This document shows, piece after piece, positions 1 through 64,000 of a stretch of 64,000 bases of DNA. A model generated the notes under the pieces. It was given only the letters and a program-made list of their open reading frames with translations, did not search any database and was not told where the DNA came from. Source of the stretch: Ruegeria atlantica (GTDB taxonomy: Bacteria > Pseudomonadota > Alphaproteobacteria > Rhodobacterales > Rhodobacteraceae); the NCBI RefSeq assembly GCF_001458195.1, contig NZ_CYPU01000039.1, positions 310,093-374,092 of the forward strand, written 5' to 3'. The translations under genes and the position numbers were made by a program. Every line of letters starts with the position of its first letter. Position 1 is the first letter of the stretch.

Positions 1-408
1 CCCTTTGCATCACGCGGGGACGACAGCGGAACCCATAAGGCCGAAATGCGCCACTGGAACGACGCCGGAGTAGATCCGGCTGCGGAATCGGGTACGTGGT
101 ACAGGGAAACCGGTTCAGGTATGGGCGCGACGTTGAACGTGGCCAGTGGCATGGATGCTTATACCCTGACGGATCGTGCGACGTGGGAGTCCTTCGGCAA
201 CCGTGGAAACCTTGAAGTGTTGGTCGAAGGTGACTCGCGCTTGTTCAACCAGTACGGCGTTATTCTGGTGAACCCCGAAAAACACGCGGGTGTAAGGGCG
301 GCGGCAGGGCAGCGGTTTGTTGATTGGCTAATCGGCCCGGACGGGCAGGCGGCCATCGAGGCCTTTGAGTTGAATGGTCAGCAGCTGTTCTTTCCGAACG
401 CGAAATAG
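1..408 (+). CDS. tupA: Tungstate ABC transporter substrate-binding protein, 3' part
   Basis: The last 135 codons of an open frame that enters from the left edge. The product would be the periplasmic binding protein that delivers tungstate to a TupBC importer. The visible part has the family's SRGDDSGTH segment just inside the edge, then the WYRETGSGMG stretch and the C-terminal WLIGPDGQAAIEAF helix followed by QQLFFPNA, all typical of TupA. The ATG at 46 is internal. It converges on the regulator gene whose stop lies 4 bp away. A tungstate importer next to a formate dehydrogenase suggests that the enzyme uses tungsten. Molybdate cannot be excluded from sequence alone. The N-terminus, signal peptide and permease genes lie outside the window. 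Confidence 0.9.
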   Translation, partial: PFASRGDDSGTHKAEMRHWNDAGVDPAAESGTWYRETGSGMGATLNVASGMDAYTLTDRATWESFGNRGNLEVLVEGDSRLFNQYGVILVNPEKHAGVRAAAGQRFVDWLIGPDGQAAIEAFELNGQQLFFPNAK

Positions 409-412
409 GGGA

Positions 413-1285
413 TCACCCGCTGGCGCCATTGTGGTGGATCGTTCCCAGACCGGACAGGTCATACCCACCAAACTCATCGGCGCGGGTCAGGAACCGGTCG
501 GACTGCACAAAGCTGAGCAATTTCAGCATCGGGTCATCGAAATAGGCCCGACGCCAAATCGCCAGGTCCAGGCGTTCGGTATGCGTGGGAACAAATCCCA
601 GATCGTACAGCCCAGCCAATGCGCCTAGTCCGAACCCGACCTCGGCCTTGTTGTCATGCAGGGCAATGGCCAACTCTTCTTCTGTGCGGGCGCAGGTGGG
701 CAGGGTTTCCAGATCGTTGCGGGTTATTTCGTGGGCCTCAAGCTGTGTGTCGAACAACCGTTGGCTGGCCGCGCTGTCCTGACGCAGGATGACACGTCGG
801 CCTTTTAGCTGCGCAAAACCCTGAATTTCCGATGCGCCCGGTGCCAGCAGCAAACCACGCTGGCGCTGCGCGACTTCGAACAGAACAACCGGAGCCTCAC
901 CCAAAGCGTCTTTCAGGGTCTGGGTGTTGAACCCGCCATCCTCATGAATGTGCAGCGCTGCCGCCTGCGCGTTCCGGTCTTTCAGGCGGGTCAGCCCATC
1001 GAATGAGCCATCATAATAGGTCGCCAACCCCGAACCACTTTCGCGCAGCGCCCAGTCCAGCAGCGGATCGTGACTGCCAGCGACAATTGGGGGCAGGGGC
1101 GGTTCGGCCACTTCCGGGCCGGATCGTGATGCGTTGAGCCAGGCGATCACTTCGGCCCGCGGGAACAGCAGTTTGCCCATGGCACGCACGCAAGGCACCT
1201 CACCCGATGAGGCAAGATCATAGGCCTTACGCTCGCCAATGCGCAGCAGATCGGCCAGTTCCTTGGTGGTCAGATATTCGGACAT
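413..1285 (-). CDS. Excisionase-type HTH regulator with substrate-binding domain
   Basis: A 290-residue protein with two parts. Residues 1-55 form a MerR/excisionase-like helix-turn-helix (TTKELADLLRIGERKAYDL, then a basic wing). Residues 70-280 resemble the PBP-like domain found in one-component regulators that sense small oxyanions, with no signal peptide, so it should act in the cytoplasm. The start ATG directly follows the stop of the 41-residue peptide gene, making it the last gene of the formate dehydrogenase operon, and it converges on tupA. The likely role is metal-dependent control (tungstate or molybdate) of fdh and/or tup genes. The ligand is inferred from context only. Confidence 0.8.
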   Translation of the reverse strand: MSEYLTTKELADLLRIGERKAYDLASSGEVPCVRAMGKLLFPRAEVIAWLNASRSGPEVAEPPLPPIVAGSHDPLLDWALRESGSGLATYYDGSFDGLTRLKDRNAQAAALHIHEDGGFNTQTLKDALGEAPVVLFEVAQRQRGLLLAPGASEIQGFAQLKGRRVILRQDSAASQRLFDTQLEAHEITRNDLETLPTCARTEEELAIALHDNKAEVGFGLGALAGLYDLGFVPTHTERLDLAIWRRAYFDDPMLKLLSFVQSDRFLTRADEFGGYDLSGLGTIHHNGASG

Positions 1286-1411
1286 TCAGTCGAGACGCAC
1301 AGCCGAGCTGGTGCCGGAATCCGCAGCACTGGAACCGATCTGTTGCAGTGCAAAGGGCGCAGCGACTGTGATCACCACCATGGCAGCGACAGCGGCAAGA
1401 AAGGCTTTCAT
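1286..1411 (-). CDS. Small single-pass membrane peptide (41 aa) of the fdh operon
   Basis: A 41-residue peptide beginning MKAFLAAVAAMVV. It has one hydrophobic helix (about residues 3-25) and a short polar Ser/Ala-rich tail. A strong ribosome-binding site (GGAGGA) lies 5-6 bases before the ATG. The stop codon abuts the regulator start, and the WD40/cytochrome gene ends 13 bp upstream, so it is translated as part of the operon. It could be a signal-anchored periplasmic peptide or a small subunit that stabilises the membrane-bound cytochrome. I do not recognise a named family. Confidence 0.75.
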   Translation of the reverse strand: MKAFLAAVAAMVVITVAAPFALQQIGSSAADSGTSSAVRLD

Positions 1412-1424
1412 AGTCTCCTCCAGC

Positions 1425-2687
1425 TCAGTTTTCCGGTGCCGTGGCGCGGCGTAGAAAGGCGATAAGGTCGTCCCTGTCCCTGGGTTCGGTGATCCGCTGC
1501 ATCGGCATCTTCGACCCCGGAATGTAGTGGTCCGGCCCTTCGTCAAACAGAGCGTTTATCGTTTCTTCATTCCAAATGATATCAGAGTCTTGCAGCGTGT
1601 CCGAATAAAAATATCCGGTAAGCGTACCCGCCTTGCGCCCGAACACACCATGCAGCGACGGACCCGCGCGGCGTTGATCATCCGGTGTAAGGCTGTGGCA
1701 GATCGAGCATTTGCGGGCAAACTGGCGTTCTCCGTTCTCCATTTCCTCAGGGTTTTTGAGAAAGCTGGGTTCTGTCGCGGCCATCTGTTCCTGGTCGCCA
1801 AGCGAGGCGACTGGCCAGCTATACATGGCTTCGTCAATGCCGCCCGCGTGTAGGTTCTGCCCATCAGGCGAAAAGGCCAGCGCCCAGACCGGGCCGCGTA
1901 AGGTGGCCCTGAAATCCTGCGCGATGCGCCATTCGAGCGTGTCGATCACCATGACATAGCCTTCGCCATCTCCGACGGCCAGCATGCTGCGATCCGGGCT
2001 GAGCGCCAATGCAAGGATTGGTCGGCGTTCCAAAGTGAAATCACGCTCGTCGCCGGTTGTCAGGTCGAGGATGCGGGTGACGCCATCAACCGCGCCGTAC
2101 GCAATCCAGTTGTCCTGTTCGTTAAGTGCCAGTTCATTGATGCCAAATCCGTGTTCCACGAACCGGTTCGTTTCCTGTCCGCTGGCAACGTCCCATATGC
2201 GCAGTGAACCATCGATACCTGCGGAATACAGTTCCGAACCGTCTGCAGAGAATTCGACGGCATTCACACCGCTTCCAGTCGGCCCGAGCATCGACGGCGC
2301 CGAGCCATCGACCGGCCACAGCCCGATGGTCCCATCCCAACTGGCCGTTGCCACATGGGTTTTCGACGCGGCGACGCCTACAATCTTGCCTTTGTGCTGA
2401 CCAACAACTTGACCGCCGGGCCATTTGCGCAGGGTAAAATCATCCCCAGCCGAATAGATCGCGGTACCGTTGAATACGACGGAATTGACTGCGGCCTCGT
2501 GGCCTTCCAGCCATTTCGGCGATTGCCCGGTCCATATGCCAACCGAGTTGTCAAAACTTGCTGTTGCGATCCGGCCGTCTGGCGCGGTGGCGATCCCCAT
2601 GATGGGCCCGCCGTGGCCTTTGAGAGTGAAGAACTCGGCCATCGCGGGCAGGGGCAGCAGCACCAGTGCCAGAACCAGCTTGCGCAT
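1425..2687 (-). CDS. WD40 beta-propeller fused to c-type cytochrome
   Basis: A 420-residue exported protein. Residues 1-17 are a Sec signal peptide ending AMA. Residues 20-300 contain about seven WD40-like repeats (recurring A-x-S-x-D-x-S-x-x-IW units), predicting a propeller. Residues 315-420 are a class I cytochrome c with haem motif CSICH at 327-331 and a probable axial Met in SKMPM near 394. The start ATG abuts the stop of the fdh gamma subunit gene. The probable role is a periplasmic electron acceptor or docking protein for the formate dehydrogenase, inferred from operon position. The propeller could be a protein-interaction platform. Confidence 0.85.
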   Translation of the reverse strand: MRKLVLALVLLPLPAMAEFFTLKGHGGPIMGIATAPDGRIATASFDNSVGIWTGQSPKWLEGHEAAVNSVVFNGTAIYSAGDDFTLRKWPGGQVVGQHKGKIVGVAASKTHVATASWDGTIGLWPVDGSAPSMLGPTGSGVNAVEFSADGSELYSAGIDGSLRIWDVASGQETNRFVEHGFGINELALNEQDNWIAYGAVDGVTRILDLTTGDERDFTLERRPILALALSPDRSMLAVGDGEGYVMVIDTLEWRIAQDFRATLRGPVWALAFSPDGQNLHAGGIDEAMYSWPVASLGDQEQMAATEPSFLKNPEEMENGERQFARKCSICHSLTPDDQRRAGPSLHGVFGRKAGTLTGYFYSDTLQDSDIIWNEETINALFDEGPDHYIPGSKMPMQRITEPRDRDDLIAFLRRATAPEN

Positions 2688-3893
2688 TTATTCGGCGGGC
2701 GAGGCCGCTCCTTCGCTGGCCTCTTTTGCCTGCACCTCTTCCAGCCACAGCGAGTGATGCTCGCGCGCCCATTGCTCTTCCACCTCTCCGGTTCCCATAG
2801 CGTCAAACGCACCTTCCATGCCGACCGAGCCCAGATAGATGTGGGCCAGGATGATCGCGATGAACGCATAGGCGACCATGACGTGCCAGATCTGGGCGTA
2901 TTGCATCTCTTCCTGCGGAGACATCTGCACGGGCAGGTTCAGCCCAAGCATCTGTGGAATACCGGTCGACTTCGCGATCGAAAAGGTCTTGGCAAACAGT
3001 GGCATTTCGAATGGGAACAGCAAAGACAGACCGGACAGGCTAATCGAGACGCCCAGCAGAATGCAAAGCCAGAATATGATCTTTTGCCCTGCGTTGAATT
3101 TCTTGGCGGGTGGGTGGCTGCCTTTGGTGAATAACCCCCCACCAGCAGCGAGCCATTTCAGGTCAGTGCGGTTCGGGATGTTGTGAGAAATCCAGTTCAC
3201 TGTCACGATGATCAGCCCAAGCATAAAGGCCCAAGCCAGGTTGTTGTGCAGCCATTTGCAGCCCTGAGCGATCGTCGCGAACCCCTCTTTGCCGAAAACT
3301 GGGATCAGGAAATCACGACCGTACAAAGTTAACAGGCCGGTGACGCCTAGTATTAGGAAGGACCCGGCAAACAACCAGTGCCCGAACCGCTCGATCCCGT
3401 TGAAACGCAGAATCTTCCGCCCGGTCTTTTCACCATCAATCCTGATCTTTCCGCGGACCAGGAAAAACAGCAGCAACAGAACAAGCATACCGCCGATGAT
3501 GTAAGATCCGTATTCACGCAAAGGTCCGGTGCGAAAATTTAGCCACCACATGCCGCCGTCCTGGATCAGTACAGTTGCGGCCGGTCCATGAGATGACACG
3601 GTCACATCTGCCGAGCCGTAGCGAAGTGCGCGATAGACATCGCTGTCCGAGGCAATTCCGCGCGTGCCCAACTGGCCAAGCAGGCCTTCGGCGTTACTTT
3701 GGCCGGTATTGTCCGAGCGATAGCTGTCATCCACCTTTTCGCCGCGCTGGCGCGCCATTATATCCTCAAGCGTAGTCGCACCACCAGTCGCCGTCCTGTC
3801 GGCTGGTGCGGCGGCTTCAGTTTCACTTGATTGGGCGATGGCGGTTTGGGCCATCGAAAATGTCAGCAGCAATATGGCGAGCAAGCGGAACAT
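2688..3893 (-). CDS. Formate dehydrogenase gamma subunit, cytochrome b556
   Basis: A 401-residue membrane subunit that takes electrons from the beta subunit and passes them to quinone or a periplasmic carrier. It has an N-terminal signal peptide (MFRLLAILLLTFSMAQ...), a periplasmic stretch of about 100 residues, one extra helix near 125-145, then the four-helix cytochrome b561/FdhI core from about 165. Candidate haem-ligand histidines sit in RFGHWL, the NWISHN segment and the QIWHVMVAYAF...AHIYLG helix. The protein is about twice as long as E. coli FdoI because of the N-terminal extension, a form common in alphaproteobacteria. The ATG at 3893 was preferred over the in-frame TTG five codons upstream, because GAGG lies before the ATG. 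Confidence 0.9.
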   Translation of the reverse strand: MFRLLAILLLTFSMAQTAIAQSSETEAAAPADRTATGGATTLEDIMARQRGEKVDDSYRSDNTGQSNAEGLLGQLGTRGIASDSDVYRALRYGSADVTVSSHGPAATVLIQDGGMWWLNFRTGPLREYGSYIIGGMLVLLLLFFLVRGKIRIDGEKTGRKILRFNGIERFGHWLFAGSFLILGVTGLLTLYGRDFLIPVFGKEGFATIAQGCKWLHNNLAWAFMLGLIIVTVNWISHNIPNRTDLKWLAAGGGLFTKGSHPPAKKFNAGQKIIFWLCILLGVSISLSGLSLLFPFEMPLFAKTFSIAKSTGIPQMLGLNLPVQMSPQEEMQYAQIWHVMVAYAFIAIILAHIYLGSVGMEGAFDAMGTGEVEEQWAREHHSLWLEEVQAKEASEGAASPAE

Positions 3894-3918
3894 CTGAACC
3901 TCGGTCAAAATCCCTGTT

Positions 3919-3946
3919 CAGACGACCCACGGATGCGGGTCGTCTG
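3919..3946 (-). promoter_or_regulatory. Stem-loop between fdhB and fdhC
   Basis: A perfect 10-bp inverted repeat (CAGACGACCC and GGGTCGTCTG) around an 8-base loop, in the 73-bp gap between the beta and gamma subunit genes. No T-run follows on the minus strand, so it is more likely an mRNA-stabilising or processing hairpin than a terminator. Confidence 0.6.
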
Positions 3947-3966
3947 TTTGGTTCATGAAGGCGGGT

Positions 3967-4560
3967 TTACCCGTCCTTCTGGTCGTAGGCGGTGCCCCAA
4001 CCCCATGCGCCCGATCCAAATCCGCGCGCGACGACGCGCTCGCGGTAGATGGCCGAGACCACATCGCCGTCACCGGCGAGCAGGGCCTTGGTGGAACACA
4101 TCTCGGCGCAGATGGGCAGTTTGCCTTCGGCGATCCGGTTGCGACCATACTTTGCGAACTCTGCGGTCGAGTTGTTTTCTTCGGGACCACCGGCGCAGAA
4201 GGTACATTTGTCCATCTTGCCACGTGATCCGAAGTTGCCAGCCTGTGGGTATTGTGGCGCGCCGAAGGGGCACGCATAGAAACAATAGCCGCAACCGATG
4301 CACAGGTCCTTGGAGTGCAGGACGACGCCTTCTTCGTTCTGATAGAAGCAGTCGACCGGGCACACCGCCATGCACGGCGCATCCGAGCAATGCATACAGG
4401 CCACCGAGATCGAGCGTTCGCCCGGGTTGCCGTCATTGATCGTCACCACCCTGCGGCGGTTGATGCCCCAGGGCACCTCGTGCTCGTTTTTACACGCGGT
4501 TACGCAGGCGTTGCACTCGATGCAGCGTTCAGCGTCGCAGAGAAACTTTGCTCTAGCCAT
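3967..4560 (-). CDS. Formate dehydrogenase beta subunit, 4x[4Fe-4S]
   Basis: A 197-residue ferredoxin-like electron-transfer subunit linking the catalytic subunit to cytochrome b. Four cysteine groups are visible: [11 protein letters not shown] near the N-terminus, [24 protein letters not shown] and a final CTFC...CAEMC set, enough for four [4Fe-4S] clusters. There is no export signal of its own; such subunits travel through Tat with the alpha subunit. The start at 4560 (MARAKF) was chosen because AAGGAGAA precedes it, 11 bp after the fdhA stop. A longer frame adds only 14 non-conserved residues. Confidence 0.92.
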
Positions 4561-4571
4561 TATCGTTCTCC

Positions 4572-7466
4572 TTACGCTGCCGAGATCTTGCAGAGAGTAC
4601 ACTTGGTCTCTTGCATCTGGGTCACTGAATCATAGCCATAGGTTTGGGCGGTGTTGGTACTTTCACCCAAGACATAGGGGTCTGCACCGGCGGGGTATTT
4701 GTGCCGCTGGTCTTCGCCCTGGAAATGGCCGCCAAAGTGGAACGGCATGAAGGCCACGCCGGCGCCGACCCTGTTGGTCAGCATCGCCATCACCTTGACC
4801 TTGCCGCCCTCGGGACCTTCGACCCAGACCTGTGCCCCGTCACGAATGCCCAGATTGTTGGCATCGCGCGGATTGATCTCGACGAACATGTCCTGTTGCA
4901 GCTCAGCCAGCCACGGGTTTGACCGTGACTCATCACCGCCGCCCTCATACTCAACCAGACGACCAGACGTCAGGATTATCGGATAATCCTTTGAAAAGTC
5001 GTTCTTTTGGATCGATGCATAAAGCGTGGGTAGGCGATAGGCCTGACGGTCTTCGTAGGTCGGATAATCCTCTACCAGATCGCGACGCGGCGTATATAGC
5101 GGCTCACGGTGGATTGGGATCGGATCCGGGAAGGTCCAGACGACCGCGCGAGCCTTGGCGTTCCCGAAGGGCGCACAGCCATGCTCGATCGCGACCCGCT
5201 GGATGCCGCCGGATAGGTCGGTCTTCCAGTTGGTCTCTGGTCCCGCAACGGCATCGATGGCCGCGCGTTCCTCGGCTGTCAGATCGCCATCCCAGCCAAG
5301 GTCCATCAGCATCTGCATCGTGAATTCAGGGTAGCCATCCTGAATTTCCGATCCAACGCTATAGACCCCTTCGGCCAGTAGGTTATCGCCGTCGCGTTCC
5401 ACGCCAAAGCGGGCGCGGAAGGTCAGGCCGCCTTCGGCCACCGGTTTGGACATGTCATAGAGGTTTGGTGTCCCCGTATGACCCATCTCAGCCGTTCCCC
5501 AGCAAGGCCAGGGTAGACCGTAATACTCGCCGTCGTTGGGTCCACCAATGGCCTGCAGCGTGGTTCTGTCGAACGTGTGCTGGTTGGCCATGTGGCTTTT
5601 CAGACGTTCCGGTGACTGACCAGTATATCCGATGGTCCAGAGGCCCGAGTTGAACTCACGCGTGATGCTTTCAACATTCGGGGTTTCGGGATCTTCCATC
5701 TCGATATTGCGGAATAGCCGATCTGCCCATCCAAACTTGTTGGCGAACTTGGCCATGATGACCTCGTCCGGCAGACTTTCGAACAGCGGTTCCACAACCT
5801 TGTCACGCCACTGCAGCGAGCGGTTCGATGCCGTGACCGAGCCGCGGGTTTCGAACTGCGTACAGGCGGGCAACAGGTAGACGCCATCAGTGCGATCATG
5901 CAGAACGGCCGAGACGGTGGGATACGGGTCGATCACGACCAGCATGTCCAGCTTCTCCATCGCCGTCTTCATTTCCGTCATCCGGGTCTGCGAGTTGGGC
6001 GCGTGGCCCCACAGCACCATGGCACGGACGTTGTTGTCCTGATCCATGTTTGCCGGGTCTTCCAGAACACCATCGATCCAGCGGGAGACCGGGATGCCGC
6101 GTTCGTTCTGAAGCGGTTTGTCCTTGCCTTCCTTGTCTTTGATCGTGGCAAACTGGCCAGCGAGCCATTCGGGTTCTTCACCCCAGACACGGGCCCAGTG
6201 ACCCCATGCACCTTTTGACAGGCCATAATAGCCGGGCAGGGTGTGGGACAGAACACCAAGGTCCGTCGCGCCTTGCACGTTGTCATGGCCGCGGAAGATG
6301 TTGGTGCCACCACCCGAGGTGCCCATGTTGCCAAGCGCAAGCTGGAGCACGCAGTAGGCGCGGGTGTTGTTATTGCCGTTTGTGTGCTGCGTACCACCCA
6401 TACACCAGATCACCGTACCAGGACGGTTGTTGGCCATGGTGCGCGCAACGCGGCGCAGCTGCGAACCGGGGGTGCCGGTGACGCGCTCGACCTCATCCGG
6501 GTTCCACTTGGCAACCTCTTCACGGATCTGATCCATGCCCCAGACACGGGTGCGGATGAACTCTTTGTCCTCCCATCCGTTGTCGAAGATGTGCCACAGA
6601 ATACCCCAGACCAAAGCAACGTCTGTGCCGGGGCGGAAGCGGACATATTCATCCGCATGGGCCGCGGTGCGCGTAAAGCGCGGGTCGCAGACAATCAGCG
6701 GTGCGTTGTTCTGCTCTTTCGCGCGCAGAACATGCAACAGCGAGACAGGGTGCGCCTCGGCCGGGTTGCCGCCGATGATGAAGATGGCCCGAGAGTTATG
6801 GATGTCGTTGTACGAATTGGTCATGGCGCCGTAGCCCCATGTGTTCGCAACACCCGCAACCGTGGTTGAGTGGCAGATACGCGCCTGATGGTCCACGTTG
6901 TTCGTGCCCCAATAGGCGGCGAACTTGCGGAACAGATAGGCCTGTTCGTTGTTATGCTTGGCCGAGCCCAGCCAGTACACGCTGTCCGGCCCGGATTCTT
7001 CGCGGATGCTCATCATGCCGTCGCCGATCTCGTTGATCGCCTCTTCCCAGCTGATGCGCTTCCACTCTCCGCCTTCCTTCTTCATCGGATACTTGAGGCG
7101 ACGCTCGCCATGGGCGTGCTCGCGAACTGCGGCCCCCTTGGCGCAATGTCCACCCAGATTGAACGGGCTATCCCAACCGGGCTCTTGCCCGATCCAAACG
7201 CCGTTCTGCACTTCGGCGACGACGGTACAGCCGACCGAGCAGTGGGTGCATATGGACTTGATGTTTTCCACGGCCTGATTGGCCGCTGTCTGGGCACTGG
7301 CTGGCGTCACGGTTCCACCCGTGGCGCTGATCGCGGCAAGGCCGCCGATCGTCAGGCCCGAGCCACGCAGGAATGCGCGGCGATCGACGGTTTTCTCGCC
7401 GACCTGGGACAGGATACTTGTCCGCTGGGGGCGTCTCGCAACCCCGTTGGTCTTTTTCCTAAGCAT
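4572..7466 (-). CDS. Formate dehydrogenase alpha subunit, Tat-exported, Cys type
   Basis: A 964-residue molybdopterin-family catalytic subunit oxidising formate to CO2 on the periplasmic side. A twin-arginine signal ([10 protein letters not shown]29-R30) starts the protein. A [4Fe-4S] site follows with Cys 73, 76, 80 and 108, then the bis-MGD body. The metal ligand is Cys198 in DHQARICHS rather than selenocysteine: no in-frame TGA is used here. The C-terminal cofactor-binding domain contains [23 protein letters not shown] sits 6 bases before the ATG. With the small Fe-S and b-type subunits downstream it forms an FdhABC complex. The adjacent tupA favours tungsten as metal. Confidence 0.95.
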
Positions 7467-7484
7467 TTCTTTCCTCCCTTGCGC

Positions 7485-7501
7485 GCCGTGTGAGCCACGG
7501 C
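7485..7501 (-). promoter_or_regulatory. Small hairpin in the fdhA leader
   Basis: GCCGTG and CACGGC flank a 5-base loop just before the fdhA Shine-Dalgarno, inside the 128-bp gap between the small Tat protein gene and fdhA. It could set the relative translation of the two genes. I see no match to a known riboswitch. Confidence 0.35.
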
Positions 7502-7594
7502 TGGCTTGGTACTGCTGGTGCCGACGTCAGGGCCAATCGCAACCGTCAGTCGGGTGTGACTTCGTCCGGGTTAGAACCGGGCGCTGTCGTCGCG

Positions 7595-7783
7595 CTAGAA
7601 GCGTGCGCTTTTCAAGTACGCGCGCGTGTGCGCGGTATCCTGAATGCGGTTCTCATCCGTAGGCAGCTCGGCTGCCTCGGCTTTTCCGCTCAGGCTGGCG
7701 GCGGCAACGGCAGCGGGCGCTGCGGTTCCAGCCAGTTTGAGGAAGTCGCGGCGCGTTGCGCCTTCTTCCTTGGTCTTGCTCAT
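7595..7783 (-). CDS. Formate dehydrogenase-region Tat target protein (FdhX-like)
   Basis: A 62-residue protein with a twin-arginine motif (RRDFLKLAG) followed by an Ala-rich hydrophobic stretch and an AEA-type cleavage region, leaving a mature peptide of only about 27 residues. Short Tat-signal proteins of this kind regularly precede FdhA in proteobacterial fdh operons; their function is not established. The start at 7783 is preceded by GGAGAA. The gene lies between the TorD-like chaperone and fdhA, which fits a role in maturation or export of FdhA. Confidence 0.85.
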   Translation of the reverse strand: MSKTKEEGATRRDFLKLAGTAAPAAVAAASLSGKAEAAELPTDENRIQDTAHTRAYLKSARF

Positions 7784-7844
7784 GGGTTTCTCCTCTCCCA
7801 TTTGCGAGTTAGCACCCCTTGGGGCGCTGGCGAGTGACAGCGGT

Positions 7845-8456
7845 TCACGCTGCCGTCATTCGGAAGGCTTCGCGCTCGATCTCCATGAAGACCCGACCGG
7901 CTGTGCCGATCGAGGCATAGAGAACCGAGTTTTCGGCGCCTTCCAAATCCGAATAAAAATGCATGGCCCAAGGGCCGATATGTTTGTTCCAGAATGCCCT
8001 TTGGTCTTCCAAAGATGCAGCTGCGCCGAAGCGACCAACGATCATGCCCGCCATCATCTCCATCAATGACGCGATGTTGTCTTCCGGTTCAAAGACATTC
8101 CGGGCTCGGGTAATGCCACGCATTGCCATGTCGTTGCGTAGTTGCGCCAGCGGCTTCTCATTCAGGAATCCAGTGAGGTAGAAACTGGCGTAGGGCAGCA
8201 GCTCGCCGCGTCCCAACCCGATGAACAGCGCGTTGAATTCGCGTTCCGCTGCGGCGGGCTTGGTCACTTTGGCGACGCGGGCCATGGACTGAATAGCCTG
8301 TCCAAGATCGGTCTCATCGCCAGTCAGGCCGGATACTTGATCCAGCAGCATCTGATCGGGCGGCGCAGACAGAAGCAGCCCCAGAAAGTTGTAGAAATCC
8401 GCGCGCATACGATCCTCTGCCGAGACATTCATCTGTTGCGCTTCACTTGCGGTCAT
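7845..8456 (-). CDS. TorD/DmsD-family chaperone for the formate dehydrogenase
   Basis: A 203-residue all-helical cytoplasmic protein. The conserved RADFYNFLGLLLSAPP start, a central FNALFIGLGRGELLPYASFYLTG segment and the late FWNKHIGPWAMHFYSDLE helix are TorD-family features. Such chaperones bind the Tat signal of molybdo- or tungstoenzymes and hold export until the cofactor is inserted. The ATG at 8456 follows the DUF3306 stop by 4 bp and has AAGGA before it. The nearby Tat-tagged FdhA and FdhX-like proteins are the obvious clients. Confidence 0.88.
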   Translation of the reverse strand: MTASEAQQMNVSAEDRMRADFYNFLGLLLSAPPDQMLLDQVSGLTGDETDLGQAIQSMARVAKVTKPAAAEREFNALFIGLGRGELLPYASFYLTGFLNEKPLAQLRNDMAMRGITRARNVFEPEDNIASLMEMMAGMIVGRFGAAASLEDQRAFWNKHIGPWAMHFYSDLEGAENSVLYASIGTAGRVFMEIEREAFRMTAA

Positions 8457-8460
8457 AAGG

Positions 8461-9045
8461 TTATCCTTCGAATTCAAATTTCATGCGGCGTGGGGCAGGG
8501 GTGACCTCTGCATCCTCTGACGCGCCCGGTGTTACTTCAGGCTTAACGATCACAATAGGCTCTGGCGCGGGTTCTGAGGGTGCCACGGATTCTTCCTGTG
8601 GCTCATCACGTTCAGATGCCTCGTCCGCTTCGCTGTCTTCGGCCTCAGCCGCCAGCGCCTCGACATGTGCAAGCATACCTTTGCCAACTTGATACGCTGT
8701 CTGAATGTTTTCGATCACGCAGGCAGCGTCAGTATAATCCTCGCCGTAGTCCACAAGGCCATCGACATTGGCCAATACCGGGTTCAGCCGCCACAGCCGT
8801 CGCAAGGCACGACGGCGCAGACGGTCAGGCACCGCCTTGGCCATAAAGCCCGAGACGTCATCGCCCGCCTGCAATTCGTCAGGGTCGGGCAAGTTGAGTT
8901 CATTTAGAATCTCCGCATCGGATTTATCTTCCAGTTCGGCGTGTTGGGCAGCAATGCTCTGTTCTTCAACCGCGATGACCTCGGCCTCGGCTTCCGCCTG
9001 TACTGCCGCTTTGCGGCGGGACCAGAAATCGCGGGCTTGGGTCAC
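8461..9045 (-). CDS. DUF3306 domain protein
   Basis: A 194-residue protein whose first 120 residues match the DUF3306 pattern: FWSRRKAAV near the start, an acidic region, then VPDRLRRRALRRLWRLNPVLANVDGLVDYGEDY. The C-terminal third is acidic, low-complexity Glu/Ala/Pro. It begins with GTG, overlapping the end of the DUF3305 gene by 4 bp. DUF3305/DUF3306 pairs occur next to formate dehydrogenase and ferredoxin genes in many proteobacteria. No biochemical role is assigned; assembly or maturation of the enzyme is inferred. Confidence 0.85.
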   Translation of the reverse strand: MTQARDFWSRRKAAVQAEAEAEVIAVEEQSIAAQHAELEDKSDAEILNELNLPDPDELQAGDDVSGFMAKAVPDRLRRRALRRLWRLNPVLANVDGLVDYGEDYTDAACVIENIQTAYQVGKGMLAHVEALAAEAEDSEADEASERDEPQEESVAPSEPAPEPIVIVKPEVTPGASEDAEVTPAPRRMKFEFEG

Positions 9046-9596
9046 TGCACGATCCTCCGCGGGGCGCGGTACACGTCTGACTCTTGCCGAATGCGTGCGT
9101 CGCCCTTGCCGTCCTCGACCAAATCGATCCGCTTTTTGTCCCGACGGCGTTTCACGAAGACTTCGTCGTTATGATGTTCCAGAGCGAAGTCGCGCACCCA
9201 GGCGATCAACCCATCTGTCATCGGAATTTTCTCAACGATCTCTTCACCGGTATCGGCATAGTCCTGACCTTCGAAGGGCGACGCCGTTACCAGCACCGCA
9301 TCCATCGGCCTTTCGCCATCCAGCGCATCACGAAGGACAAGGTAGATCGACGGCTGGCCGTCCGATAGGTTCACCATATAGGCCTCGGTTTCGTCCGCCC
9401 AAAGCGTCAGGGGCAGGGTCGCTGCGTGGTACTCAATGGCTTCGCCTTCACGTCGCATTTCGTGCCAGTCCGCAGGTCCGGCACCGGGCAACACGGCAAT
9501 GGCGCGCCAATTCCATTTCGCCCAGCGGGTTACACCGGGTGTTTTGCGCACGACGACGCCGATTGGCATTTCAATCTGGCTTGCGGCCTTGGCCAC
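9042..9596 (-). CDS. DUF3305 domain protein
   Basis: A protein of about 184 residues with the DUF3305 core IEMPIGVVVRKTPGVTRWAK, then PGAGPADWHEM and a long mid-section ending with VYRAPRRIVQ. I chose the GTG at 9596 because GGGGAGGAG lies just before it at proper spacing. An ATG at 9623 would add nine residues but its purine run almost touches the codon. It is the first gene of the minus-strand fdh operon and overlaps DUF3306 by 4 bp. The function is unknown; it is presumed to be an accessory factor of the formate dehydrogenase. Confidence 0.8.
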   Translation of the reverse strand: MAKAASQIEMPIGVVVRKTPGVTRWAKWNWRAIAVLPGAGPADWHEMRREGEAIEYHAATLPLTLWADETEAYMVNLSDGQPSIYLVLRDALDGERPMDAVLVTASPFEGQDYADTGEEIVEKIPMTDGLIAWVRDFALEHHNDEVFVKRRRDKKRIDLVEDGKGDARIRQESDVYRAPRRIVQ

Positions 9597-9859
9597 TGGC
9601 TCCTCCCCGGAAGGCTCTCCCATGCCTTCCCATAGGTCCACTATGGTACACAAAGCGCTCAGGTGCCAAGCCCGCGTCGTACGACCTTAGTCGTAATGGC
9701 TGGTAGCAAAATAGTGATCCCCACAAACGGACGCCTTTGTTTATTGTAAAGAAAGGGGTTTCCGTGGCCAAATGGCCCGCTGTCCCAAAGGGTTTACATT
9801 CCAGCAACGGGGATACAGCCTGCGATGCGAAGAGGTGGAGAAGTATCCGGGGGAGGATC
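9597..9859. promoter_or_regulatory. Divergent promoter region of the fdh operon and polyferredoxin gene
   Basis: A 263-bp gap between the two divergent start codons, containing an AT-richer tract around 9700-9765. Promoters for both directions must lie here. I could not fix -35/-10 boxes with confidence. Confidence 0.45.
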
Positions 9860-11812
9860 ATGGGCACTAAACTACTTTTATGCGACTGCGCCGGGTCTCA
9901 ACCTCTGAATTCCGACAAGATCGGTACGGCCTGCGAGATGGATTGTTCCAAGGTTTTCACAGCGCTTTGCACGCGAGAGTTGGAAGCGGCGGCCGCGGGG
10001 ATACAACAGGCGGGCACCATCATTGCCTGCGGGCAAGAGCAGGAAGTGTTTCAGGCCCTGGCCGAAGAACTGAATGTGGACGCCCCGGGCTTTGTTGATC
10101 TTCGTGACAGGGCCGGGTGGTCTGATGAGGGCGCAGATGCGGCCCCCAAGATGGCCGCCCTGGCCGCCGAGGCCTTGTTGCCGCAGCCGGTGACGCCCAG
10201 CGTAGACGTCTATAGCGAAGGCACATGCCTGATCATCGGTCCCGGCGAGGTTGCATTTGCACTTGCTGAAAAACTGGCCGTTACACTGGCGGTTACGGTA
10301 CTGGTCACGGATGAGGCCGAGCCTATGTCGCGCTCGTTCGACGTCGTGCGGGGGCGCATCAAATCGCTGAACGGTGCGTTGGGTGGGTTTACTATGCGGC
10401 TTGAGGCGTTTCAGCAGCTTGAGCCCGGCGGTCGCGGAGCTTTTATGTGGACAGAGGCACGTGACAGGGCACAATCGGGCTGTGACATCGTTCTGGACCT
10501 GACCGGCGACACACCCTTGATTCAGGCCCCGGCCAAGCGCGAAGGCTATCTGCGGGCTGATCCCAAAGATCCATTGTCCGTCGAACGGCTGGCGTTTGAG
10601 GCGGTCCAATTGGTCGGCACCTTCGAAAAGCCACTTTATGTGCGGATGGAAGAAACGCTGTGTGCCCATTCACGGGCCGAACAAGTCGCTTGCACGAACT
10701 GTCTGGATATCTGCCCGACCGGAGCGATCAAACCTTCCGGTGAGCATGTCGAGATCGACCCGATGATCTGCGCTGGCTGTGGGGAATGCGCCGCAGTTTG
10801 CCCCTCAACAGCAATCACCTACGAGGATCCGCCGATATCCGCGTTGCTGTCGCGGATGCATATTTTAGCGCGCACCTATCGGCGAGCTGGCGGAGTTGCG
10901 CCACGCTTGCTGGTGCATAATGCCAACGGGGCCGAGATGATCCGACTGGCCGCCCGTTTTGGACGTGGCTTGCCTGCCGATGTGATCCCACTTGAGCTGA
11001 GTGTGATTTCAGGCTTTGGCCATGCCGAGATGCTGGCTGCTTTGGCGCATGGTTTCGCGCGTGTGGACGTCTTGCTATCCCCAACGACCGAGCGCGATGC
11101 GTTGGACCGTGAACTGGCCTTGGCGCAGGCAATAGCGGGGGCGAATGCCCTGGGGTTGTTGGATGAGGCCGACCCGGATGCGCTGTCTGATGTCCTTTAT
11201 GCCCAAGATGTCCCTCAGCCTTTGGCCGACCCGGTATTGCCATTGGGCAACCGCCGCCAGATCGCCCGTTTGGCTGCGCAGGCACTGAACCCCAACGCTG
11301 AAGCGCCGCTGCCCTTGGCGGAAAACGCGCCCTATGGGGCGATCGCTGTCAACACGGATGCCTGCACCTTGTGCCTCAGCTGTGTGTCGCTGTGCCCGTC
11401 GGGTGCTTTGATCGATAACCCGGACAAGCCGCAATTGAACTTCCAGCAGGATGCTTGTCTGCAATGCGGGTTGTGCAAAGGCATCTGCCCGGAGGATGCG
11501 ATTGCTCTTGTCCCGCAGCTTGACCTGAGCGATGCAGCCCTGTCTCAACAGGTGCTGAATGAAGAGGAGCCCTTTGCTTGTGTAGAATGTGGGGCACTGT
11601 TCGGAGTTAAGTCCACCGTGGAACGGATCATGGAAAAGCTTGCGGGTACACATCCGATGTTTGCCTCCTCGGACAAGGCGCGGATGATCCAGATGTGTGA
11701 CAATTGCCGCGTGAACGCACAGTTCCAGCAAGAGGACAACCCGTTCAAGTCTAACCCGAAACCTCGTGTCGTTACGACCGAGGATTATTTCTCAAAACGA
11801 AAGGATCACTGA
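9860..11812 (+). CDS. Polyferredoxin, multi-[4Fe-4S] electron-transfer protein
   Basis: A 650-residue soluble protein. An N-terminal segment (MGTKLLLCDC) and an NAD-binding-like region of about 200 residues lead to two adjacent ferredoxin pairs. The first (about residues 280-320) has CTNCLDICP and CAGCGECAAVCP. The second (about 500-550) has CTLCLSCVSLCP and CLQCGLCKGICP. A last Cys set (CVECG...CDNC) lies near the C-terminus. GGGGGAGGA precedes the ATG at 9860; upstream in-frame codons lack such a site. It is divergent from the DUF3305 gene, a common partner arrangement. The likely role is to shuttle electrons to or from the fdh system or during cofactor assembly. Confidence 0.85.
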   Translation: MGTKLLLCDCAGSQPLNSDKIGTACEMDCSKVFTALCTRELEAAAAGIQQAGTIIACGQEQEVFQALAEELNVDAPGFVDLRDRAGWSDEGADAAPKMAALAAEALLPQPVTPSVDVYSEGTCLIIGPGEVAFALAEKLAVTLAVTVLVTDEAEPMSRSFDVVRGRIKSLNGALGGFTMRLEAFQQLEPGGRGAFMWTEARDRAQSGCDIVLDLTGDTPLIQAPAKREGYLRADPKDPLSVERLAFEAVQLVGTFEKPLYVRMEETLCAHSRAEQVACTNCLDICPTGAIKPSGEHVEIDPMICAGCGECAAVCPSTAITYEDPPISALLSRMHILARTYRRAGGVAPRLLVHNANGAEMIRLAARFGRGLPADVIPLELSVISGFGHAEMLAALAHGFARVDVLLSPTTERDALDRELALAQAIAGANALGLLDEADPDALSDVLYAQDVPQPLADPVLPLGNRRQIARLAAQALNPNAEAPLPLAENAPYGAIAVNTDACTLCLSCVSLCPSGALIDNPDKPQLNFQQDACLQCGLCKGICPEDAIALVPQLDLSDAALSQQVLNEEEPFACVECGALFGVKSTVERIMEKLAGTHPMFASSDKARMIQMCDNCRVNAQFQQEDNPFKSNPKPRVVTTEDYFSKRKDH

Positions 11813-12534
11813 AGCTGTAATGGTGCACCTAAGTCCGCTGCGGTAATGACCGAGACAAAGGCAAGGATGGCTTCCAGATCGTCCAGCGTCATTTCGACCG
11901 GGTATATGGGCGATGGACGCTGTGGATCAAACGGAGGTGTCAGCCCGTCGATTTGTGTGAACGAGGGGTGCGGGTTGAGGGCGAAGAACGCCTCGAACCG
12001 TTCTGACCAGTCTGGCATGGCGCGCAGCACCGCGAAAGAGGGGGTCGAACCCAGACCATTCATCCGGTTCTTGGGCCCTATCACATGGCACCGGCCGCAA
12101 TGGGTCATCGACAATTCCTCGCCGCGCAGCGTATCGCCGTCGATCACTGTTTCGGTTTCCACGGCCGCGATATCGAAACTGGCCGAGAAGGGCGCGCCTT
12201 GCTCTGGCGCATAGCTTTCAACCGTCCGTTTTCCGATATCGGACAGCAGCCAGTCGCGGAACCGCTCATGTTTGGCGTCCTCTTCGATCCGAAGGTGATA
12301 GATCACACCGTCGCGCGCGAACACAGGATCACCCGGAGGGGCGGTTTCCAGCACCAAAACGCCGGCATCATCTGCAATAACCCGGATCCCGGTCTTGAGA
12401 GAAAAGCGAGGAAGGATATGTTGCAGCAGACCAGAGTCAGCAACCTCGTCCGGCGCGGCAAGACCAATCGCCTCTTGCGACCAAGAGGGGGTGGCAGCGA
12501 GCGTCAGGCTCAGGCACAAGAGGACAAAGCGCAT
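11806..12534 (-). CDS. Cytochrome c with a truncated TupA-like N-terminal domain
   Basis: A 242-residue exported protein. Residues 1-19 are a signal peptide. Residues 22-62 resemble the start of TupA-type binding proteins (DSGLLQHILPRF then TGIRV). Residues 88-108 (RFRDWLLSDIGKRTVESY) resemble the TupA C-terminal helix seen in this window at about 330-370. The middle of that fold is missing. Residues 125-242 are a cytochrome c with haem motif CGRCH at 146-150 and a possible Met ligand in YPVEM. The true start is the ATG at 12534; a longer open frame upstream is antisense to mrp. Its 3' end overlaps the convergent polyferredoxin gene by 7 bp. Confidence 0.75.
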   Translation of the reverse strand: MRFVLLCLSLTLAATPSWSQEAIGLAAPDEVADSGLLQHILPRFSLKTGIRVIADDAGVLVLETAPPGDPVFARDGVIYHLRIEEDAKHERFRDWLLSDIGKRTVESYAPEQGAPFSASFDIAAVETETVIDGDTLRGEELSMTHCGRCHVIGPKNRMNGLGSTPSFAVLRAMPDWSERFEAFFALNPHPSFTQIDGLTPPFDPQRPSPIYPVEMTLDDLEAILAFVSVITAADLGAPLQLQ

Positions 12535-12666
12535 GCCACAGCCTAACGGCACGGCACCAAATGCGTCAAATGAACTGAATGAGACGGAGACACTTGCAAT
12601 GAACGGCAACCACAGCTTGTCGATACGCAGAGCCCTAGCCAGCGGGTTCCAAAAGGAGAATGACGC

Positions 12667-13728
12667 ATGAGTGTTCGTGACGCAGTTCTTGCAAACCTGA
12701 GAAAGATTACCGACCCCGTCTCCGGACAGGACATCGTCAGCTCTGGAGTTGTTCGCGCGCTGAACGTCGAAGGCGACACCGTGCGCTTTGTGCTGGAGAT
12801 CGACCCCAAGCAGGCTGAGCGTATGGAGCCCGTCCGCGCCGCTGCCGAACAGGCCGCGAAACTGGTCGATGGTGTTTCGACAGTTTCCGCCATGCTGACC
12901 GCACATTCCGAAAAAGCACCGCCGGATCTGAAGCCTAAGCCGAAACCTTCGCAGACCGGACCGCAGGCCGTGCCGGGTGTGGACAGGATTATTGCTGTGG
13001 CTTCTGGTAAGGGTGGCGTTGGCAAGTCCACGGTTTCCGCCAACCTGGCTTGTGCCTTGGCGGCTGAAGGGCGACGCGTTGGTCTGCTGGATGCGGATGT
13101 TTATGGGCCGTCGCAGCCGCGGATGCTGGGTGTTTCGGGCCGTCCGGCCAGTCCTGACGGCAAAACGATCCTGCCATTGCGCAACCACGGCGTCACCATG
13201 ATGTCGATGGGCCTGATGACCAATGAAGGGCAGGCCGTCGTCTGGCGTGGTCCGATGCTGATGGGCGCGTTGCAACAGATGATGGGTCAGGTGCAATGGG
13301 GCGCGCTGGATGTGCTAATCGTCGACCTGCCACCGGGCACGGGCGATGTGCAGCTGACGCTGAGCCAGAAGTTCAACGTGGACGGCGCCATTGTTGTCTC
13401 GACCCCTCAGGACGTGGCTCTGATCGATGCCCGCAAGGGGATCGACATGTTCAACCAGCTCAAGACGCCCATCCTTGGGATGATTGAGAATATGTCGACG
13501 CATATCTGCTCGAACTGCGGCCATGAAGAACATGTGTTCGGCCATGGCGGCGTTAAGTCCGAAGCCGAGGCGCTGGGCGTTCCTTTGCTGGGTGAGATCC
13601 CGCTGCATCTGGATATCCGCGTTGCCGCTGATGGCGGTGCACCGATCGTGGTCAGCAAGCCCGACAGTCCGCAAGCCGAAGCGTTTCGCCAAATTGCGCG
13701 CGGCATGATTGCCAAGGGCAACGCATGA
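12667..13728 (+). CDS. mrp: Mrp/NBP35-family Fe-S cluster carrier ATPase
   Basis: A 353-residue P-loop protein for delivering Fe-S clusters to apoproteins. Residues 3-85 form a DUF59/MIP18-like domain. A Pro/Lys-rich linker is followed by the deviant Walker A GKGGVGKST near 116-124, the DADVYGPSQPRML switch region and DLPPGTGD. The bridging cluster ligands are in ICSNCGHEE. AAGGAG lies 7 bases before the ATG. The 3' end overlaps the next gene by 4 bp, giving a three-gene operon with the ligase-like and DUF6505 proteins. It is also called ApbC. Confidence 0.93.
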   Translation: MSVRDAVLANLRKITDPVSGQDIVSSGVVRALNVEGDTVRFVLEIDPKQAERMEPVRAAAEQAAKLVDGVSTVSAMLTAHSEKAPPDLKPKPKPSQTGPQAVPGVDRIIAVASGKGGVGKSTVSANLACALAAEGRRVGLLDADVYGPSQPRMLGVSGRPASPDGKTILPLRNHGVTMMSMGLMTNEGQAVVWRGPMLMGALQQMMGQVQWGALDVLIVDLPPGTGDVQLTLSQKFNVDGAIVVSTPQDVALIDARKGIDMFNQLKTPILGMIENMSTHICSNCGHEEHVFGHGGVKSEAEALGVPLLGEIPLHLDIRVAADGGAPIVVSKPDSPQAEAFRQIARGMIAKGNA

Positions 13729-14420
13729 ACGAGCCGGTCTTTCCCCCTTTGCTGACGGGCCACCCGGTGCAGGGTGGGGAAGACCCGTTCGAGCGCGCGC
13801 AGGCCATGGCTGCGCTGGGCTGTGATGCCGGTACCGTGGTTTATAACATTCAGGCCGATCGCCTGCGTGTGGCCATCGTTTTTGCCCCCGAGGTTGTCTT
13901 GCGCGATGCGATGGCAATGGTGCCGCTTTGCGCTGTTGGGTTCCAGAACGCGCTGGGCGCGCTAGCTCCGCCTGAGGTCGCGGTTCATCTGGGCTGGGAC
14001 GGGCTGATCTGTGTGAATGGGGCCCAATGCGGAATGTTCCGTGTGGCAGCTTCGGATGCAGATCCAGAAGCAGAACCGGATTGGCTGATCGTCGGTTGGG
14101 ATTTGGCGCTGCTGCAAACCAGTCAGGCACCGGGCGAAAACCCGGATGTCACCGCACTTTACGACGAGGGCTGCGCGGATGTCTCGGCAACGCAGCTTGT
14201 CGAAAGCTGGTCGCGGCACATGATGACATGGCTGAATCGCTGGCAAGAGGACGGCAACGCGCCTGTGCACGGAGAATGGATAGGCCTGCTGCGCGGAGTG
14301 GGAGAGCCCTTCGGTGAAGCGGGTGTGTTTCTGGGAACGGATGAACGGTTCGGCATGCTGATCCGGCAAGGTTCAGATACACAGCTTCGCCCGCTGACAG
14401 AATTGTTGGAGAACGGATGA
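13725..14420 (+). CDS. Biotin/lipoate protein ligase-like protein with DUF4444
   Basis: A 231-residue protein. Residues 20-160 follow the biotin/lipoyl ligase fold (AALGCDAGTVVY, then FAPEVVLRDAMAM and VHLGWDGLICVNGAQCG). The C-terminal 60 residues match the DUF4444 add-on (GEWIGLLRGVGEP). It is translationally coupled to mrp at its start and to the DUF6505 gene at its end through ATGA overlaps. The substrate is unknown; the classical RRGGG ligase motif is not apparent, so it may have a different acyl or transfer activity. Confidence 0.75.
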   Translation: MNEPVFPPLLTGHPVQGGEDPFERAQAMAALGCDAGTVVYNIQADRLRVAIVFAPEVVLRDAMAMVPLCAVGFQNALGALAPPEVAVHLGWDGLICVNGAQCGMFRVAASDADPEAEPDWLIVGWDLALLQTSQAPGENPDVTALYDEGCADVSATQLVESWSRHMMTWLNRWQEDGNAPVHGEWIGLLRGVGEPFGEAGVFLGTDERFGMLIRQGSDTQLRPLTELLENG

Positions 14421-14899
14421 TGAAACTAGCGCGCGCAATCCATTTCGACGAAAGCGACATGAATGTGTTTCACTCCCCGGCGCGAACCGGGGAATGGTGC
14501 ATTTCGGGTGGATTCGAGTTCTCAAATTGGGGCGAAGGCGATCTTGAAGGCAAGGCGCGTCAGGCTTTTGCGAATGGCTGGTTGGGCGTGGAAACCTTTG
14601 GGCGGGTGACATTCGTCGCGGTCACGCAGGTGGAACAGGCCGAGCTGGATCAGATCGCGCAGAGCCTTGCCGAACACTTTGTGCAGCTTTACGGGGCACC
14701 GTCGGTCGAGGCAGCCATGGACGTCGCACGGGCCGAGATCGCCCACATGTCCGAGCTGTGTGATGAGCATAACCCAAACACGCTGCTGACCGTCTCGCGT
14801 GAGCTGTCAGACGCCGGAGTGCGTGAGGCTTTCCGTGTGATCACGCCGCAAGAGACTCAGCTAGAGGCTCTGGCCGTACATGGGTCGTTGGACGAATAA
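14417..14899 (+). CDS. DUF6505 family protein
   Basis: A 160-residue protein starting MMKLARAIHFDESDMNVF and containing EWCISGGFEFSNW. The pattern fits DUF6505, a small alphaproteobacterial family of unknown function found beside the lipoate-ligase-like DUF4444 protein. It has no signal peptide or membrane segment. It is the last gene of the mrp operon and faces the flavin reductase gene with 3 bp between their stops. Confidence 0.8.
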   Translation: MMKLARAIHFDESDMNVFHSPARTGEWCISGGFEFSNWGEGDLEGKARQAFANGWLGVETFGRVTFVAVTQVEQAELDQIAQSLAEHFVQLYGAPSVEAAMDVARAEIAHMSELCDEHNPNTLLTVSRELSDAGVREAFRVITPQETQLEALAVHGSLDE

Positions 14900-14902
14900 C
14901 CG

Positions 14903-15403
14903 TCAGATCAGATCCGCAAAGCCGCCAAATTGACCGCGCTTAAAGATCAAACCTTTGCCGGTGCGGTACATGACCTTTTGAACCTCACCAACAATGATCA
15001 GGTGATCCCCCGCATCGTGTTGGGCGTGCACCTGACAATCGAACCGCGCCAGACAACCGGATAATTGGGGCCGGCGCGCTGGGTCGTGGGCCCATTCCGC
15101 GTGCGAAAAATCCTTGCCGTCGCGCGCAAAGCGCAAGGCCTGTTCCTGTTGATCCTGTCCCATCACGTGGATCGAATAATGTCGGCTGGTGTTGAAATCG
15201 TCGAACCGGTTGGAGTCTTTGGCCAAGCACCACAAAACAAGTGGCGGGTCCAGGGATACCGACGCGAATGAATTGACCGTAATGGCCCGAGGGCCCTGAT
15301 CGGTGTTCGTGGTGATCACCGTCACACCGGTTCCGAAACACCCCAACGCTTCGCGAAAAGCGGTGCTTTGATCCGGGGTTGGAGTGAATTGTTTTTCCGT
15401 CAT
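14903..15403 (-). CDS. Flavin reductase family protein
   Basis: A 166-residue FMN-binding split-barrel protein. FREALGCFGTGVTVIT near the start, ITVNSFASVSLDPPLVLWCL in the core and a DHLIIVGEV...GLIFKRGQFGGF ending are typical of NAD(P)H:flavin reductases that supply two-component monooxygenases. The start at 15403 (MTEKQF) fits family length, although no strong ribosome-binding site is visible and an upstream frame of 27 codons exists. No oxygenase partner is next to it. Confidence 0.85.
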   Translation of the reverse strand: MTEKQFTPTPDQSTAFREALGCFGTGVTVITTNTDQGPRAITVNSFASVSLDPPLVLWCLAKDSNRFDDFNTSRHYSIHVMGQDQQEQALRFARDGKDFSHAEWAHDPARRPQLSGCLARFDCQVHAQHDAGDHLIIVGEVQKVMYRTGKGLIFKRGQFGGFADLI

Positions 15404-15492
15404 TGCGTGCTGATCCCGTGGCCGTGCCTCAGGTGCCACGACACGCAGGGTTTGTCCATGAAAAGCTGCGCCAGGTTTGCGCATTTTCCAAA

Positions 15493-16905
15493 CTAGTTCA
15501 GATCCTCCAACAGACGACCATGTTGGCGCGTTGCCTCAACGACCAGGCCAAAGGTTGTCATGCCGCGCGCCTGCAGCATTGGTAGCATTCTGACCAGCGC
15601 TTCGGCGGTAGCAACCGCATCACCCAGGGCGGTATGGCGCAGTTGTTCGGGGATGGTGATTTCCAACCGTTCACACAGAGCATCCAGCGTGTGTTTATCA
15701 CTTGCCCCGAACAGCACGGCAGACAACAGAACCGTATCCAGAATGGGGTGATCCCAATCGACTTCCATGCGGTTTGCATGCCGCCGCAGAAACGCCATGT
15801 CGAATGGCGCGTTATGGGCCACGATCACTGCATCGCGGGCAAACTGATGCAGCGCGCGCCCGGCTTCGGCGATGCCCGGCGCACCCTGAACCATGCGATC
15901 ACTGATCTTATGCACCTTGGTTGAGGCCGGAGGGATCGGGATGCCAGGATCAACCAGCATGTCCAGCTGCTCTCCGTCCACGATGCGCCCGTTGACAACC
16001 CGTACTGCTCCGATCTGAACGATTTCATCCTTGTGGGGCAGCAGTCCGGTGGTTTCGGTGTCAAACACGACGAAACACAAATCCTGCAGAGCTAGATTTT
16101 CGAAGGCTTCGTCCGTCGACGTGTTCAGCAAGTCGAAGTCATATACCAAAGGCCGTGCGGCTTCGGGTGCGATGTTCGCGGCACTGTCCTCGAAGATCAG
16201 CATGTATCCGGGTGCGCCGCCAAGGGGCTTTATGCGCGCGCGGTAACTCTGCGTACCATCGACGCTGGTTAGCGTGCAGGCGACCTCAAGCCCGGTCTTC
16301 ACCAGTTTGGCATGAGCTTCCTCCAGCGGATCAGATTGCAGGTATTCAAACAACGAGGCATTCAGCCGGGGATGCGCAACCTGTGCCAGAACCTCGGCCG
16401 CCTGACCATCGTACAAAACGATCTTGTGTGTTGGGCTCGCCAACAGCATCGCAACTGGAATTTCGGTCAGTAAGGCCGTTAGACGGTATTTTTCTGCCGC
16501 CAGATGTGCCGTCTCTTCGGCCACGGCCTGCGCTACGTCCATGGCTTTACCGGACAATTGGTCGGCTAGTCCGGCCGCGGCTGGTGCCAGATCACCCAAA
16601 TATCGCGCGGCCTGTGTGTCCAATTCGGTGCTGACCCCGGCATGCGCGCGGGCCCTAAGTTGGGCGGATATCCGTTCGATTGGCTTTGCAACATTGTCGT
16701 CGAACAATAACCAAACCGCCGCAGTCAAAGCCAGAAACCCAAAACCCATCAGGATTTCGGCAAAGATGAAGGAATCAAGCAGATCAGGATCAGCAACGCG
16801 CCGATAGCTGATCCACAGTGCCAGCGAGCTGACAGTCAGAGCGCCAAAGGCCAACAGGCAGAAGAACAGGAAAATGCGCAGACGCAGGCTTAACCGGTTC
16901 AGCAT
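15493..16905 (-). CDS. Membrane PAS protein with DnaQ-like 3'-5' exonuclease domain
   Basis: A 470-residue chimera. Two membrane helices (about residues 10-32 and 47-68) are followed by a HAMP-like linker (about 70-130) and a PAS-like domain (about 145-240). The C-terminal DEDDh exonuclease domain has FDTETTG at 281-287, VAHNAPFDMAFL, and HTALGDAVATAEAL as the last acidic motif. This is a sensor architecture with a nuclease in place of a kinase. The start at 16905 follows GGAG. It lies beside cNMP/CBS/DUF294, symporter and Acs genes, a neighbourhood also known from other proteobacteria, suggesting a role in controlling acetate uptake. The substrate (DNA, RNA or oligonucleotides) is unknown. 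Confidence 0.85.
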   Translation of the reverse strand: MLNRLSLRLRIFLFFCLLAFGALTVSSLALWISYRRVADPDLLDSFIFAEILMGFGFLALTAAVWLLFDDNVAKPIERISAQLRARAHAGVSTELDTQAARYLGDLAPAAAGLADQLSGKAMDVAQAVAEETAHLAAEKYRLTALLTEIPVAMLLASPTHKIVLYDGQAAEVLAQVAHPRLNASLFEYLQSDPLEEAHAKLVKTGLEVACTLTSVDGTQSYRARIKPLGGAPGYMLIFEDSAANIAPEAARPLVYDFDLLNTSTDEAFENLALQDLCFVVFDTETTGLLPHKDEIVQIGAVRVVNGRIVDGEQLDMLVDPGIPIPPASTKVHKISDRMVQGAPGIAEAGRALHQFARDAVIVAHNAPFDMAFLRRHANRMEVDWDHPILDTVLLSAVLFGASDKHTLDALCERLEITIPEQLRHTALGDAVATAEALVRMLPMLQARGMTTFGLVVEATRQHGRLLEDLN

Positions 16906-16906
16906 G

Positions 16907-17425
16907 TCACACTCCGCAGGTTGCCTCGACGATTGGGTCACTGGCGGTGACGTCGATCCAGTCGGCGTTCAGTAGCCGGCCGTCATCCGCGAATTCTGCC
17001 CCATCCGCAAGATTGGCGCGGCTGAACTCTTTGCAGTTGACCACGACCGGCAATTTTGAGACCGGAGCCCAGCGACCAAAGAGATACAGTTCTACCAACC
17101 GTTGTTCGGGAACCTGTTCATTGGTGCGAACAGAACCGGCATCAATGGCGGCAAAGCGGTCTACGAAGGGCACAGCATAGGTCCAGGGGCGATAGAAGGC
17201 GCGGCTTTCAACCTCTTGAATGACGGTCATACCTTCGGGAAGGGTATCGCGTGTGCGGTCGTACCAGGAATATTCACTGGTAATCGTCATGCCGATCATA
17301 CCCAGACCAGCCGCAACGGGCGTCATCCAGCGGGGCAGGCGGCCACCCGTCACTTTGTTCAGAACCATTACGATGCCGGCAAAGGCAAAGCCTGCAAATA
17401 TGGTGCCAATCAGTTCCAGAAACAT
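16907..17425 (-). CDS. Small membrane protein of unknown function
   Basis: A 172-residue protein with two N-terminal hydrophobic helices (about 5-22 and 35-50), then a soluble domain of about 115 residues with one cysteine mid-domain and one near the end (EATCGV). Its stop codon lies one base from the start of the PAS/exonuclease gene, so the two are co-transcribed. I do not recognise a family. It may be an extracytoplasmic partner of the exonuclease protein. Confidence 0.75.
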   Translation of the reverse strand: MFLELIGTIFAGFAFAGIVMVLNKVTGGRLPRWMTPVAAGLGMIGMTITSEYSWYDRTRDTLPEGMTVIQEVESRAFYRPWTYAVPFVDRFAAIDAGSVRTNEQVPEQRLVELYLFGRWAPVSKLPVVVNCKEFSRANLADGAEFADDGRLLNADWIDVTASDPIVEATCGV

Positions 17426-17471
17426 GTGACTCTCCGTATGTCTTGCGTAGTCGCCAATAGTTATTGCCGGT

Positions 17472-19295
17472 TTAGCCCAGCATTCCCTTGCCGTGACCTA
17501 CTGCCGATTGCATGGTTTTTACCACAACGAACGCATCCCGAAGATGACTTCGTTCAAAATCTGACAGGTCTGAGGGCGGCAGGAAATTGTCCGGCTTTTG
17601 ATCACCCTTCACAAGCCTGACCTGATGCTCAAGGCGGGTTTCTGCGATCAGATCATACGCATCCAGCAAATCCCGCGCGCCCGAGGGGCTGAGGATGCCG
17701 CCAGATGCGGCTGCTTTCAAACGCGCCCGAGTATTGGCTTCGGTCAACTGGCCCTGAAGGCTGTAGATCCGCGCAAGGTCAACGACTGGGACCACACCGT
17801 TATGTTTGAGGTCCAGCGTGTTGCGATGTTCACCAGACCGGATGGTCGCAAACCCGCGCAACAGACCCAACGGAGGCGTGTGCTTAAGCGAGTTCGAGAT
17901 CATGTGCGCCACAAAGATCGAGTTTGCGTTGGCCGCTGTCAGTGTCTCGGCCTGCAGATCGTCGAACAAGTGAAAGGCCCCTCCGATAGGGCGCAGGTCG
18001 AACATGACTGAGGCCAGCATTTGCGCCTCGGGGTTCGGTTTGGCGATCCACCCGTTGAAGTAGTCGCGCCAAACGCGGACAGGCTGACACCATCGTGGGT
18101 TGGTCGCCATCATGTCGCCCGGGCAATAGAAATATCCGCAGGTGTCCAGGCCATCCGACACGTACGTGGCAAGCTCGGCGAAGTACTTCATATCGGTATC
18201 GGTCACGCTGTTGTCCAGCATCAGACAGTTGTCCTGATCGGATACTCCGGTTTGTTCTTGCCGCCCTTGCGACCCACAGGCCAACCACAGATAGGGAACG
18301 GGTGCTGGGCCCAGCTTGTCCTCGGCCAAGGCCAACAACCGGCGGGTTGCCGTGTCTGCAATGTCCGTTATCAGCCGCGTCACGATCTCGTGCCGGTTTC
18401 CGGCAGCCACCAGTTGCACCAGAAGTTGCGGGATTTCAGCCGTTACCACCGCCATTTGATCCGCTGAGTCCGCTTGGGCAATACGGCGGACAAGCTCTGC
18501 CGAATTCACCGCCTGATAATGGGTTAGGTCCGTTTGCGTTACGATGCCGACCAAACGTCCACCTTCGCTGATCGGGATATGACCGATCCCGCGTTCCATC
18601 ATCACGTGCAGAACGTCCGATCCAATGTCAGATGGCGACAGGGTGATTGGGTTCGCTGTCATGATCGCTGACACCGGCGTCTCTGCGGGCATGCCATTGG
18701 CCACGTATTTGCCCGAGATGTCGCGCAAGGTGGCGATGCCCAGCAGGTTATCCGCTTCGGTGACGCACAAGGATGAAATGTGCTTGTCACGCATGATCCG
18801 GGCGGCTTCTTGAACTGATGTATCCGGTGGGCAGGTTGCAGGGTTATGCGCCATAAGAACGTCAATCGCGCTGGTGGCCAGGCTTTGCGGGCCGGACCGG
18901 TTCGAACGGGTCCGGTTGAAGAATTTCGAAACGACGTCATGCCCATCGATCAACTCGCGCACCAGATCTGGCGGCAGAACCAGCAAAACGGATGGCGTAT
19001 GCGCGCGCGCCTTGGTTGCGGCTTTCCCGTCTTTCAGTAGCCCACGCTCACCAAACGAATTGCGCAGACCAAGATGAGATACCACGGCGTCATTCTCATC
19101 GGTGATTTCAACGTGCCCTTCATAGATCACGAAAACGCCGGGCAGGGTGCGCCCAAGTTCGTACACGGGAAAGTCTTCCTCGACTTCCCAAACCTCGACC
19201 TGATTGGCGATCTGATCCAGTGTTTCTAGGGGCAGGGCATCATAGGGGTGGACGGATTTCAGGAACCGGGTGATTTCGTCATGAGACAGGGGCAT
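17472..19295 (-). CDS. cNMP-binding/CBS/DUF294 nucleotidyltransferase-like protein
   Basis: A 607-residue soluble regulator. Residues 10-125 form a cyclic-nucleotide-binding jelly roll (LPGVFVIYEGHVEI, SFGERGLL). Residues 155-275 hold a CBS pair. Residues 305-440 are the DUF294 nucleotidyltransferase-like domain related to GlnD, with WLACGSQGRQEQTGVSDQD giving the G-S-x-G-R and Asp positions. Residues 470-600 are the DUF294 C-terminal domain. A terminator separates it from the symporter gene upstream. It probably senses nucleotides and energy state and controls the acetate module, but what it modifies is not known. Confidence 0.88.
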   Translation of the reverse strand: MPLSHDEITRFLKSVHPYDALPLETLDQIANQVEVWEVEEDFPVYELGRTLPGVFVIYEGHVEITDENDAVVSHLGLRNSFGERGLLKDGKAATKARAHTPSVLLVLPPDLVRELIDGHDVVSKFFNRTRSNRSGPQSLATSAIDVLMAHNPATCPPDTSVQEAARIMRDKHISSLCVTEADNLLGIATLRDISGKYVANGMPAETPVSAIMTANPITLSPSDIGSDVLHVMMERGIGHIPISEGGRLVGIVTQTDLTHYQAVNSAELVRRIAQADSADQMAVVTAEIPQLLVQLVAAGNRHEIVTRLITDIADTATRRLLALAEDKLGPAPVPYLWLACGSQGRQEQTGVSDQDNCLMLDNSVTDTDMKYFAELATYVSDGLDTCGYFYCPGDMMATNPRWCQPVRVWRDYFNGWIAKPNPEAQMLASVMFDLRPIGGAFHLFDDLQAETLTAANANSIFVAHMISNSLKHTPPLGLLRGFATIRSGEHRNTLDLKHNGVVPVVDLARIYSLQGQLTEANTRARLKAAASGGILSPSGARDLLDAYDLIAETRLEHQVRLVKGDQKPDNFLPPSDLSDFERSHLRDAFVVVKTMQSAVGHGKGMLG

Positions 19296-19320
19296 CGTAC
19301 AGTCCTGTGATTCCGGTTTT

Positions 19321-19352
19321 GAAAAATCCCGCCCGGTGGAGTGCCGGGCGGG
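19321..19352 (-). terminator. Rho-independent terminator after the symporter gene
   Basis: A perfect 9-bp stem (CCCGCCCGG and CCGGGCGGG) with a 7-base loop, followed on the minus strand by ATTTTTC. It lies 55 bp past the symporter stop and before the DUF294 gene start, so the DUF294 gene is probably expressed from its own promoter or by read-through. Confidence 0.85.
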
Positions 19353-19406
19353 AACAGTCGGTCGAAAGACGCGGCACATGGAAGTTAACCATATGCCGCA
19401 TCATGC

Positions 19407-21191
19407 TCACTTGTTCTGAGCTGCGCCAGCGCCACGGGGAATGCGGACGCTTTCGACCAATTCAACGATCTCCGGCGGAGTCTCTTTGGTCATTCCGGCG
19501 ACGACGTAAGCGACGCCAAAGTTGATCATTGCACCGATGGCGCCGAACGAGGTCGACTTGATCGGACCCAGAAGCGGATCAGCATCAGTGAACGAGTTGG
19601 TGCCCGGAATGAACAGCCAGCCCTTGTGCAGGAAGATGTAGACCAGAGTTACGGTCAGACCAGCCAGCATACCTGCGACAGCACCGGTGTTGTTGATACG
19701 GGTCGAGAAGATCCCCATCATCAGCGCCGGGAAGATCGAGGCAGCCGCCAGACCAAACGCCAGGGCCACGGTTTGCGCCGCAAAGCCCGGTGGGTTCAGA
19801 CCCAAATAGGTTGCAACGACGATGGCCACAGCCATTGCGATACGAGCGGCCAGCAGTTCTCCTTTTTCAGAGATTTGCGGGTTGATCGCACCTTTGACAA
19901 GGTCGTGGGATACCGCCGACGAGATCGCCAGCAACAGACCCGCAGCGGTCGACAGAGCAGCCGCAAGACCACCGGCAGCGACCAGACCGATCACCCAACC
20001 CGGCAGGTTGGCAATCTCGGGGTTGGCCAGAACCAGGATGTCGCGGTTGAACTTGGTCAGCTCGTTTCCAACCCAGCCTTTTTCTTCCGCAAGTGCCTGC
20101 ATGTCGGCGTTCTTGTCGTTGTAGTACTGGATCTTGCCGTCGCCGTTCTTGTCTTCCCAGTCCAACAGACCGGTTTTCTGCCACGTCTGCATCCAGTCAT
20201 AGCGCGGATCATTGTCGATATCCTCGACCGAGACAGCGCCACCTTCGATGCCACCGTTGGGCCACATCATGTCGGTGATGTTCAGACGCGCCATTGCGCC
20301 AACCGCAGGGGCGGTTAGATACAGCAGAGCGATGAAGACCAGCGTCCAGCCAGCGGACCAGCGGGCGTCAGACACTTTCGGCACGGTGAAGAAGCGCATG
20401 ATCACGTGGGGCAGACCGGCGGTGCCGATCATCAGCGACAGTGTGAAAAGAACCATGTTCAGCGTGTTCGAGTGATGAGCTGTGTATTCGTTAAAGCCCA
20501 GCTCGGTCACGATCGCATCCAGCTTGGTCAGCAGAGGCTCACCGCTTGCGGTGTCGCTGAACAGACCCAGCGCCGGAACCGGCGTACCCGTTAGCTGCAG
20601 CGAGATGAAGATCGCCGGGATAGTGTAGGCGGTGATCAGTACGCAGTACTGAGCGACCTGAGTGTAGGTCACGCCTTTCATCCCACCGAACACCGCGTAA
20701 GCAAACACGACACAGGCGCCGATCAGCAGACCGGAGGTGTTCGATACCTCGAGGAAGCGGCCAAAGGCCACGCCCACACCGGTCATCTGACCAATCACGT
20801 AAGTCACCGATGCAACGATCAAACAGATCACCGCAACGATACGCGCGGTCTGGCTGTAGAAACGGTCGCCGATGAATTCCGATACAGTGTATTTGCCAAA
20901 CTTACGCAGATAGGGCGCAAGCAGCAGTGCCAGAAGCACGTAACCACCGGTCCAACCCATCAGGAAGGTCGAATTGTCATAGCCGGTAAAGGCGATCAGG
21001 CCTGCCATCGAAATGAACGAGGCCGCAGACATCCAGTCTGCCGCTGTTGCCATGCCGTTGGTGACCGGGTGAATGCCGCGACCGGCGGCGTAGAATTCTG
21101 ATGTGGAACCCGCGCGGGCCCAGATCGCGATGCCGATGTACAGCGCAAAAGACGCGCCGACAAAGAGCAAGTTGATGGTAAACTGGTCCAT
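19407..21191 (-). CDS. Sodium:solute symporter, acetate/ActP-like
   Basis: A 594-residue polytopic membrane protein of the SSS family, about 13 helices. GRGIHPVTNGMATAADWMSAASF near the N-terminus is the usual substrate/Na+-site signature, followed by FIGDRFYS and GLPHVIMRFF. A soluble loop of about 100 residues in the middle (around 325-425) contains an EF-hand-like stretch (DKNGDGKIQ). The gene follows the DUF4212 gene by 5 bp. This subtype (VC_2705-like) is regularly coupled to DUF4212 and Acs and probably imports acetate or a similar short carboxylate. Confidence 0.9.
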   Translation of the reverse strand: MDQFTINLLFVGASFALYIGIAIWARAGSTSEFYAAGRGIHPVTNGMATAADWMSAASFISMAGLIAFTGYDNSTFLMGWTGGYVLLALLLAPYLRKFGKYTVSEFIGDRFYSQTARIVAVICLIVASVTYVIGQMTGVGVAFGRFLEVSNTSGLLIGACVVFAYAVFGGMKGVTYTQVAQYCVLITAYTIPAIFISLQLTGTPVPALGLFSDTASGEPLLTKLDAIVTELGFNEYTAHHSNTLNMVLFTLSLMIGTAGLPHVIMRFFTVPKVSDARWSAGWTLVFIALLYLTAPAVGAMARLNITDMMWPNGGIEGGAVSVEDIDNDPRYDWMQTWQKTGLLDWEDKNGDGKIQYYNDKNADMQALAEEKGWVGNELTKFNRDILVLANPEIANLPGWVIGLVAAGGLAAALSTAAGLLLAISSAVSHDLVKGAINPQISEKGELLAARIAMAVAIVVATYLGLNPPGFAAQTVALAFGLAAASIFPALMMGIFSTRINNTGAVAGMLAGLTVTLVYIFLHKGWLFIPGTNSFTDADPLLGPIKSTSFGAIGAMINFGVAYVVAGMTKETPPEIVELVESVRIPRGAGAAQNK

Positions 21192-21196
21192 TCCGC

Positions 21197-21481
21197 TTAC
21201 TCCTCATCCACGCCGTATTCGGCGTCCAACTTGTTCATGCGCCAGGCGTAGTTGAAGATCAGCACCAGAAAGACCAGGATCGATCCTTGCTGAGCGAACC
21301 AAAAGCCCAGATCGGTGCCGCCAACGGCGATGCCAGACAGCAGCGGACGCAGCAGAATGCCGAATCCAAAAGACACCAGCGCCCAGATCACGAGGCTGAT
21401 GTAGATGAGACGCAGGTTCGCCTGCCAATAGCCTTTGTCGGCCTCGGCAGTCTGCGCGGAGTTTGTTGATTGATCCGCCAT
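21197..21481 (-). CDS. DUF4212 small membrane partner of the symporter
   Basis: A 94-residue protein with two membrane helices (about 25-47 and 60-85). Small DUF4212 proteins are encoded immediately before SSS acetate symporters and are thought to be subunits, by analogy with E. coli YjcH next to ActP. The ATG at 21481 was chosen because GGAGG lies 8 bases before it; that site lies inside the coding region of a longer frame starting at 21508. Confidence 0.88.
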   Translation of the reverse strand: MADQSTNSAQTAEADKGYWQANLRLIYISLVIWALVSFGFGILLRPLLSGIAVGGTDLGFWFAQQGSILVFLVLIFNYAWRMNKLDAEYGVDEE

Positions 21482-21665
21482 TGCGGGTTCCTCCTTCGCT
21501 TCTTCCATGGGCGACCCGTTGTCTTAAACCTCCAACGCGCGGGGCCGCTTTTCGATTTGCCGAATGCCGGACGGCATCGGGCAAAACTTCTCCGATCCGC
21601 CAAGGCGGGTACTTTGAAGTTTTCCTTTAGGAATTAAACCCTTATTCAGGGCGGGCCGTCTTCCC

Positions 21666-22349
21666 TTAGTTCATGGCGTCGCTGACGATCCTTTCCAGAT
21701 TGCCTGCGATGTCGTCGATATTGCCCATGGCGTTCAGACCTTTGAGAACACCGTGGTCTTGGTAATAGGTAATCAGCGGCGCGGTTTGCGCATGATAGGC
21801 CGCCAGACGTGAGGCGACGGTTTCGGCATTATCATCAGCGCGGCGCTTGAATTCCGTGCTGCCGCATTTGTCGCATTTGCCTTTAATGGCTGGGATTTTG
21901 AACGTGTCATGGAACCCTTCGCCACATCCGGCACAGGTGTAGCGGCCCGAGATGCGGATAACCATTTCGCCATCTTCGACTTCAAGACTGATGGCGGCGT
22001 TGATCTTCTGCCCGGTTTCCGAAAGTAGCCCATCCAACGCCACGGCCTGAACCGTGGTGCGCGGAAAGCCGTCCAGAATGACGCCCTTGGCGCAGTCCGG
22101 CTCAGCTAGGCGATCACGAAGGATGGCAATGACGATGTCGTCGCTGACCAGATCACCAGCTTCCATCACGGCCTTTGCGGCTTTCCCAGCATCGGTTTCC
22201 GCTGCGACAGCGGCGCGTAGCAGGTCGCCGGTGCTGAGTTGAACCAACCCGAACTTATCCTCGAGCATACGGGCCTGTGTTCCCTTCCCGGCACCCGGAG
22301 GGCCGAGAAGGATCAGAACAGCGGGTGTGGTGATCGTGGCAGCGTCCAT
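21666..22349 (-). CDS. adk: Adenylate kinase
   Basis: A 227-residue kinase converting AMP + ATP to 2 ADP. The P-loop GPPGAGKGTQ is near residue 15, followed by STGDLLR and DGFPRT. The LID carries a Cys4 zinc site (CAGC and CDKC), the long-type adenylate kinase. The start at 22349 has GAGG five bases before it. It lies 7 bp downstream of the acs stop, so it is likely co-transcribed with acetyl-CoA synthetase, which produces AMP. Genomes of this group often carry a second adk in the ribosomal operon; that cannot be checked here. Confidence 0.93.
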   Translation of the reverse strand: MDAATITTPAVLILLGPPGAGKGTQARMLEDKFGLVQLSTGDLLRAAVAAETDAGKAAKAVMEAGDLVSDDIVIAILRDRLAEPDCAKGVILDGFPRTTVQAVALDGLLSETGQKINAAISLEVEDGEMVIRISGRYTCAGCGEGFHDTFKIPAIKGKCDKCGSTEFKRRADDNAETVASRLAAYHAQTAPLITYYQDHGVLKGLNAMGNIDDIAGNLERIVSDAMN

Positions 22350-22356
22350 CACATCC

Positions 22357-24321
22357 TCACTTGTTCGCACGGTTTTCGATCAGGTCTTCGACCACCGACG
22401 GATCAGCCAATGTCGAAGTGTCGCCCAATGCGCCAAAGTCGTTCTCGGCGATCTTGCGCAGGATACGGCGCATGATTTTGCCCGAGCGGGTCTTGGGCAG
22501 GCCGGGCGCCCACTGGATTACGTCAGGCGATGCAATCGGGCCGATCTCGGTCCGGACCCAGGTGCGCAGCTCTTTCAGTAATTCATCCGACGGCTCACGG
22601 TCATTCATCAGAGTGACATAGCAATAGATGCCTTGCCCCTTGATCTCATGGGGGTATCCGACCACAGCGGCCTCGGCGACGGCGGCATGCGCGACAAGCG
22701 CGCTTTCGACCTCGGCGGTCCCCATTCGGTGGCCCGAGACGTTGATCACGTCATCCACACGACCGGTAATCCAGTAATCTCCATCCTCATCACGACGACA
22801 ACCGTCACCGGTAAAGTAGTAACCTTTGTAGTCCGAGAAATAGGTCTTTTCGAACCGTTCATGATCACCCCAGACGGTGCGCATTTGGCCGGGCCAGCTG
22901 TCCTTGATACACAGAACACCTTCGACGCCGTTGCCGTTGATCTCGATGCCTGATTGCGGGTCCAGAACCACGGGCTGAATGCCAAAGAAAGGCTTCATCG
23001 CGGCACCAGGCTTCATCGCGTGTGCACCGGGCAGGGGTGTCATCAGGTGACCGCCGGTCTCGGTCTGCCACCACGTGTCAACGATGGGGCAATTTCCTTT
23101 ACCGACGACCTCATTGTACCAGTTCCAGGCTTCAGGGTTGATCGGTTCGCCCACGGTGCCCAGTAGTTTGAGGTCGCTCAGATCATGCTTCTCGACCCAC
23201 TCGTTGCCTTGTCCCATCAACGCGCGGATTGCGGTTGGTGCGGTGTAGAACTGGTTGACCTTGTGCTTGGCGCACACCTCCCAGAAACGGCCTGCGTCGG
23301 GGTAGGTCGGAACGCCTTCGAACATCAGTGTAGTTGCGCCGTTGGCCAGCGGGCCATAGACGATATAGCTGTGGCCGGTGACCCAGCCCACGTCAGCCGT
23401 GCACCAATACACATCGCCCTCGTGGTAGTCGAAGGTGATCTCATGGGTCAGCGATGCGAAAACCAGATAGCCGCCAGTGGTATGTACCACACCCTTGGGT
23501 TGTCCGGTCGAGCCGGAGGTGTAGAGGATGAACAGCGGGTCTTCGGCGCTCATCTCAGCAGGGGCGCAGTAGTCATCGGCCTCAAGCGCCATTTCGTTGT
23601 AATCATAGTCGCGGCCGTCGATCCATGTGGTCTGACCACCGGTGCGCTTGACCACCAGGCATTTCACTGTGTCTTTGCAGTGCAGAAGAGCAGCATCCGC
23701 ATTGGATTTCAGCGCAGTCTTGCGGCCGCCTCGCGGGGCCTCGTCGGCGGTGATGACAACCTTTGCGTCGCAGCCATTGACGCGCGCCGCCAAAGCGTCT
23801 GGTGAGAAGCCTGCAAAGACGATCGAATGGATCGCGCCAATGCGCGCGCAGGCCAGCATGGCATAGGCGGCCTCGGGGATCATCGGCATATAAATCACAA
23901 CGCGGTCGCCCTTACGCACGCCCAGCGATTCCAGAATGTTTGCCATCCGGCAGGTCCGGCGGTGCAACTCAGCATAGGTGATGTGCTGCGCTTCGTCTTT
24001 TGGATCATCCGGCTCCCAGATGATCGCCGTCTGATCGCCGCGGGTTTTCAGGTGACGGTCCAAACAGTTGGCCGAAACGTTCAGCGTGCCGTCTGCGTAC
24101 CAGTTGATTCCGACCGAGCCGAAATCATAGTTTACGTCTTTGACCTGTGTGTAGGGCTTGATCCAGTCGATCCGCTTGCCTTGTTCGTCCCAGAACGCGA
24201 CGGGATCGTTGATCGAAGCCGCATACATCTCAGTGTATTTTTCAGCGTTAACATGCGTGCGGGCCACGGTTTCGGCGGACGGCGGAAAGGTATTGGCTTC
24301 TGCCTGGGCAGCGGTTGTCAT
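22357..24321 (-). CDS. acs: Acetyl-CoA synthetase (AMP-forming)
   Basis: A 654-residue ANL-superfamily enzyme making acetyl-CoA from acetate, ATP and CoA. Motifs include [18 protein letters not shown] (nucleotide binding), [26 protein letters not shown] (acetate pocket and adenine), [11 protein letters not shown] and the catalytic lysine in [10 protein letters not shown] near the C-terminus, which is the residue usually controlled by acetylation. Length matches Acs. GGAG precedes the ATG. It heads a minus-strand group with adk. Confidence 0.97.
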
Positions 24322-24748
24322 TCTGAGGCTCCTCCCTCTGGATCATATTGAATCAGACCGATTTTGCCTGCTGAACTGGCGATGTCGATCTGTTTCCTCC
24401 TTATGCGCAATAATACGGAGAGCTGAAAACAAGGGAATAAATTACCGATTTATCACGATTAGTTTGTAAATTATTTTTTTGACTCGGAGTGATTTTGTAA
24501 AGAAAGAGGCTGTCATTGGGAATAGTGGTTTTTTTACATAGCCTTGGATGTAATGAAAATTTGTGAGGAAATAAGCCGCCCGATTGCAACTAAATTGCAC
24601 CTGAGACTCACCTTTCGGTTGTTAGCGCTCAACGGTACCGTTCCTTGCTGGCCATGAATGCTGACCGGGGGTTGGCACATTCCGATGTTGGCGCTAGCTT
24701 TGACCGCAAGCGCCTCGGTAAGGGGGTGCAGCAAAGGGAGAAATCAGT
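24322..24748. promoter_or_regulatory. AT-rich divergent control region between acs and dctP
   Basis: A 427-bp gene-free stretch, markedly AT-rich from 24400 to 24600 compared with its flanks. It must hold the promoters of acs (minus) and the TRAP operon (plus). It contains two identical TTTGTAAA octamers at 24473-24480 and 24494-24501, 21 bp apart, and a TTGCAA/TTGCAC direct repeat at 24584-24600. These resemble the TTTGCAAA-type sites of short-chain acyl-CoA regulators, which is only a suggestion. I find no coding potential here. Confidence 0.5.
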
Positions 24749-25765
24749 ATGAAAAAGATTTTGAGCGGCTCTGCTGTGGCCGCCTTGTGTGTTGCGTTCG
24801 TGTCCGAGGCAGCCGCAACTGAATGGAATGCTTCGGTCTGGGGCAAACGTCGTGCGTTCACCGAGCATGTTGAGAAACTGTCTGAGTTGGTCAGCGAAAA
24901 GACAAACGGCGATTTCACCATCAATGTCAGCTATGGCGGCCTGTCCAAGCCGCGCGAAAACCTGGATGGAATCGAAATTGGTGCGTTTGAGATGGCGCAG
25001 TTCTGTGCCGGATATCATCGCGACAAAAACCGCGCGATCACCGTTCTGGAACTGCCGTTCCTAGGCGTGAACAACCTGGATGAGGAAGTTGCTGTCAGCC
25101 ACGCGGTTTACGATCACCCTGCCGTTAAGGATGAGATGGCGCAGTGGAATGCGCGTATCATCATGACCTCGCCCATGCCGCAGTACAACATCGTCGGAAC
25201 CGGCGACCCGCGTGACGAACTTGCCGAGTTCGAAGGCATGCGTGTCCGCGCCACAGGTGGTCTGGGCAAGGCATTCGAGGCGGTAGGTGGTGTGCCGACT
25301 TCGGTTCCTGCAACCGAGGCCTTTAACGCAATGGAGTCCGGTGTCGTTGACACGGTTGCCTTTGCTCAGCACGCGCACCTGTCTTTTGGCACGATCAACG
25401 AAGCGGATTGGTGGACGGCCAACCTGAACCCTGGCACTGTGAATTGCCCGGTTGTGGTCAATATCGATGCCTATGAGGCACTGCCAGCTGAGCATCGCGA
25501 AGCACTGGACAGTTCGATCGACGAAGCGATTGATCACTATCTGGCCAATTATGGATCGCTGCTGGATCAGTGGGACAGTGTTTTGGACGAAAAGGGCGTC
25601 GCAAAGGTACAGATCGATGATGCGGTAATCGCAGAGTTCCGCACCAAAGCTGCCGATCCCATCCGGGCACAGTGGATTGAGGATATGTCCGCTCAGGGTA
25701 TTCCTGCGCAGGACCTGTATGATCTGGTCCAGTCCACGCTGGAACAGCAACGCAGCGGTAACTAA
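24749..25765 (+). CDS. dctP: TRAP transporter substrate-binding protein (DctP type)
   Basis: A 338-residue periplasmic binding protein. A signal peptide (MKKILSGSAVAALCVAF, cleavage after EAAA) is followed by the DctP fold, with GMRVRATGGLGKAFEAVGG around the conserved carboxylate-binding Arg and VPATEAFNAMESGVVDTV in the second lobe. GGGAGA precedes the ATG. The substrate cannot be read from sequence; TRAP systems generally carry organic acids. It is followed by a strong hairpin and then the two membrane subunits. Confidence 0.9.
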   Translation: MKKILSGSAVAALCVAFVSEAAATEWNASVWGKRRAFTEHVEKLSELVSEKTNGDFTINVSYGGLSKPRENLDGIEIGAFEMAQFCAGYHRDKNRAITVLELPFLGVNNLDEEVAVSHAVYDHPAVKDEMAQWNARIIMTSPMPQYNIVGTGDPRDELAEFEGMRVRATGGLGKAFEAVGGVPTSVPATEAFNAMESGVVDTVAFAQHAHLSFGTINEADWWTANLNPGTVNCPVVVNIDAYEALPAEHREALDSSIDEAIDHYLANYGSLLDQWDSVLDEKGVAKVQIDDAVIAEFRTKAADPIRAQWIEDMSAQGIPAQDLYDLVQSTLEQQRSGN

Positions 25766-25773
25766 GCACATAA

Positions 25774-25799
25774 TCCGGATGCCCATCGGGGCATCCGGA
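25774..25799 (+). promoter_or_regulatory. Intercistronic hairpin after dctP
   Basis: A perfect 11-bp inverted repeat (TCCGGATGCCC and GGGCATCCGGA) with loop ATCG in the 63-bp dctP-dctQ gap. There is no T-run on the plus strand, so it probably protects the dctP mRNA end and allows more binding protein than permease to be made. Confidence 0.75.
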
Positions 25800-25828
25800 C
25801 ACCAATAAAAATACAGGGGAACACCGCA

Positions 25829-26458
25829 ATGGCAGGACAGGCCACGGTGCTTGACGACAACAGCCTCCTGAGTTCTTTGGACCGTAAGTTGTTGAGGTTA
25901 GAGCGGTTTCTGGCTCTGATCAGCGGCCTTACCGTGTTCAGTCTTATGGTTCTGGCGGTGGTCTCGGTCAGCGGACGCAATGCGATTAACGCACCTTTGC
26001 CGGGATATGTCGACTGGATCGAACAGGCGATGCCGCTGATTGCTTTTCTGGGCATTTCATATGTTCAGCGCGATGGCGGTCATATACGGATGGACATTGT
26101 CATCTCACGCCTGCACGGCCGGGCGCTGTGGCTGTTCGAGCTTATTTCGGTTCTTCTGATGCTGGTGCTGATGCTGGCCTTGGTCTGGGGCAGTTGGTCC
26201 CATTTTGACCGCTCGTTCGACTTTGGCGCGCCGATGTGGAGCCGGGACAGTTCAATCGACATCGGTATCCCGCTTTGGCCGGCCAAACTGCTGGCACCTG
26301 TGGCGTTCTCGGTGCTTTGCCTACGGCTGTTACTTCAGGTTTGGGGATATGGTCGCGCGCTGATCTTAGGGGCCGAAAGCCCCGTAGCCGTTCCACTGAT
26401 ACAGGATGCGGCTGCTCAGGCCGCTGCCGAAGCCGAACAATTCGAAGGGCAGGACTAG
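25829..26458 (+). CDS. dctQ: TRAP transporter small permease subunit
   Basis: A 209-residue membrane protein with four predicted helices (about 30-50, 60-80, 100-125, 150-170). PGYVDWIEQAMPLIAFLGISYVQRDGGHIRMD is the typical DctQ region between the second and third helices. The C-terminal tail is Ala/Glu-rich. It stabilises the large permease and binds DctM. It is 3 bp from dctM. Confidence 0.9.
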   Translation: MAGQATVLDDNSLLSSLDRKLLRLERFLALISGLTVFSLMVLAVVSVSGRNAINAPLPGYVDWIEQAMPLIAFLGISYVQRDGGHIRMDIVISRLHGRALWLFELISVLLMLVLMLALVWGSWSHFDRSFDFGAPMWSRDSSIDIGIPLWPAKLLAPVAFSVLCLRLLLQVWGYGRALILGAESPVAVPLIQDAAAQAAAEAEQFEGQD

Positions 26459-26461
26459 CGC

Positions 26462-27865
26462 ATGGACTCGATAGAGATTGGCCTGTGGGTCACGGGTGGC
26501 CTGCTGGTTTTGGTTGTGACCGGAATGCGCGTGGCCTTCGCGGCGGGGCTTGCGGGGCTGTTTGGGTTGGTTTGGATTTTCTGGGCCAAGTTCGGATACG
26601 ATCCGGATCGCTTCGGCAAAGCATTAACCGTCGCGGTCAAGACGGCGGGGCAGGTGCCCCATTCCAAGGTTGCGGCCCATACGCTCAGCCTGATCCCCAC
26701 CTTTATCCTGATCGGTTATCTGGCCTATTATGCGGGCCTGACGCGCGCGTTGTTCGAGGCCGCTAAACGTTGGGTTGCGTGGGTGCCCGGAGGGCTCGCG
26801 GTTTCGACTGTGTTCGCCACAGCCGGGTTCGCGGCCGTTTCTGGCGCGTCGGTGGCGACCTCGGCAGTTTTCGCCCGGATCGCTATCCCCGAGATGCTGA
26901 AAGTCGGTTACAACAAGCAATTCGCAGCCGGAGTGGTCGCAGCGGGCGGTACACTTGCATCCCTTATCCCGCCATCCGCGATCCTTGTGATCTATGCGAT
27001 CATCGTGGAACAGGATGTGGGCAAACTGCTGCTTGCCGGGTTTATCCCCGGTGCATTTTCGGCCGTTGTGTACGGTCTGCTGATCGTCGGCATCGCGGTT
27101 GTGTTCAAAAACGTTGGTCCACCGGTAACAGGCTTCACCTGGAAGCAGCGTTTTGCGTCGCTGCCGGGCGCCTTTCCGATTGTCGCTGTAATCCTGATCA
27201 TCATTTGCTTTGTCTATAACCCGTTTGGAGAAAAGGCCTGGGGCACTCCAACCGAAGGCGGAGCAATCGGTGCCTTCATCGTCTTCTGTTTCGCCCTTTT
27301 CCACGGAATGCGGTGGCCCGAGCTGAAATCGGCGCTGCTGGAAACCGCCAAACTGACGGCCATGATCTTCACGATCATCTGGGGGGTGCTGATCTACGTA
27401 CGGTTTCTGGGGTTTGCGGATCTTCCAGGCGCGTTTTCGGACTGGATCACTTCGTTGGAAATGTCACCGATGCTGATACTGATCTGTATCCTGCTCGCCT
27501 ATGCGGTCTTAGGCATGTTCATGGATGCCATCGGGATGCTGTTGCTGACATTACCGGTCGTCTATCCGGCGGTCATGGCCCTAAACGGAGGGGAGACGGT
27601 CAGTGCCGCCGAAAGCGCCTTTGGCATGTCAGGTCCGATGTGTGCGATCTGGTTTGGTATTCTGGTGGTGAAAATGGCCGAGTTTTGCCTGATCACGCCT
27701 CCTATTGGCCTAAATTGTTTCGTGGTTGCAGGCGTGCGTCCGGATCTGAGCGTTCAGGACGTGTTCAAAGGCGTAACCCCGTTCTTCATCGCCGATGGCG
27801 TGACGATCGCGCTGCTCGTGGCGTTTCCCGGTATCGTACTCTACCTGCCGTCGCTGGCCGGATAG
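26462..27865 (+). CDS. dctM: TRAP transporter large permease subunit
   Basis: A 467-residue polytopic protein, 12 or more helices, that uses the sodium gradient to import the ligand held by DctP. ATAGFAAVSGASVATSAVFARIAIPEM and ASLIPPSAILVIYAII are the conserved DctM loops, repeated in the second half (CLITPPIGLNCFVVAGV). It is slightly longer than usual, with an inserted segment around residues 220-260. Confidence 0.92.
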   Translation: MDSIEIGLWVTGGLLVLVVTGMRVAFAAGLAGLFGLVWIFWAKFGYDPDRFGKALTVAVKTAGQVPHSKVAAHTLSLIPTFILIGYLAYYAGLTRALFEAAKRWVAWVPGGLAVSTVFATAGFAAVSGASVATSAVFARIAIPEMLKVGYNKQFAAGVVAAGGTLASLIPPSAILVIYAIIVEQDVGKLLLAGFIPGAFSAVVYGLLIVGIAVVFKNVGPPVTGFTWKQRFASLPGAFPIVAVILIIICFVYNPFGEKAWGTPTEGGAIGAFIVFCFALFHGMRWPELKSALLETAKLTAMIFTIIWGVLIYVRFLGFADLPGAFSDWITSLEMSPMLILICILLAYAVLGMFMDAIGMLLLTLPVVYPAVMALNGGETVSAAESAFGMSGPMCAIWFGILVVKMAEFCLITPPIGLNCFVVAGVRPDLSVQDVFKGVTPFFIADGVTIALLVAFPGIVLYLPSLAG

Positions 27866-27866
27866 A

Positions 27867-27893
27867 AAAAGCCCCCGGTGGTGAACCGGGGGC
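27867..27893 (-). terminator. Rho-independent terminator, arginine operon end
   Basis: An 8-bp stem (GCCCCCGG and CCGGGGGC, 27871-27893) followed on the minus strand by TTTTT. It lies 24 bp past the ornithine cyclodeaminase stop. On the plus strand the tail is not T-rich, so it mainly serves the minus-strand operon. Confidence 0.85.
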
Positions 27894-27917
27894 TAGTCGA
27901 CGTGAAGTGCGGGTTCT

Positions 27918-28961
27918 TCAGCTCGCCCGCATCAGCATTCCATACAGATCCCGCGGATCATCCGGATCTGCCAACATGTCCAAAGGTTCAAAGAAATCAG
28001 TGCCTTTGATGGCGGACTGGACGTAGCACAAGGCCGAGAAATCCTCGATCGCGAAGCCAACGCTATCAAAAAGAGTGATCTGTCGGTCGTCGCGTCGGCC
28101 CTTGGCCTGGCCGGTCATGACCTGCCACAATTCGGTCACTGGGTGATCCTCGGCCAAGGCCTGAATCTCGCCCTCGATGCGTGTTTGTTCCGGGTATTCG
28201 ACGAAGATGTCCGAGCGCAGCAGAATATCGCGGTGTAGTTCGGTCTTGCCGGGGCAATCACCGCCAATTGCATTGATGTGGACGCCCGGTCCAACCATGT
28301 TGTCGGTCAGGATCGTTGCGTTTTTCTTATCTGCGGTGCAGGTCGTAATGATCTGAGCGCCTTCGATGGCGTCCTCGGGTGTTTTGCAAAGCACGACCGT
28401 CAGCCCGGAATTTTTAAGGTTTGCCGCGCATTTTTCGGTGGCCGCATGATCTGTATCGTAAAGGCGCACAGTGTCGATCCCGCACATGGCCTTGAACGCC
28501 AGGCATTGGAACTCGGACTGAGCGCCATTCCCAATCATCGCCATGACGCGCGATGACTTTGGTGCCAGATGGCTGCCGACAAGGGCCGAGGTTGCCGCCG
28601 TGCGAAGGGCGGTCAACATCGTCATTTCGGTCAAAAGCGTAGGGTAGCCGGTATAGACGTCGGCCAGAAGGCCAAAGGCTGTCACGGTCTGCAGGCCCTC
28701 GGACGTGTTCTTGGGGTGCCCGTTGACGTATTTAAACCCATATGCCTCACCATCCGAGGTTGGCATCAGTTCGATTACGCCATGGGGAGAATGCGCCGGA
28801 ATGCGAGGGGTCTTGTCAAAGCTTTCCCAGCGTTTGAAGTCGGATTCAATCTGAGCCGCGATTTGAGTGATCATCTTTTCAAGCCCAATATGGTGCACCA
28901 GCCGCATCATGTTGTCGACGGATACAAAGGGCACAAGCGCCTTGTCAGAAGGTTGCATCAT
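27918..28961 (-). CDS. ocd: Ornithine cyclodeaminase
   Basis: A 347-residue NAD-dependent enzyme converting ornithine to proline and ammonia. It has the Rossmann motif AMIGNGAQSEFQ, substrate residues around FKYVNGHPKNTSEG, and the INAIGGDCPGKTEL segment with the catalytic Asp of this family. GGAGA precedes the ATG pair. It is last in a three-gene operon after arginase and the CtlX-like hydrolase, completing arginine to proline. Confidence 0.93.
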   Translation of the reverse strand: MMQPSDKALVPFVSVDNMMRLVHHIGLEKMITQIAAQIESDFKRWESFDKTPRIPAHSPHGVIELMPTSDGEAYGFKYVNGHPKNTSEGLQTVTAFGLLADVYTGYPTLLTEMTMLTALRTAATSALVGSHLAPKSSRVMAMIGNGAQSEFQCLAFKAMCGIDTVRLYDTDHAATEKCAANLKNSGLTVVLCKTPEDAIEGAQIITTCTADKKNATILTDNMVGPGVHINAIGGDCPGKTELHRDILLRSDIFVEYPEQTRIEGEIQALAEDHPVTELWQVMTGQAKGRRDDRQITLFDSVGFAIEDFSALCYVQSAIKGTDFFEPLDMLADPDDPRDLYGMLMRAS

Positions 28962-28967
28962 GGTCTC

Positions 28968-29888
28968 CTATCGGCGGGAAAGGTGGATACCGGCGATCAT
29001 GCAACGTACTGATCCTCCGGCTGTTTCAATGGTTGGAACCGACAATGGCAGCAAAGCCGCGCTGTCTTCGATGATGTCGATCTGTGCGGGCTTAAGCGCA
29101 GCTTTGGCGCGGCTGGAAAGCGCCAGAACAAGGCCGTCGCGGCCACTGAGCTCAATGGTGTTTCCGGCAAAATTTGCGATCTGGTCATGCGACAGGTCGA
29201 TGACGGTACGACCGGATTCCTCCAGTCGCGCCTTGACTGTCGCACGGCGTTCCGGGTCGGCAATCATGTCGAGGCAGATCAGTGCATAATGTGTGCCGAT
29301 CCCCATCAGGACATTGGTGTGATAGACATCTCTGCCTTCGGCGTCCCGGGCTTCGAACGCGATGGGTTCGTAGTTGAAGTTGGTACAGAACCGCTCCAAT
29401 AGAACGGGGTCGGCGCGGTTGGACTTGACCGTGTAGGCAATGCGTCCGACGTGGTCGAGAACCATTGCGCCAGTGCCTTCAAGCGCAAGATTGTCCTGCT
29501 CTAGTCCCGAATAGTCGATTACGTCCTGAACGCGGTCTTCCTGTTTCAACAACTCGATAACATCGGTGCGGCGTTCGCTCCGACGCGATGGAACAAACAT
29601 CGGGTAGATCGCCACATGTCCGCCGGGATGTGTCGAGAACCAGTTGTTGGGAAAGACACTGTCAGGCGTGTTCAGGTGGCCGTGATCGTCAAAGACATGA
29701 ACCGTGACACCGGCTTCACGCAGTTGCTCTACCGCGCGATCATGTTCATCGCGCGCGGCTGCTGAAGTTGCCTCGGCGGACCGGTGTGCCAGCGTCTGAA
29801 ACGCATTGTCATTGCTGGTTTCCGGGTTCGAGATAAACTCATGCGGGCGCACCATGACGACTGCGGAAGGAGATTGAAGGGAATTCAT
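28968..29888 (-). CDS. ctlX: CtlX-type guanidine hydrolase (arginine deiminase-related)
   Basis: A 306-residue member of the guanidine-modifying superfamily. Motifs are PDSVFPNNWFSTH near residue 75, EGTGAMVLDH, a histidine in DVYHTNVLMGIGTHYAL and the probable nucleophile cysteine in GGSVRCMIAGIHL close to the C-terminus. Family members occur with arginine or citrulline catabolism genes; the exact reaction of this type is poorly fixed. Its ATG overlaps the arginase stop (ATGA). Confidence 0.85.
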   Translation of the reverse strand: MNSLQSPSAVVMVRPHEFISNPETSNDNAFQTLAHRSAEATSAAARDEHDRAVEQLREAGVTVHVFDDHGHLNTPDSVFPNNWFSTHPGGHVAIYPMFVPSRRSERRTDVIELLKQEDRVQDVIDYSGLEQDNLALEGTGAMVLDHVGRIAYTVKSNRADPVLLERFCTNFNYEPIAFEARDAEGRDVYHTNVLMGIGTHYALICLDMIADPERRATVKARLEESGRTVIDLSHDQIANFAGNTIELSGRDGLVLALSSRAKAALKPAQIDIIEDSAALLPLSVPTIETAGGSVRCMIAGIHLSRR

Positions 29889-30808
29889 CAGAAGCTCCGG
29901 GTCGGACGGTCGAAGATGCGGCGGCCCAGCAAGGAGGCAGCCAAATCGACCATCAGTTTTGCGGTTCGTCCACGCTCATCCAGAAACGGGTTCAGTTCGA
30001 CCAGGTCCAGTGAGCAGACCAGACCGCTTTCGTGCAGCAGTTCCATCACCAGATGGGCTTCGCGTTCGGTCGCGCCTCCAGGAACAGTGGTGCCAACAGC
30101 GGGCGCAATTGAAGGGTCCAGAAAGTCGACGTCCAGCGAGACGTGCAGGATACCGTTTGCTGCGCGTACTCGGTCGAGGAGCGCGATCAACGGCGCCTTG
30201 ATGCCATGTTCATCAATGCTGCGCATGTCTGCCAGCATGGCCTGATCCTGTTCCAATCGTGCACGTTCAGCCGGGTCCACGGATCGCAGGCCGATCATAC
30301 CCACTCGGTCCGTTGGGACCGGGGCAGCCAGCGGAGGAAAGGCGTCAAACCCGGGTTGCCCGGTGAAATAGGCAACCGGTGTGCCGTGCAGGTTGCCGCT
30401 GCCGGTGCTGTCTGGTGTATGAAAGTCGCTGTGCGCGTCCAGCCAAAGCACGAACAGGGGGCGACCGATCCTGTCGGCATGTGCTGCCATCCCGGCAACT
30501 GTGCCCATGGACAAAGCGTGATCGCCGCCCATAAAAATCGGCAGTCCGTTCGGCGCGGTTTCCTGTGCGGCGCGGCTCAGGGCGCTGGTCCAGCCGATGC
30601 ACTCGGGCAGCGCCACAAGGTGTGGATGCTCCGGTACATCTGACGGATCGGCGCTGACATTGCCGATATCCGACACTTGGTGCCCGAGGTCAGTCAGAGC
30701 TTGTTCCAGACCGGCCACCCGGTAGGCGTCCGGGCCCATGCGGCACCCCTGACGACGCTTACCTGCGTCCATTGGTGCGCCAACCAATATTACATTTTGC
30801 GTATCCAT
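29888..30808 (-). CDS. rocF: Arginase
   Basis: A 306-residue Mn-dependent ureohydrolase giving ornithine and urea from arginine. The metal ligands are visible in GGDHALSMGT, LDAHSDFHTP and SLDVDFLDPS. The C-terminal LDLVELNPFLDERGRTAKL is also conserved. The length fits bacterial arginases rather than agmatinases. It is the first gene of the arginine operon, divergent from an Lrp-type regulator. Confidence 0.94.
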   Translation of the reverse strand: MDTQNVILVGAPMDAGKRRQGCRMGPDAYRVAGLEQALTDLGHQVSDIGNVSADPSDVPEHPHLVALPECIGWTSALSRAAQETAPNGLPIFMGGDHALSMGTVAGMAAHADRIGRPLFVLWLDAHSDFHTPDSTGSGNLHGTPVAYFTGQPGFDAFPPLAAPVPTDRVGMIGLRSVDPAERARLEQDQAMLADMRSIDEHGIKAPLIALLDRVRAANGILHVSLDVDFLDPSIAPAVGTTVPGGATEREAHLVMELLHESGLVCSLDLVELNPFLDERGRTAKLMVDLAASLLGRRIFDRPTRSF

Positions 30809-30894
30809 ATGACTATCTAGACCCTCGTGATGGCTTGCGAAAAGACAGCAAAATGTTCAAAATGGCATTCGGATAAACGAAATGAGAAGCAGTC
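30809..30894. promoter_or_regulatory. Divergent rocF / lrp-like promoter region
   Basis: An 86-bp gap, AT-richer than its flanks, between the arginase ATG and the Lrp-type regulator ATG. In such pairs the regulator binds here and responds to an amino acid. Exact boxes were not resolved. Confidence 0.5.
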
Positions 30895-31323
30895 ATGGAC
30901 GATTTGGATAGCAGGCTGCTCAGCGCCTTGCACCGGGATGCAAGGGCGTCCCTGTCCGAGCTCGCCGAAACGCTGGGTGTGACGCGCACTACGGTTCGCA
31001 GCCGCCTGCAGCGCCTCAAACAATCCGGAGAGATTGTTGGGTTTACGGTACTCACCCGTCAGGACGTGGCGCAAAGCCCGGTGCGCGGCTTGATGATGCT
31101 GGAAATCGAAGGCCGCGGAACAGAGCGCACGATGGCCCGAATTGCCGCCATGCGTCAGGTGCGTGCTGTTCACTCCACAAACGGCAGCTGGGATCTGATC
31201 GCCGAAATCTGGACCGAAACACTGGCCGAGTTGGACGAGGTGCTGTTCCAGATTCGCCGTATGGAGGGGATCACCAAGTCCGAGACCAACCTGCTGCTGT
31301 CCACCCGCAAAGGTCGGTTGTGA
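30895..31323 (+). CDS. Lrp/AsnC-family transcriptional regulator
   Basis: A 142-residue protein. Residues 5-60 hold the AsnC-type winged helix (LSELAETLGVTRTTVRSRLQRL) and residues 65-140 the RAM effector-binding domain (STNGSWDLIAEIW). It is divergent from rocF-ctlX-ocd, so it most likely activates that operon in the presence of arginine or ornithine, as in other proteobacteria. Confidence 0.92.
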   Translation: MDDLDSRLLSALHRDARASLSELAETLGVTRTTVRSRLQRLKQSGEIVGFTVLTRQDVAQSPVRGLMMLEIEGRGTERTMARIAAMRQVRAVHSTNGSWDLIAEIWTETLAELDEVLFQIRRMEGITKSETNLLLSTRKGRL

Positions 31324-31421
31324 CCCCCGTAGTGCTTTGAGCCTGAACGAAAATGTGCAAAAGTCGGCTTGCGCGTTTCGATCGTGCAGAGTGTGATCGA
31401 GCCTGAGAGCAGGGACAAAGC

Positions 31422-34031
31422 ATGGCAACTCATGAAAATGTCGAAGAACTCTGGGCTGTACGCCTGGCCGAACGGGTTTCGGGGTTTCTTGAAAAGCCCC
31501 TTGTCCGGATCGCGATACCGATTCTGGTCACGCTTATTGCCCTGACCGTCCTGCACGAGCTGTCTTCGCACGTCAAATGGGCTGATGTAAAAACCGACGT
31601 CGCGAATACATCGTGGAAATTGATGTTTTTCGCCCTGTGTTGGACGGCTGTCAGCTTTTTATCTCTCTCACTTTACGATGTGTTTGCCGTGCAAAGTGTG
31701 GCGGATGGCGAGGTCCCTTTGCCTGTCGCAGGCATGGCTGGCGCCTGTGGCTACGCCGTGTCGAATTGCCTCGGGTTTTCCTACATCACCGGCACGGCGA
31801 TCCGGTATCGGATCTATGCCTCTCTGGGTCTTGATCTGGGTCGGGTCGCGGGGGTGATCGCCACATCCTGGATCGCATTCTGGTCAGGTTTCATTCTGCT
31901 TTTGGGTGGGTTGCTAACCTTTCATCCAGATGGCGTGTCCAAGGTTCTGCCCATAAGTGACACCGTCGAAACCGTGATGGGGCTGTGCCTGCTTGTGGGT
32001 TTCGCAACGCTGTTCATTTGGCTTTCCAAGGGTGGACGCAGACTGGCCACCGGTGGTTTGGGTTTCAATTTGCCGGGCGGCAAGTTGCCTGGATTGCTGA
32101 CGCTGGCGGCTGTGGGTGACCTGTTTGGGGCGTCCATGACGCTGTATGTGTTGATGCCAGATGACCTGGGGGTTGGGTTTCCGTTCTTCTTCACCGTTTA
32201 CATTGGCGCGATCGCGGTGGGAATTCTCAGCCACGCCCCGGGCGGAATTGGCGCGTTTGAGGCAACTTTGATCGCCGGGCTAGGGGCCTCCGGTCGGTCT
32301 GACGTGATCGCGGCCCTGTTGCTTTACCGGTTGGTCTATACCTTCCTGCCGTTCGCCATTGCGACGCTGTCCATCGCGGTGGCTTCGGCCCTGACGCACC
32401 GACATCACATCAGCGGAGCCGCCACGTGGGTTTACCGCGTGATCCGTCCGATTGTGCCGATGGTCGCGGCCGGTGTCGCAGCTGTGGCGGGTGTCATTCT
32501 GCTGGTGTCTGGGGCGTTGCCTGCAGGCAGCGAGAACCTTAGCGCATTGCGGGACTTTCTGCCTTTGTCCTTCGTCGAAGCCTCGCATCTTGCCGGCAGC
32601 GCTGTTGGAGTTCTACTGATCCTTGTTTCACGCGGCCTGTTCCGCAAGCTGTACCGCGCATGGATAGCGGCCATGCTGCTGATGGTTGCCGGGTTCGTCG
32701 CATCGCTGACCAAGGGTCTCGATACGCACGAAGCGATCAGCATGTTGGGCACAATCGCCTTGCTGGCCACGTTTCGCGGGGCGTTTTACCGCGTCAGCGG
32801 GGCATCGATTTTCCGCCTGAACATCCCGTGGCTGGTCAGCGTGGTCGCCTTGCTTTTGGTCGTCTTTTGGGTCGGGCTGTTTTCCTATTCGCATGTCGAA
32901 TATCAGAACGCTTTGTGGTGGGAGTTTGCGTGGAACGGTGACGCCTCACGCTTTTTGCGATCCAGTCTTGTGGTGGCGGTTATTCTTGGCGTGGTGGCCG
33001 TGAATTCTTTGTTCGGGCGCGAAGTTCCGGAACCGGTCCGGACAGAGATCCCCGAGGTTGTTGAACGCCTGGTCATGGAAAGCGAAGACACCGAGTCGCA
33101 GATTTCACTGACCGGCGACAAGCAATTCCTGATTTCACCGGACGATGACGCATTTCTGGCCTATGCCGACACAGGCAATGCACTGATCACCAAGGGGGAG
33201 CCGGTTGGGGATGAAACCGCCGGAAAGCAACTGATCTGGCAATTGCGCGAAATGGCGGACCGTGAGGGCAAGTTGTGCGCCTTCTACAGCGTATCGACTA
33301 AGTACTTGCCGACGTTTCTGGATCTGGGCCTGTCTATTCTGAAGATCGGAGAGGTCGCGCGGGTGCCGTTGAAAGATTTCTCGCTGGACGGCAAATCTCG
33401 CAAGCGGTTCCGTCAGGCCAAGAACCGGGCCGAACGCGAAGGGTACGTATTCGAGATCATACCGAAGGACAAAGTGGGCCCTGTATTGCCCGAACTGCGC
33501 AAGATTTCAGACGATTGGCTGGAGCATAAGGCTGGTGAGGAAAAGGGCTTTGCCTTGGGCGGGTTTGACGATGAATACCTGTCCTATTTCGATTTCGCGG
33601 TGCTGAAGAAGACAGATACGGGAAAGATCGTCGCCTTCGCCAACCTCTTCCAAGGCGGGAACAAGTCCGAATTGTCGTTGGACCTGATGCGGTATGAGCC
33701 GGACGGGTCGAACTTTATCATGGACGCCTTGTTTGCCGAGATGATGACCTGGGGGGCAGAGCAGGGGTTCCATTGGTTCTCGCTAGGAGCGGCACCGTTT
33801 TCGGGAATTGAGAACCGGCAACTGGCGTCTTTCTGGAACCGCGTCGGAGGGTTCGTTTATGAGCACGGCGAGCAGTTCTATCACTTCGAAGGGCTGCGAT
33901 CTTTCAAGCAGAAGTTCGATCCGGAGTGGAGCCCGAATTACCTCGCCAGCCCCGGTGGTCTGGCAGCACCACGTATTCTGTACGAGGTGAACATCCTGAT
34001 TTCAGGCGGTTTGCGCGGGCTGGCGAAGTAA
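31422..34031 (+). CDS. mprF: MprF-type phosphatidylglycerol lysyltransferase/flippase
   Basis: An 869-residue protein in two parts. The N-terminal 530 residues are polytopic (about 14 helices), including the flippase signature LSHAPGGIGAFEATLIAGL. The C-terminal 320 residues form the GNAT-like DUF2156 transferase domain that uses aminoacyl-tRNA, ending with YEHGEQFYHFEGLRSFKQKF. It aminoacylates phosphatidylglycerol and moves it to the outer leaflet, lowering surface charge against cationic peptides and acid. The amino acid used (Lys, Ala or other) cannot be decided. Single gene. Confidence 0.92.
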   Translation: MATHENVEELWAVRLAERVSGFLEKPLVRIAIPILVTLIALTVLHELSSHVKWADVKTDVANTSWKLMFFALCWTAVSFLSLSLYDVFAVQSVADGEVPLPVAGMAGACGYAVSNCLGFSYITGTAIRYRIYASLGLDLGRVAGVIATSWIAFWSGFILLLGGLLTFHPDGVSKVLPISDTVETVMGLCLLVGFATLFIWLSKGGRRLATGGLGFNLPGGKLPGLLTLAAVGDLFGASMTLYVLMPDDLGVGFPFFFTVYIGAIAVGILSHAPGGIGAFEATLIAGLGASGRSDVIAALLLYRLVYTFLPFAIATLSIAVASALTHRHHISGAATWVYRVIRPIVPMVAAGVAAVAGVILLVSGALPAGSENLSALRDFLPLSFVEASHLAGSAVGVLLILVSRGLFRKLYRAWIAAMLLMVAGFVASLTKGLDTHEAISMLGTIALLATFRGAFYRVSGASIFRLNIPWLVSVVALLLVVFWVGLFSYSHVEYQNALWWEFAWNGDASRFLRSSLVVAVILGVVAVNSLFGREVPEPVRTEIPEVVERLVMESEDTESQISLTGDKQFLISPDDDAFLAYADTGNALITKGEPVGDETAGKQLIWQLREMADREGKLCAFYSVSTKYLPTFLDLGLSILKIGEVARVPLKDFSLDGKSRKRFRQAKNRAEREGYVFEIIPKDKVGPVLPELRKISDDWLEHKAGEEKGFALGGFDDEYLSYFDFAVLKKTDTGKIVAFANLFQGGNKSELSLDLMRYEPDGSNFIMDALFAEMMTWGAEQGFHWFSLGAAPFSGIENRQLASFWNRVGGFVYEHGEQFYHFEGLRSFKQKFDPEWSPNYLASPGGLAAPRILYEVNILISGGLRGLAK

Positions 34032-34038
34032 CTAACAC

Positions 34039-35604
34039 TCAGTTCAGACTGGCGCGGGTTGGGGTTTTCTCCAGAAGATCGCCCCAATCCGTGCGATATG
34101 CCATTTCGGCCAGAACGGTTTCTGGTAGGAATTCTTGGTTCTGCCGGATCTGCCAGCCGCCACCCAATCCCTTGTAAACCGCAACCAGATTACTGGAAAC
34201 CTGCTGGCGGGCCTGAATCAAATTGGCCTGAGATCGCAGCAGCGCTGTTTGGGTGTTCAGGATACGCGAATAGCTGGCGATACCGTCCCGATACTGGTCG
34301 ATGGCGATATCGGCCGCTTTGCGCGAAGCCGCGACGCTTTTTTCATAAAAGCCAACTTGCTTGCGAGATTGGGCATAGGCCACCATCGCGCTTTCAACCT
34401 CGGAATAAGCGGTCAGGACAGTGTTCTGGTAATTGGCGATCAACGCCTGATAGGCCGCATCCTGCGCGCGGACGTTGTTTTTGATCCGGCCATAGTTCAG
34501 CACGTTCCAGACCACACCGGCATTCGCGAGCCCGGTGTTGCTGCCTGCTGAAAACAGATCTTGCCCGCCCGAGGCCTGCAGGCCAATAGCACCCGACAGG
34601 ATGAATTGCGGATAGAGGTCGGCCAAAGCGATCCCGACCTGCGCTGATTGCGTGGCCGCTGCCAACTCGGCTGCGCGAACGTCTGGGCGGCGGCGCAGAA
34701 GCTCGGCAGGGACACCGACGGACACATTCGTACGCGCAGAGGGGATCCGCCCGGAATTGCCTAGTAGGCTGGTCATGCGGGAAGGGGTGGTTCCCAGCAG
34801 CACGGCCAAAGCATTTTTGGCCTGTTGAAGATCACTCTCAATCTCTGGCACCAAGGCCTTGGTATTGTTCAACAGGGCCGTGGATTCCTGCACGTCCAGC
34901 TCGGTTGTTACGCCATTGTCAAACCGCAATTGGGTCAGATCTGCGGATTCCTGTTGCAACTGGATGTTGTTGCGCGCCACGGCCAGCGACTCCTGCAAGG
35001 CACGAATGTTGACATACAGAGCAGCAACATCGCCGGTCAGCGTGACAAGCGCGTCGTCATAATTGGCCACTTGCAGCGCCAGATTGGATCGCGCGGCCTG
35101 AACGCCACGACGTTGCTGGCCCCACACGTCGAGTTCCCATTGGGCATCAAAGCCGACTTGCGAGGTCGAAAACTCGGTGTCCAACGGAATGATCCGGCGG
35201 ATATCGGAAATCGGTCCGAGGTTGTCGCTGACCTGACGGCGTTCGATGGATGCGCCGATGGCCTGTGATTGCGGATACAGCTCGCCAAACGCAATGCCCA
35301 ACTGCGCGCGTGCCTGCAGAACGCGCGCACCGGCAACCTGCAGATCAAGGTTCTGGGCATAGGCTTCGGCTATCAGTTTGTTGAGAGTGGGGTCGTTGAA
35401 CGTCTCCCACCATTTCACCACAGGCGCACTGCGCGAGGTCAGACCGCTTTGACCAGTGCTTGGGCTGTTGACCTCGATCCATTGCTTCACGACCGGAGAG
35501 CTGGGGCGCACGAAATCCGGGCCAACTGGTGCGCAGCCGACCAGCAGCGCGGCGCATAGGGCCGTGCCCATCAGTCGGCGGTAAAGTCTGGCCCGGGTCA
35601 TCAT
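34039..35604 (-). CDS. Outer-membrane efflux lipoprotein (NodT/OprM family)
   Basis: A 521-residue outer-membrane channel protein. A lipoprotein signal has a lipobox ending LLVGC with Cys24. The OEP repeats contain the coiled-coil hairpins (VARNNIQLQQESADLTQLRFDNG, and the second half RYDG-type equivalents at QYRDGIASY). RRRPDVRAAELAAATQSAQVG is the family signature. It follows a HlyD-type adaptor gene by 8 bp; together with the DUF3302 protein these form a putative efflux set. Confidence 0.92.
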   Translation of the reverse strand: MMTRARLYRRLMGTALCAALLVGCAPVGPDFVRPSSPVVKQWIEVNSPSTGQSGLTSRSAPVVKWWETFNDPTLNKLIAEAYAQNLDLQVAGARVLQARAQLGIAFGELYPQSQAIGASIERRQVSDNLGPISDIRRIIPLDTEFSTSQVGFDAQWELDVWGQQRRGVQAARSNLALQVANYDDALVTLTGDVAALYVNIRALQESLAVARNNIQLQQESADLTQLRFDNGVTTELDVQESTALLNNTKALVPEIESDLQQAKNALAVLLGTTPSRMTSLLGNSGRIPSARTNVSVGVPAELLRRRPDVRAAELAAATQSAQVGIALADLYPQFILSGAIGLQASGGQDLFSAGSNTGLANAGVVWNVLNYGRIKNNVRAQDAAYQALIANYQNTVLTAYSEVESAMVAYAQSRKQVGFYEKSVAASRKAADIAIDQYRDGIASYSRILNTQTALLRSQANLIQARQQVSSNLVAVYKGLGGGWQIRQNQEFLPETVLAEMAYRTDWGDLLEKTPTRASLN

Positions 35605-35612
35605 ATGTGTCC

Positions 35613-36758
35613 TTAGATATCCAGTGGTCGAATGAAGTTGGCGAAGGAATAGAGACGAATGTTGATGCGTCGCAGGAACTCAAAGCTTTTGCCTTGGCCG
35701 GTATAGATCGCGACGGCTGCATGACCGCCGGCAGGGAAAGTGTGTCCGGCGGGGATGTCGACCGAGATCTGGACCGCAATGCGTCCGGGCAGTTTTGGCA
35801 GCTCAAACCCGGGCAGGCGGCCAGACGGCAAGTACTGACCTTGTCGGGTTGCCCACCAGATTGCCTCGACCTTGCCGGTCAGGATTTCACCCGGATACAG
35901 ATCAAGAGCAACTTCAACGGGTTGGCCAACCTCGACAAATTTCAGGTTCTGCTGTCGGTAGGTTGCAAGAATATAAGGGTTGTCCTTGGTGACAAAACTG
36001 GCAATGGCGCCCAGACGGATATCGCCGACGACCAGACCCGGACGGGCCTGTTGGGACACGATCATCCCGTCTTCGGGGGCGTAGATTGTTGTGTTGTCCA
36101 GAAAATACTGGGCCTTGTCTAATTGCGCCTGCGCCTGAAGGATGCCGGTGTTCACGCCGTCAATCTGGGAATCTAGCGCAAGCTGAGCCTTTTCCAGATT
36201 TGCCGTGGCCTCTTTGACCTGGGCCTGATCCTCAGTCACCTGTTCGTTCCAGCGATCTAGCTCGTCCTGCCGCGCACCACCTGCGGGTACGAGGTTTTCG
36301 TATCGGGCTTGCTGCGTCTGTGCGTAGGCAAGTTGAGCGTTGGCACGCTCAATGGCTTCCCCTGCGGCAATGACGTCCTGTTCAAGGATCTTGGCATTCT
36401 GCTCGGCCGCGACCAGTTGCGCTGTGGCTTCCTCAACCTCAAGCGCGAACACAGTGTCGTCGAACCGATACAGGGGATCGCCCTTTGTGACTTCGGTATT
36501 TGGCTCGACCAGTACCTCAGTCAATATCGTCGGTTCGGTCAGCCGTGGGACGATCTGGATGGTCGAGCGGACCACGTGGCTGTCGATAGAGAACGGCTGA
36601 AAGAACCGAAGGGCGACAAGGAAGATCAACAGCAGGTGCGCACCGACCCAGAAGGATACGATGCCCCACATTATGTTGAACTTCAGCCACTGGAACTTGA
36701 AGAAAATAAGCCAGACAAAAATGATGTAGAAAAGCGTAATGCCGAGGGCGACAAACAT
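35613..36758 (-). CDS. HlyD-family membrane fusion protein (YiaV/YibH-like)
   Basis: A 381-residue adaptor with two N-terminal membrane helices (about 3-20 and 32-52), a biotinyl-lipoyl half motif (VPRLTEPTILTEVLVEPNTEVTKGDPLYRFDD), a long coiled-coil hairpin at about 105-215 and a beta barrel ending RRINIRLYSFANFIRPLDI. The two-helix start is the YibH/YiaV type, not the single-helix EmrA type. The DUF3302 gene precedes it by 21 bp. Confidence 0.9.
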   Translation of the reverse strand: MFVALGITLFYIIFVWLIFFKFQWLKFNIMWGIVSFWVGAHLLLIFLVALRFFQPFSIDSHVVRSTIQIVPRLTEPTILTEVLVEPNTEVTKGDPLYRFDDTVFALEVEEATAQLVAAEQNAKILEQDVIAAGEAIERANAQLAYAQTQQARYENLVPAGGARQDELDRWNEQVTEDQAQVKEATANLEKAQLALDSQIDGVNTGILQAQAQLDKAQYFLDNTTIYAPEDGMIVSQQARPGLVVGDIRLGAIASFVTKDNPYILATYRQQNLKFVEVGQPVEVALDLYPGEILTGKVEAIWWATRQGQYLPSGRLPGFELPKLPGRIAVQISVDIPAGHTFPAGGHAAVAIYTGQGKSFEFLRRINIRLYSFANFIRPLDI

Positions 36759-36779
36759 GTTTTGTAGTTTCCTTTGGCG

Positions 36780-37142
36780 TTAGCTCTTTTGCGTCTCTTC
36801 CGGATCCAGCGGGTCACGGTATTCTTCCGTCAACTCACCACCCAAGCGCTTGATTTCTTTGCGAACTGCCTTTCGTTCTTCATCGGGCATGCGGCGGATA
36901 TCGACCACCGTTCCATCGTGGAACGCCCAAATGAAAGCATGGACCCAAGGCACGATGGCGAGAAACCCCATCCAGCCCATGATCTTGATAGCTTCGGCAT
37001 GGGGGTGATTGCGTTTGATCGCGATGCGGCCCGGTAGTCCCATCACGAATAGAAACAGCGCCATGACGGCGGCCAGTAGCAAAATCAACGCAACAAATGT
37101 CAGGTAGTCGTAATAGCCCAGTGGCTGCCCAAGTAACCCCAT
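36780..37142 (-). CDS. DUF3302 membrane protein (YiaW/YibI-like)
   Basis: A 120-residue protein with two helices (about 10-35 and 48-70) separated by the conserved GLPGRIAIKRNHPHAEAI loop, and a charged C-terminus. DUF3302 proteins are encoded next to YiaV/YibH adaptors in E. coli. The start at 37142 (MGLLGQPLGYYDYLTF) was chosen by family length and the GAGG before it. The precise function is unknown. Confidence 0.85.
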   Translation of the reverse strand: MGLLGQPLGYYDYLTFVALILLLAAVMALFLFVMGLPGRIAIKRNHPHAEAIKIMGWMGFLAIVPWVHAFIWAFHDGTVVDIRRMPDEERKAVRKEIKRLGGELTEEYRDPLDPEETQKS

Positions 37143-37176
37143 GTTTGTGCCTCTGTTCGGGAAGGTTATCCCATCC

Positions 37177-37746
37177 TCAGTTGTTGGAGCCCAGTTCGTC
37201 AATCACTTTGTAGCTGGTTGGCGGGTCGGCGCAAATGCCAGGACCACATTCAAGCAGTGTCGAACCGGCATTCAGAACAGCCAGACCAAGCATGATGAAG
37301 AAGGCAGTTTTGGCCAAGGTGCTTTCACCGAAACGAGGCTGATCCAAAGCGTCAGCGTATTGGCGATCAAACAGCAGCATAACTGCGGTGCCCAACAGGA
37401 TCAGGAAAAAGCAAATGGCGGCCCAAGTGTAGTAGTGCAACCCCAACATGGGCGAGCCGTAATGACCCGTGCCCGGAACAATATGCAGAAGGATCTGACG
37501 CACCGATACGCTGCCGCCATAAAGCGCTGCGATTAACATCAACGCATAGTGTTGCGGCCGCGCGCCGTATAGCAGGTTCAAGCCCAGCCCAACGCCCACG
37601 GCGACAAAGCCAACGCGTTGCAGCAGGCAAAGTGGACAGGGCAGCTCGTAAAGCGTCAGTTGGTAAACAAAGGCCAACAGCAGCACTAGACTGACGGCCA
37701 GCAAGCCTATGGCGTTCAGGGTTCGGGACAATTCTGGTGTTATCAT
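37177..37746 (-). CDS. dsbB: DsbB-type disulfide bond formation protein
   Basis: A 189-residue membrane protein with four or five helices. The first periplasmic Cys pair is CPLC in YELPCPLCLLQRVGF; the second pair is CGPGIC near the C-terminus. It would reoxidise DsbA or a relative and pass electrons to quinone. The last helix after LLECGPGIC is absent, and a loop of about 45 residues lies before it, so it resembles the shorter DsbB-like proteins encoded with DUF5993 partners. It is 6 bp downstream of such a gene. Confidence 0.88.
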   Translation of the reverse strand: MITPELSRTLNAIGLLAVSLVLLLAFVYQLTLYELPCPLCLLQRVGFVAVGVGLGLNLLYGARPQHYALMLIAALYGGSVSVRQILLHIVPGTGHYGSPMLGLHYYTWAAICFFLILLGTAVMLLFDRQYADALDQPRFGESTLAKTAFFIMLGLAVLNAGSTLLECGPGICADPPTSYKVIDELGSNN

Positions 37747-37752
37747 CACCCC

Positions 37753-37908
37753 CTACAACTGGATTGTCAGTTGGCTGGTGGCGTGGAATTTCAGCCAGTA
37801 CACACTCAACGCCAGCGTGAAGAAATACAGCGCATTGGCTGCCGTTGTTTGTCGAAAATAATTCAGCCCCATGGTGGCTGTAAGTAACGCAAATAAAAGC
37901 GCTATCAT
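37753..37908 (-). CDS. DUF5993-like 51-residue membrane protein
   Basis: A short gene easily missed. The product starts MIALLFALLTATMGLNYF and has two hydrophobic helices (residues 1-17 and 27-40) joined by a polar turn (RQTTAAN), with an HATSQLTIQL tail. This size, two-helix layout and position directly before dsbB fit the DUF5993 family. GGGGAGAA lies 8 bases before the ATG. It is probably a partner of DsbB; the function is not known. Confidence 0.75.
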   Translation of the reverse strand: MIALLFALLTATMGLNYFRQTTAANALYFFTLALSVYWLKFHATSQLTIQL

Positions 37909-37972
37909 GGCCCGGTTCTCCCCTTCCGTGCAACGAACGCAATGCGGCGATACTGTCAGGCGCAGGGAGGTC

Positions 37973-37992
37973 TGGCAAGAAGACTCTTGCCA
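37973..37992. other. Perfect 8-bp stem-loop between glpR and the DUF5993-like gene
   Basis: TGGCAAGA and TCTTGCCA flank the loop AGAC. It lies 32 bp after the glpR stop on the minus strand. No T-run follows on either strand, so it is at best a weak terminator or a processing site. Confidence 0.45.
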
Positions 37993-38023
37993 AGTTCACC
38001 TTTTAGGAGAACTACTTAGGGGG

Positions 38024-38785
38024 TTATTGGCACACGCGCAGATCGGTCTTCCACGCCTGACACCTCTTGCTTAGGCGGTCCGTCAGAGGCCGATCGGTGT
38101 AGAACGTGTCGATCTCAGCCAACGAGGTGATACGCGCGGGCGCTGCACGCTGGAATTTTGAATGATCGGCCACAAGAAAGGTGCGCCGTGTCTGGGCCAG
38201 GATCGTCTGGCTCACTTGGACCTCTTGAAAATCAAAATCCAATAGGTCGCCATCGGCATCGAGTGCCGAGCAGCCGATGACCGCATAATCGAATTTGAAG
38301 TGCCGGATGGTTGATACCGTCAGATTGCCGACCAGCCCGCCATCCGATCTGCGCAGGACACCACCCGCGACGACGATTTCGCAATCGGTGTTCTCGGCCA
38401 GAATATTGGCGACATTCATGTTGTTTGTGACGACCATCAGGTTTTTGTGGTTCACCAATTGGCGCGCAACCGCCTCGGTCGAGGTGCCGATGTTCATGAA
38501 AACCGACGCGCCGTCCGGAATGTCTTGGGCACAACCCGAGGCAATGCGCGCTTTGGCCTCATCGTTCAGGGCGCGGCGGTCCTCATAACCAATATTGGAA
38601 ACGGCCGAGCGAATGACGGCCCCGCCATGAACCCGGTCCAGTTTCCCCTGATCCGCCAGCTCAGACAGATCGCGGCGAATGGTCTGAACCGTGACCCCGA
38701 ACTGAGCGGCCAAGTCATCTACCATCACACGGCCATCCTGTCTGGCGATGTTCAGGATGTCTGACTGGCGAAAGGAAAGGGACAT
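38024..38785 (-). CDS. glpR: DeoR-family repressor, GlpR-like
   Basis: A 253-residue regulator. The N-terminal winged helix contains VMVDDLAAQFGVTVQTIRRDL, and the DeoR sugar-phosphate-sensor domain contains NIGTSTEAVARQL and FLVADHSKF. It is divergent from glpD, so glycerol-3-phosphate is the likely inducer. The start at 38785 has GGAG seven bases before it; a longer upstream frame runs into the control region and lacks family similarity. Confidence 0.9.
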   Translation of the reverse strand: MSLSFRQSDILNIARQDGRVMVDDLAAQFGVTVQTIRRDLSELADQGKLDRVHGGAVIRSAVSNIGYEDRRALNDEAKARIASGCAQDIPDGASVFMNIGTSTEAVARQLVNHKNLMVVTNNMNVANILAENTDCEIVVAGGVLRRSDGGLVGNLTVSTIRHFKFDYAVIGCSALDADGDLLDFDFQEVQVSQTILAQTRRTFLVADHSKFQRAAPARITSLAEIDTFYTDRPLTDRLSKRCQAWKTDLRVCQ

Positions 38786-38978
38786 GGTCGGCTCCGAAAC
38801 GGTGTGGGTTCGTTTTTGTTCTAATTTCGAAGGGTTTCCAAGAGATCTGTTTGGCCACACTTTTGAAACACTTCGATTTGTGGTGATAAAGCGAAAAAAA
38901 ACGAAAGTAAACATTGACGAAACGCGCGTTCATCGGGTTAATGAGCCCGGTTTTTCAAACAAAGAGAATCATCCGGAC
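38786..38978. promoter_or_regulatory. glpR-glpD control region with DeoR-like operator
   Basis: A 193-bp gap. At 38891-38907 lies GCGAAAAAAAACGAAAG. Read on the other strand, the TTTCG repeats match the spaced TTTCG/TTTTCG half-sites used by several DeoR-family repressors. It is 72 bp before the glpD ATG, a plausible GlpR operator. A second TTTCGAA-like element is at about 38825-38832. Confidence 0.55.
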
Positions 38979-40571
38979 ATGGAACGGCACACGGACAAGG
39001 TCACGGACCTTTTCATCATTGGTGGTGGGATTAACGGGTGCGGAATAGCGCGCGATGCAGCCGGGCGCGGATTGTCCGTGACATTGGCCGAGATGAACGA
39101 TCTTGCTTCGGCGACGTCATCGGCCTCGACCAAGCTGTTTCATGGCGGCTTGCGGTATCTGGAGTATTTCGAATTCCGTCTGGTGCGCGAGGCGTTGATC
39201 GAGCGTGAAACACTGCTGCGGGCGATGCCGCATATCAGCTGGCCGATGCGGTTTGTATTGCCGTATCACAAGGATATGCGGTTTGATTCTGAAACGCCGA
39301 CCTCGCGACTTCTCAGCACAGTAATGCCTTGGATGAAGGGACGGCGCCCGGCGTGGTTGATCCGTCTGGGCCTGTTTATGTATGACCATCTTGGGGGGCG
39401 CAAAATCCTGCCGGGGACGAGCTCACTGGATCTGCAAAGCGCACCGGAAGGCGTGCCGCTGCAGTACAAGTTTCACACAGCCTACGAATATTCCGACTGC
39501 TGGATTGAGGATTCACGGCTGGTTGTGCTGAATGCCCGCGATGCCGAGGCACGCGGGGCGAATATCCTGGTACGGACCGAAGTTCTGGCGGCCAAACGCG
39601 TCGATGATCTTTGGGAAATTACCATCCGCGATAAGCAGAGCGGCGACACGCAGACGGTGCAGGCTAAAATGCTAATCAACGCCGGTGGACCTTGGGTTGG
39701 GGACATCATCCAGAACAAGATCCACGTTGACTCTCGCGAAGGCGTGCGCCTTGTACGCGGCAGCCATATCGTGACGCCCAAGCTTTATGATCACGACAAA
39801 TGCTATTTCTTTCAGGGTGAAGACGGGCGCATCATTTTCTCCATTCCGTATGAGCGCGATTTTACGCTGATCGGCACAACGGACCAGGATCATCCAGACC
39901 CGGCAGAGCTCCCGATCTGTACGGAGACCGAGCAGGACTATCTGTGCGCGTTTGCCTCGAAGTATTTCCTAAAACCGGTTACGCGCGATGACATCGTGTG
40001 GACCTATTCTGGTGTGCGTCCGTTGTATGACGACGGGGCCAGCAGCGCCACTGCGGCGACGCGGGATTATACGCTGAAAGTTGACGCGCAGGGTGGGGCG
40101 CCTGTGCTGAATGTCTTTGGTGGCAAGATCACCACCTATCGGCGCCTCGCCGAGAGTGCGATGGACAAAGTGTCCGAGCATTTCCCCGATCTTCCCGGCC
40201 CCTGGACTGCAGGCGTTTCGCTTCCGGGCGGCGATTTTCCAGTTGGTGGCGTACCGGATTTGGTCGAGGCACTGTTGGCCGACTACCCGTTTCTGGACCG
40301 TGTCTGGGCGCAACGTCTGGTTCGCGCTTATGGCACTGAGGCCAAGACAATTTTGGGCGACGCCAAGTCCGTATCGGATCTGGGCGATGACTTCGGTGCA
40401 ACGCTAACCGCGCGGGAACTGGCGTGGCTGATGGATAAGGAATATGCGCGCACGGCCGAAGATGTTGTCTGGCGCAGAAACAAGATGGGTCTGCGGTTAA
40501 GTGCCGAGCAGATCGCTGGTATTCAAGGCTGGATGGATCGCAAAACCAAACCCGTCGCAGTGAACGCCTGA
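38979..40571 (+). CDS. glpD: Aerobic glycerol-3-phosphate dehydrogenase
   Basis: A 530-residue FAD enzyme oxidising glycerol-3-phosphate to dihydroxyacetone phosphate and feeding quinone. The dinucleotide fold GGGINGCGIARDAAGRG is at the N-terminus, then SASTKLFHGGLRYLEYFEF, typical of GlpD. The C-terminal 120 residues form the GlpD alpha-helical domain. The start is the ATG at 38979; the open frame upstream belongs to the control region. No glpK or glpF is adjacent in the window. Confidence 0.95.
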   Translation: MERHTDKVTDLFIIGGGINGCGIARDAAGRGLSVTLAEMNDLASATSSASTKLFHGGLRYLEYFEFRLVREALIERETLLRAMPHISWPMRFVLPYHKDMRFDSETPTSRLLSTVMPWMKGRRPAWLIRLGLFMYDHLGGRKILPGTSSLDLQSAPEGVPLQYKFHTAYEYSDCWIEDSRLVVLNARDAEARGANILVRTEVLAAKRVDDLWEITIRDKQSGDTQTVQAKMLINAGGPWVGDIIQNKIHVDSREGVRLVRGSHIVTPKLYDHDKCYFFQGEDGRIIFSIPYERDFTLIGTTDQDHPDPAELPICTETEQDYLCAFASKYFLKPVTRDDIVWTYSGVRPLYDDGASSATAATRDYTLKVDAQGGAPVLNVFGGKITTYRRLAESAMDKVSEHFPDLPGPWTAGVSLPGGDFPVGGVPDLVEALLADYPFLDRVWAQRLVRAYGTEAKTILGDAKSVSDLGDDFGATLTARELAWLMDKEYARTAEDVVWRRNKMGLRLSAEQIAGIQGWMDRKTKPVAVNA

Positions 40572-40586
40572 CCAAAAAAGCAAAAA

Positions 40587-40607
40587 GCCCCGCCAGTTTG
40601 GCGGGGC
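40587..40607. terminator. Bidirectional terminator between glpD and the RND pump
   Basis: An 8-bp stem (GCCCCGCC and GGCGGGGC) with loop AGTTT. The plus-strand tail is TGTTGTTTTGG; the minus-strand tail is TTTTTGCTTTTTT. It serves the convergent glpD and RND operons. Confidence 0.9.
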
Positions 40608-40619
40608 TGTTGTTTTGGA

Positions 40620-43600
40620 TCACGCGGCCTCTTCTGATGGGCCCGGATCATCTTTGGTTCCCTTGATCCATTCCCGCATCCCCTGCAGCAGGGCGTATAG
40701 GACCGGTACGAGGATCACGCCGACCAGAGTAGCTGCCAGCATCCCGCCGAACACGGCGACACCGATGGCTTTCTGGCTGGCGGCACCCGCGCCGCTGGCC
40801 GCCAGAAGCGGCACAACACCCAACAGGAAGGACAGGGCCGTCATCATTACCGCACGGAAACGCTGATAAGCGGCCTCGGCTGCGGCGTCTTTGACCGACA
40901 ACCCCTTGGCGCGTTGTTCCATCGCGAATTCAACGATCAGAATACCGTTCTTCGAGGCCAACCCCACAAGCATGATCATCCCGATCTGCGTATAGAGGTT
41001 GATGTCGCTGCCCACGATAGCCACGGCCGCCACCGCCCCGAACAAGGCGACGATCACCGATAGCAGGATCGATACAGGCAAGGTCCAACTCTCGTATTGC
41101 CCCACAAGGAATAGGTATCCGAACAGGATCGCCAGACCGAGGATGATCACAACCAGACCACCGGTCGCCAATTGCTGCTGCGCGGTCCCGGTCCATTCAA
41201 AGGCATAGCCCGGGGGCAGGGCAGTCGTGGACTCCTCGGTCATGACATTGATCGCGTCACCAGTGGATAACCCAGGCGCCGGAACCGCCGTTACGGTCGC
41301 CGAACGGAACAGGTTGTGACGTTTCAGCAAGACTGGGCCCAGTACGTTTTCGACATCAATGAGCGTACCCAGAGGCACCATCTCACCCTTGGTCGAGCGC
41401 ACATACAGGTTCGAGATATCGTCGACATTATCGCGATAAGAACCGTCGGCCTGGATCATCACGCGATACACGCGCCCGAACAGGTTGAAGTCGTTCACAT
41501 AATAAGACCCCAACTGCGCCTGCATTGTCTGGAATACTTCAGCTACCGAGACTTGCAGCGTCTTGGCCTTTTCTCGATCCAGATCCACGAACAACTGAGG
41601 AACGTTGGCCCGGAATGTGGTGTAGGCCTGCCCGATTTCCGGTCGTTGGTTGGCCGAATAGACGAAAGAGCCGACTGCAGACGCCAAGTCCTGAGGCGTG
41701 CCGCCTCCGGTCTGCTGCACCTCCATCTCCACACCTGCCGAGTTGCCCAGACCCTGAATGGGGGGTGGGTTGAACGCGATTATCGATGCGGCAGTTTCAC
41801 CATAGGCAATCGCCAGAACTTTCTGCAGGATTGCATCAGCGCTCAGATCATCTTTTTTTCGTTCATCCCAGTTGTCGAGGTTCACAAAGATCGCGGCGCC
41901 GTTTGTCGTTGTGCCGTTCAGGATCGAGAACCCGTTGATCAGAACTGTGCTTGCGACGCCGGGGATCTGTTGGATCTGTGTGTCGACACGTGCAGTGACC
42001 GTTTCGGTCCGTTCCAACGTTGCGGCGTCTGGCAGTTGCACATCCACGAACAGATATCCGTTGTCTTCCAGCGGAAGGAAACCACTCGAAGTGTTGGACA
42101 TGATCGTGCCTGTGCCCATAGCCAGCGCAACGATGATGCCCAGACCGATGATCGGCAGGATCAGCAATTTGCGTACGATGGCGACATAGCCGCTGCGAAC
42201 GCCACCGATGAAGTTCTCGAACACGGCCAACAACCCTGTGGGTGGGCCGGACCGCGCCTTCAACACCAACCCGCACAACGCAGGCGACAGCGTCAACGCG
42301 TTGATCGACGAGATCACAACAGCGGTCGAGATCGTCACGGCGAACTGCGAATAAAGCCGACCCGAGATGCCGGGCATAAAGGTGACTGGTACGAACACCG
42401 CCAACAGAACCAGCGTTGTTGCAATCACCGGACCGGTGATCTGCCCCATGGCCTTGCGCGTTGCCTCAGCCGGTGGAAGCCCCTCGTCGGCGATGATCCG
42501 TTCGACGTTTTCGACCACAACGATCGCGTCATCCACAACGATCCCGATGGCCAGTACCAGTGCGAACAAAGAGATCGTGTTCAGCGACATGCCAAATAGC
42601 AGCAGGAACGCAAATGTCCCGATCAGCGACACGGGGATCGCCACCGCCGGAATGATTGTCGCGCGCCAGCTTCCAAGGAAGACAAACACGACCGAGATCA
42701 CCAGAATGAAGGTCAGGATCAGGGTTGAGACCACGTCATTCAGCGATTGCTCGACAAAGTCCGTAGTGTTGAACGGAACAGCGTATTCCACATCTGTCGG
42801 GAAGGTACGGGACAACCGCTCAAGTTCGGCCTCGACTCGGTCCGACACGGCCAGCGCATTCGCGCCGGGTGCCTGATAGATGCCGATCACCGTGGCCGGC
42901 ACACTGTCGAAATAGCCCGAAGCCGCATAATACTCGGCCCCCAACTCGACCCGCGCGATGTCCTTGACGCGCACGATTGAGCCCGCATCTCCGGTTCGGA
43001 TGACAATGTCGCCGAATTCGGCGGCCGAGGTCAGACGGCCCTTGGTTTTGATCGTGTATTGAAAGGTCTGCCCTTCCGGGACCGGAGGAGCGCCGATGGA
43101 ACCGGCCGAAACTTCGACGTTTTGTTCCCGAATTGCATTGATCACGTCACCGGGTGTGATGGACAAAGCAGCCATCTGATCCGGGTCCATCCAGATCCGC
43201 ATGGCGTATTCAAGATTGGTCAGAACGTCGGCTTTACCCACACCCTGAACACGCGCCAGCGCGTCTTTCAGGTTGATCGAAGCATAGTTTGATAGAAAGA
43301 CACTGTCATACGTCTCATTCGGCGAGGTCAGCGTCACCAGCAACAGCATGTTGGTGGATGCTTTTTGAGTGACCACACCAGATGAGGTCACTTCGGCAGG
43401 CAGGGACGACATGGCCTGAGCCACGCGGTTCTGCACGTTGACTGAGGCGATGTCCGGGTCGGTGCCCACTTCGAATGTGACGTTGAGCGAATAGGATCCG
43501 TTATCTGCCGAGGTCGACGTCATGTAGATCATGTCGTCCACACCGTTGACCTGCGCCTCGATCGGAGCGGCGACGGTGTTTTCCACGGTTTCGGCGTTGG

Positions 43601-43757
43601 CGCCGGTATAGGTGGTCGTCACGCTGACCACCGGTGGCGTAATGTCCGGGAACTGAGCGACCGGCAGAACCAAATAGCCGATGCCGCCCATGATCGTAAG
43701 GACAAGCGAAATAACTAGGGCCAGCTTGGGCCGGCTAATGAACAGGGCTGAGAACAT
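40620..43757 (-). CDS. RND multidrug efflux pump inner-membrane subunit
   Basis: A 1045-residue HAE1-type RND transporter with 12 helices and two large periplasmic domains. The start [20 protein letters not shown] and [22 protein letters not shown] are hallmarks of AcrB/MexB-like pumps. The proton-relay aspartates are expected in [20 protein letters not shown] (two consecutive Asp). The C-terminal [15 protein letters not shown] is also conserved. It follows the periplasmic adaptor gene by 3 bp. No outer-membrane channel gene is in this operon. Confidence 0.95.
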
Positions 43758-43760
43758 CCG

Positions 43761-44927
43761 TTATTCTCCCGGCTGTTCAGAGGCGACGACGGCATCCACC
43801 GCAACGCCCGGGCGAACCCGCTGCAGGCCCTCAACGATCACGCTTTCACCTTCGCGCAGACCATCTGTCACAATAATCGCCGTCCCAACCACGTCGCCGG
43901 TTGTGATGTAGCGCTGTTCGACCATCTGCTTGTCATTCACCACCAGCACGAACTCACCGCGCTGATCGCGTTGCAATGCGGCCTGAGGGACCAGCACCTG
44001 AAGGGTCGGTTCCAATGCCTCGATTTGAACACTCAGGAATTGGCCGTCGATGATATACCGATCGGCATTGGGGAACTCGGCGCGCATGGTGATCGCGCCC
44101 GTCAATGGATCAATGCGGTTGTCCACAAAAACAATTTCACCTGTTTCGTCGAGCTTGGTTCCGTTGGGCAAGGTGAGGTGCACATTCGGGCTTTTGTTGC
44201 TTTCAGCCAGTGATGCTGCGCTCTCTCCAACCTGTTCGAGGACGGAGGTAAATTGTTTTTCGTTTAACGAGAAATTCACATAAATCGGAGCTTCGCTTAC
44301 CAGGTTGACAAGCGGGGGGTTTGTGGGCCCGACAACGTCCCCTACGCTGGTTTCTACACGCCCAATCCGCCCGTCAAACGGAGCGTGAATCTCTGTATAG
44401 CTTAGATCCAGGTTAGCTTGCTGAATGGCAGCATTGGCCGCCTTCACCTCGGCTTCCGCAACCAGTTTGTTGGCGCGGGCGGTGTCACGCTCAGCTTCCG
44501 GTGTCGCATCGCGCTGATAAAGCTCTTCCTTCCGGGCCAGATCAATCTTGGCCAGTTCCAGATTGGCCTCGGCACGTTCGAGATCGGCTTTGCGAGCTTC
44601 CAGGGTCGCTTCATATAGATTTGGCTCAATAGTGAACAGAAGGTCGTCTTTTTTGACCAGTGCGCCGTCTTCTACATCCTTGGTTTCAAGAAAGCCGCTC
44701 ACGCGGGCGATTATATCCACCTTGTTGATGGCCTCGGCACGCCCGATGAACACGGCCTGATCGGTGATTTCCTGGGTATAGGCCGCTGCAATCGATACCT
44801 TTGGCGGTGGTGCGTCGCCCTGGTCCTGCGCCAGCGCCGCATACGAGACGCCCATGCTGGTCAGAGCCGCGAAGGCAAGGACCGGACCTCTGTGGCGAAA
44901 AAAGGATTTCTTGATTGCAGGGGACAT
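43761..44927 (-). CDS. RND efflux periplasmic adaptor subunit
   Basis: A 388-residue membrane fusion protein. A signal peptide (ending ALAQ) is followed by the lipoyl half domains, a coiled-coil hairpin at about 100-175 and the beta-barrel domain; the conserved LDLSYTEIHAPFDGRIG segment closes the lipoyl part. It belongs to the AcrA/MexA group and is the first gene of the pump operon. No local regulator gene was seen. Confidence 0.94.
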   Translation of the reverse strand: MSPAIKKSFFRHRGPVLAFAALTSMGVSYAALAQDQGDAPPPKVSIAAAYTQEITDQAVFIGRAEAINKVDIIARVSGFLETKDVEDGALVKKDDLLFTIEPNLYEATLEARKADLERAEANLELAKIDLARKEELYQRDATPEAERDTARANKLVAEAEVKAANAAIQQANLDLSYTEIHAPFDGRIGRVETSVGDVVGPTNPPLVNLVSEAPIYVNFSLNEKQFTSVLEQVGESAASLAESNKSPNVHLTLPNGTKLDETGEIVFVDNRIDPLTGAITMRAEFPNADRYIIDGQFLSVQIEALEPTLQVLVPQAALQRDQRGEFVLVVNDKQMVEQRYITTGDVVGTAIIVTDGLREGESVIVEGLQRVRPGVAVDAVVASEQPGE

Positions 44928-45203
44928 GGCGGGTGCCTCGTTAAATCTAAGGATACTGCGACGGGGCAGTTCGGTTGCCTCGACGAGTCGTGCTGAATTC
45001 TAGGCAGGATGGCCGTTTTGGAACTTTATCTCAAGCTTCTTGAATGCGTCAGCCGGTTGACGTACCTGGAAATTATCCCGGTTGCATGCGGACTTACACA
45101 AAGGAAACTGAACGGTCTTTGCGACAAAGCCCGTTTTTTGCCCAGTTTCAGTGGAAAACAGAGGCCGTCGGGCCTCCGTTACAATGGTGTCGCGATCAGA
45201 GTA
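44928..45203. promoter_or_regulatory. Gap holding the RND promoter and metG terminator
   Basis: A 276-bp gene-free stretch between the divergently placed 5' end of the pump operon and the 3' end of metG. The first part should contain the pump promoter; no recognisable operator was identified. The second part holds the metG terminator (45151-45176). Confidence 0.5.
45151..45176 (-). terminator. Terminator after metG
   Basis: GAGGCC and GGCCTC form a 6-bp stem with loop GTCG at 45161-45176, extended by flanking bases on one side. On the minus strand it is followed by TGTTTTCC. It lies 28 bp past the metG stop. Confidence 0.65.
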
Positions 45204-46949
45204 TCAGTCGCGCTGTCCAGCGAACCTGGATTGCCACTCTTCGCGCTGTTCGTCCGTGATCTTGGCGAACAGAACGTCCGGCACCGTGAACGTGTGACCG
45301 GAGGGCAGGGCGCCCATTGCGGCCGCAACATCGTCGGGCCAACTGGTGTCCAACGTGTTCATTGCACTCAGCATCTTGGCTGAAGCTTCAGGGATGAACG
45401 GTGCGCTGAGTACGGCGTAGAGGCGGATCAGGTTCAGGCCCAGACGCACCTGAGCGGCGGCCTGTTCAGGGTCTTCCTTGAAGGTCGACCACGGGGCGGC
45501 ATCCTGCAGGTACTCGTTGCCCGCAACCCAGATCGCACGCAATTCCTGCGCGGATTTGCGAACCTCCATCGCCTCCATATGCCCTTCATAGGCGCGGACT
45601 CGTTTGGTCAGCTCATCAATCAGCGCCTGTTCGCGGTCGCCATAAGCGCCGCCTTCAGGAACTGCCTCACCAAACTTAGAGCGGCAGAACTTGGTGATGC
45701 GGCTGACAAAGTTACCCAGAACATCCGCGAGGTCCTTGTTCACAGACTGCTGGAAGTTCTCCCATGTGAATTCGCTGTCGCTGCTTTCTGGTGCATGGCT
45801 CAGCAGCCACCAGCGCCAATAATCGGCTGGCAGGATTTCCAGCGCCTGATCCATGAACACACCACGGCCCTGACTGGTCGAGAACTGACCGCCATCGTAG
45901 TTCAGGTAGTTGAACGACTTGATGTAATCGACAAGCTTCCAACGTTCGGATGACCCAGATTCTTCGTTGTACGTATTGGTGCCCAAAATTGTTGCTGGGA
46001 AGGAAAGGGTGTGGAAGGGCACATTGTCCTTGCCCATGAACTGGACATAACGGACATCATCCGCTCCTTTGTCGGTGCGCCACCAGCGCTCCCAGTCGGC
46101 GTCGGTCCTGCCGTTGGCATCCGCCCATTCCTTTGCGCAGGCGATGTATTCGATCGGCGCGTCGAACCAGACGTAAAAAACTTTGCCTTCCATCCCCGGC
46201 CAGTCCTGATCGCCCTTTTTGACGGGCACACCCCAGTCCAGATCGCGGGTGATGCCGCGGTCTTGCAAGCCGTCGCCGTCATGCAGCCATTTCTTAGCAA
46301 TCGAGGTTGTCAGGATTGGCCAATCGTTCTTGCTGTCGATCCACGCGTCCAGCTGATCTTTCATCGCTGATTGACGCAGGTACAGGTGTTTGGTCTCGCG
46401 CACCTCCAGATCAGTTGAACCGGAAATGGCTGAGCGCGGCTCGATCAGGTCGGTCGGATCCAACTGCTTGGTGCAGTTTTCACACTGGTCGCCTCGCGCG
46501 CGCTCATAACCGCAATTGGGGCAGGTGCCTTCGATATAGCGGTCAGGAAGAAAGCGGCCATCGGCGTTGGAATAGACCTGTTTTTCGCTGACTTCGCGGA
46601 TCAGCCCTGCATCGTCCAGCTTCCCGGCAAAATGCTGGGTCAGCGTCTTGTTCTGCTCACTGGACGAACGGCCAAAATGATCAAAGCTCATACCAAAACG
46701 CTTGGCGATGTCGGCCTGAACCTCGTACATATCTGCGCAGTATTCAGCCACCGGCTTGCCCGCTTTCGCTGCGGCCAGCTCGGCAGGTGTGCCGTGTTCG
46801 TCCGTGGCGCACAGGAACATGACCTCGTTACCCCGGCCACGCAGGTAGCGTGCGTACAGATCAGCCGGCAATTGCGAGCCGATCAGGTTACCGAGGTGCT
46901 TGATCCCGTTGATGTAAGGGATCGCTGAGGTGATGAGAATCCGAGCCAT
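45204..46949 (-). CDS. metG: Methionine--tRNA ligase
   Basis: A 581-residue class I synthetase. The HIGH-type motif appears as GIKHLGN near residue 15. The zinc knob has a single Cys4 set (CPNC and CENC). The signature KMSKS loop is altered: the matching segment reads [11 protein letters not shown], so the first and fourth lysines are replaced. The anticodon-binding domain follows and there is no C-terminal EMAP extension. The loop change is shared by some other bacterial MetRS, so this need not mean loss of activity. Single gene, transcribed leftward. Confidence 0.95.
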
Positions 46950-47205
46950 GTTCCGTTTCCGCGTAACTGTCTGCGCGCCCGTCTACATTATGTAACCGGC
47001 CAGCAAAACCCCGGCTTTGGTTCGGACGTCATTTTAGGCACGGGTCGCCGGGAAAATCGGCCTGAACTGCAACCTAGGATTGCATTGTATTCACCGCATT
47101 CAATACCTCAGAGTTGTAAATTAGAATCACAAACTCTTTAATTTTCTCAATGACTTCTCATCTATCATGTATACCACAGTATACAATAATGAGGGCAAAC
47201 AACTG
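46950..47205. promoter_or_regulatory. metG / yqiJ-flotillin control region with palindromic site
   Basis: A 256-bp gap between divergent genes, AT-rich in 47080-47200. At 47168-47185 lies TGTATAC-CACA-GTATACA, a perfect 7-bp inverted repeat with a 4-base spacer about 20 bp before the first codon of the YqiJ-like gene. It is a strong operator candidate for a dimeric regulator. An imperfect AT-rich stem at about 47110-47135 was not interpreted. Confidence 0.6.
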
Positions 47206-47922
47206 ATGTTTGACTTTCTGCTTGAGGGTGCATTTGCGCCCTTCACTTTGGCGCTTGCGCTTCTGTTCGGCCTGCTTGTGCTGGAACTGATCGCATTGGT
47301 CCTGGGTGGAAGCCTTATGGCGGGTGAGGGCGATGTCGATCTGGATGTTGTGGATGCCCCCGATCTGGATGTCGGTGATTTCGGTCTGGATATTGATGCC
47401 GACATGGATCTGGGCGATTTCGAATTGGCCGAGATCGAGGCAGACGCGCCGGGCGCGGTCTCTGCGGGACCTTTGGCGTGGCTGGGGATCGGCAAAGTGC
47501 CGTTCATGATTTGGCTGGTGGTTCTGCTGGCAGGCTTCGGCTTGTCCGGTATGGGCCTGCAACTGACGCTGCGCGACCTGCTGGGCTTTGACCTTCCGCC
47601 TTGGATGGCTGCGATTCCCGCCGGTGCCTTTGGCCTGTGGTTTGCACGTGGCTTTGGCGGCATCTTTGCTCGTCTGCTGCCCAAGACCGAGACCGAGGCG
47701 ATGTCGGAACGCCTGCTTGCCCATCGCCGTGGCGTGATCACCCAAGGCACCGCTTCGCGCGGACGCCCCGCCGAGGTGCGCGTCATGGATCGGTTTGGCA
47801 ATACCCACTACCTGCGCGCCGAGCCGTTGCAGGACAAAGACACGCTTGAGCAGGGCACCGATGTGCTTGTGCTGCGCGACCGACGGCGCGACCGGTTCGT
47901 TCTGGTCGGCATGTCTGAATAA
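47206..47922 (+). CDS. YqiJ-like OB-fold membrane protein
   Basis: A 238-residue protein. Two or three N-terminal membrane helices (MFDFLLEG... region and about 100-150) are separated by an Asp-rich acidic loop of about 55 residues with repeating D-x-D-x-x-D units. The C-terminal domain (about 165-238) is an NfeD-like OB fold, with RRGVITQGTASRGRPAEVRVMDRFGNTHYL. Such proteins pair with flotillin. It is 34 bp before the flotillin gene. The start was set at 47206, with GAGG about 10 bases upstream; the longer frame from 47167 lies over the operator. Confidence 0.85.
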   Translation: MFDFLLEGAFAPFTLALALLFGLLVLELIALVLGGSLMAGEGDVDLDVVDAPDLDVGDFGLDIDADMDLGDFELAEIEADAPGAVSAGPLAWLGIGKVPFMIWLVVLLAGFGLSGMGLQLTLRDLLGFDLPPWMAAIPAGAFGLWFARGFGGIFARLLPKTETEAMSERLLAHRRGVITQGTASRGRPAEVRVMDRFGNTHYLRAEPLQDKDTLEQGTDVLVLRDRRRDRFVLVGMSE

Positions 47923-47956
47923 CCAAAATTTCTAACCCCATCACGGAGGATTTTGC

Positions 47957-49627
47957 ATGGAACTTACATTCCTAGCCGTCATAGTTGTGACCATTCTGGC
48001 AGTAGTTTTGTTTATCGGCCTTGTGCTTGGCCGTCTTTACCGCCGCGCGACCCGAGAGATCAGTCTGGTGAAAACCGGTGCTGGCGGTAAGAAAGTCATC
48101 ATGGATGGTGGCGTCATCGTCGTGCCGTTGCTGCACGAAGTCAGCCCCGTCAACATGAAAACCCTGCGTCTTGAGGTTCAGCGCAGCGGTGAGGCCGCTC
48201 TGATCACCAAGGACCGGATGCGCGTGGACGTGGGCGTCGAGTTCTACGTCTCGGTCATGGCGACAGAAGAGGGCATAGCACGTGCTGCACAAACCCTTGG
48301 CGACCGTACATTCGACGTCGAACAGCTGCGGGAAATGATCGAAGGCAAATTGATCGACGGTCTGCGCGCTGTTGCGGCCCAGATGACGATGGACGGTCTG
48401 CATGAAAACCGCGCTGACTTTGTGCAAGAAGTGCAGAATTCGGTATCCGAGGATCTGTTGAAAAACGGACTGTCCTTGGAATCCGTTTCGTTGACCGCGT
48501 TGGACCAGACGCCGTTTGAGGCTCTGGACGAAAACAACGCGTTTAACGCTGTGGGTATGCGCAAGCTGGCTGAGGTCATTGCGACCTCAAAGAAAGAGCG
48601 TGCGCAGATTGATGCGGATGCCGAGGTCGAAGTGCGCCGTGCCGCGATGGAAGCTCAGCGTCAGAAGCTGTTGATCGAAAAGGACGAAGAGCAGGCGCGC
48701 ATCGAGCAGACGCAGCAGATCGAAACGCTGCGCGTGGCGCAAGAGGCCGAGGTTGCAGCCCGGACCGAAGACTCGGAACGCGACACGGAACGCGCACGGA
48801 TCGGCCGTGAAGAAGCCATTCGCGCCGCAGACATTGAGCGTGAGCGTAAAATCCGCGAGGCCGAAATCTCGAAAGAACGTGAACTGGAAGTGGCTGAGCG
48901 GGAACGCCAGATCATCATCGCGCAGAAATCCGAAGAGGAAAGCCGCGCGCGTGCATCTGCCGATCTTGCCCGCGCCGAAGCGACCAAGGCGACCGAGGCA
49001 GTGGCGACCGCTCAGAAGGTGGCCGAGGCCGAGCGTATCAAGCAGATCGCACTGATCGAAGCCACACGTGAGGCCGAGCGTCAGGCAACCGCGATCCGAC
49101 TGGCTGCGCAAGCTGACAAAGAGGCCGCTGCTGACCGCGCCGAAGCCCGCCGTGAAGAGGCGCAGGCCGAAGCGGACGCTCTGAACATCCGCGCTGAGGC
49201 CAAGAAGAACGACATGCTGGCCGAAGCTGAAGGTAAGCGTGCGATCGTCGAAGCAGACAACGTGCTGTCAGTGGATCAGATCCGCATGAAGGTTGATCTG
49301 GCGCGGATCGAAACCATGCCGTCGATCATCGCGGAGATGGTCAAACCGGCTGAGAAGATCGACTCGATCAAGATCCACCAAGTCGGCGGTATCGGTGGCA
49401 CCAATGGCGGCGGCGCATCGAACGGTGACAAGCCGGCCGTCAATCAGGCTCTGGACTCGATTATGGGTATGGCCGTGCAGATGCCGGCGCTCAAGAAACT
49501 GGGTGAAGAACTGGGCCTGTCGATGGAAAACGGCGTCGGGGGTGTCGTCAACGGTGCGCTTGAATCGACGGTTGGACCTGCCGAAGAAGGCGGCGTGATC
49601 GAAGAAGGATCGCGGACAGAACACTAA
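47957..49627 (+). CDS. Flotillin family protein (YqiK-like)
   Basis: A 556-residue protein. One N-terminal membrane helix (about 5-27) leads to a PHB/SPFH domain (about 60-250), then a long Glu/Ala/Arg-rich coiled coil (about 260-440) and a Gly-rich tail. The GGKKVIMDGGVIVVPLLHEVSPVNMKTL segment is a flotillin signature. GGAGGA is 8 bases before the ATG. With the YqiJ-like protein it would form membrane microdomains or cage-like assemblies. Confidence 0.92.
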   Translation: MELTFLAVIVVTILAVVLFIGLVLGRLYRRATREISLVKTGAGGKKVIMDGGVIVVPLLHEVSPVNMKTLRLEVQRSGEAALITKDRMRVDVGVEFYVSVMATEEGIARAAQTLGDRTFDVEQLREMIEGKLIDGLRAVAAQMTMDGLHENRADFVQEVQNSVSEDLLKNGLSLESVSLTALDQTPFEALDENNAFNAVGMRKLAEVIATSKKERAQIDADAEVEVRRAAMEAQRQKLLIEKDEEQARIEQTQQIETLRVAQEAEVAARTEDSERDTERARIGREEAIRAADIERERKIREAEISKERELEVAERERQIIIAQKSEEESRARASADLARAEATKATEAVATAQKVAEAERIKQIALIEATREAERQATAIRLAAQADKEAAADRAEARREEAQAEADALNIRAEAKKNDMLAEAEGKRAIVEADNVLSVDQIRMKVDLARIETMPSIIAEMVKPAEKIDSIKIHQVGGIGGTNGGGASNGDKPAVNQALDSIMGMAVQMPALKKLGEELGLSMENGVGGVVNGALESTVGPAEEGGVIEEGSRTEH

Positions 49628-49633
49628 TCGAAA

Positions 49634-49661
49634 GGGGGCGGGGTTTTCCCGGCCCTTTTTT
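49634..49661. terminator. Terminator between flotillin and MFS genes
   Basis: A GC-rich stem (GGGGCGGG paired with CCCGGCCC, one mismatch) followed by TTTTTT on the plus strand. It ends over the stop codon of the convergent MFS gene, so it serves mainly the flotillin operon. Confidence 0.8.
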
Positions 49662-50883
49662 ATTGCCTTTCACGCGACCGTTTCAGCAAACGACCAATCG
49701 TGAACGACGTGCGTGGCGCGTAGACATAGTTGGTCCGCTCTTCCGGTGTTGGGCGTGAGCGCATTCGGGCCAGGCCAAAGATGATTAGGAAAACATGGCC
49801 GACCGCCACAAATGCAAACAGGGCTCCGGGTCCGAACTGCTGAATCAATGTCGATGAGATATAGGGTGAGGCTATCGCACCCAAAGCGAACCAGAACATG
49901 AGTGCCGCAGATAGCTCGACCCGTTCTTCTGCCGTTGCAAAGTCGTTTGCATGAGCAGAAGAGACCGAGAAGATCGGGAAGGTTGTTAGGCCAAAGAAAA
50001 CAGCGGCCAGCATGACGCCTACCGTTCCTGTTCCGCTGGCCGCCATTGTGACACCGCTGCTGACAACCGCAGCAACGGACAGCCAGATCAGCACCCAACG
50101 CCTGTCATATTTGTCGGCCAGCCAGCCAACCGGGTACTGCGCCAGTGCACCACCCAAAACAAAGGATGCCAGGAAGAATGCGATTTGGTCCACGTCCAGC
50201 CCAACTTCCTGACCGTAAACCGGACCAACCATACGAAACGACGCAGAGCTGAGTGCGGCAACGATCACACCTGCAACGGCCAAGGGTGAGCTGCGCCAGG
50301 CCAGTTTGGGTCTCAACCGAGGGGCGTCGGGTGTTTTTGGCTGGCTTGCGCGGGTCAACGTCAACGGCAGCAGGGATGCGCAGCACAGGATCGCCAGCAA
50401 GTTGTAGGACACGTATGACGCTGGCGGCAAAACCGCGATGATCAACTGTGCGCACAGAGACGCGCCCATATCCGCAATGCGATAGGTCCCCATGGCGCGG
50501 CCGCGCGTTTCGTTTGTGACTTTAGCGTTCAGCCATGCTTCGATCACCGTATAGGCCCCGGCGACACAGGTTCCGGAAGCGACCCGAAGGGCTGCCCAGA
50601 TGTACGGGTTTTCGGTCAACGTATGCCCGATAAGACCCATAGCACCCAAGGCCGTACAGACTGCGAAGGCCCGCGAATGACCGACGCTGCCCATTAGGCG
50701 CGGGGCCCACCAGCAGCCAATGAAGAAGCCAAGAAAGTGCGCCGAACCCAACATACCGATTTGTCCGGTCGTGAACCCAAGCGTGATGCCCGAGATCGCA
50801 TCCAAAGGACCAACGCCGCCCGTCGAGAGCTGCAGAAGAATGACAGAAAGAAACAGGGCGGCAAAAGAAATGATCGTGCGCAT
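49660..50883 (-). CDS. MFS transporter (YcaD-like group)
   Basis: A 407-residue protein with 12 predicted helices. It has a short N-terminal cytoplasmic end, SAHFLGFFIGCWWAPRLMGSVGHSRAF and the second-half QYPVGWLADKYDRRW loop, the conserved MFS loop 2-3 motif. The overall pattern recalls the YcaD/sugar-type MFS group. The substrate is not predictable. It is convergent with the flotillin operon. Confidence 0.85.
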   Translation of the reverse strand: MRTIISFAALFLSVILLQLSTGGVGPLDAISGITLGFTTGQIGMLGSAHFLGFFIGCWWAPRLMGSVGHSRAFAVCTALGAMGLIGHTLTENPYIWAALRVASGTCVAGAYTVIEAWLNAKVTNETRGRAMGTYRIADMGASLCAQLIIAVLPPASYVSYNLLAILCCASLLPLTLTRASQPKTPDAPRLRPKLAWRSSPLAVAGVIVAALSSASFRMVGPVYGQEVGLDVDQIAFFLASFVLGGALAQYPVGWLADKYDRRWVLIWLSVAAVVSSGVTMAASGTGTVGVMLAAVFFGLTTFPIFSVSSAHANDFATAEERVELSAALMFWFALGAIASPYISSTLIQQFGPGALFAFVAVGHVFLIIFGLARMRSRPTPEERTNYVYAPRTSFTIGRLLKRSRERQ

Positions 50884-50963
50884 AGTGCGCCCAGCATTAC
50901 CGCATCAGCGGGCGTTGCGTGTGATAATTCGACCTCTGCGCGTCGTTTTTTGTCCTTTGGGTG

Positions 50964-51560
50964 TCAGGCCTTGCGGGTCAACTCGGCCCGGATGTTCAAA
51001 GACACGGTATCGGCGACCAGATCGGGATAGCCAGAGGCGCCGAAGTTATGGCGGTTCAACGCGCCCGACAGTCGAATTGACAATGCGTTCAGGTCATCAG
51101 CCTCGGTTCCGGGTTCGCGGTACAGATTGGCTTGCAGGGTCACTGGGCGTGTGACCCCACGCACCGTCAGGTCTCCGGTGATGGTTGCGCCTTCGGAAAT
51201 GCGGCCGGTGGGGCCAAGCTGTATCCGGGTGGATTTGAACGTAATGCTCGGAAATTCCTGCGCGTTTAGCACGCTTTTGCTTAGCATCGGGCCGCGGGCA
51301 AAGGGCAACCGGGTGCGGGCCGCGGCTACATTCAGCACGACGGTGACACGGCTATTTTGTAACTGATCCGTGTCGACCCGAATATCTGCCGATTGGATCG
51401 GCATCGTGCCTGACTGCGCAACCCCCGAGAGCATGAAGGAAAAACCGACGGACGTCCCGGCTCGAGACAATTCATATTGGACCAACGCAGCATGAGTGGG
51501 CCGCGCCAACGGAATACTCGCCAGACCCGCAATCAGAAAGCGCCGCGTCAATGATCTCAT
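50964..51560 (-). CDS. YceI-family periplasmic lipid-binding protein
   Basis: A 198-residue exported protein. The Tat-like signal RRFLIAGLASIPLA ends near residue 24. The YceI beta-barrel shows VGFSFMLSGVAQSG, LNAQEFPSITFKSTRIQ and LTVRGVTRPVTL. Family members bind isoprenoid chains. The start at 51560 has GAGG seven bases before it and overlaps the MFS gene stop (ATGA). Its relation to the MFS is not clear. Confidence 0.88.
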   Translation of the reverse strand: MRSLTRRFLIAGLASIPLARPTHAALVQYELSRAGTSVGFSFMLSGVAQSGTMPIQSADIRVDTDQLQNSRVTVVLNVAAARTRLPFARGPMLSKSVLNAQEFPSITFKSTRIQLGPTGRISEGATITGDLTVRGVTRPVTLQANLYREPGTEADDLNALSIRLSGALNRHNFGASGYPDLVADTVSLNIRAELTRKA

Positions 51561-52771
51561 GCCAAAACCTCTTGTCTGCGGGGGCGCGAGCGGCTGAGAA
51601 GAAACAGCAGAATTCCGATGTTCAGGCCGTTCCATAGAATGCCGTTCACGAAGGCTAGCTGGTAATTGCCGGTCACATCGTAAATCCAGCCGGACATCCA
51701 TCCCCCCAGCGCCATGCCCATGATCGTCATCATCATGACAAACCCCACACGCGCGCCGGCCTCTTGCGGGGGCATATATTCGCGTACCACAAGCGCATAG
51801 CCGGGAACGATGCCGCCTTGTGACAGGCCAAAAAGCAGGCTGATCAGGTAGAGTGAGACCATCCCGTCATAGGGCAAGAACAGGAAAAGTGCGAGGCATT
51901 GCAAGACCGAGCCGATCAGAACCGTCAGAACGCCGCCAAGTTGATCGGCGACCATGCCCGATATTACTCGGCTGATCACACCTCCGAACAGCATCAGGGA
52001 CAACATCTCGGCGCCGACTGTGGGTCCGTAACCCAGCCCGACGCAATAGGACACGATATGCACCTGAGGCATCGACATCGCGACACAGCACGAAACACCG
52101 GCCAGACCGAGGATGTATTGAAGTGCCCGGGGGGAAATGCCAACGCTGCGCGCCTTGATTTGTGCGGCAGATGCTGCGGTACTGTGCGCCTCGGCCGGGA
52201 CCTGTCGACGCAACAGTAGGGACAGGGGGATAACGACCAGCAGCGTTATAACAGCCAGCGTCAGGTAAACCTGCTGCCAGCCGTCGCGCGCAAGTATTCC
52301 AGACAGCAATGTCGGCCAGATAGCCCCGGATAGGTAGTTTCCGCTTGCCACCAGACCCACAGCGATCCCGCGGCGTTTCATGAACCAGTGCGAGATGTCG
52401 GCGATCAATGGTCCAAAGCCGATGGATGCCCCGAGGCCCAACAGAAGATGTGCGACGGACAACATCACAATGTTTGGCGCCAGTGTCGCCAGCAGATAGC
52501 TGGTGGCGCTGAGGATTGCGGCCCCGATCAGGGCTTTGGTCACGCCCAGCCGATCCACCAATTGCCCCATCCAAAAATTGCCAAGGGCGAACCCGATCAT
52601 GGCCAATGTGTAGGGCATCGCGGCCTCGGCGCGTCCGGCGTTGAATTGGGTTTCGATGGCGGGCATCACAACGATGACGGCCCACATTCCCACATTTGCC
52701 ACGGTTGCGATGATCAAAGTGATCGCAAGTCGCAGCCAGGAGTATCGGCTATCGTGGATCGCGTGGCTCAT
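51557..52771 (-). CDS. MFS transporter (OFA-like)
   Basis: A 404-residue protein, 12 helices. The loop 2-3 region reads GQLVDRLGVTKAL. GASIGFGPLIADISHWFMKRRGIAVGLVASG and the 200-residue halves suit the monocarboxylate/oxalate-formate-type MFS branch. It is the upstream partner of the YceI gene with a 4-bp overlap. Confidence 0.85.
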   Translation of the reverse strand: MSHAIHDSRYSWLRLAITLIIATVANVGMWAVIVVMPAIETQFNAGRAEAAMPYTLAMIGFALGNFWMGQLVDRLGVTKALIGAAILSATSYLLATLAPNIVMLSVAHLLLGLGASIGFGPLIADISHWFMKRRGIAVGLVASGNYLSGAIWPTLLSGILARDGWQQVYLTLAVITLLVVIPLSLLLRRQVPAEAHSTAASAAQIKARSVGISPRALQYILGLAGVSCCVAMSMPQVHIVSYCVGLGYGPTVGAEMLSLMLFGGVISRVISGMVADQLGGVLTVLIGSVLQCLALFLFLPYDGMVSLYLISLLFGLSQGGIVPGYALVVREYMPPQEAGARVGFVMMMTIMGMALGGWMSGWIYDVTGNYQLAFVNGILWNGLNIGILLFLLSRSRPRRQEVLA

Positions 52772-52833
52772 CCCGAAACGCTAGGGCTCGGCCTGTGCTT
52801 TGGCCAGTCACAAACCCCGTGAGGGGCGCGTGA

Positions 52834-53454
52834 TCACACGGGTGTGTCTTCTGTGGCGATCTGTTGCAGGTGCAGACCGGCGCGCGGTTTGGTCTGCGTG
52901 GCATGCCAGCTGACCGGGGGCAGGGCGCGGGCGCGGCGGCGGGTCAGGGTCCAGCGTCGGGCCTCTGCCTGATGGTCTGCGGCCATGTGCCAGCGCGTCT
53001 CTACCCCCTGTGCACCACCGTCACCAGGGGTCAGCAGCATCCCCAGCGGGGCACGCCCCATCGCACCACCCTGTTCTGCGGCCAGATGCATGCGCCGCAC
53101 TGGCGTCAGCCCCGGCGCGCCCGGCAGATCACCGACAACCAAAGGCATGGCCGCGCTGCGCAGCGCCTCTTCTACGCACCACAGCAGGTCTTCGGGCCGG
53201 GTCGGGCGCACAAAGATGAACCGGGCGGGATCGGCAAAGGCCATCATGCCATCGGGGTTAAGCTGGCCGGGCTCCCATGCGGGCGCGATCCACAGCACCG
53301 GCCCCTGCATCTGCCCCGCCAGCCACATGGCAAAGCTGCGCCGGGCGAGGCCGCAGGCCTCGTGCACGCGGGCCAGTTGCAGTCTGATCTGCGGATGAAG
53401 ATCTATCCCCGGCACGTCACGCGCGGATTTACGGCCAAGAAGATGTGTAGACAT
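52834..53454 (-). CDS. imuA: ImuA-like RecA-fold protein, orphan
   Basis: A 206-residue, GC-rich gene. The product has features of ImuA, the partner of ImuB and DnaE2 in mutagenic repair: the RFIFVRPTRPEDLLWCVEEALRS region, ARRWTLTRRRARALPPVSWHA near the C-terminus, and RRSFAMWLAG with no intact Walker A (typical of ImuA). No imuB or dnaE2 gene is nearby. A GTTC-N7-GTTC sequence 17 bp before its start is a match to the alphaproteobacterial LexA box, supporting damage control. A different RecA-like function cannot be excluded. Confidence 0.72.
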   Translation of the reverse strand: MSTHLLGRKSARDVPGIDLHPQIRLQLARVHEACGLARRSFAMWLAGQMQGPVLWIAPAWEPGQLNPDGMMAFADPARFIFVRPTRPEDLLWCVEEALRSAAMPLVVGDLPGAPGLTPVRRMHLAAEQGGAMGRAPLGMLLTPGDGGAQGVETRWHMAADHQAEARRWTLTRRRARALPPVSWHATQTKPRAGLHLQQIATEDTPV

Positions 53455-53470
53455 GCCGTCAGATTAACAT

Positions 53471-53485
53471 GTTCTTATTTTGTTC
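53471..53485 (-). promoter_or_regulatory. LexA (SOS) box, GTTC-N7-GTTC
   Basis: GTTC, seven bases (TTATTTT), GTTC at 53471-53485. This is exactly the direct-repeat consensus of alphaproteobacterial LexA. It is 17 bp upstream of the ImuA-like gene start. The neighbouring protease gene ends 30 bp away, so the box is placed for the ImuA-like gene. Confidence 0.82.
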
Positions 53486-53514
53486 TCAATTGCGGAATTG
53501 CGGCAACGGACGCC

Positions 53515-54096
53515 TTAACGCGACAAAAGCAGGCGGCCATTGGCGAACTGGATATTTGAAAACCGATGCAGGTAATCCATACCCAGCAAGGATTTGTCCA
53601 ATTCCCCTTCATTCACCCAGGCCGAGATATTCTGGTCCGTGATTGGCCCCAATGCCAGCGTGTCCAGACGCACCGGCGCGGTCCGCACAACGCCATTGGC
53701 CGTGTTTGCCCGGCCGAAATAATTCAACTGATCGGGATCAATCCCAACACGTTCGGCATCCCGCGAGCTTAAAACAATCTGGCTTGCGCCAGTGTCCACC
53801 AGAAAGGTGATCGGTTCTCCGTTCACATCAATGGGTAGGTAATAGTGTCCGTCGGAGGCGCGCGGAACCTCTATGGCCTGGCCGGTGACAGTCATTTGCG
53901 GGGCAGGGCCAACAGTGGTGCGGATGTCTTCCCACAGGCCGACAACGGCAATGACACCGATAAAGATAAAGACCCACGCCAAAGCCTGCTGCAGCGTTTT
54001 GTTCAGAGACTGGCGGTTTTGCGCGACAAACCACGCCACAACGGCCGTACCAAGCACGGCCAGATATACCAAACGTCCAATGTTGTCGCCGTCCAT
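53515..54096 (-). CDS. Clan AA aspartic protease, TIGR02281 type
   Basis: A 193-residue membrane-anchored protein with two helices (about 8-25 and 38-58) and a retropepsin-like domain carrying FLVDTGASQIVLS, where D-T-G holds the catalytic aspartate; the enzyme should dimerise. LGMDYLHRFSNIQFANGRLLL closes the domain. The start at 54096 has GGAG four bases before it. It is last in the operon with MarC, ACT and ABC-F. Confidence 0.9.
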   Translation of the reverse strand: MDGDNIGRLVYLAVLGTAVVAWFVAQNRQSLNKTLQQALAWVFIFIGVIAVVGLWEDIRTTVGPAPQMTVTGQAIEVPRASDGHYYLPIDVNGEPITFLVDTGASQIVLSSRDAERVGIDPDQLNYFGRANTANGVVRTAPVRLDTLALGPITDQNISAWVNEGELDKSLLGMDYLHRFSNIQFANGRLLLSR

Positions 54097-54135
54097 AGCG
54101 CTCCTCACCATATTCACTGAAAGATATATGGGGTT

Positions 54136-54759
54136 TTACGACGCAAAACCAAAGGCCTTGAGGCCGTCCAGGATGAATTGAACCGACAACGCCGCCAGCA
54201 GCATCCCCAACAGTCGCGTCAATACGTTCAGGCCGGTTTTGCCCAACAGGCGCGCGATCAGGCCACCGGACAGGAAGAAGGTCAAAACCACGGCCATGAC
54301 GGCCAGCATGACGATACAGGCCTCGACAATGCCAAGAATGCCCGGGTGCTGTCCGGCCAGCAGGATAATCGTCGCAATTGATCCGGGACCGGCGACCAGT
54401 GGAATGGCCAGCGGGAACACGGACGGGTCGTGGTGTTCCTCTTCTTCCTCGACCCGGTCTTCACGGCGTTTGGTGCGGCGTTCGAACAGCATGTCCAGTG
54501 CTGTAAGGAACAACAACGCGCCCCCGGCGACCTTGAAGGCCTCCATCGAGATACCGACAAAACCCAGCACCGCTTCGCCAAAGGCGGCAAAGGCAATGAG
54601 TATACCAGAGGCCACGGCACAGGTGCGATAGGCCGTCCGGCGACGGGCGCGGGCGTCCATGTCCTGAGTTAAAGCCACAAAAATCGGCGCGGTGCCAAAG
54701 GGGTCAATCACCACGAACAGGGTGGTGAAGGCAGTGATGAAAAAGGCGAGGTCGATCAT
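54136..54759 (-). CDS. MarC family membrane protein
   Basis: A 207-residue integral membrane protein with six helices, starting MIDLAFFITAFTTLFVVIDPFGTAPIFVAL and containing PLAIPLVAGPGSIATIILLAG. A charged loop (about 95-115, rich in Arg and Glu) lies between helix 3 and 4. The function of MarC is not established in detail; the NAAT (amino-acid transport) label is by similarity. It overlaps the ACT gene end by 4 bp (ATGA). Confidence 0.9.
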   Translation of the reverse strand: MIDLAFFITAFTTLFVVIDPFGTAPIFVALTQDMDARARRRTAYRTCAVASGILIAFAAFGEAVLGFVGISMEAFKVAGGALLFLTALDMLFERRTKRREDRVEEEEEHHDPSVFPLAIPLVAGPGSIATIILLAGQHPGILGIVEACIVMLAVMAVVLTFFLSGGLIARLLGKTGLNVLTRLLGMLLAALSVQFILDGLKAFGFAS

Positions 54760-55148
54760 TCGCCGGCACCTTGTTGGAGGTCTAACAGAACGTCCATAGC
54801 TTTTTCCGCCAGATCGCTTGGAACATAGACGTGGTCGTGGTGATACCCCGCGACCATGTTTGCCGGAATTCTACTTTGGGCAAGAGCATCGGACACAGCG
54901 GCAGTCAAGCCAACGCCTTCCAGTGAGGAATGAACCCGCAAGGTGATGCACTTCATACTGATGGCGCCAGCGGGTGCTGCGTCGATGGGCACGATAAGGG
55001 ACAAACCTTCGGCCTCCATACAACTGGCCCGCGTTCCTTCGGGCCAAGCTTTGTCATGCGGCCAAACGACAAAGGCAAATTCTGCGTCCTGAAGCTCAGG
55101 GCGCATGCCTGCGATCATGGCTGTCGTTTCGATTACCGGTTTCGTCAT
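54756..55148 (-). CDS. ACT-domain protein
   Basis: A 130-residue cytoplasmic protein. Two ACT-like halves are visible: AEFAFVVWPHDKAWP...LSLIVP, then MKCITLRVHSSLEGVGLTAAVSDALAQSRIPANMV. The pattern resembles the small CASTOR/YkfC-type amino-acid-binding ACT proteins. Its ATG overlaps the ABC-F stop. The longer upstream frame lies in the ABC-F coding region and was rejected. Confidence 0.82.
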   Translation of the reverse strand: MTKPVIETTAMIAGMRPELQDAEFAFVVWPHDKAWPEGTRASCMEAEGLSLIVPIDAAPAGAISMKCITLRVHSSLEGVGLTAAVSDALAQSRIPANMVAGYHHDHVYVPSDLAEKAMDVLLDLQQGAGE

Positions 55149-56995
55149 GTCGCTTCGGCCTTTTCCAGGCGTTCGGCTGCGACGACCCAAAGCGCCTCGG
55201 CCTTTTGCATGGCTTCGACCACTTCGGAAAATTTCCGATTCCACGTTGCGAGATCGTTTTTCCTATCGTCCTCGTAAAGCGCAGGATCTGCCAGTTTGGC
55301 CGACAGTTTGTCATGCATATCCGTTAGCTTCTCGATCCGGTCCTCGCATTTGCGAAGGTCTGCCCGCAGGTTCAGCACTGCCTCGCGCGAGGGGCGCTTG
55401 GGCTTGATCACTTGCGGTTTCTCTTTGGCCGGTTTGTCGCGTCCCAGCAGCATGGTGCGATAGGTCTCGAGATCTCCCTCAAAGGGTTTGACCGTTCCGT
55501 CCGAAACCAGCCACAGATGGTCCGCGACCAGCGACAATAGGTGCATATCGTGGCTTACCAGAACCACCGCACCGGAATAGGCGGTCAACGCTTCGACCAG
55601 CGCCTCACGGCTTTCGATATCCAGGTGGTTGGTCGGCTCGTCCAGGATCAACATATGCGGCGCGTCGATGGTTGCGATCAGCAGCGAAAGGCGTGCCTTC
55701 TGGCCGCCCGATAGACGACCAACCTTGGTTTCAGCCTGATCCGCGTTCAGCCCGAACCCCGCCAGACGCGACCGCCACTTGCCCGGCGCCTCGTTCGGGC
55801 GCAGGCGTCGCAGATGGTCCAGCGGCGTTTCGTCCACATAAAGCTCATCCACCTGATGCTGCGCAAAATAACCAATCCGCAGCTTGTTGCTGCGGGTCAT
55901 CTTGCCCGCCATCAGGGGCAGGCGGTCGGACAGCAGCTTGGACAGGGTCGACTTGCCCTGACCGTTCTTGCCCAGCAGCGCGATCCGGTCATCCTGGTCA
56001 ATACGCAGGTTCAAACGGCGCAGCACCTCGGTTTCACCATAGCCCGTCACGCCGCCTTCAATCTGAATGATCGGCGGGGACAGCTCTTCTGGCTCGGGGA
56101 AGGAGAATGCGCGCAGAGCGGCCTCTTGAGGGGTTGAAACCAGTTGAATGCGCTCGATCATTTTCAAGCGTGACTGGGCCTGAACTGCTTTGGATGCCTT
56201 GTAGCGGAAGCGATCCACGAAACTCTGCAGATGGGCGATCCGGGCCTTGGCTTTCACGTTCTCGGATTCCGCCTGTGCCAGCCGTTCAGCGCGGCGTTCG
56301 GCGAATTTGTCATAAGGAACCGCGTAATAGGTCAGCTTGCGGTCTTCCAAATGCAGGATCGACCCCACCGCGCGGTTTAGCAATCCGCGGTCGTGGCTGA
56401 TGATGATGACGGTGTGCGGATATTTGGCCAAATAGCTTTCCAGCCACAGCGCACCTTCGAGGTCCAGGTAGTTCGTCGGTTCGTCCAGCAACAGCAGATC
56501 GGGCTGAGAAAACAGCACCGCCGCCAACGCCACGCGCATCCGCCAGCCGCCCGAGAAATCGGAGCAGGGCCTCAACTGGTCGTCATCATCAAACCCAAGA
56601 CCCTTGAGGATCGAGGCGGCGCGCGCTTCGGCAGACCACGCGTCGATATCTACCAGGCGGGTCTGGATTTCGGCGATACGTGTGGGATCGGTCGCGGTGT
56701 CGGCCTCGTCCATCAGCGCGCTGCGCTCGGTATCGGCGGCCAGAACCGTGTTGATCAGCGACACATCCGAGGAGGGCACCTCTTGCGCCACTCCGCCAAT
56801 CCGGGCGCGCTTCGGGACATTGATATTGCCTGACTCCAGCGCCAATTCGCCCCGGATCAGTCGGAACAGGGTTGTCTTCCCCGTGCCGTTCCGCCCCACA
56901 AGGCCAACCTTGTGGCCGTCGGGAATAGTCGCACTGGCCCCATCGAACAGGGGGCGGCCTTCAACGGCGTAGGTTATGTCTTGAATCCGTAGCAT
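55145..56995 (-). CDS. ABC-F family ATPase (Uup/YheS-like)
   Basis: A 616-residue cytoplasmic protein with two ABC domains. Walker A motifs are GRNGTGKTT (about 35) and GKNGQGKST (about 345). The signatures are SGGWRMR and LSGGQKARL. A linker of about 85 residues separates them, and a C-terminal coiled coil (about 550-616) follows, as in Uup and YheS. There is no membrane domain. It acts on the ribosome or on branched DNA rather than as a transporter. It is the first gene of a four-gene operon. Confidence 0.92.
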   Translation of the reverse strand: MLRIQDITYAVEGRPLFDGASATIPDGHKVGLVGRNGTGKTTLFRLIRGELALESGNINVPKRARIGGVAQEVPSSDVSLINTVLAADTERSALMDEADTATDPTRIAEIQTRLVDIDAWSAEARAASILKGLGFDDDDQLRPCSDFSGGWRMRVALAAVLFSQPDLLLLDEPTNYLDLEGALWLESYLAKYPHTVIIISHDRGLLNRAVGSILHLEDRKLTYYAVPYDKFAERRAERLAQAESENVKAKARIAHLQSFVDRFRYKASKAVQAQSRLKMIERIQLVSTPQEAALRAFSFPEPEELSPPIIQIEGGVTGYGETEVLRRLNLRIDQDDRIALLGKNGQGKSTLSKLLSDRLPLMAGKMTRSNKLRIGYFAQHQVDELYVDETPLDHLRRLRPNEAPGKWRSRLAGFGLNADQAETKVGRLSGGQKARLSLLIATIDAPHMLILDEPTNHLDIESREALVEALTAYSGAVVLVSHDMHLLSLVADHLWLVSDGTVKPFEGDLETYRTMLLGRDKPAKEKPQVIKPKRPSREAVLNLRADLRKCEDRIEKLTDMHDKLSAKLADPALYEDDRKNDLATWNRKFSEVVEAMQKAEALWVVAAERLEKAEAT

Positions 56996-57103
56996 GACGC
57001 GCTCTTAGCAGAGCCTTGGTGCCGCCGCCAGCAGCTTGATATGTTCAATATCCAGGCAATGTGTTAGCGCTGATCCGGTTGGCATTACTCGACGGTTTTC
57101 ATC

Positions 57104-58306
57104 ATGCGCGCGGCTCAGACGCCTCCTTCTTTGGTCACTTTGATCTTCGCCACGGCGTTGTCGGTTTTGTCGTTGAACATGTTCCTGCCGTCGCTTGCGA
57201 GGATGGCCGAGGGATTTCAGGTCGACTACGGACTGATTAACCTGTCAGTCGCCGGGTATTTGGCGGTATCCGCTGTGTTGCAATTGATCATGGGGCCGTT
57301 GTCCGACCGATATGGTCGCAGACCGATCCTGTTGATTTGCATGGCAGTTTTCACAGTGGCCTCCGTTGGCTGCGTATTGGCCGAGTCGATCTGGATATTC
57401 CTCGGTTTCCGTCTGCTTCAAGCGGCGGTGGTGGCCGGACCCGTGCTGTCCAGCGCCTCGATCCGGGATCTCTATACCCCGAACGAGGCCGCCAGCAAAC
57501 TGGGTTATGTTGCGATGGCAATGGCTTTGGCACCGATGCTTGGCCCGATGCTGGGCGGTGCACTGGATATGCTGTTCGGCTGGCGGGCAGGATTCATATT
57601 GTACTCGGTCCTGGGGGCGGGGATGCTAGTGCTGTTGTGGGCGGATATGGGTGAGACGATTACGAACCGTTCCGCGACATTCTCGGCTCAGCTAAAGGAA
57701 TACCCGCACCTGTTTCGCGCGCGTCGGTTCTGGGGTTACGCGCTGTGTGCGGCATTCTCGATCGGCGGGTTCTTCAGCTTTATCACCGGTGCGCCACTGG
57801 TTGCCGCGGTCTGGTTCGACCTGAGCCCTGCCATGCTGGGTCTGGGGATCGGAATTATTACCGGCGGCTTCATGGTGGGCAATTTCATCACCGGGCGTAT
57901 CGCAGCACACACGAAGCTGACGACGATGATTCTGATCGGTCGGGTTGTTGCCTCTATTGGCCCTTTCTGCGGGTTGATGCTGTTTACAGCAGGTCTGGGC
58001 TCGGTCTGGGTATTCTTCGGCTCGGCCATTTGCGTGGGCTTCGGTAACGGGCTGACGAATGCGAACGCCTCGGCCGGCGTAATGTCCGTGAGACCCAACC
58101 TGGCAGGCAGCGCCGCGGGGCTTTCCGGGGCACTAATCGTGGCGTTGGGCGCAGTTCTGACCTTGATGACCGGCGCGTTTGTTAGCCCTGAAAATGGGCC
58201 CTTTCTGGTGTTGGGCATGATGTTCGCCAGCAGCTTTGTCGGATTGCTTGCGGTGCTTTACGTTCGCCGGATCGACGCGTCAGAGCCCTTGCCGGACACA
58301 ATCTGA
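57104..58306 (+). CDS. Bcr/CflA-family MFS drug transporter
   Basis: A 400-residue protein with 12 helices. The conserved segment LIMGPLSDRYGRRPILL is the MFS loop 2-3 motif, followed by RLLQAAVVAGPVLSSASIRDLY, a Bcr/CflA drug-efflux feature. No clear ribosome-binding site precedes the ATG. Divergent from the ABC-F gene; the 108-bp gap contains both promoters. Confidence 0.88.
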   Translation: MRAAQTPPSLVTLIFATALSVLSLNMFLPSLARMAEGFQVDYGLINLSVAGYLAVSAVLQLIMGPLSDRYGRRPILLICMAVFTVASVGCVLAESIWIFLGFRLLQAAVVAGPVLSSASIRDLYTPNEAASKLGYVAMAMALAPMLGPMLGGALDMLFGWRAGFILYSVLGAGMLVLLWADMGETITNRSATFSAQLKEYPHLFRARRFWGYALCAAFSIGGFFSFITGAPLVAAVWFDLSPAMLGLGIGIITGGFMVGNFITGRIAAHTKLTTMILIGRVVASIGPFCGLMLFTAGLGSVWVFFGSAICVGFGNGLTNANASAGVMSVRPNLAGSAAGLSGALIVALGAVLTLMTGAFVSPENGPFLVLGMMFASSFVGLLAVLYVRRIDASEPLPDTI

Positions 58307-58420
58307 TGGCCAAGACCCACTGGCGCAATCATTCCACTTTTCATGAGGCAAATACCGTGTTAGGCGGCGCGCGATGGATTTCGGCGCGTACCTCGCGCCA
58401 TATAGTAAGGAGAGGCCGAT

Positions 58421-58843
58421 ATGGCACTGGAACGCACATTCTCGATCATCAAGCCTGATGCAACACGTCGCAACCTGACTGGCAAGATCAACGCCAAGTT
58501 CGAAGACGCTGGCCTGCGCATCGTTGCGCAAAAGCGCATTCACATGACCAAAGCTCAGGCTGGCAAGTTCTACGACGTGCATGCCGAGCGTCCGTTCTAT
58601 GACGAACTGTGCGAATTCATGTCCTCCGAGCCGGTTATCGTTCAGGTTCTGGAAGGCGAAGGCGCCATTGCAAAGAACCGCGAAGTCATGGGCGCAACCA
58701 ACCCCGCAGACGCAGCACCTGGCACCATTCGCGCGGAGTTCGCTGAATCGGTTGGCGAAAATTCGGTCCACGGTTCGGACGCGCCTGAAACTGCTGCCGT
58801 TGAAATCGCGTACTTCTTTTCGGGCATCGAACTGGTCGGCTAA
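58421..58843 (+). CDS. ndk: Nucleoside diphosphate kinase
   Basis: A 140-residue enzyme balancing NTP pools. The phosphate-carrying His is in ENSVHGSD near residue 117, and [12 protein letters not shown] and [11 protein letters not shown] are conserved. AAGGAG lies 6-8 bases before the ATG. A monocistronic gene followed by a terminator. Confidence 0.96.
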
Positions 58844-58864
58844 TCCGCCGTCAGACGAAGTTCA

Positions 58865-58897
58865 GGGCCGTATCCCATTGGGGGTGCGGCCTTTTTC
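58865..58897 (+). terminator. Terminator after ndk
   Basis: GGCCG and CGGCC form the base of a stem whose inside also pairs (ATCCC with GGGGT), followed by TTTTTCG. It ends a few bases before the stop of the convergent TfoX-like gene. Confidence 0.8.
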
Positions 58898-58900
58898 GTT

Positions 58901-59248
58901 TCAGACCTGTTTAAGATCTTTCGGCGCGACCCGTATGCCTATCGCATCCAGATCAGAAATCATCCGGGTTTCCGGGGCGGTGCTGACGCTGGATTTTATC
59001 GCGTCGAACTTTACGCGCAGTGCCTTCTTTTCCTCGCCCTTGCAGTCGTTCCAGGGGCGCCCCTGCAATCCCATCACCAATACGTAGTATCCGATGAAAT
59101 GCGGTCGGGTGCCCGCCTGTAATAGCCGTGCATAGGCCTCATCCGCCCCCAAATCGCGCAATTCCTGCGCAGAATGAATGCCTGCGCGTGCGCAGGATTG
59201 CTCAAAAGCCGGGCCGAGATTGCGGATTGATGAAACAGGATCAGACAT
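58901..59248 (-). CDS. TfoX/Sxy C-terminal domain protein
   Basis: A 115-residue protein. SIRNLGPAFEQSCARAGIHSAQELRDLGADEAY is the helical TfoX_C fold. The N-terminal TfoX domain is absent and the C-terminal 40 residues are different. In gammaproteobacteria TfoX controls competence; in this group the short form has no assigned role. The start was set at 59248 although the purine run is very close to the ATG. Confidence 0.82.
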   Translation of the reverse strand: MSDPVSSIRNLGPAFEQSCARAGIHSAQELRDLGADEAYARLLQAGTRPHFIGYYVLVMGLQGRPWNDCKGEEKKALRVKFDAIKSSVSTAPETRMISDLDAIGIRVAPKDLKQV

Positions 59249-59410
59249 CCCCCCGTCTTAGCCAAACGCTCGGACAGAGTCATTCGGTTGTTCGAGCAAA
59301 GTCAGATGTTTTGGTCATTGCTGTTGATCAACGGAGTTAGTCGTTGAACGGATCGCAGGAATATGAATTCATGATCACGTACTGGATCCTCGGTGAAAGG
59401 GACGCTCTTA
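59249..59410. promoter_or_regulatory. TfoX-like / CHAD divergent promoter region
   Basis: A 162-bp gap with a modestly AT-rich part at 59280-59390. It should hold promoters for the TfoX-like gene and the CHAD-ParA-CYTH operon. No terminator or known operator was identified. Confidence 0.4.
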
Positions 59411-60925
59411 ATGGCTCGGGTCAAAAACTGTTTTGTTATCCCGGGCACATTCGATGAGGCGGGTTTTACTAAATCTTTGAAAGAACTGGCATTGCGGTTC
59501 GAGGCCGCTCAACCTGCTGGAAATTTTGATATTCTGGATTGCCATGACCAATCCCTCAGGGCATCTGCTAAGGTTTTGATCCAAACCGATGGGTCACTGT
59601 TTTTGTTGCGCGGCGGTAGAGCCGAAACCCAGCGGTGCAAGGTTAAGGGCAAGTTCGTGCAGGATTTGCCTGACGGATCCGTCAAAGCGGGTCTAGCGGG
59701 CTTTCCCAAGTTGCGCGCGTTGATGAGCGTCGGAGCGGGCAGAGCCAAGCACCGATCATTTGCCATTCTGGGTGACCTGCAAAAGACACAAGTGCGTGGC
59801 ACGATGATGTTGATGTCCTCGGATCAGGGGCAGGTAACAGTTGTAACCGTTCAACACATGCGCGGATATGACCGGGCGTATAAGACTGTTTGTGAAAAGC
59901 TTACGAAATTGGAGGGTGGCAAAAGCAAGGCTAAGCCATTGTTCGACTGGTTGTTTCCCGACGCGACCATATACAAGGCCAAGCCCGAAATCCGCGTTTG
60001 TAAACAAGAGCCATCAATCGAGGTCGCCACAGACATCATTCGCACCTATCTGGCGGTCGCGCGCCAGAATGAGGCGGGCGTGATCCATGATATCGATACT
60101 GAATTTCTGCATGACTACCGCGTTTCCCTGCGCCGCGTGCGATCTGTGATCAGCCTGTTCAAGGGGGTGCTCTCGCCTGAACAAACCGCTGCGTTAAAGC
60201 GCGAGTTTTCCGGTCTGATGGAACCCACTGGACGAGCGCGGGACTTGGACGTCTATCTGTTGGAAAAAGACAGTTACTTCAATCTGATACCGCCGAACCT
60301 TCATGAAGGTGCCGTGGCCATGTTTGTGCAATTCGAAAGGGAACGCAGCCAGGCACTTGGACGTCTGTCTCGGCGCTTTCGGACGCAGAGCTATGACAAT
60401 CAGATGAAAAAGTTGACCAAGCTTTTCGCTGATCCGACAAACCTGCAGCCTGGCCCAAATGCAGATCGGCCTGCCTATGAATACGCGCGCGCCCTGATCT
60501 GGAAGCGATATCGCAAAGCCTGCAAACTGGCGCGCGGCATTACGCCAAACACGCCTGACGAATCTGTGCATAATCTGCGGATCGACTGCAAAAAACTGCG
60601 TTATCTTATGGAGTTCTTTGCGCCTTTGTTCGACGCAAAGGCATTCAAAACGATCATCAAGTCATTGAAAAAGCTTCAGGATAATCTGGGCCTGTTCAAT
60701 GATTTCTCAGTCCAACAAGAGGCGCTTCTGAATTTTGTGAAACAGCACACCAATAAGCAAGGCCGCGCTGATGCGCAGTTGACCTTGTCCGTGGGCGGGC
60801 TGATTTCTGTTCTGGATCAGCGCCAATTGGCGGAACGTGACCGTGTCATCGCAAGTTTCAAGCATTTCGACAGCCCGGACATCCGGCACCTGTTCCGCAG
60901 TTTGTTTCATCAAAAGGAGGGCTGA
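59411..60925 (+). CDS. CHAD-domain protein with degenerate CYTH N-terminus
   Basis: A 504-residue protein. Residues 200-500 are the CHAD helical bundle, with conserved His and Lys/Arg in FLHDYRVSLRRVRSVI and SVHNLRIDCKKLRYLMEFF. The N-terminal 190 residues resemble the CYTH half of CYTH-CHAD fusions (FVQDLPDGSVKAGL, then RALMSVGAGRAKHRS) but lack the usual ExExK start, so it is probably catalytically dead. CHAD domains bind polyphosphate and target granules. A GTG six codons upstream is possible. The next gene starts 3 bp after the stop. Confidence 0.85.
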   Translation: MARVKNCFVIPGTFDEAGFTKSLKELALRFEAAQPAGNFDILDCHDQSLRASAKVLIQTDGSLFLLRGGRAETQRCKVKGKFVQDLPDGSVKAGLAGFPKLRALMSVGAGRAKHRSFAILGDLQKTQVRGTMMLMSSDQGQVTVVTVQHMRGYDRAYKTVCEKLTKLEGGKSKAKPLFDWLFPDATIYKAKPEIRVCKQEPSIEVATDIIRTYLAVARQNEAGVIHDIDTEFLHDYRVSLRRVRSVISLFKGVLSPEQTAALKREFSGLMEPTGRARDLDVYLLEKDSYFNLIPPNLHEGAVAMFVQFERERSQALGRLSRRFRTQSYDNQMKKLTKLFADPTNLQPGPNADRPAYEYARALIWKRYRKACKLARGITPNTPDESVHNLRIDCKKLRYLMEFFAPLFDAKAFKTIIKSLKKLQDNLGLFNDFSVQQEALLNFVKQHTNKQGRADAQLTLSVGGLISVLDQRQLAERDRVIASFKHFDSPDIRHLFRSLFHQKEG

Positions 60926-60928
60926 GGA

Positions 60929-61684
60929 GTGAAGATCATTGCCTGTTACAGCAACAAGGGCGGTGTGGGTAAAACCGCGACCTCGGTCAATCTGGCCCGT
61001 GCCTACGCAGCAGCGGGGCACAAAGTTCTGCTGTGCGATCTGGATCCGCAAGGGGCATCCGGGTTCTATCTGCGCGTCAAACCGTCCAAAAAGCTGACAG
61101 ATGCAAGGTTCTTTGAGGATGTCGCGCGGTTCACCAAGTCCATTCGCGCCAGTGACTTCGAGGGGCTGGACGTGCTGCCAGCAAACATGACCTTTCGGGA
61201 TTTTGACGTCTTCCTGTCACGGATGCGGAACACGCGGTCGCGGTTGAAAAAAGCGCTGATCTCGGCGGGCAGCGACTATGAGGTGATCATTCTGGATTGC
61301 CCGCCCAACTTTTCGACCCTGTCGGAAAACATCTTCAAGGCGGCCGATCAGATTGTGGTTCCGGTCATCCCGACGACCCTGTCTGAACGGTCTTTCGATC
61401 AGTTGGTTGGGTTTTTTGATGCCAACAAGTTGTCGAAGAAAAAGCTGACGGCATTCTTCTCCATGGTGCAACAGCGCAAGACCCTGCACCTTGAGACTAT
61501 GGATGCGATGCGAAAGCTCTATCGCAAACGGTTCCTGCACAGCTCAATCCCGTTTGCGGCGGATATCGAACGGATGGGGCAGAACCGTGCGCCGGTCAGT
61601 GAATTCGCCCCGCGCAGCGCCGCCAGCTTGGCATATCAAAAGCTGTATAATGAGATGGAAAACGGAGTGGTTTCAAAGCGATGA
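60929..61684 (+). CDS. ParA-family ATPase in the CHAD/CYTH operon
   Basis: A 251-residue P-loop ATPase. The deviant Walker A is NKGGVGKT near residue 9, the second lysine-bearing loop is CDLDPQGASGF, and LDCPPNFSTL is the Walker B region. It starts with GTG (after GAGGA) and overlaps the CYTH gene by 4 bp. No ParB gene is beside it. Position between two polyphosphate-related genes suggests granule placement, in the way ParA-like McdA places carboxysomes; this is inference. Confidence 0.88.
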   Translation: MKIIACYSNKGGVGKTATSVNLARAYAAAGHKVLLCDLDPQGASGFYLRVKPSKKLTDARFFEDVARFTKSIRASDFEGLDVLPANMTFRDFDVFLSRMRNTRSRLKKALISAGSDYEVIILDCPPNFSTLSENIFKAADQIVVPVIPTTLSERSFDQLVGFFDANKLSKKKLTAFFSMVQQRKTLHLETMDAMRKLYRKRFLHSSIPFAADIERMGQNRAPVSEFAPRSAASLAYQKLYNEMENGVVSKR

Positions 61685-62148
61685 GCACCGAAATTGAACG
61701 CAAATTTCTGGTGGCGGAACTGCCCGACCTTAGCGGCGCGGATAAGGCCGTCGTTCGCCAAGGTTATCTGACTGCACCGGACGATTCCACGGAATTGCGT
61801 CTGCGGCAAAAGAATGACAGGTACTTTTTGACGCTCAAAGGAGCGGGCTCCTTGGTGCGGGTGGAACGCGAGGCCGAGATCACGGCCGAGCAATTCGAAA
61901 CCTTCTGGCCGGAAACCGAAGGACGTCGGGTTGAGAAAGAACGCTATACCGGAAAAATGCTAGACGGTCGGGTGTTTGAGCTGGACATCTTTCTGGGAAG
62001 CCTCGCGCCGCTGCGGCTGGTCGAGGTTGAGTTCGAAACAGAGGCCGAGGCGCAGGAATACACGCCGCCCGACTGGTTCGGAACAGATGTGACGGCAGAT
62101 AAACGTTATAAAAACAAGATGATGGCGATCAAGGGTGTGCCAATCTAG
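61681..62148 (+). CDS. CYTH-domain (triphosphate tunnel) protein
   Basis: A 155-residue beta-barrel protein starting MSTEIERKFLV, the diagnostic ExExK motif. It keeps further charged residues (RLRQKNDRYFLTLKG, RVEREAEIT, ERYTG, ELDIFLG, LVEVEFETE, ADKRYKNKMMA) that line the tunnel for triphosphate or polyphosphate. The likely activity is inorganic triphosphatase. Its stop codon shares the CTAG with the stop of the convergent histidine kinase. Confidence 0.92.
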   Translation: MSTEIERKFLVAELPDLSGADKAVVRQGYLTAPDDSTELRLRQKNDRYFLTLKGAGSLVRVEREAEITAEQFETFWPETEGRRVEKERYTGKMLDGRVFELDIFLGSLAPLRLVEVEFETEAEAQEYTPPDWFGTDVTADKRYKNKMMAIKGVPI

Positions 62149-63515
62149 GGCTTACGCGCCAGTTTGATTGTTGCCTCGAGACCCGGGTCGCAATTGCGGG
62201 CCTCGAATGCGCCCTGATGCATGTGTGAAATCGCTGCCACTAGCGCCAGACCCAAGCCTGAGTTGCGCTCGGTCCTTGCGGGATCGAGCGTCACAAACGG
62301 CACCTGCAGGCGTGGCAAATCCTCTTCAGGGACACCAGGGCCCCGGTCACGCACGCTCAGGCAGGTGTAGGGGCCGCTTTCTGACAGGGTGATCGTGATC
62401 GCCGTCTTTTCCGGGGCATAACGCATGGCATTTTCCAGAAGATTTGACAGCGCTTGAGACAGAAGCGGGCGGTGCCCCTGAACAGTGTGGGCGGTGCCGA
62501 CGACCTCAAGCGAGATGCTCTGATCGGCGGCAACTGGTTCGTACAACTCGACGACGTCGCCAATCAGTTGCTGCAGATCCACGGGTTCGAATTGTTCCCG
62601 CCCGACACCGGCTTCGGCGCGTGAGATTTCAGTCAATTGCCCCAGAACACGCAGCACGTGGTCGATCTCGGCCGTAGCGCGGGCCACGTCGACCTCGCGG
62701 TCCAGATCACTTTTGGACGGGTCAGACAGCGACTCGACCCTTTGACGCAAGCGGGACAGGGGGGATCGCAGGTCATGGGCGATTGAATTCGAGGTTGTGC
62801 GCAGATTGCTGATCAGTTCCTCAATCCGGTCCAACATGCTGTTCAGGGTTCCGGCCACTTGATCCAGCTCATCCCCGGTTCCGCGCAAGGGCATGCGGCG
62901 GGACAGATCACCTGATACGATGTTTTCTGCCGTGCCCGCAAATTCCGACAGGCGAGTGAACACCAACCGGGTGAAAAGCCAGCCGGTCAAAAGGCTTAGC
63001 GCCAGTGCAATGGCTAGGGCCAAGCCAACCGCGCGCAACAGTGCACGGTCGAATTGCTGCCGTGCAAGGGCATCCCGACCTACCAACAGGCGTTCGCCAC
63101 CGGGCAGGCGAACTGAGGCGGCCGAGATCGGCACCAACTGGTCGTTATCGGCGCGGCGAAGATCCAGATCGACCCAACCGCTGCCTGCCGTGACATCCGC
63201 AGGCCAGTGCTTGAGGTTCCCGGCCAGCTTCACACCGAACCGGTCCGTCAAAAGATACAGCGCATCCCGCTCGGACGCGGTTGGAATCCTGCGTTCAATG
63301 GCTTGCAACAGCCCGAACAGACCGCGTCGTTCGTATTCATCTGCCAGGCCTGTCAGTTCGGCGGACACCACTGAACGGGTCTCGCCCTCGATACTGCGAT
63401 TGGCGGTGAAGTATACAAGCCCCAGCACGATTGCGGTCAGCAACGTGCTGAGAACCATGCTGGCTAGAACGAGGCGGGTGCGAGAATTATTGAACGAAAG
63501 TCGCAAGTTATCCAT
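62145..63515 (-). CDS. Sensor histidine kinase
   Basis: A 456-residue kinase. A first helix (about 15-37), a periplasmic domain of about 130 residues and a second helix (about 165-185) are followed by a HAMP domain (about 185-240), the HisKA box SIAHDLRSPLSRLRQR, and the HATPase region with LLENAMRYA and the DRGPGVPEEDL and NSGLGLALV boxes. Its ATG lies 8 bp inside the end of the response-regulator gene. The signal is unknown. Confidence 0.92.
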   Translation of the reverse strand: MDNLRLSFNNSRTRLVLASMVLSTLLTAIVLGLVYFTANRSIEGETRSVVSAELTGLADEYERRGLFGLLQAIERRIPTASERDALYLLTDRFGVKLAGNLKHWPADVTAGSGWVDLDLRRADNDQLVPISAASVRLPGGERLLVGRDALARQQFDRALLRAVGLALAIALALSLLTGWLFTRLVFTRLSEFAGTAENIVSGDLSRRMPLRGTGDELDQVAGTLNSMLDRIEELISNLRTTSNSIAHDLRSPLSRLRQRVESLSDPSKSDLDREVDVARATAEIDHVLRVLGQLTEISRAEAGVGREQFEPVDLQQLIGDVVELYEPVAADQSISLEVVGTAHTVQGHRPLLSQALSNLLENAMRYAPEKTAITITLSESGPYTCLSVRDRGPGVPEEDLPRLQVPFVTLDPARTERNSGLGLALVAAISHMHQGAFEARNCDPGLEATIKLARKP

Positions 63516-64000
63516 CGGATATCATGTAACCCGCACCTCGAACCGTTTCAATCAATGGCGGCCTGTCGCCTTCATCCAGCTGGCGGCGCAGCTTTGATAT
63601 ATGGACGTCGACCACGTTGGTATTCGGGTCGAAATGATAATCCCAGACACCTTCCAGCAGCATTGTGCGCGATACAACGCGGTTCTTCCGGCGCAGAAAG
63701 AATTCAAGGATCTGGAACTCACGCGGGGTCAGGGAAATCTCTTGCCCGTCGCGGGTGACCTTGCGGGTCAACAGATCCATCTCAAGATCGCGGCAGGTCA
63801 GCGTCGCGGTTTCCTCGGATTCCTGAGGGCGTCGCAACAGGGCTTCGATCCGCGCATGCAGTTCCTGGAACGAAAACGGTTTGACCAGATAGTCATCCGC
63901 ACCCGAGCGCAGGCCCTTGACCCGTTCGTCAACCGCGCTCATCGCGGTCAGCATCAGGGTAGGGGTCTTGACCCCGGCCGCCCGCAAAGATCGGATCAGC
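63508..64000 (-). CDS. OmpR-family response regulator, 3' part
   Basis: The coding sequence runs off the right edge; the visible 164 residues are the C-terminal part. The receiver end has PTLMLTAMSAVDERVKGLRSGADDYLVKPF (Thr and Lys positions); the phospho-acceptor Asp lies beyond the window. The winged helix (ISLTPREFQILEFFLRRKNRVVSR and the recognition segment VVDVHISKLRRQL) is of the OmpR/PhoB type. Co-transcribed with and regulated by the sensor kinase next to it. Confidence 0.93.
   Translation of the reverse strand, partial: LIRSLRAAGVKTPTLMLTAMSAVDERVKGLRSGADDYLVKPFSFQELHARIEALLRRPQESEETATLTCRDLEMDLLTRKVTRDGQEISLTPREFQILEFFLRRKNRVVSRTMLLEGVWDYHFDPNTNVVDVHISKLRRQLDEGDRPPLIETVRGAGYMISDG

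Follow-up and report, generated by a model that had tools for sequence, protein, structure and literature searches.

A CHAD protein and a ParA-type ATPase are encoded side by side in the window, the 64,000-nucleotide stretch of Ruegeria atlantica DNA analysed here, and sequence comparison identifies this predicted combination of a polyphosphate-binding fold with ParA as a coupled, widely kept unit. That CHAD and this ParA constitute one functional unit is near certain. Polyphosphate is the phosphate-storage polymer of the cell, and ParA-type ATPases elsewhere move plasmids and organelles. We therefore favour, as probable, a reading in which ParA would drive the positioning or retention of polyphosphate bodies. 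The features of the operon are as follows:

59411..60925, + strand: CHAD protein (504 aa)
CHAD protein, residues ~1-189: CYTH/TTM-like fold without the ExExK motif
CHAD protein, residues ~190-503: long (pore-type) CHAD domain
60929..61684, + strand: ParA-type ATPase (251 aa) with KGGVGKT, DLDPQG and DCPP motifs
61681..62148, + strand: free-standing CYTH protein (155 aa) with an intact EIERKF motif, a NeuTTM relative
59368..59410, + strand: apparent scar of a lost ribbon-helix-helix (RHH) gene and its upstream site, from alignment with Ruegeria loci

The three coupled genes described in the initial annotation are recovered at these positions, with a 3-bp gap between CHAD and ParA and a 4-bp overlap between ParA and CYTH. 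The conserved domains found by Pfam are CHAD (residues 209-439, E-value: 2.6e-60), AAA_31 (6.3e-37) and CYTH (1.4e-8). By family scan, the six ORFs flanking the trio are MFS, NDK, TfoX_C, a histidine kinase, a response regulator and an ABC ATPase. No ParB, which in a ParABS system stands beside ParA, is found among these six, in agreement with the earlier description of a ParA without ParB. Identity to Ruegeria sp. A3M17 is 97% for ParA and 92% for CHAD. A promoter and terminator scan was uninformative (2 promoter-like matches against 2.1 expected, 7 terminator-like matches against 4.7 expected).

The CHAD domain resembles polyphosphate-bound CtCHAD and has both the CHAD fold and the Pfam domain PF05235. 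Six residues of the CtCHAD central pore, for which polyphosphate binding was shown by mutation, are all present in the window CHAD protein (6/6) and in 59/59 relatives. The N-terminus matches CYTH/TTM proteins by fold alone, and ExExK, expected of a CYTH enzyme, is found within the first 60 residues of none of the 59 CHAD proteins; the degenerate CYTH N-terminus proposed earlier is thus confirmed. The separate CYTH protein is intact, as had also been proposed. It has the motif EIERK (an ExERK form is present in 45/46 CYTH ORFs of the 80 loci described below), and its best PDB matches are the N. europaea structures 3typ (4e-54) and 2fbl (7e-54), which we take to be NeuTTM. NeuTTM is a specific tripolyphosphatase according to excerpts of PMC3440374, and the free-standing CYTH, judged by sequence, resembles this enzyme. 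A CYTH protein 56% identical to that of the window is encoded in the same operon in Nitrosomonas sp. HPC101.

ParA begins at its P-loop and has no N-terminal HTH. The deviant Walker A motif with its signature lysine, the A' motif and the B motif are all kept, as expected of ParA/MinD ATPases. In a 72-row ParA set, KGGVGKT is retained in 71, DPQG in 68 and DCPP in 69, and lysine or arginine is found at position K184 in 92%, at R215 in 99% and at R220 in 100%. In the alignment, the window ParA has Phe at the position of the Soj IPRN arginine, which has a role in DNA binding, so that its binding to the nucleoid is uncertain despite the basic R215 and R220; this counts against positioning. CHAD-linked ParAs group on the tree, where 3 changes suffice and shuffled labels need 21. 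Distances between CHAD proteins rise with those between their ParAs (rho 0.79, n=57), a value reached in 0/1000 permutations. In a search of 14 genomes, a strong ParA match (4.9e-110 or better) was obtained in 11/11 with a linked ParA, while no trio-type ParA was found elsewhere in the genomes of three ParA-less loci (L076, L079 and L116). As these last show only one match each, at ~1e-35, the linked ParA is an additional ATPase. Ruegeria sp. R14_0 (L067) encodes a second ParA of the trio type (G566:C11:747471-748211, E-value: 9.4e-108) besides that of the operon.

Conservation of the arrangement was assessed in 80 loci, the best relatives of the window CHAD from a genome scan with a CHAD alignment; further relatives exist, and the set, chosen by similarity to the window CHAD, is rich in Ruegeria. 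ParA lies 3' of CHAD in 71/80 of these best relatives, or in 72 of the 78 readable loci counting L096, where the contig breaks off within ParA (L138 and L144, each at a contig edge, are unreadable). The strand is the same in 71/71, the approximate gap is <=30 bp in 68/71, and touching gene order is retained to ~30% CHAD identity. CYTH is found anywhere in the locus in 46/80, being 3' of CHAD on the same strand in 43 of the 46, and ParA and CYTH are both present in 43/80. The pair occurs under nine phylum labels (Pseudomonadota, Thermodesulfobacteriota, Myxococcota, Deferribacterota, Calditrichota, KSB1, Chloroflexota, Gemmatimonadota and Latescibacterota), those outside Pseudomonadota being mostly from MAG titles, as titled; L131 and L132 have near-identical ParAs under two phylum names. 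The check for which the initial annotation had called, that gene order be conserved outside close relatives, therefore came out in its favour. A CHAD-ParA fusion was also sought, and no ORF in the 80 loci bears two of the three labels.

Viewed from the side of ParA, the linkage varies with the lineage. Among 198 genomes of the phylum of Desulfobacter, nine ParA matches (E <= 1e-70) were obtained, of which eight adjoin CHAD, the centre genome G563 included. Among 398 Pseudomonadota genomes, CHAD adjoins 7 of the 30 best ParA loci, the window's own included. No CHAD lies within 1.5 kb of the remaining 23, whose neighbours are mixed, and this counts against positioning. The 23 CHAD-free relatives are L035, L037, L039-L046 and L049-L061, and 19 of the 23 genomes encode CHAD elsewhere. 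No common partner was found beside these orphan ParAs among 10 proteins from 10 of the 23 loci, three of them without a family. The linked pair is found among 190 alphaproteobacteria only in the window's genome and in G126, and ParA is missing from six CHAD loci of the 80 (L076, L079, L110, L116, L117 and L121), in which tblastn detected no ParA remnant at E 1e-3; both the restricted occurrence and the missing ParAs also count against positioning. In a control set of ordinary CHAD loci from alphaproteobacteria (L004-L031, 28 loci), no trio-type ParA lies within 1.5 kb; two of these loci have a different ParA. CHAD and the ParA family also tend to share a genome without being neighbours: by raw counts that ignore relatedness, CHAD is present in 57/68 Pseudomonadota genomes with the ParA family (E 1.3e-35 or better) versus 136/330 others, and in 50/61 when adjacent pairs are set aside.

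A second type of ParA is also associated with CHAD. In L014 and L026 the gene for this 215-aa protein immediately follows a fused CYTH-CHAD gene on its 3' side, and the protein scores only 42-45 bits against the trio ParA model; the low score suggests a separate recruitment. In 190 alphaproteobacterial genomes it has nine strong matches (E below 1e-50) and two weak ones. Five of the nine adjoin CHAD (G175, G051, G131, G080 and G082); the other four lie away from CHAD, which counts against positioning. The protein is short and ParA/MipZ-like, and its loci are L014, L026, L149-L151, L154 and L156.

Genes of polyphosphate metabolism are found near some of the 80 loci. With each cluster of neighbouring genes named from one Pfam-scanned representative, PPK1 is present within <=6 kb in 10 loci, PPX in 8 and PPK2 in 3 (any of these in 14/80), and NUDIX genes within the same distance in 17/80. 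On the Paracoccus marcusii plasmid pCP157_03 the gene order is pstA-pstB-phoU-phoB, two small genes, RHH, CHAD, ParA, CYTH, NUDIX and CYTH; the pst and pho genes lie upstream of the operon (L065 1-3013), with ~1.3 kb between phoB and RHH. The genome of the window gave no match to PPK1 and has three PPK2 genes, and the missing PPK1 counts against positioning. For Agrobacterium granules only ppk1 is essential, according to excerpts of PMC7595981. As PPK1 was not found, granules in the window's host are not assured, and the cargo there may instead be polyphosphate made by PPK2 or small CHAD-polyphosphate bodies. Near four gammaproteobacterial CHAD-ParA loci (L130, L133, L139 and L140) there is a gene for a Card1-like CARF nuclease, identified from one scanned representative.

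A fourth gene, encoding a CopG-like RHH protein of ~50-80 aa, is located just 5' of CHAD in 23/80 loci, a count of strong matches that excludes L071, L097 and L106, which pass the model and look decayed or cut, and omits weaker traces in L070, L072, L078 and L143. The gene often overlaps CHAD by 4 bp and is distributed over alpha-, beta- and gammaproteobacteria, Desulfobacter and Desulfopila. Examples of its position, the first two from the 23 loci and the last two in addition to these, are:

L067, 5771-5980: RHH gene
L068, 5792-6001: RHH gene
L062, 4299-4487: RHH gene
L065, 4288-4476: RHH gene

The RHH proteins of the 23 loci have a lysine-rich N-tail (36% K/R, mean net charge +2.9), which may be a ParA-stimulating peptide. 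Two of four scanned match the ParG family PF09274 below the cut-off (E-values: 0.1 and 0.014). The palindrome TGACGTCA (<=1 mismatch) is present within 150 nt 5' of the RHH gene in 23/23 loci, against a shuffle mean of 1.2/23; because the motif was first noticed in these same loci, the count is better taken as descriptive than as a blind test. It is present in 4/58 control rows without an intact RHH gene, which include the window and decayed loci and in which the stretch was taken 5' of CHAD instead of 5' of RHH. The 12-mer CATGACGTCATG occurs once in G566, once in G567 and twice in G568, with one copy in each near the operon's ParA, and once each in G563 and G565, away from the operon or not matched to it. 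No exact copy was found in G000 (the window's genome), G564 or G570. This distribution of the 12-mer agrees more with an operator than with scattered centromeres. In loci that have it, the RHH protein is probably a regulator of the operon that acts by binding to the TGACGTCA site.

The window has no RHH ORF. The gene and an intact site are missing from the window, L066 and L078, which show a 173-column gap relative to L067 and L068 with matching flanks. The lineage of the window has apparently lost the RHH gene; the matching flanks, together with decayed traces in other Ruegeria loci, argue for loss rather than gain. The operon of this lineage was probably once RHH-CHAD-ParA-CYTH. This bears on the suggestion that the CHAD protein stands in for ParB as adaptor. 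In known ParA partners the N-terminus is disordered and carries positive charge (excerpts of PMC10241942). A conserved basic N-tail was looked for on CHAD and not found: over 25 N-terminal residues, the 59 proteins have a mean net charge of -0.2, close to neutral, and this counts against positioning. With the RHH gene missing from the window, a gene with such a tail was invisible to the initial annotation. The suggested ParB substitution is thus not established, but the wider idea of positioning gains from the coupling of ParA to a polyphosphate-binding protein under nine phylum labels, from polyphosphate enzymes near 14/80 loci and from the second ParA type beside CHAD.

Under the favoured reading the operon would work in the following way. 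The long CHAD domain would bind and coat polyphosphate, as shown for its relative CtCHAD, while ATP-bound ParA dimers would sit on the nucleoid. Polyphosphate-bound CHAD would then contact ParA and trigger ATP hydrolysis, perhaps through its CYTH-like domain or, where RHH is present, jointly with RHH; in the window, the CHAD protein would be the only constant candidate for the ParA stimulator. Polyphosphate bodies would follow, or be spaced by, the resulting ParA gradients, much as carboxysomes are by McdAB. The separate CYTH enzyme, if it acts like NeuTTM, would hydrolyse tripolyphosphate freed from the cargo. A bolder form of this model, which we advance tentatively and with slightly more doubt than belief, is a dedicated ATP-driven partition system for an inorganic polymer, in which CHAD-coated polyphosphate is transported or spaced over the nucleoid by ParA across many phyla, CHAD has recruited ParA more than once, and RHH serves in some lineages as repressor and ParA-stimulating partner. 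If polyphosphate is the cargo, no earlier case is known to us of a ParA acting on a cargo other than DNA or protein assemblies.

ParA could instead be a non-spatial, ATP-dependent switch on CHAD that gates polyphosphate access to kinases, exopolyphosphatase or the CYTH enzyme. This is unlikely, although the CYTH, NUDIX, PPK1 and PPX genes of the operon or its neighbourhood would suit such a role, a large granule cargo is uncertain in a host without PPK1, and in ygiF the fused tripolyphosphatase is stimulated by CHAD (excerpts of PMC6537752). ParA/MinD ATPases encoded next to cargo genes usually position that cargo, according to excerpts of PMC10241942, and two distant ParA types adjoin CHAD; both points speak against a switch. 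Plain DNA partition ranks below positioning and is improbable. Here a ParG-like RHH would bind TGACGTCA as a centromere and ParA would segregate the replicon or locus, with CHAD and CYTH as passengers or as a polyphosphate anchor. The lysine-rich tail, the nearby palindrome (23/23 loci versus 4/58), the weak ParG matches and the carriage of the operon on Paracoccus plasmids are what such a cassette might show. However, RHH is intact in only 23/80 loci and gone from the window while ParA is intact, the sites number one or a few per locus with CATGACGTCATG counts that better fit an operator, and the constant partner is CHAD, not RHH.

Neutral co-transfer, in which the genes would be passed on together without any functional connection, is very improbable. 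The distribution is patchy and transfer is probable, as Nitrosomonas and Alcaligenaceae ParAs fall among those of Rhodobacterales on the tree. A block without function would nevertheless hardly keep a touching order to ~30% CHAD identity and across phylum labels with motifs and polyphosphate residues intact, and the second ParA type also adjoins CHAD. Positioning or retention of polyphosphate bodies thus remains our preferred reading.

The operon shares features with several known systems. Like McdAB, it has a ParA-type ATPase without ParB beside a protein expected on the body to be moved; in this case the adaptor would be a polyphosphate-binding CHAD protein. It has the short ParA without N-terminal HTH of the type Ib system ParF-ParG and, in 23/80 loci, a small RHH whose N-tail is basic, along with a palindrome, but it also carries CHAD and CYTH, RHH is often absent and the site is operator-like. 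As in ygiF and the TTM-CHAD phosins, CYTH accompanies CHAD and polyphosphate binding is expected; unlike in these, ExExK is missing from the CYTH-like half of the CHAD protein, an intact CYTH is separate and ParA is added. AlgP of Pseudomonas aeruginosa is a factor in the even spacing of polyphosphate granules (excerpts of PMC9239181 and PMC13052382) but is a histone H1-like DNA-binding protein, neither ParA nor CHAD. In the available parts of a 2025 review (PMC13052382), AlgP is the sole polyphosphate protein in the table and energy use in polyphosphate positioning is called an open question. The main text of PMC10241942, which treats multiple ParA/MinD cargos, does not contain "polyphosphate" or "CHAD". 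The initial annotation knew of no established description of the trio, and for function this holds within open-licence PMC text. It does not hold for the neighbourhood of parA and CHAD, which has been shown in Acidithiobacillus (excerpts of PMC10892726 and PMC6416229). There the order is folD-ppk-parA-CHAD, with parA near ppk and a CHAD gene; CYTH and CHAD are fused, and those excerpts deal with copper or cAMP and not with positioning.

The operon provides candidates for the ATPase, the adaptor and the regulator in the placement or sharing of polyphosphate granules. If the positioning reading is true, some of the orphan ParA ATPases would acquire a function and CHAD a role beyond granule binding. 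With these candidates named and with natural relatives that lack ParA or RHH, the question of polyphosphate placement is directly testable. Among the ParA-less loci, L076 and L079, both from Ruegeria, encode CHAD and CYTH with no ParA between them and are possible natural mutants.
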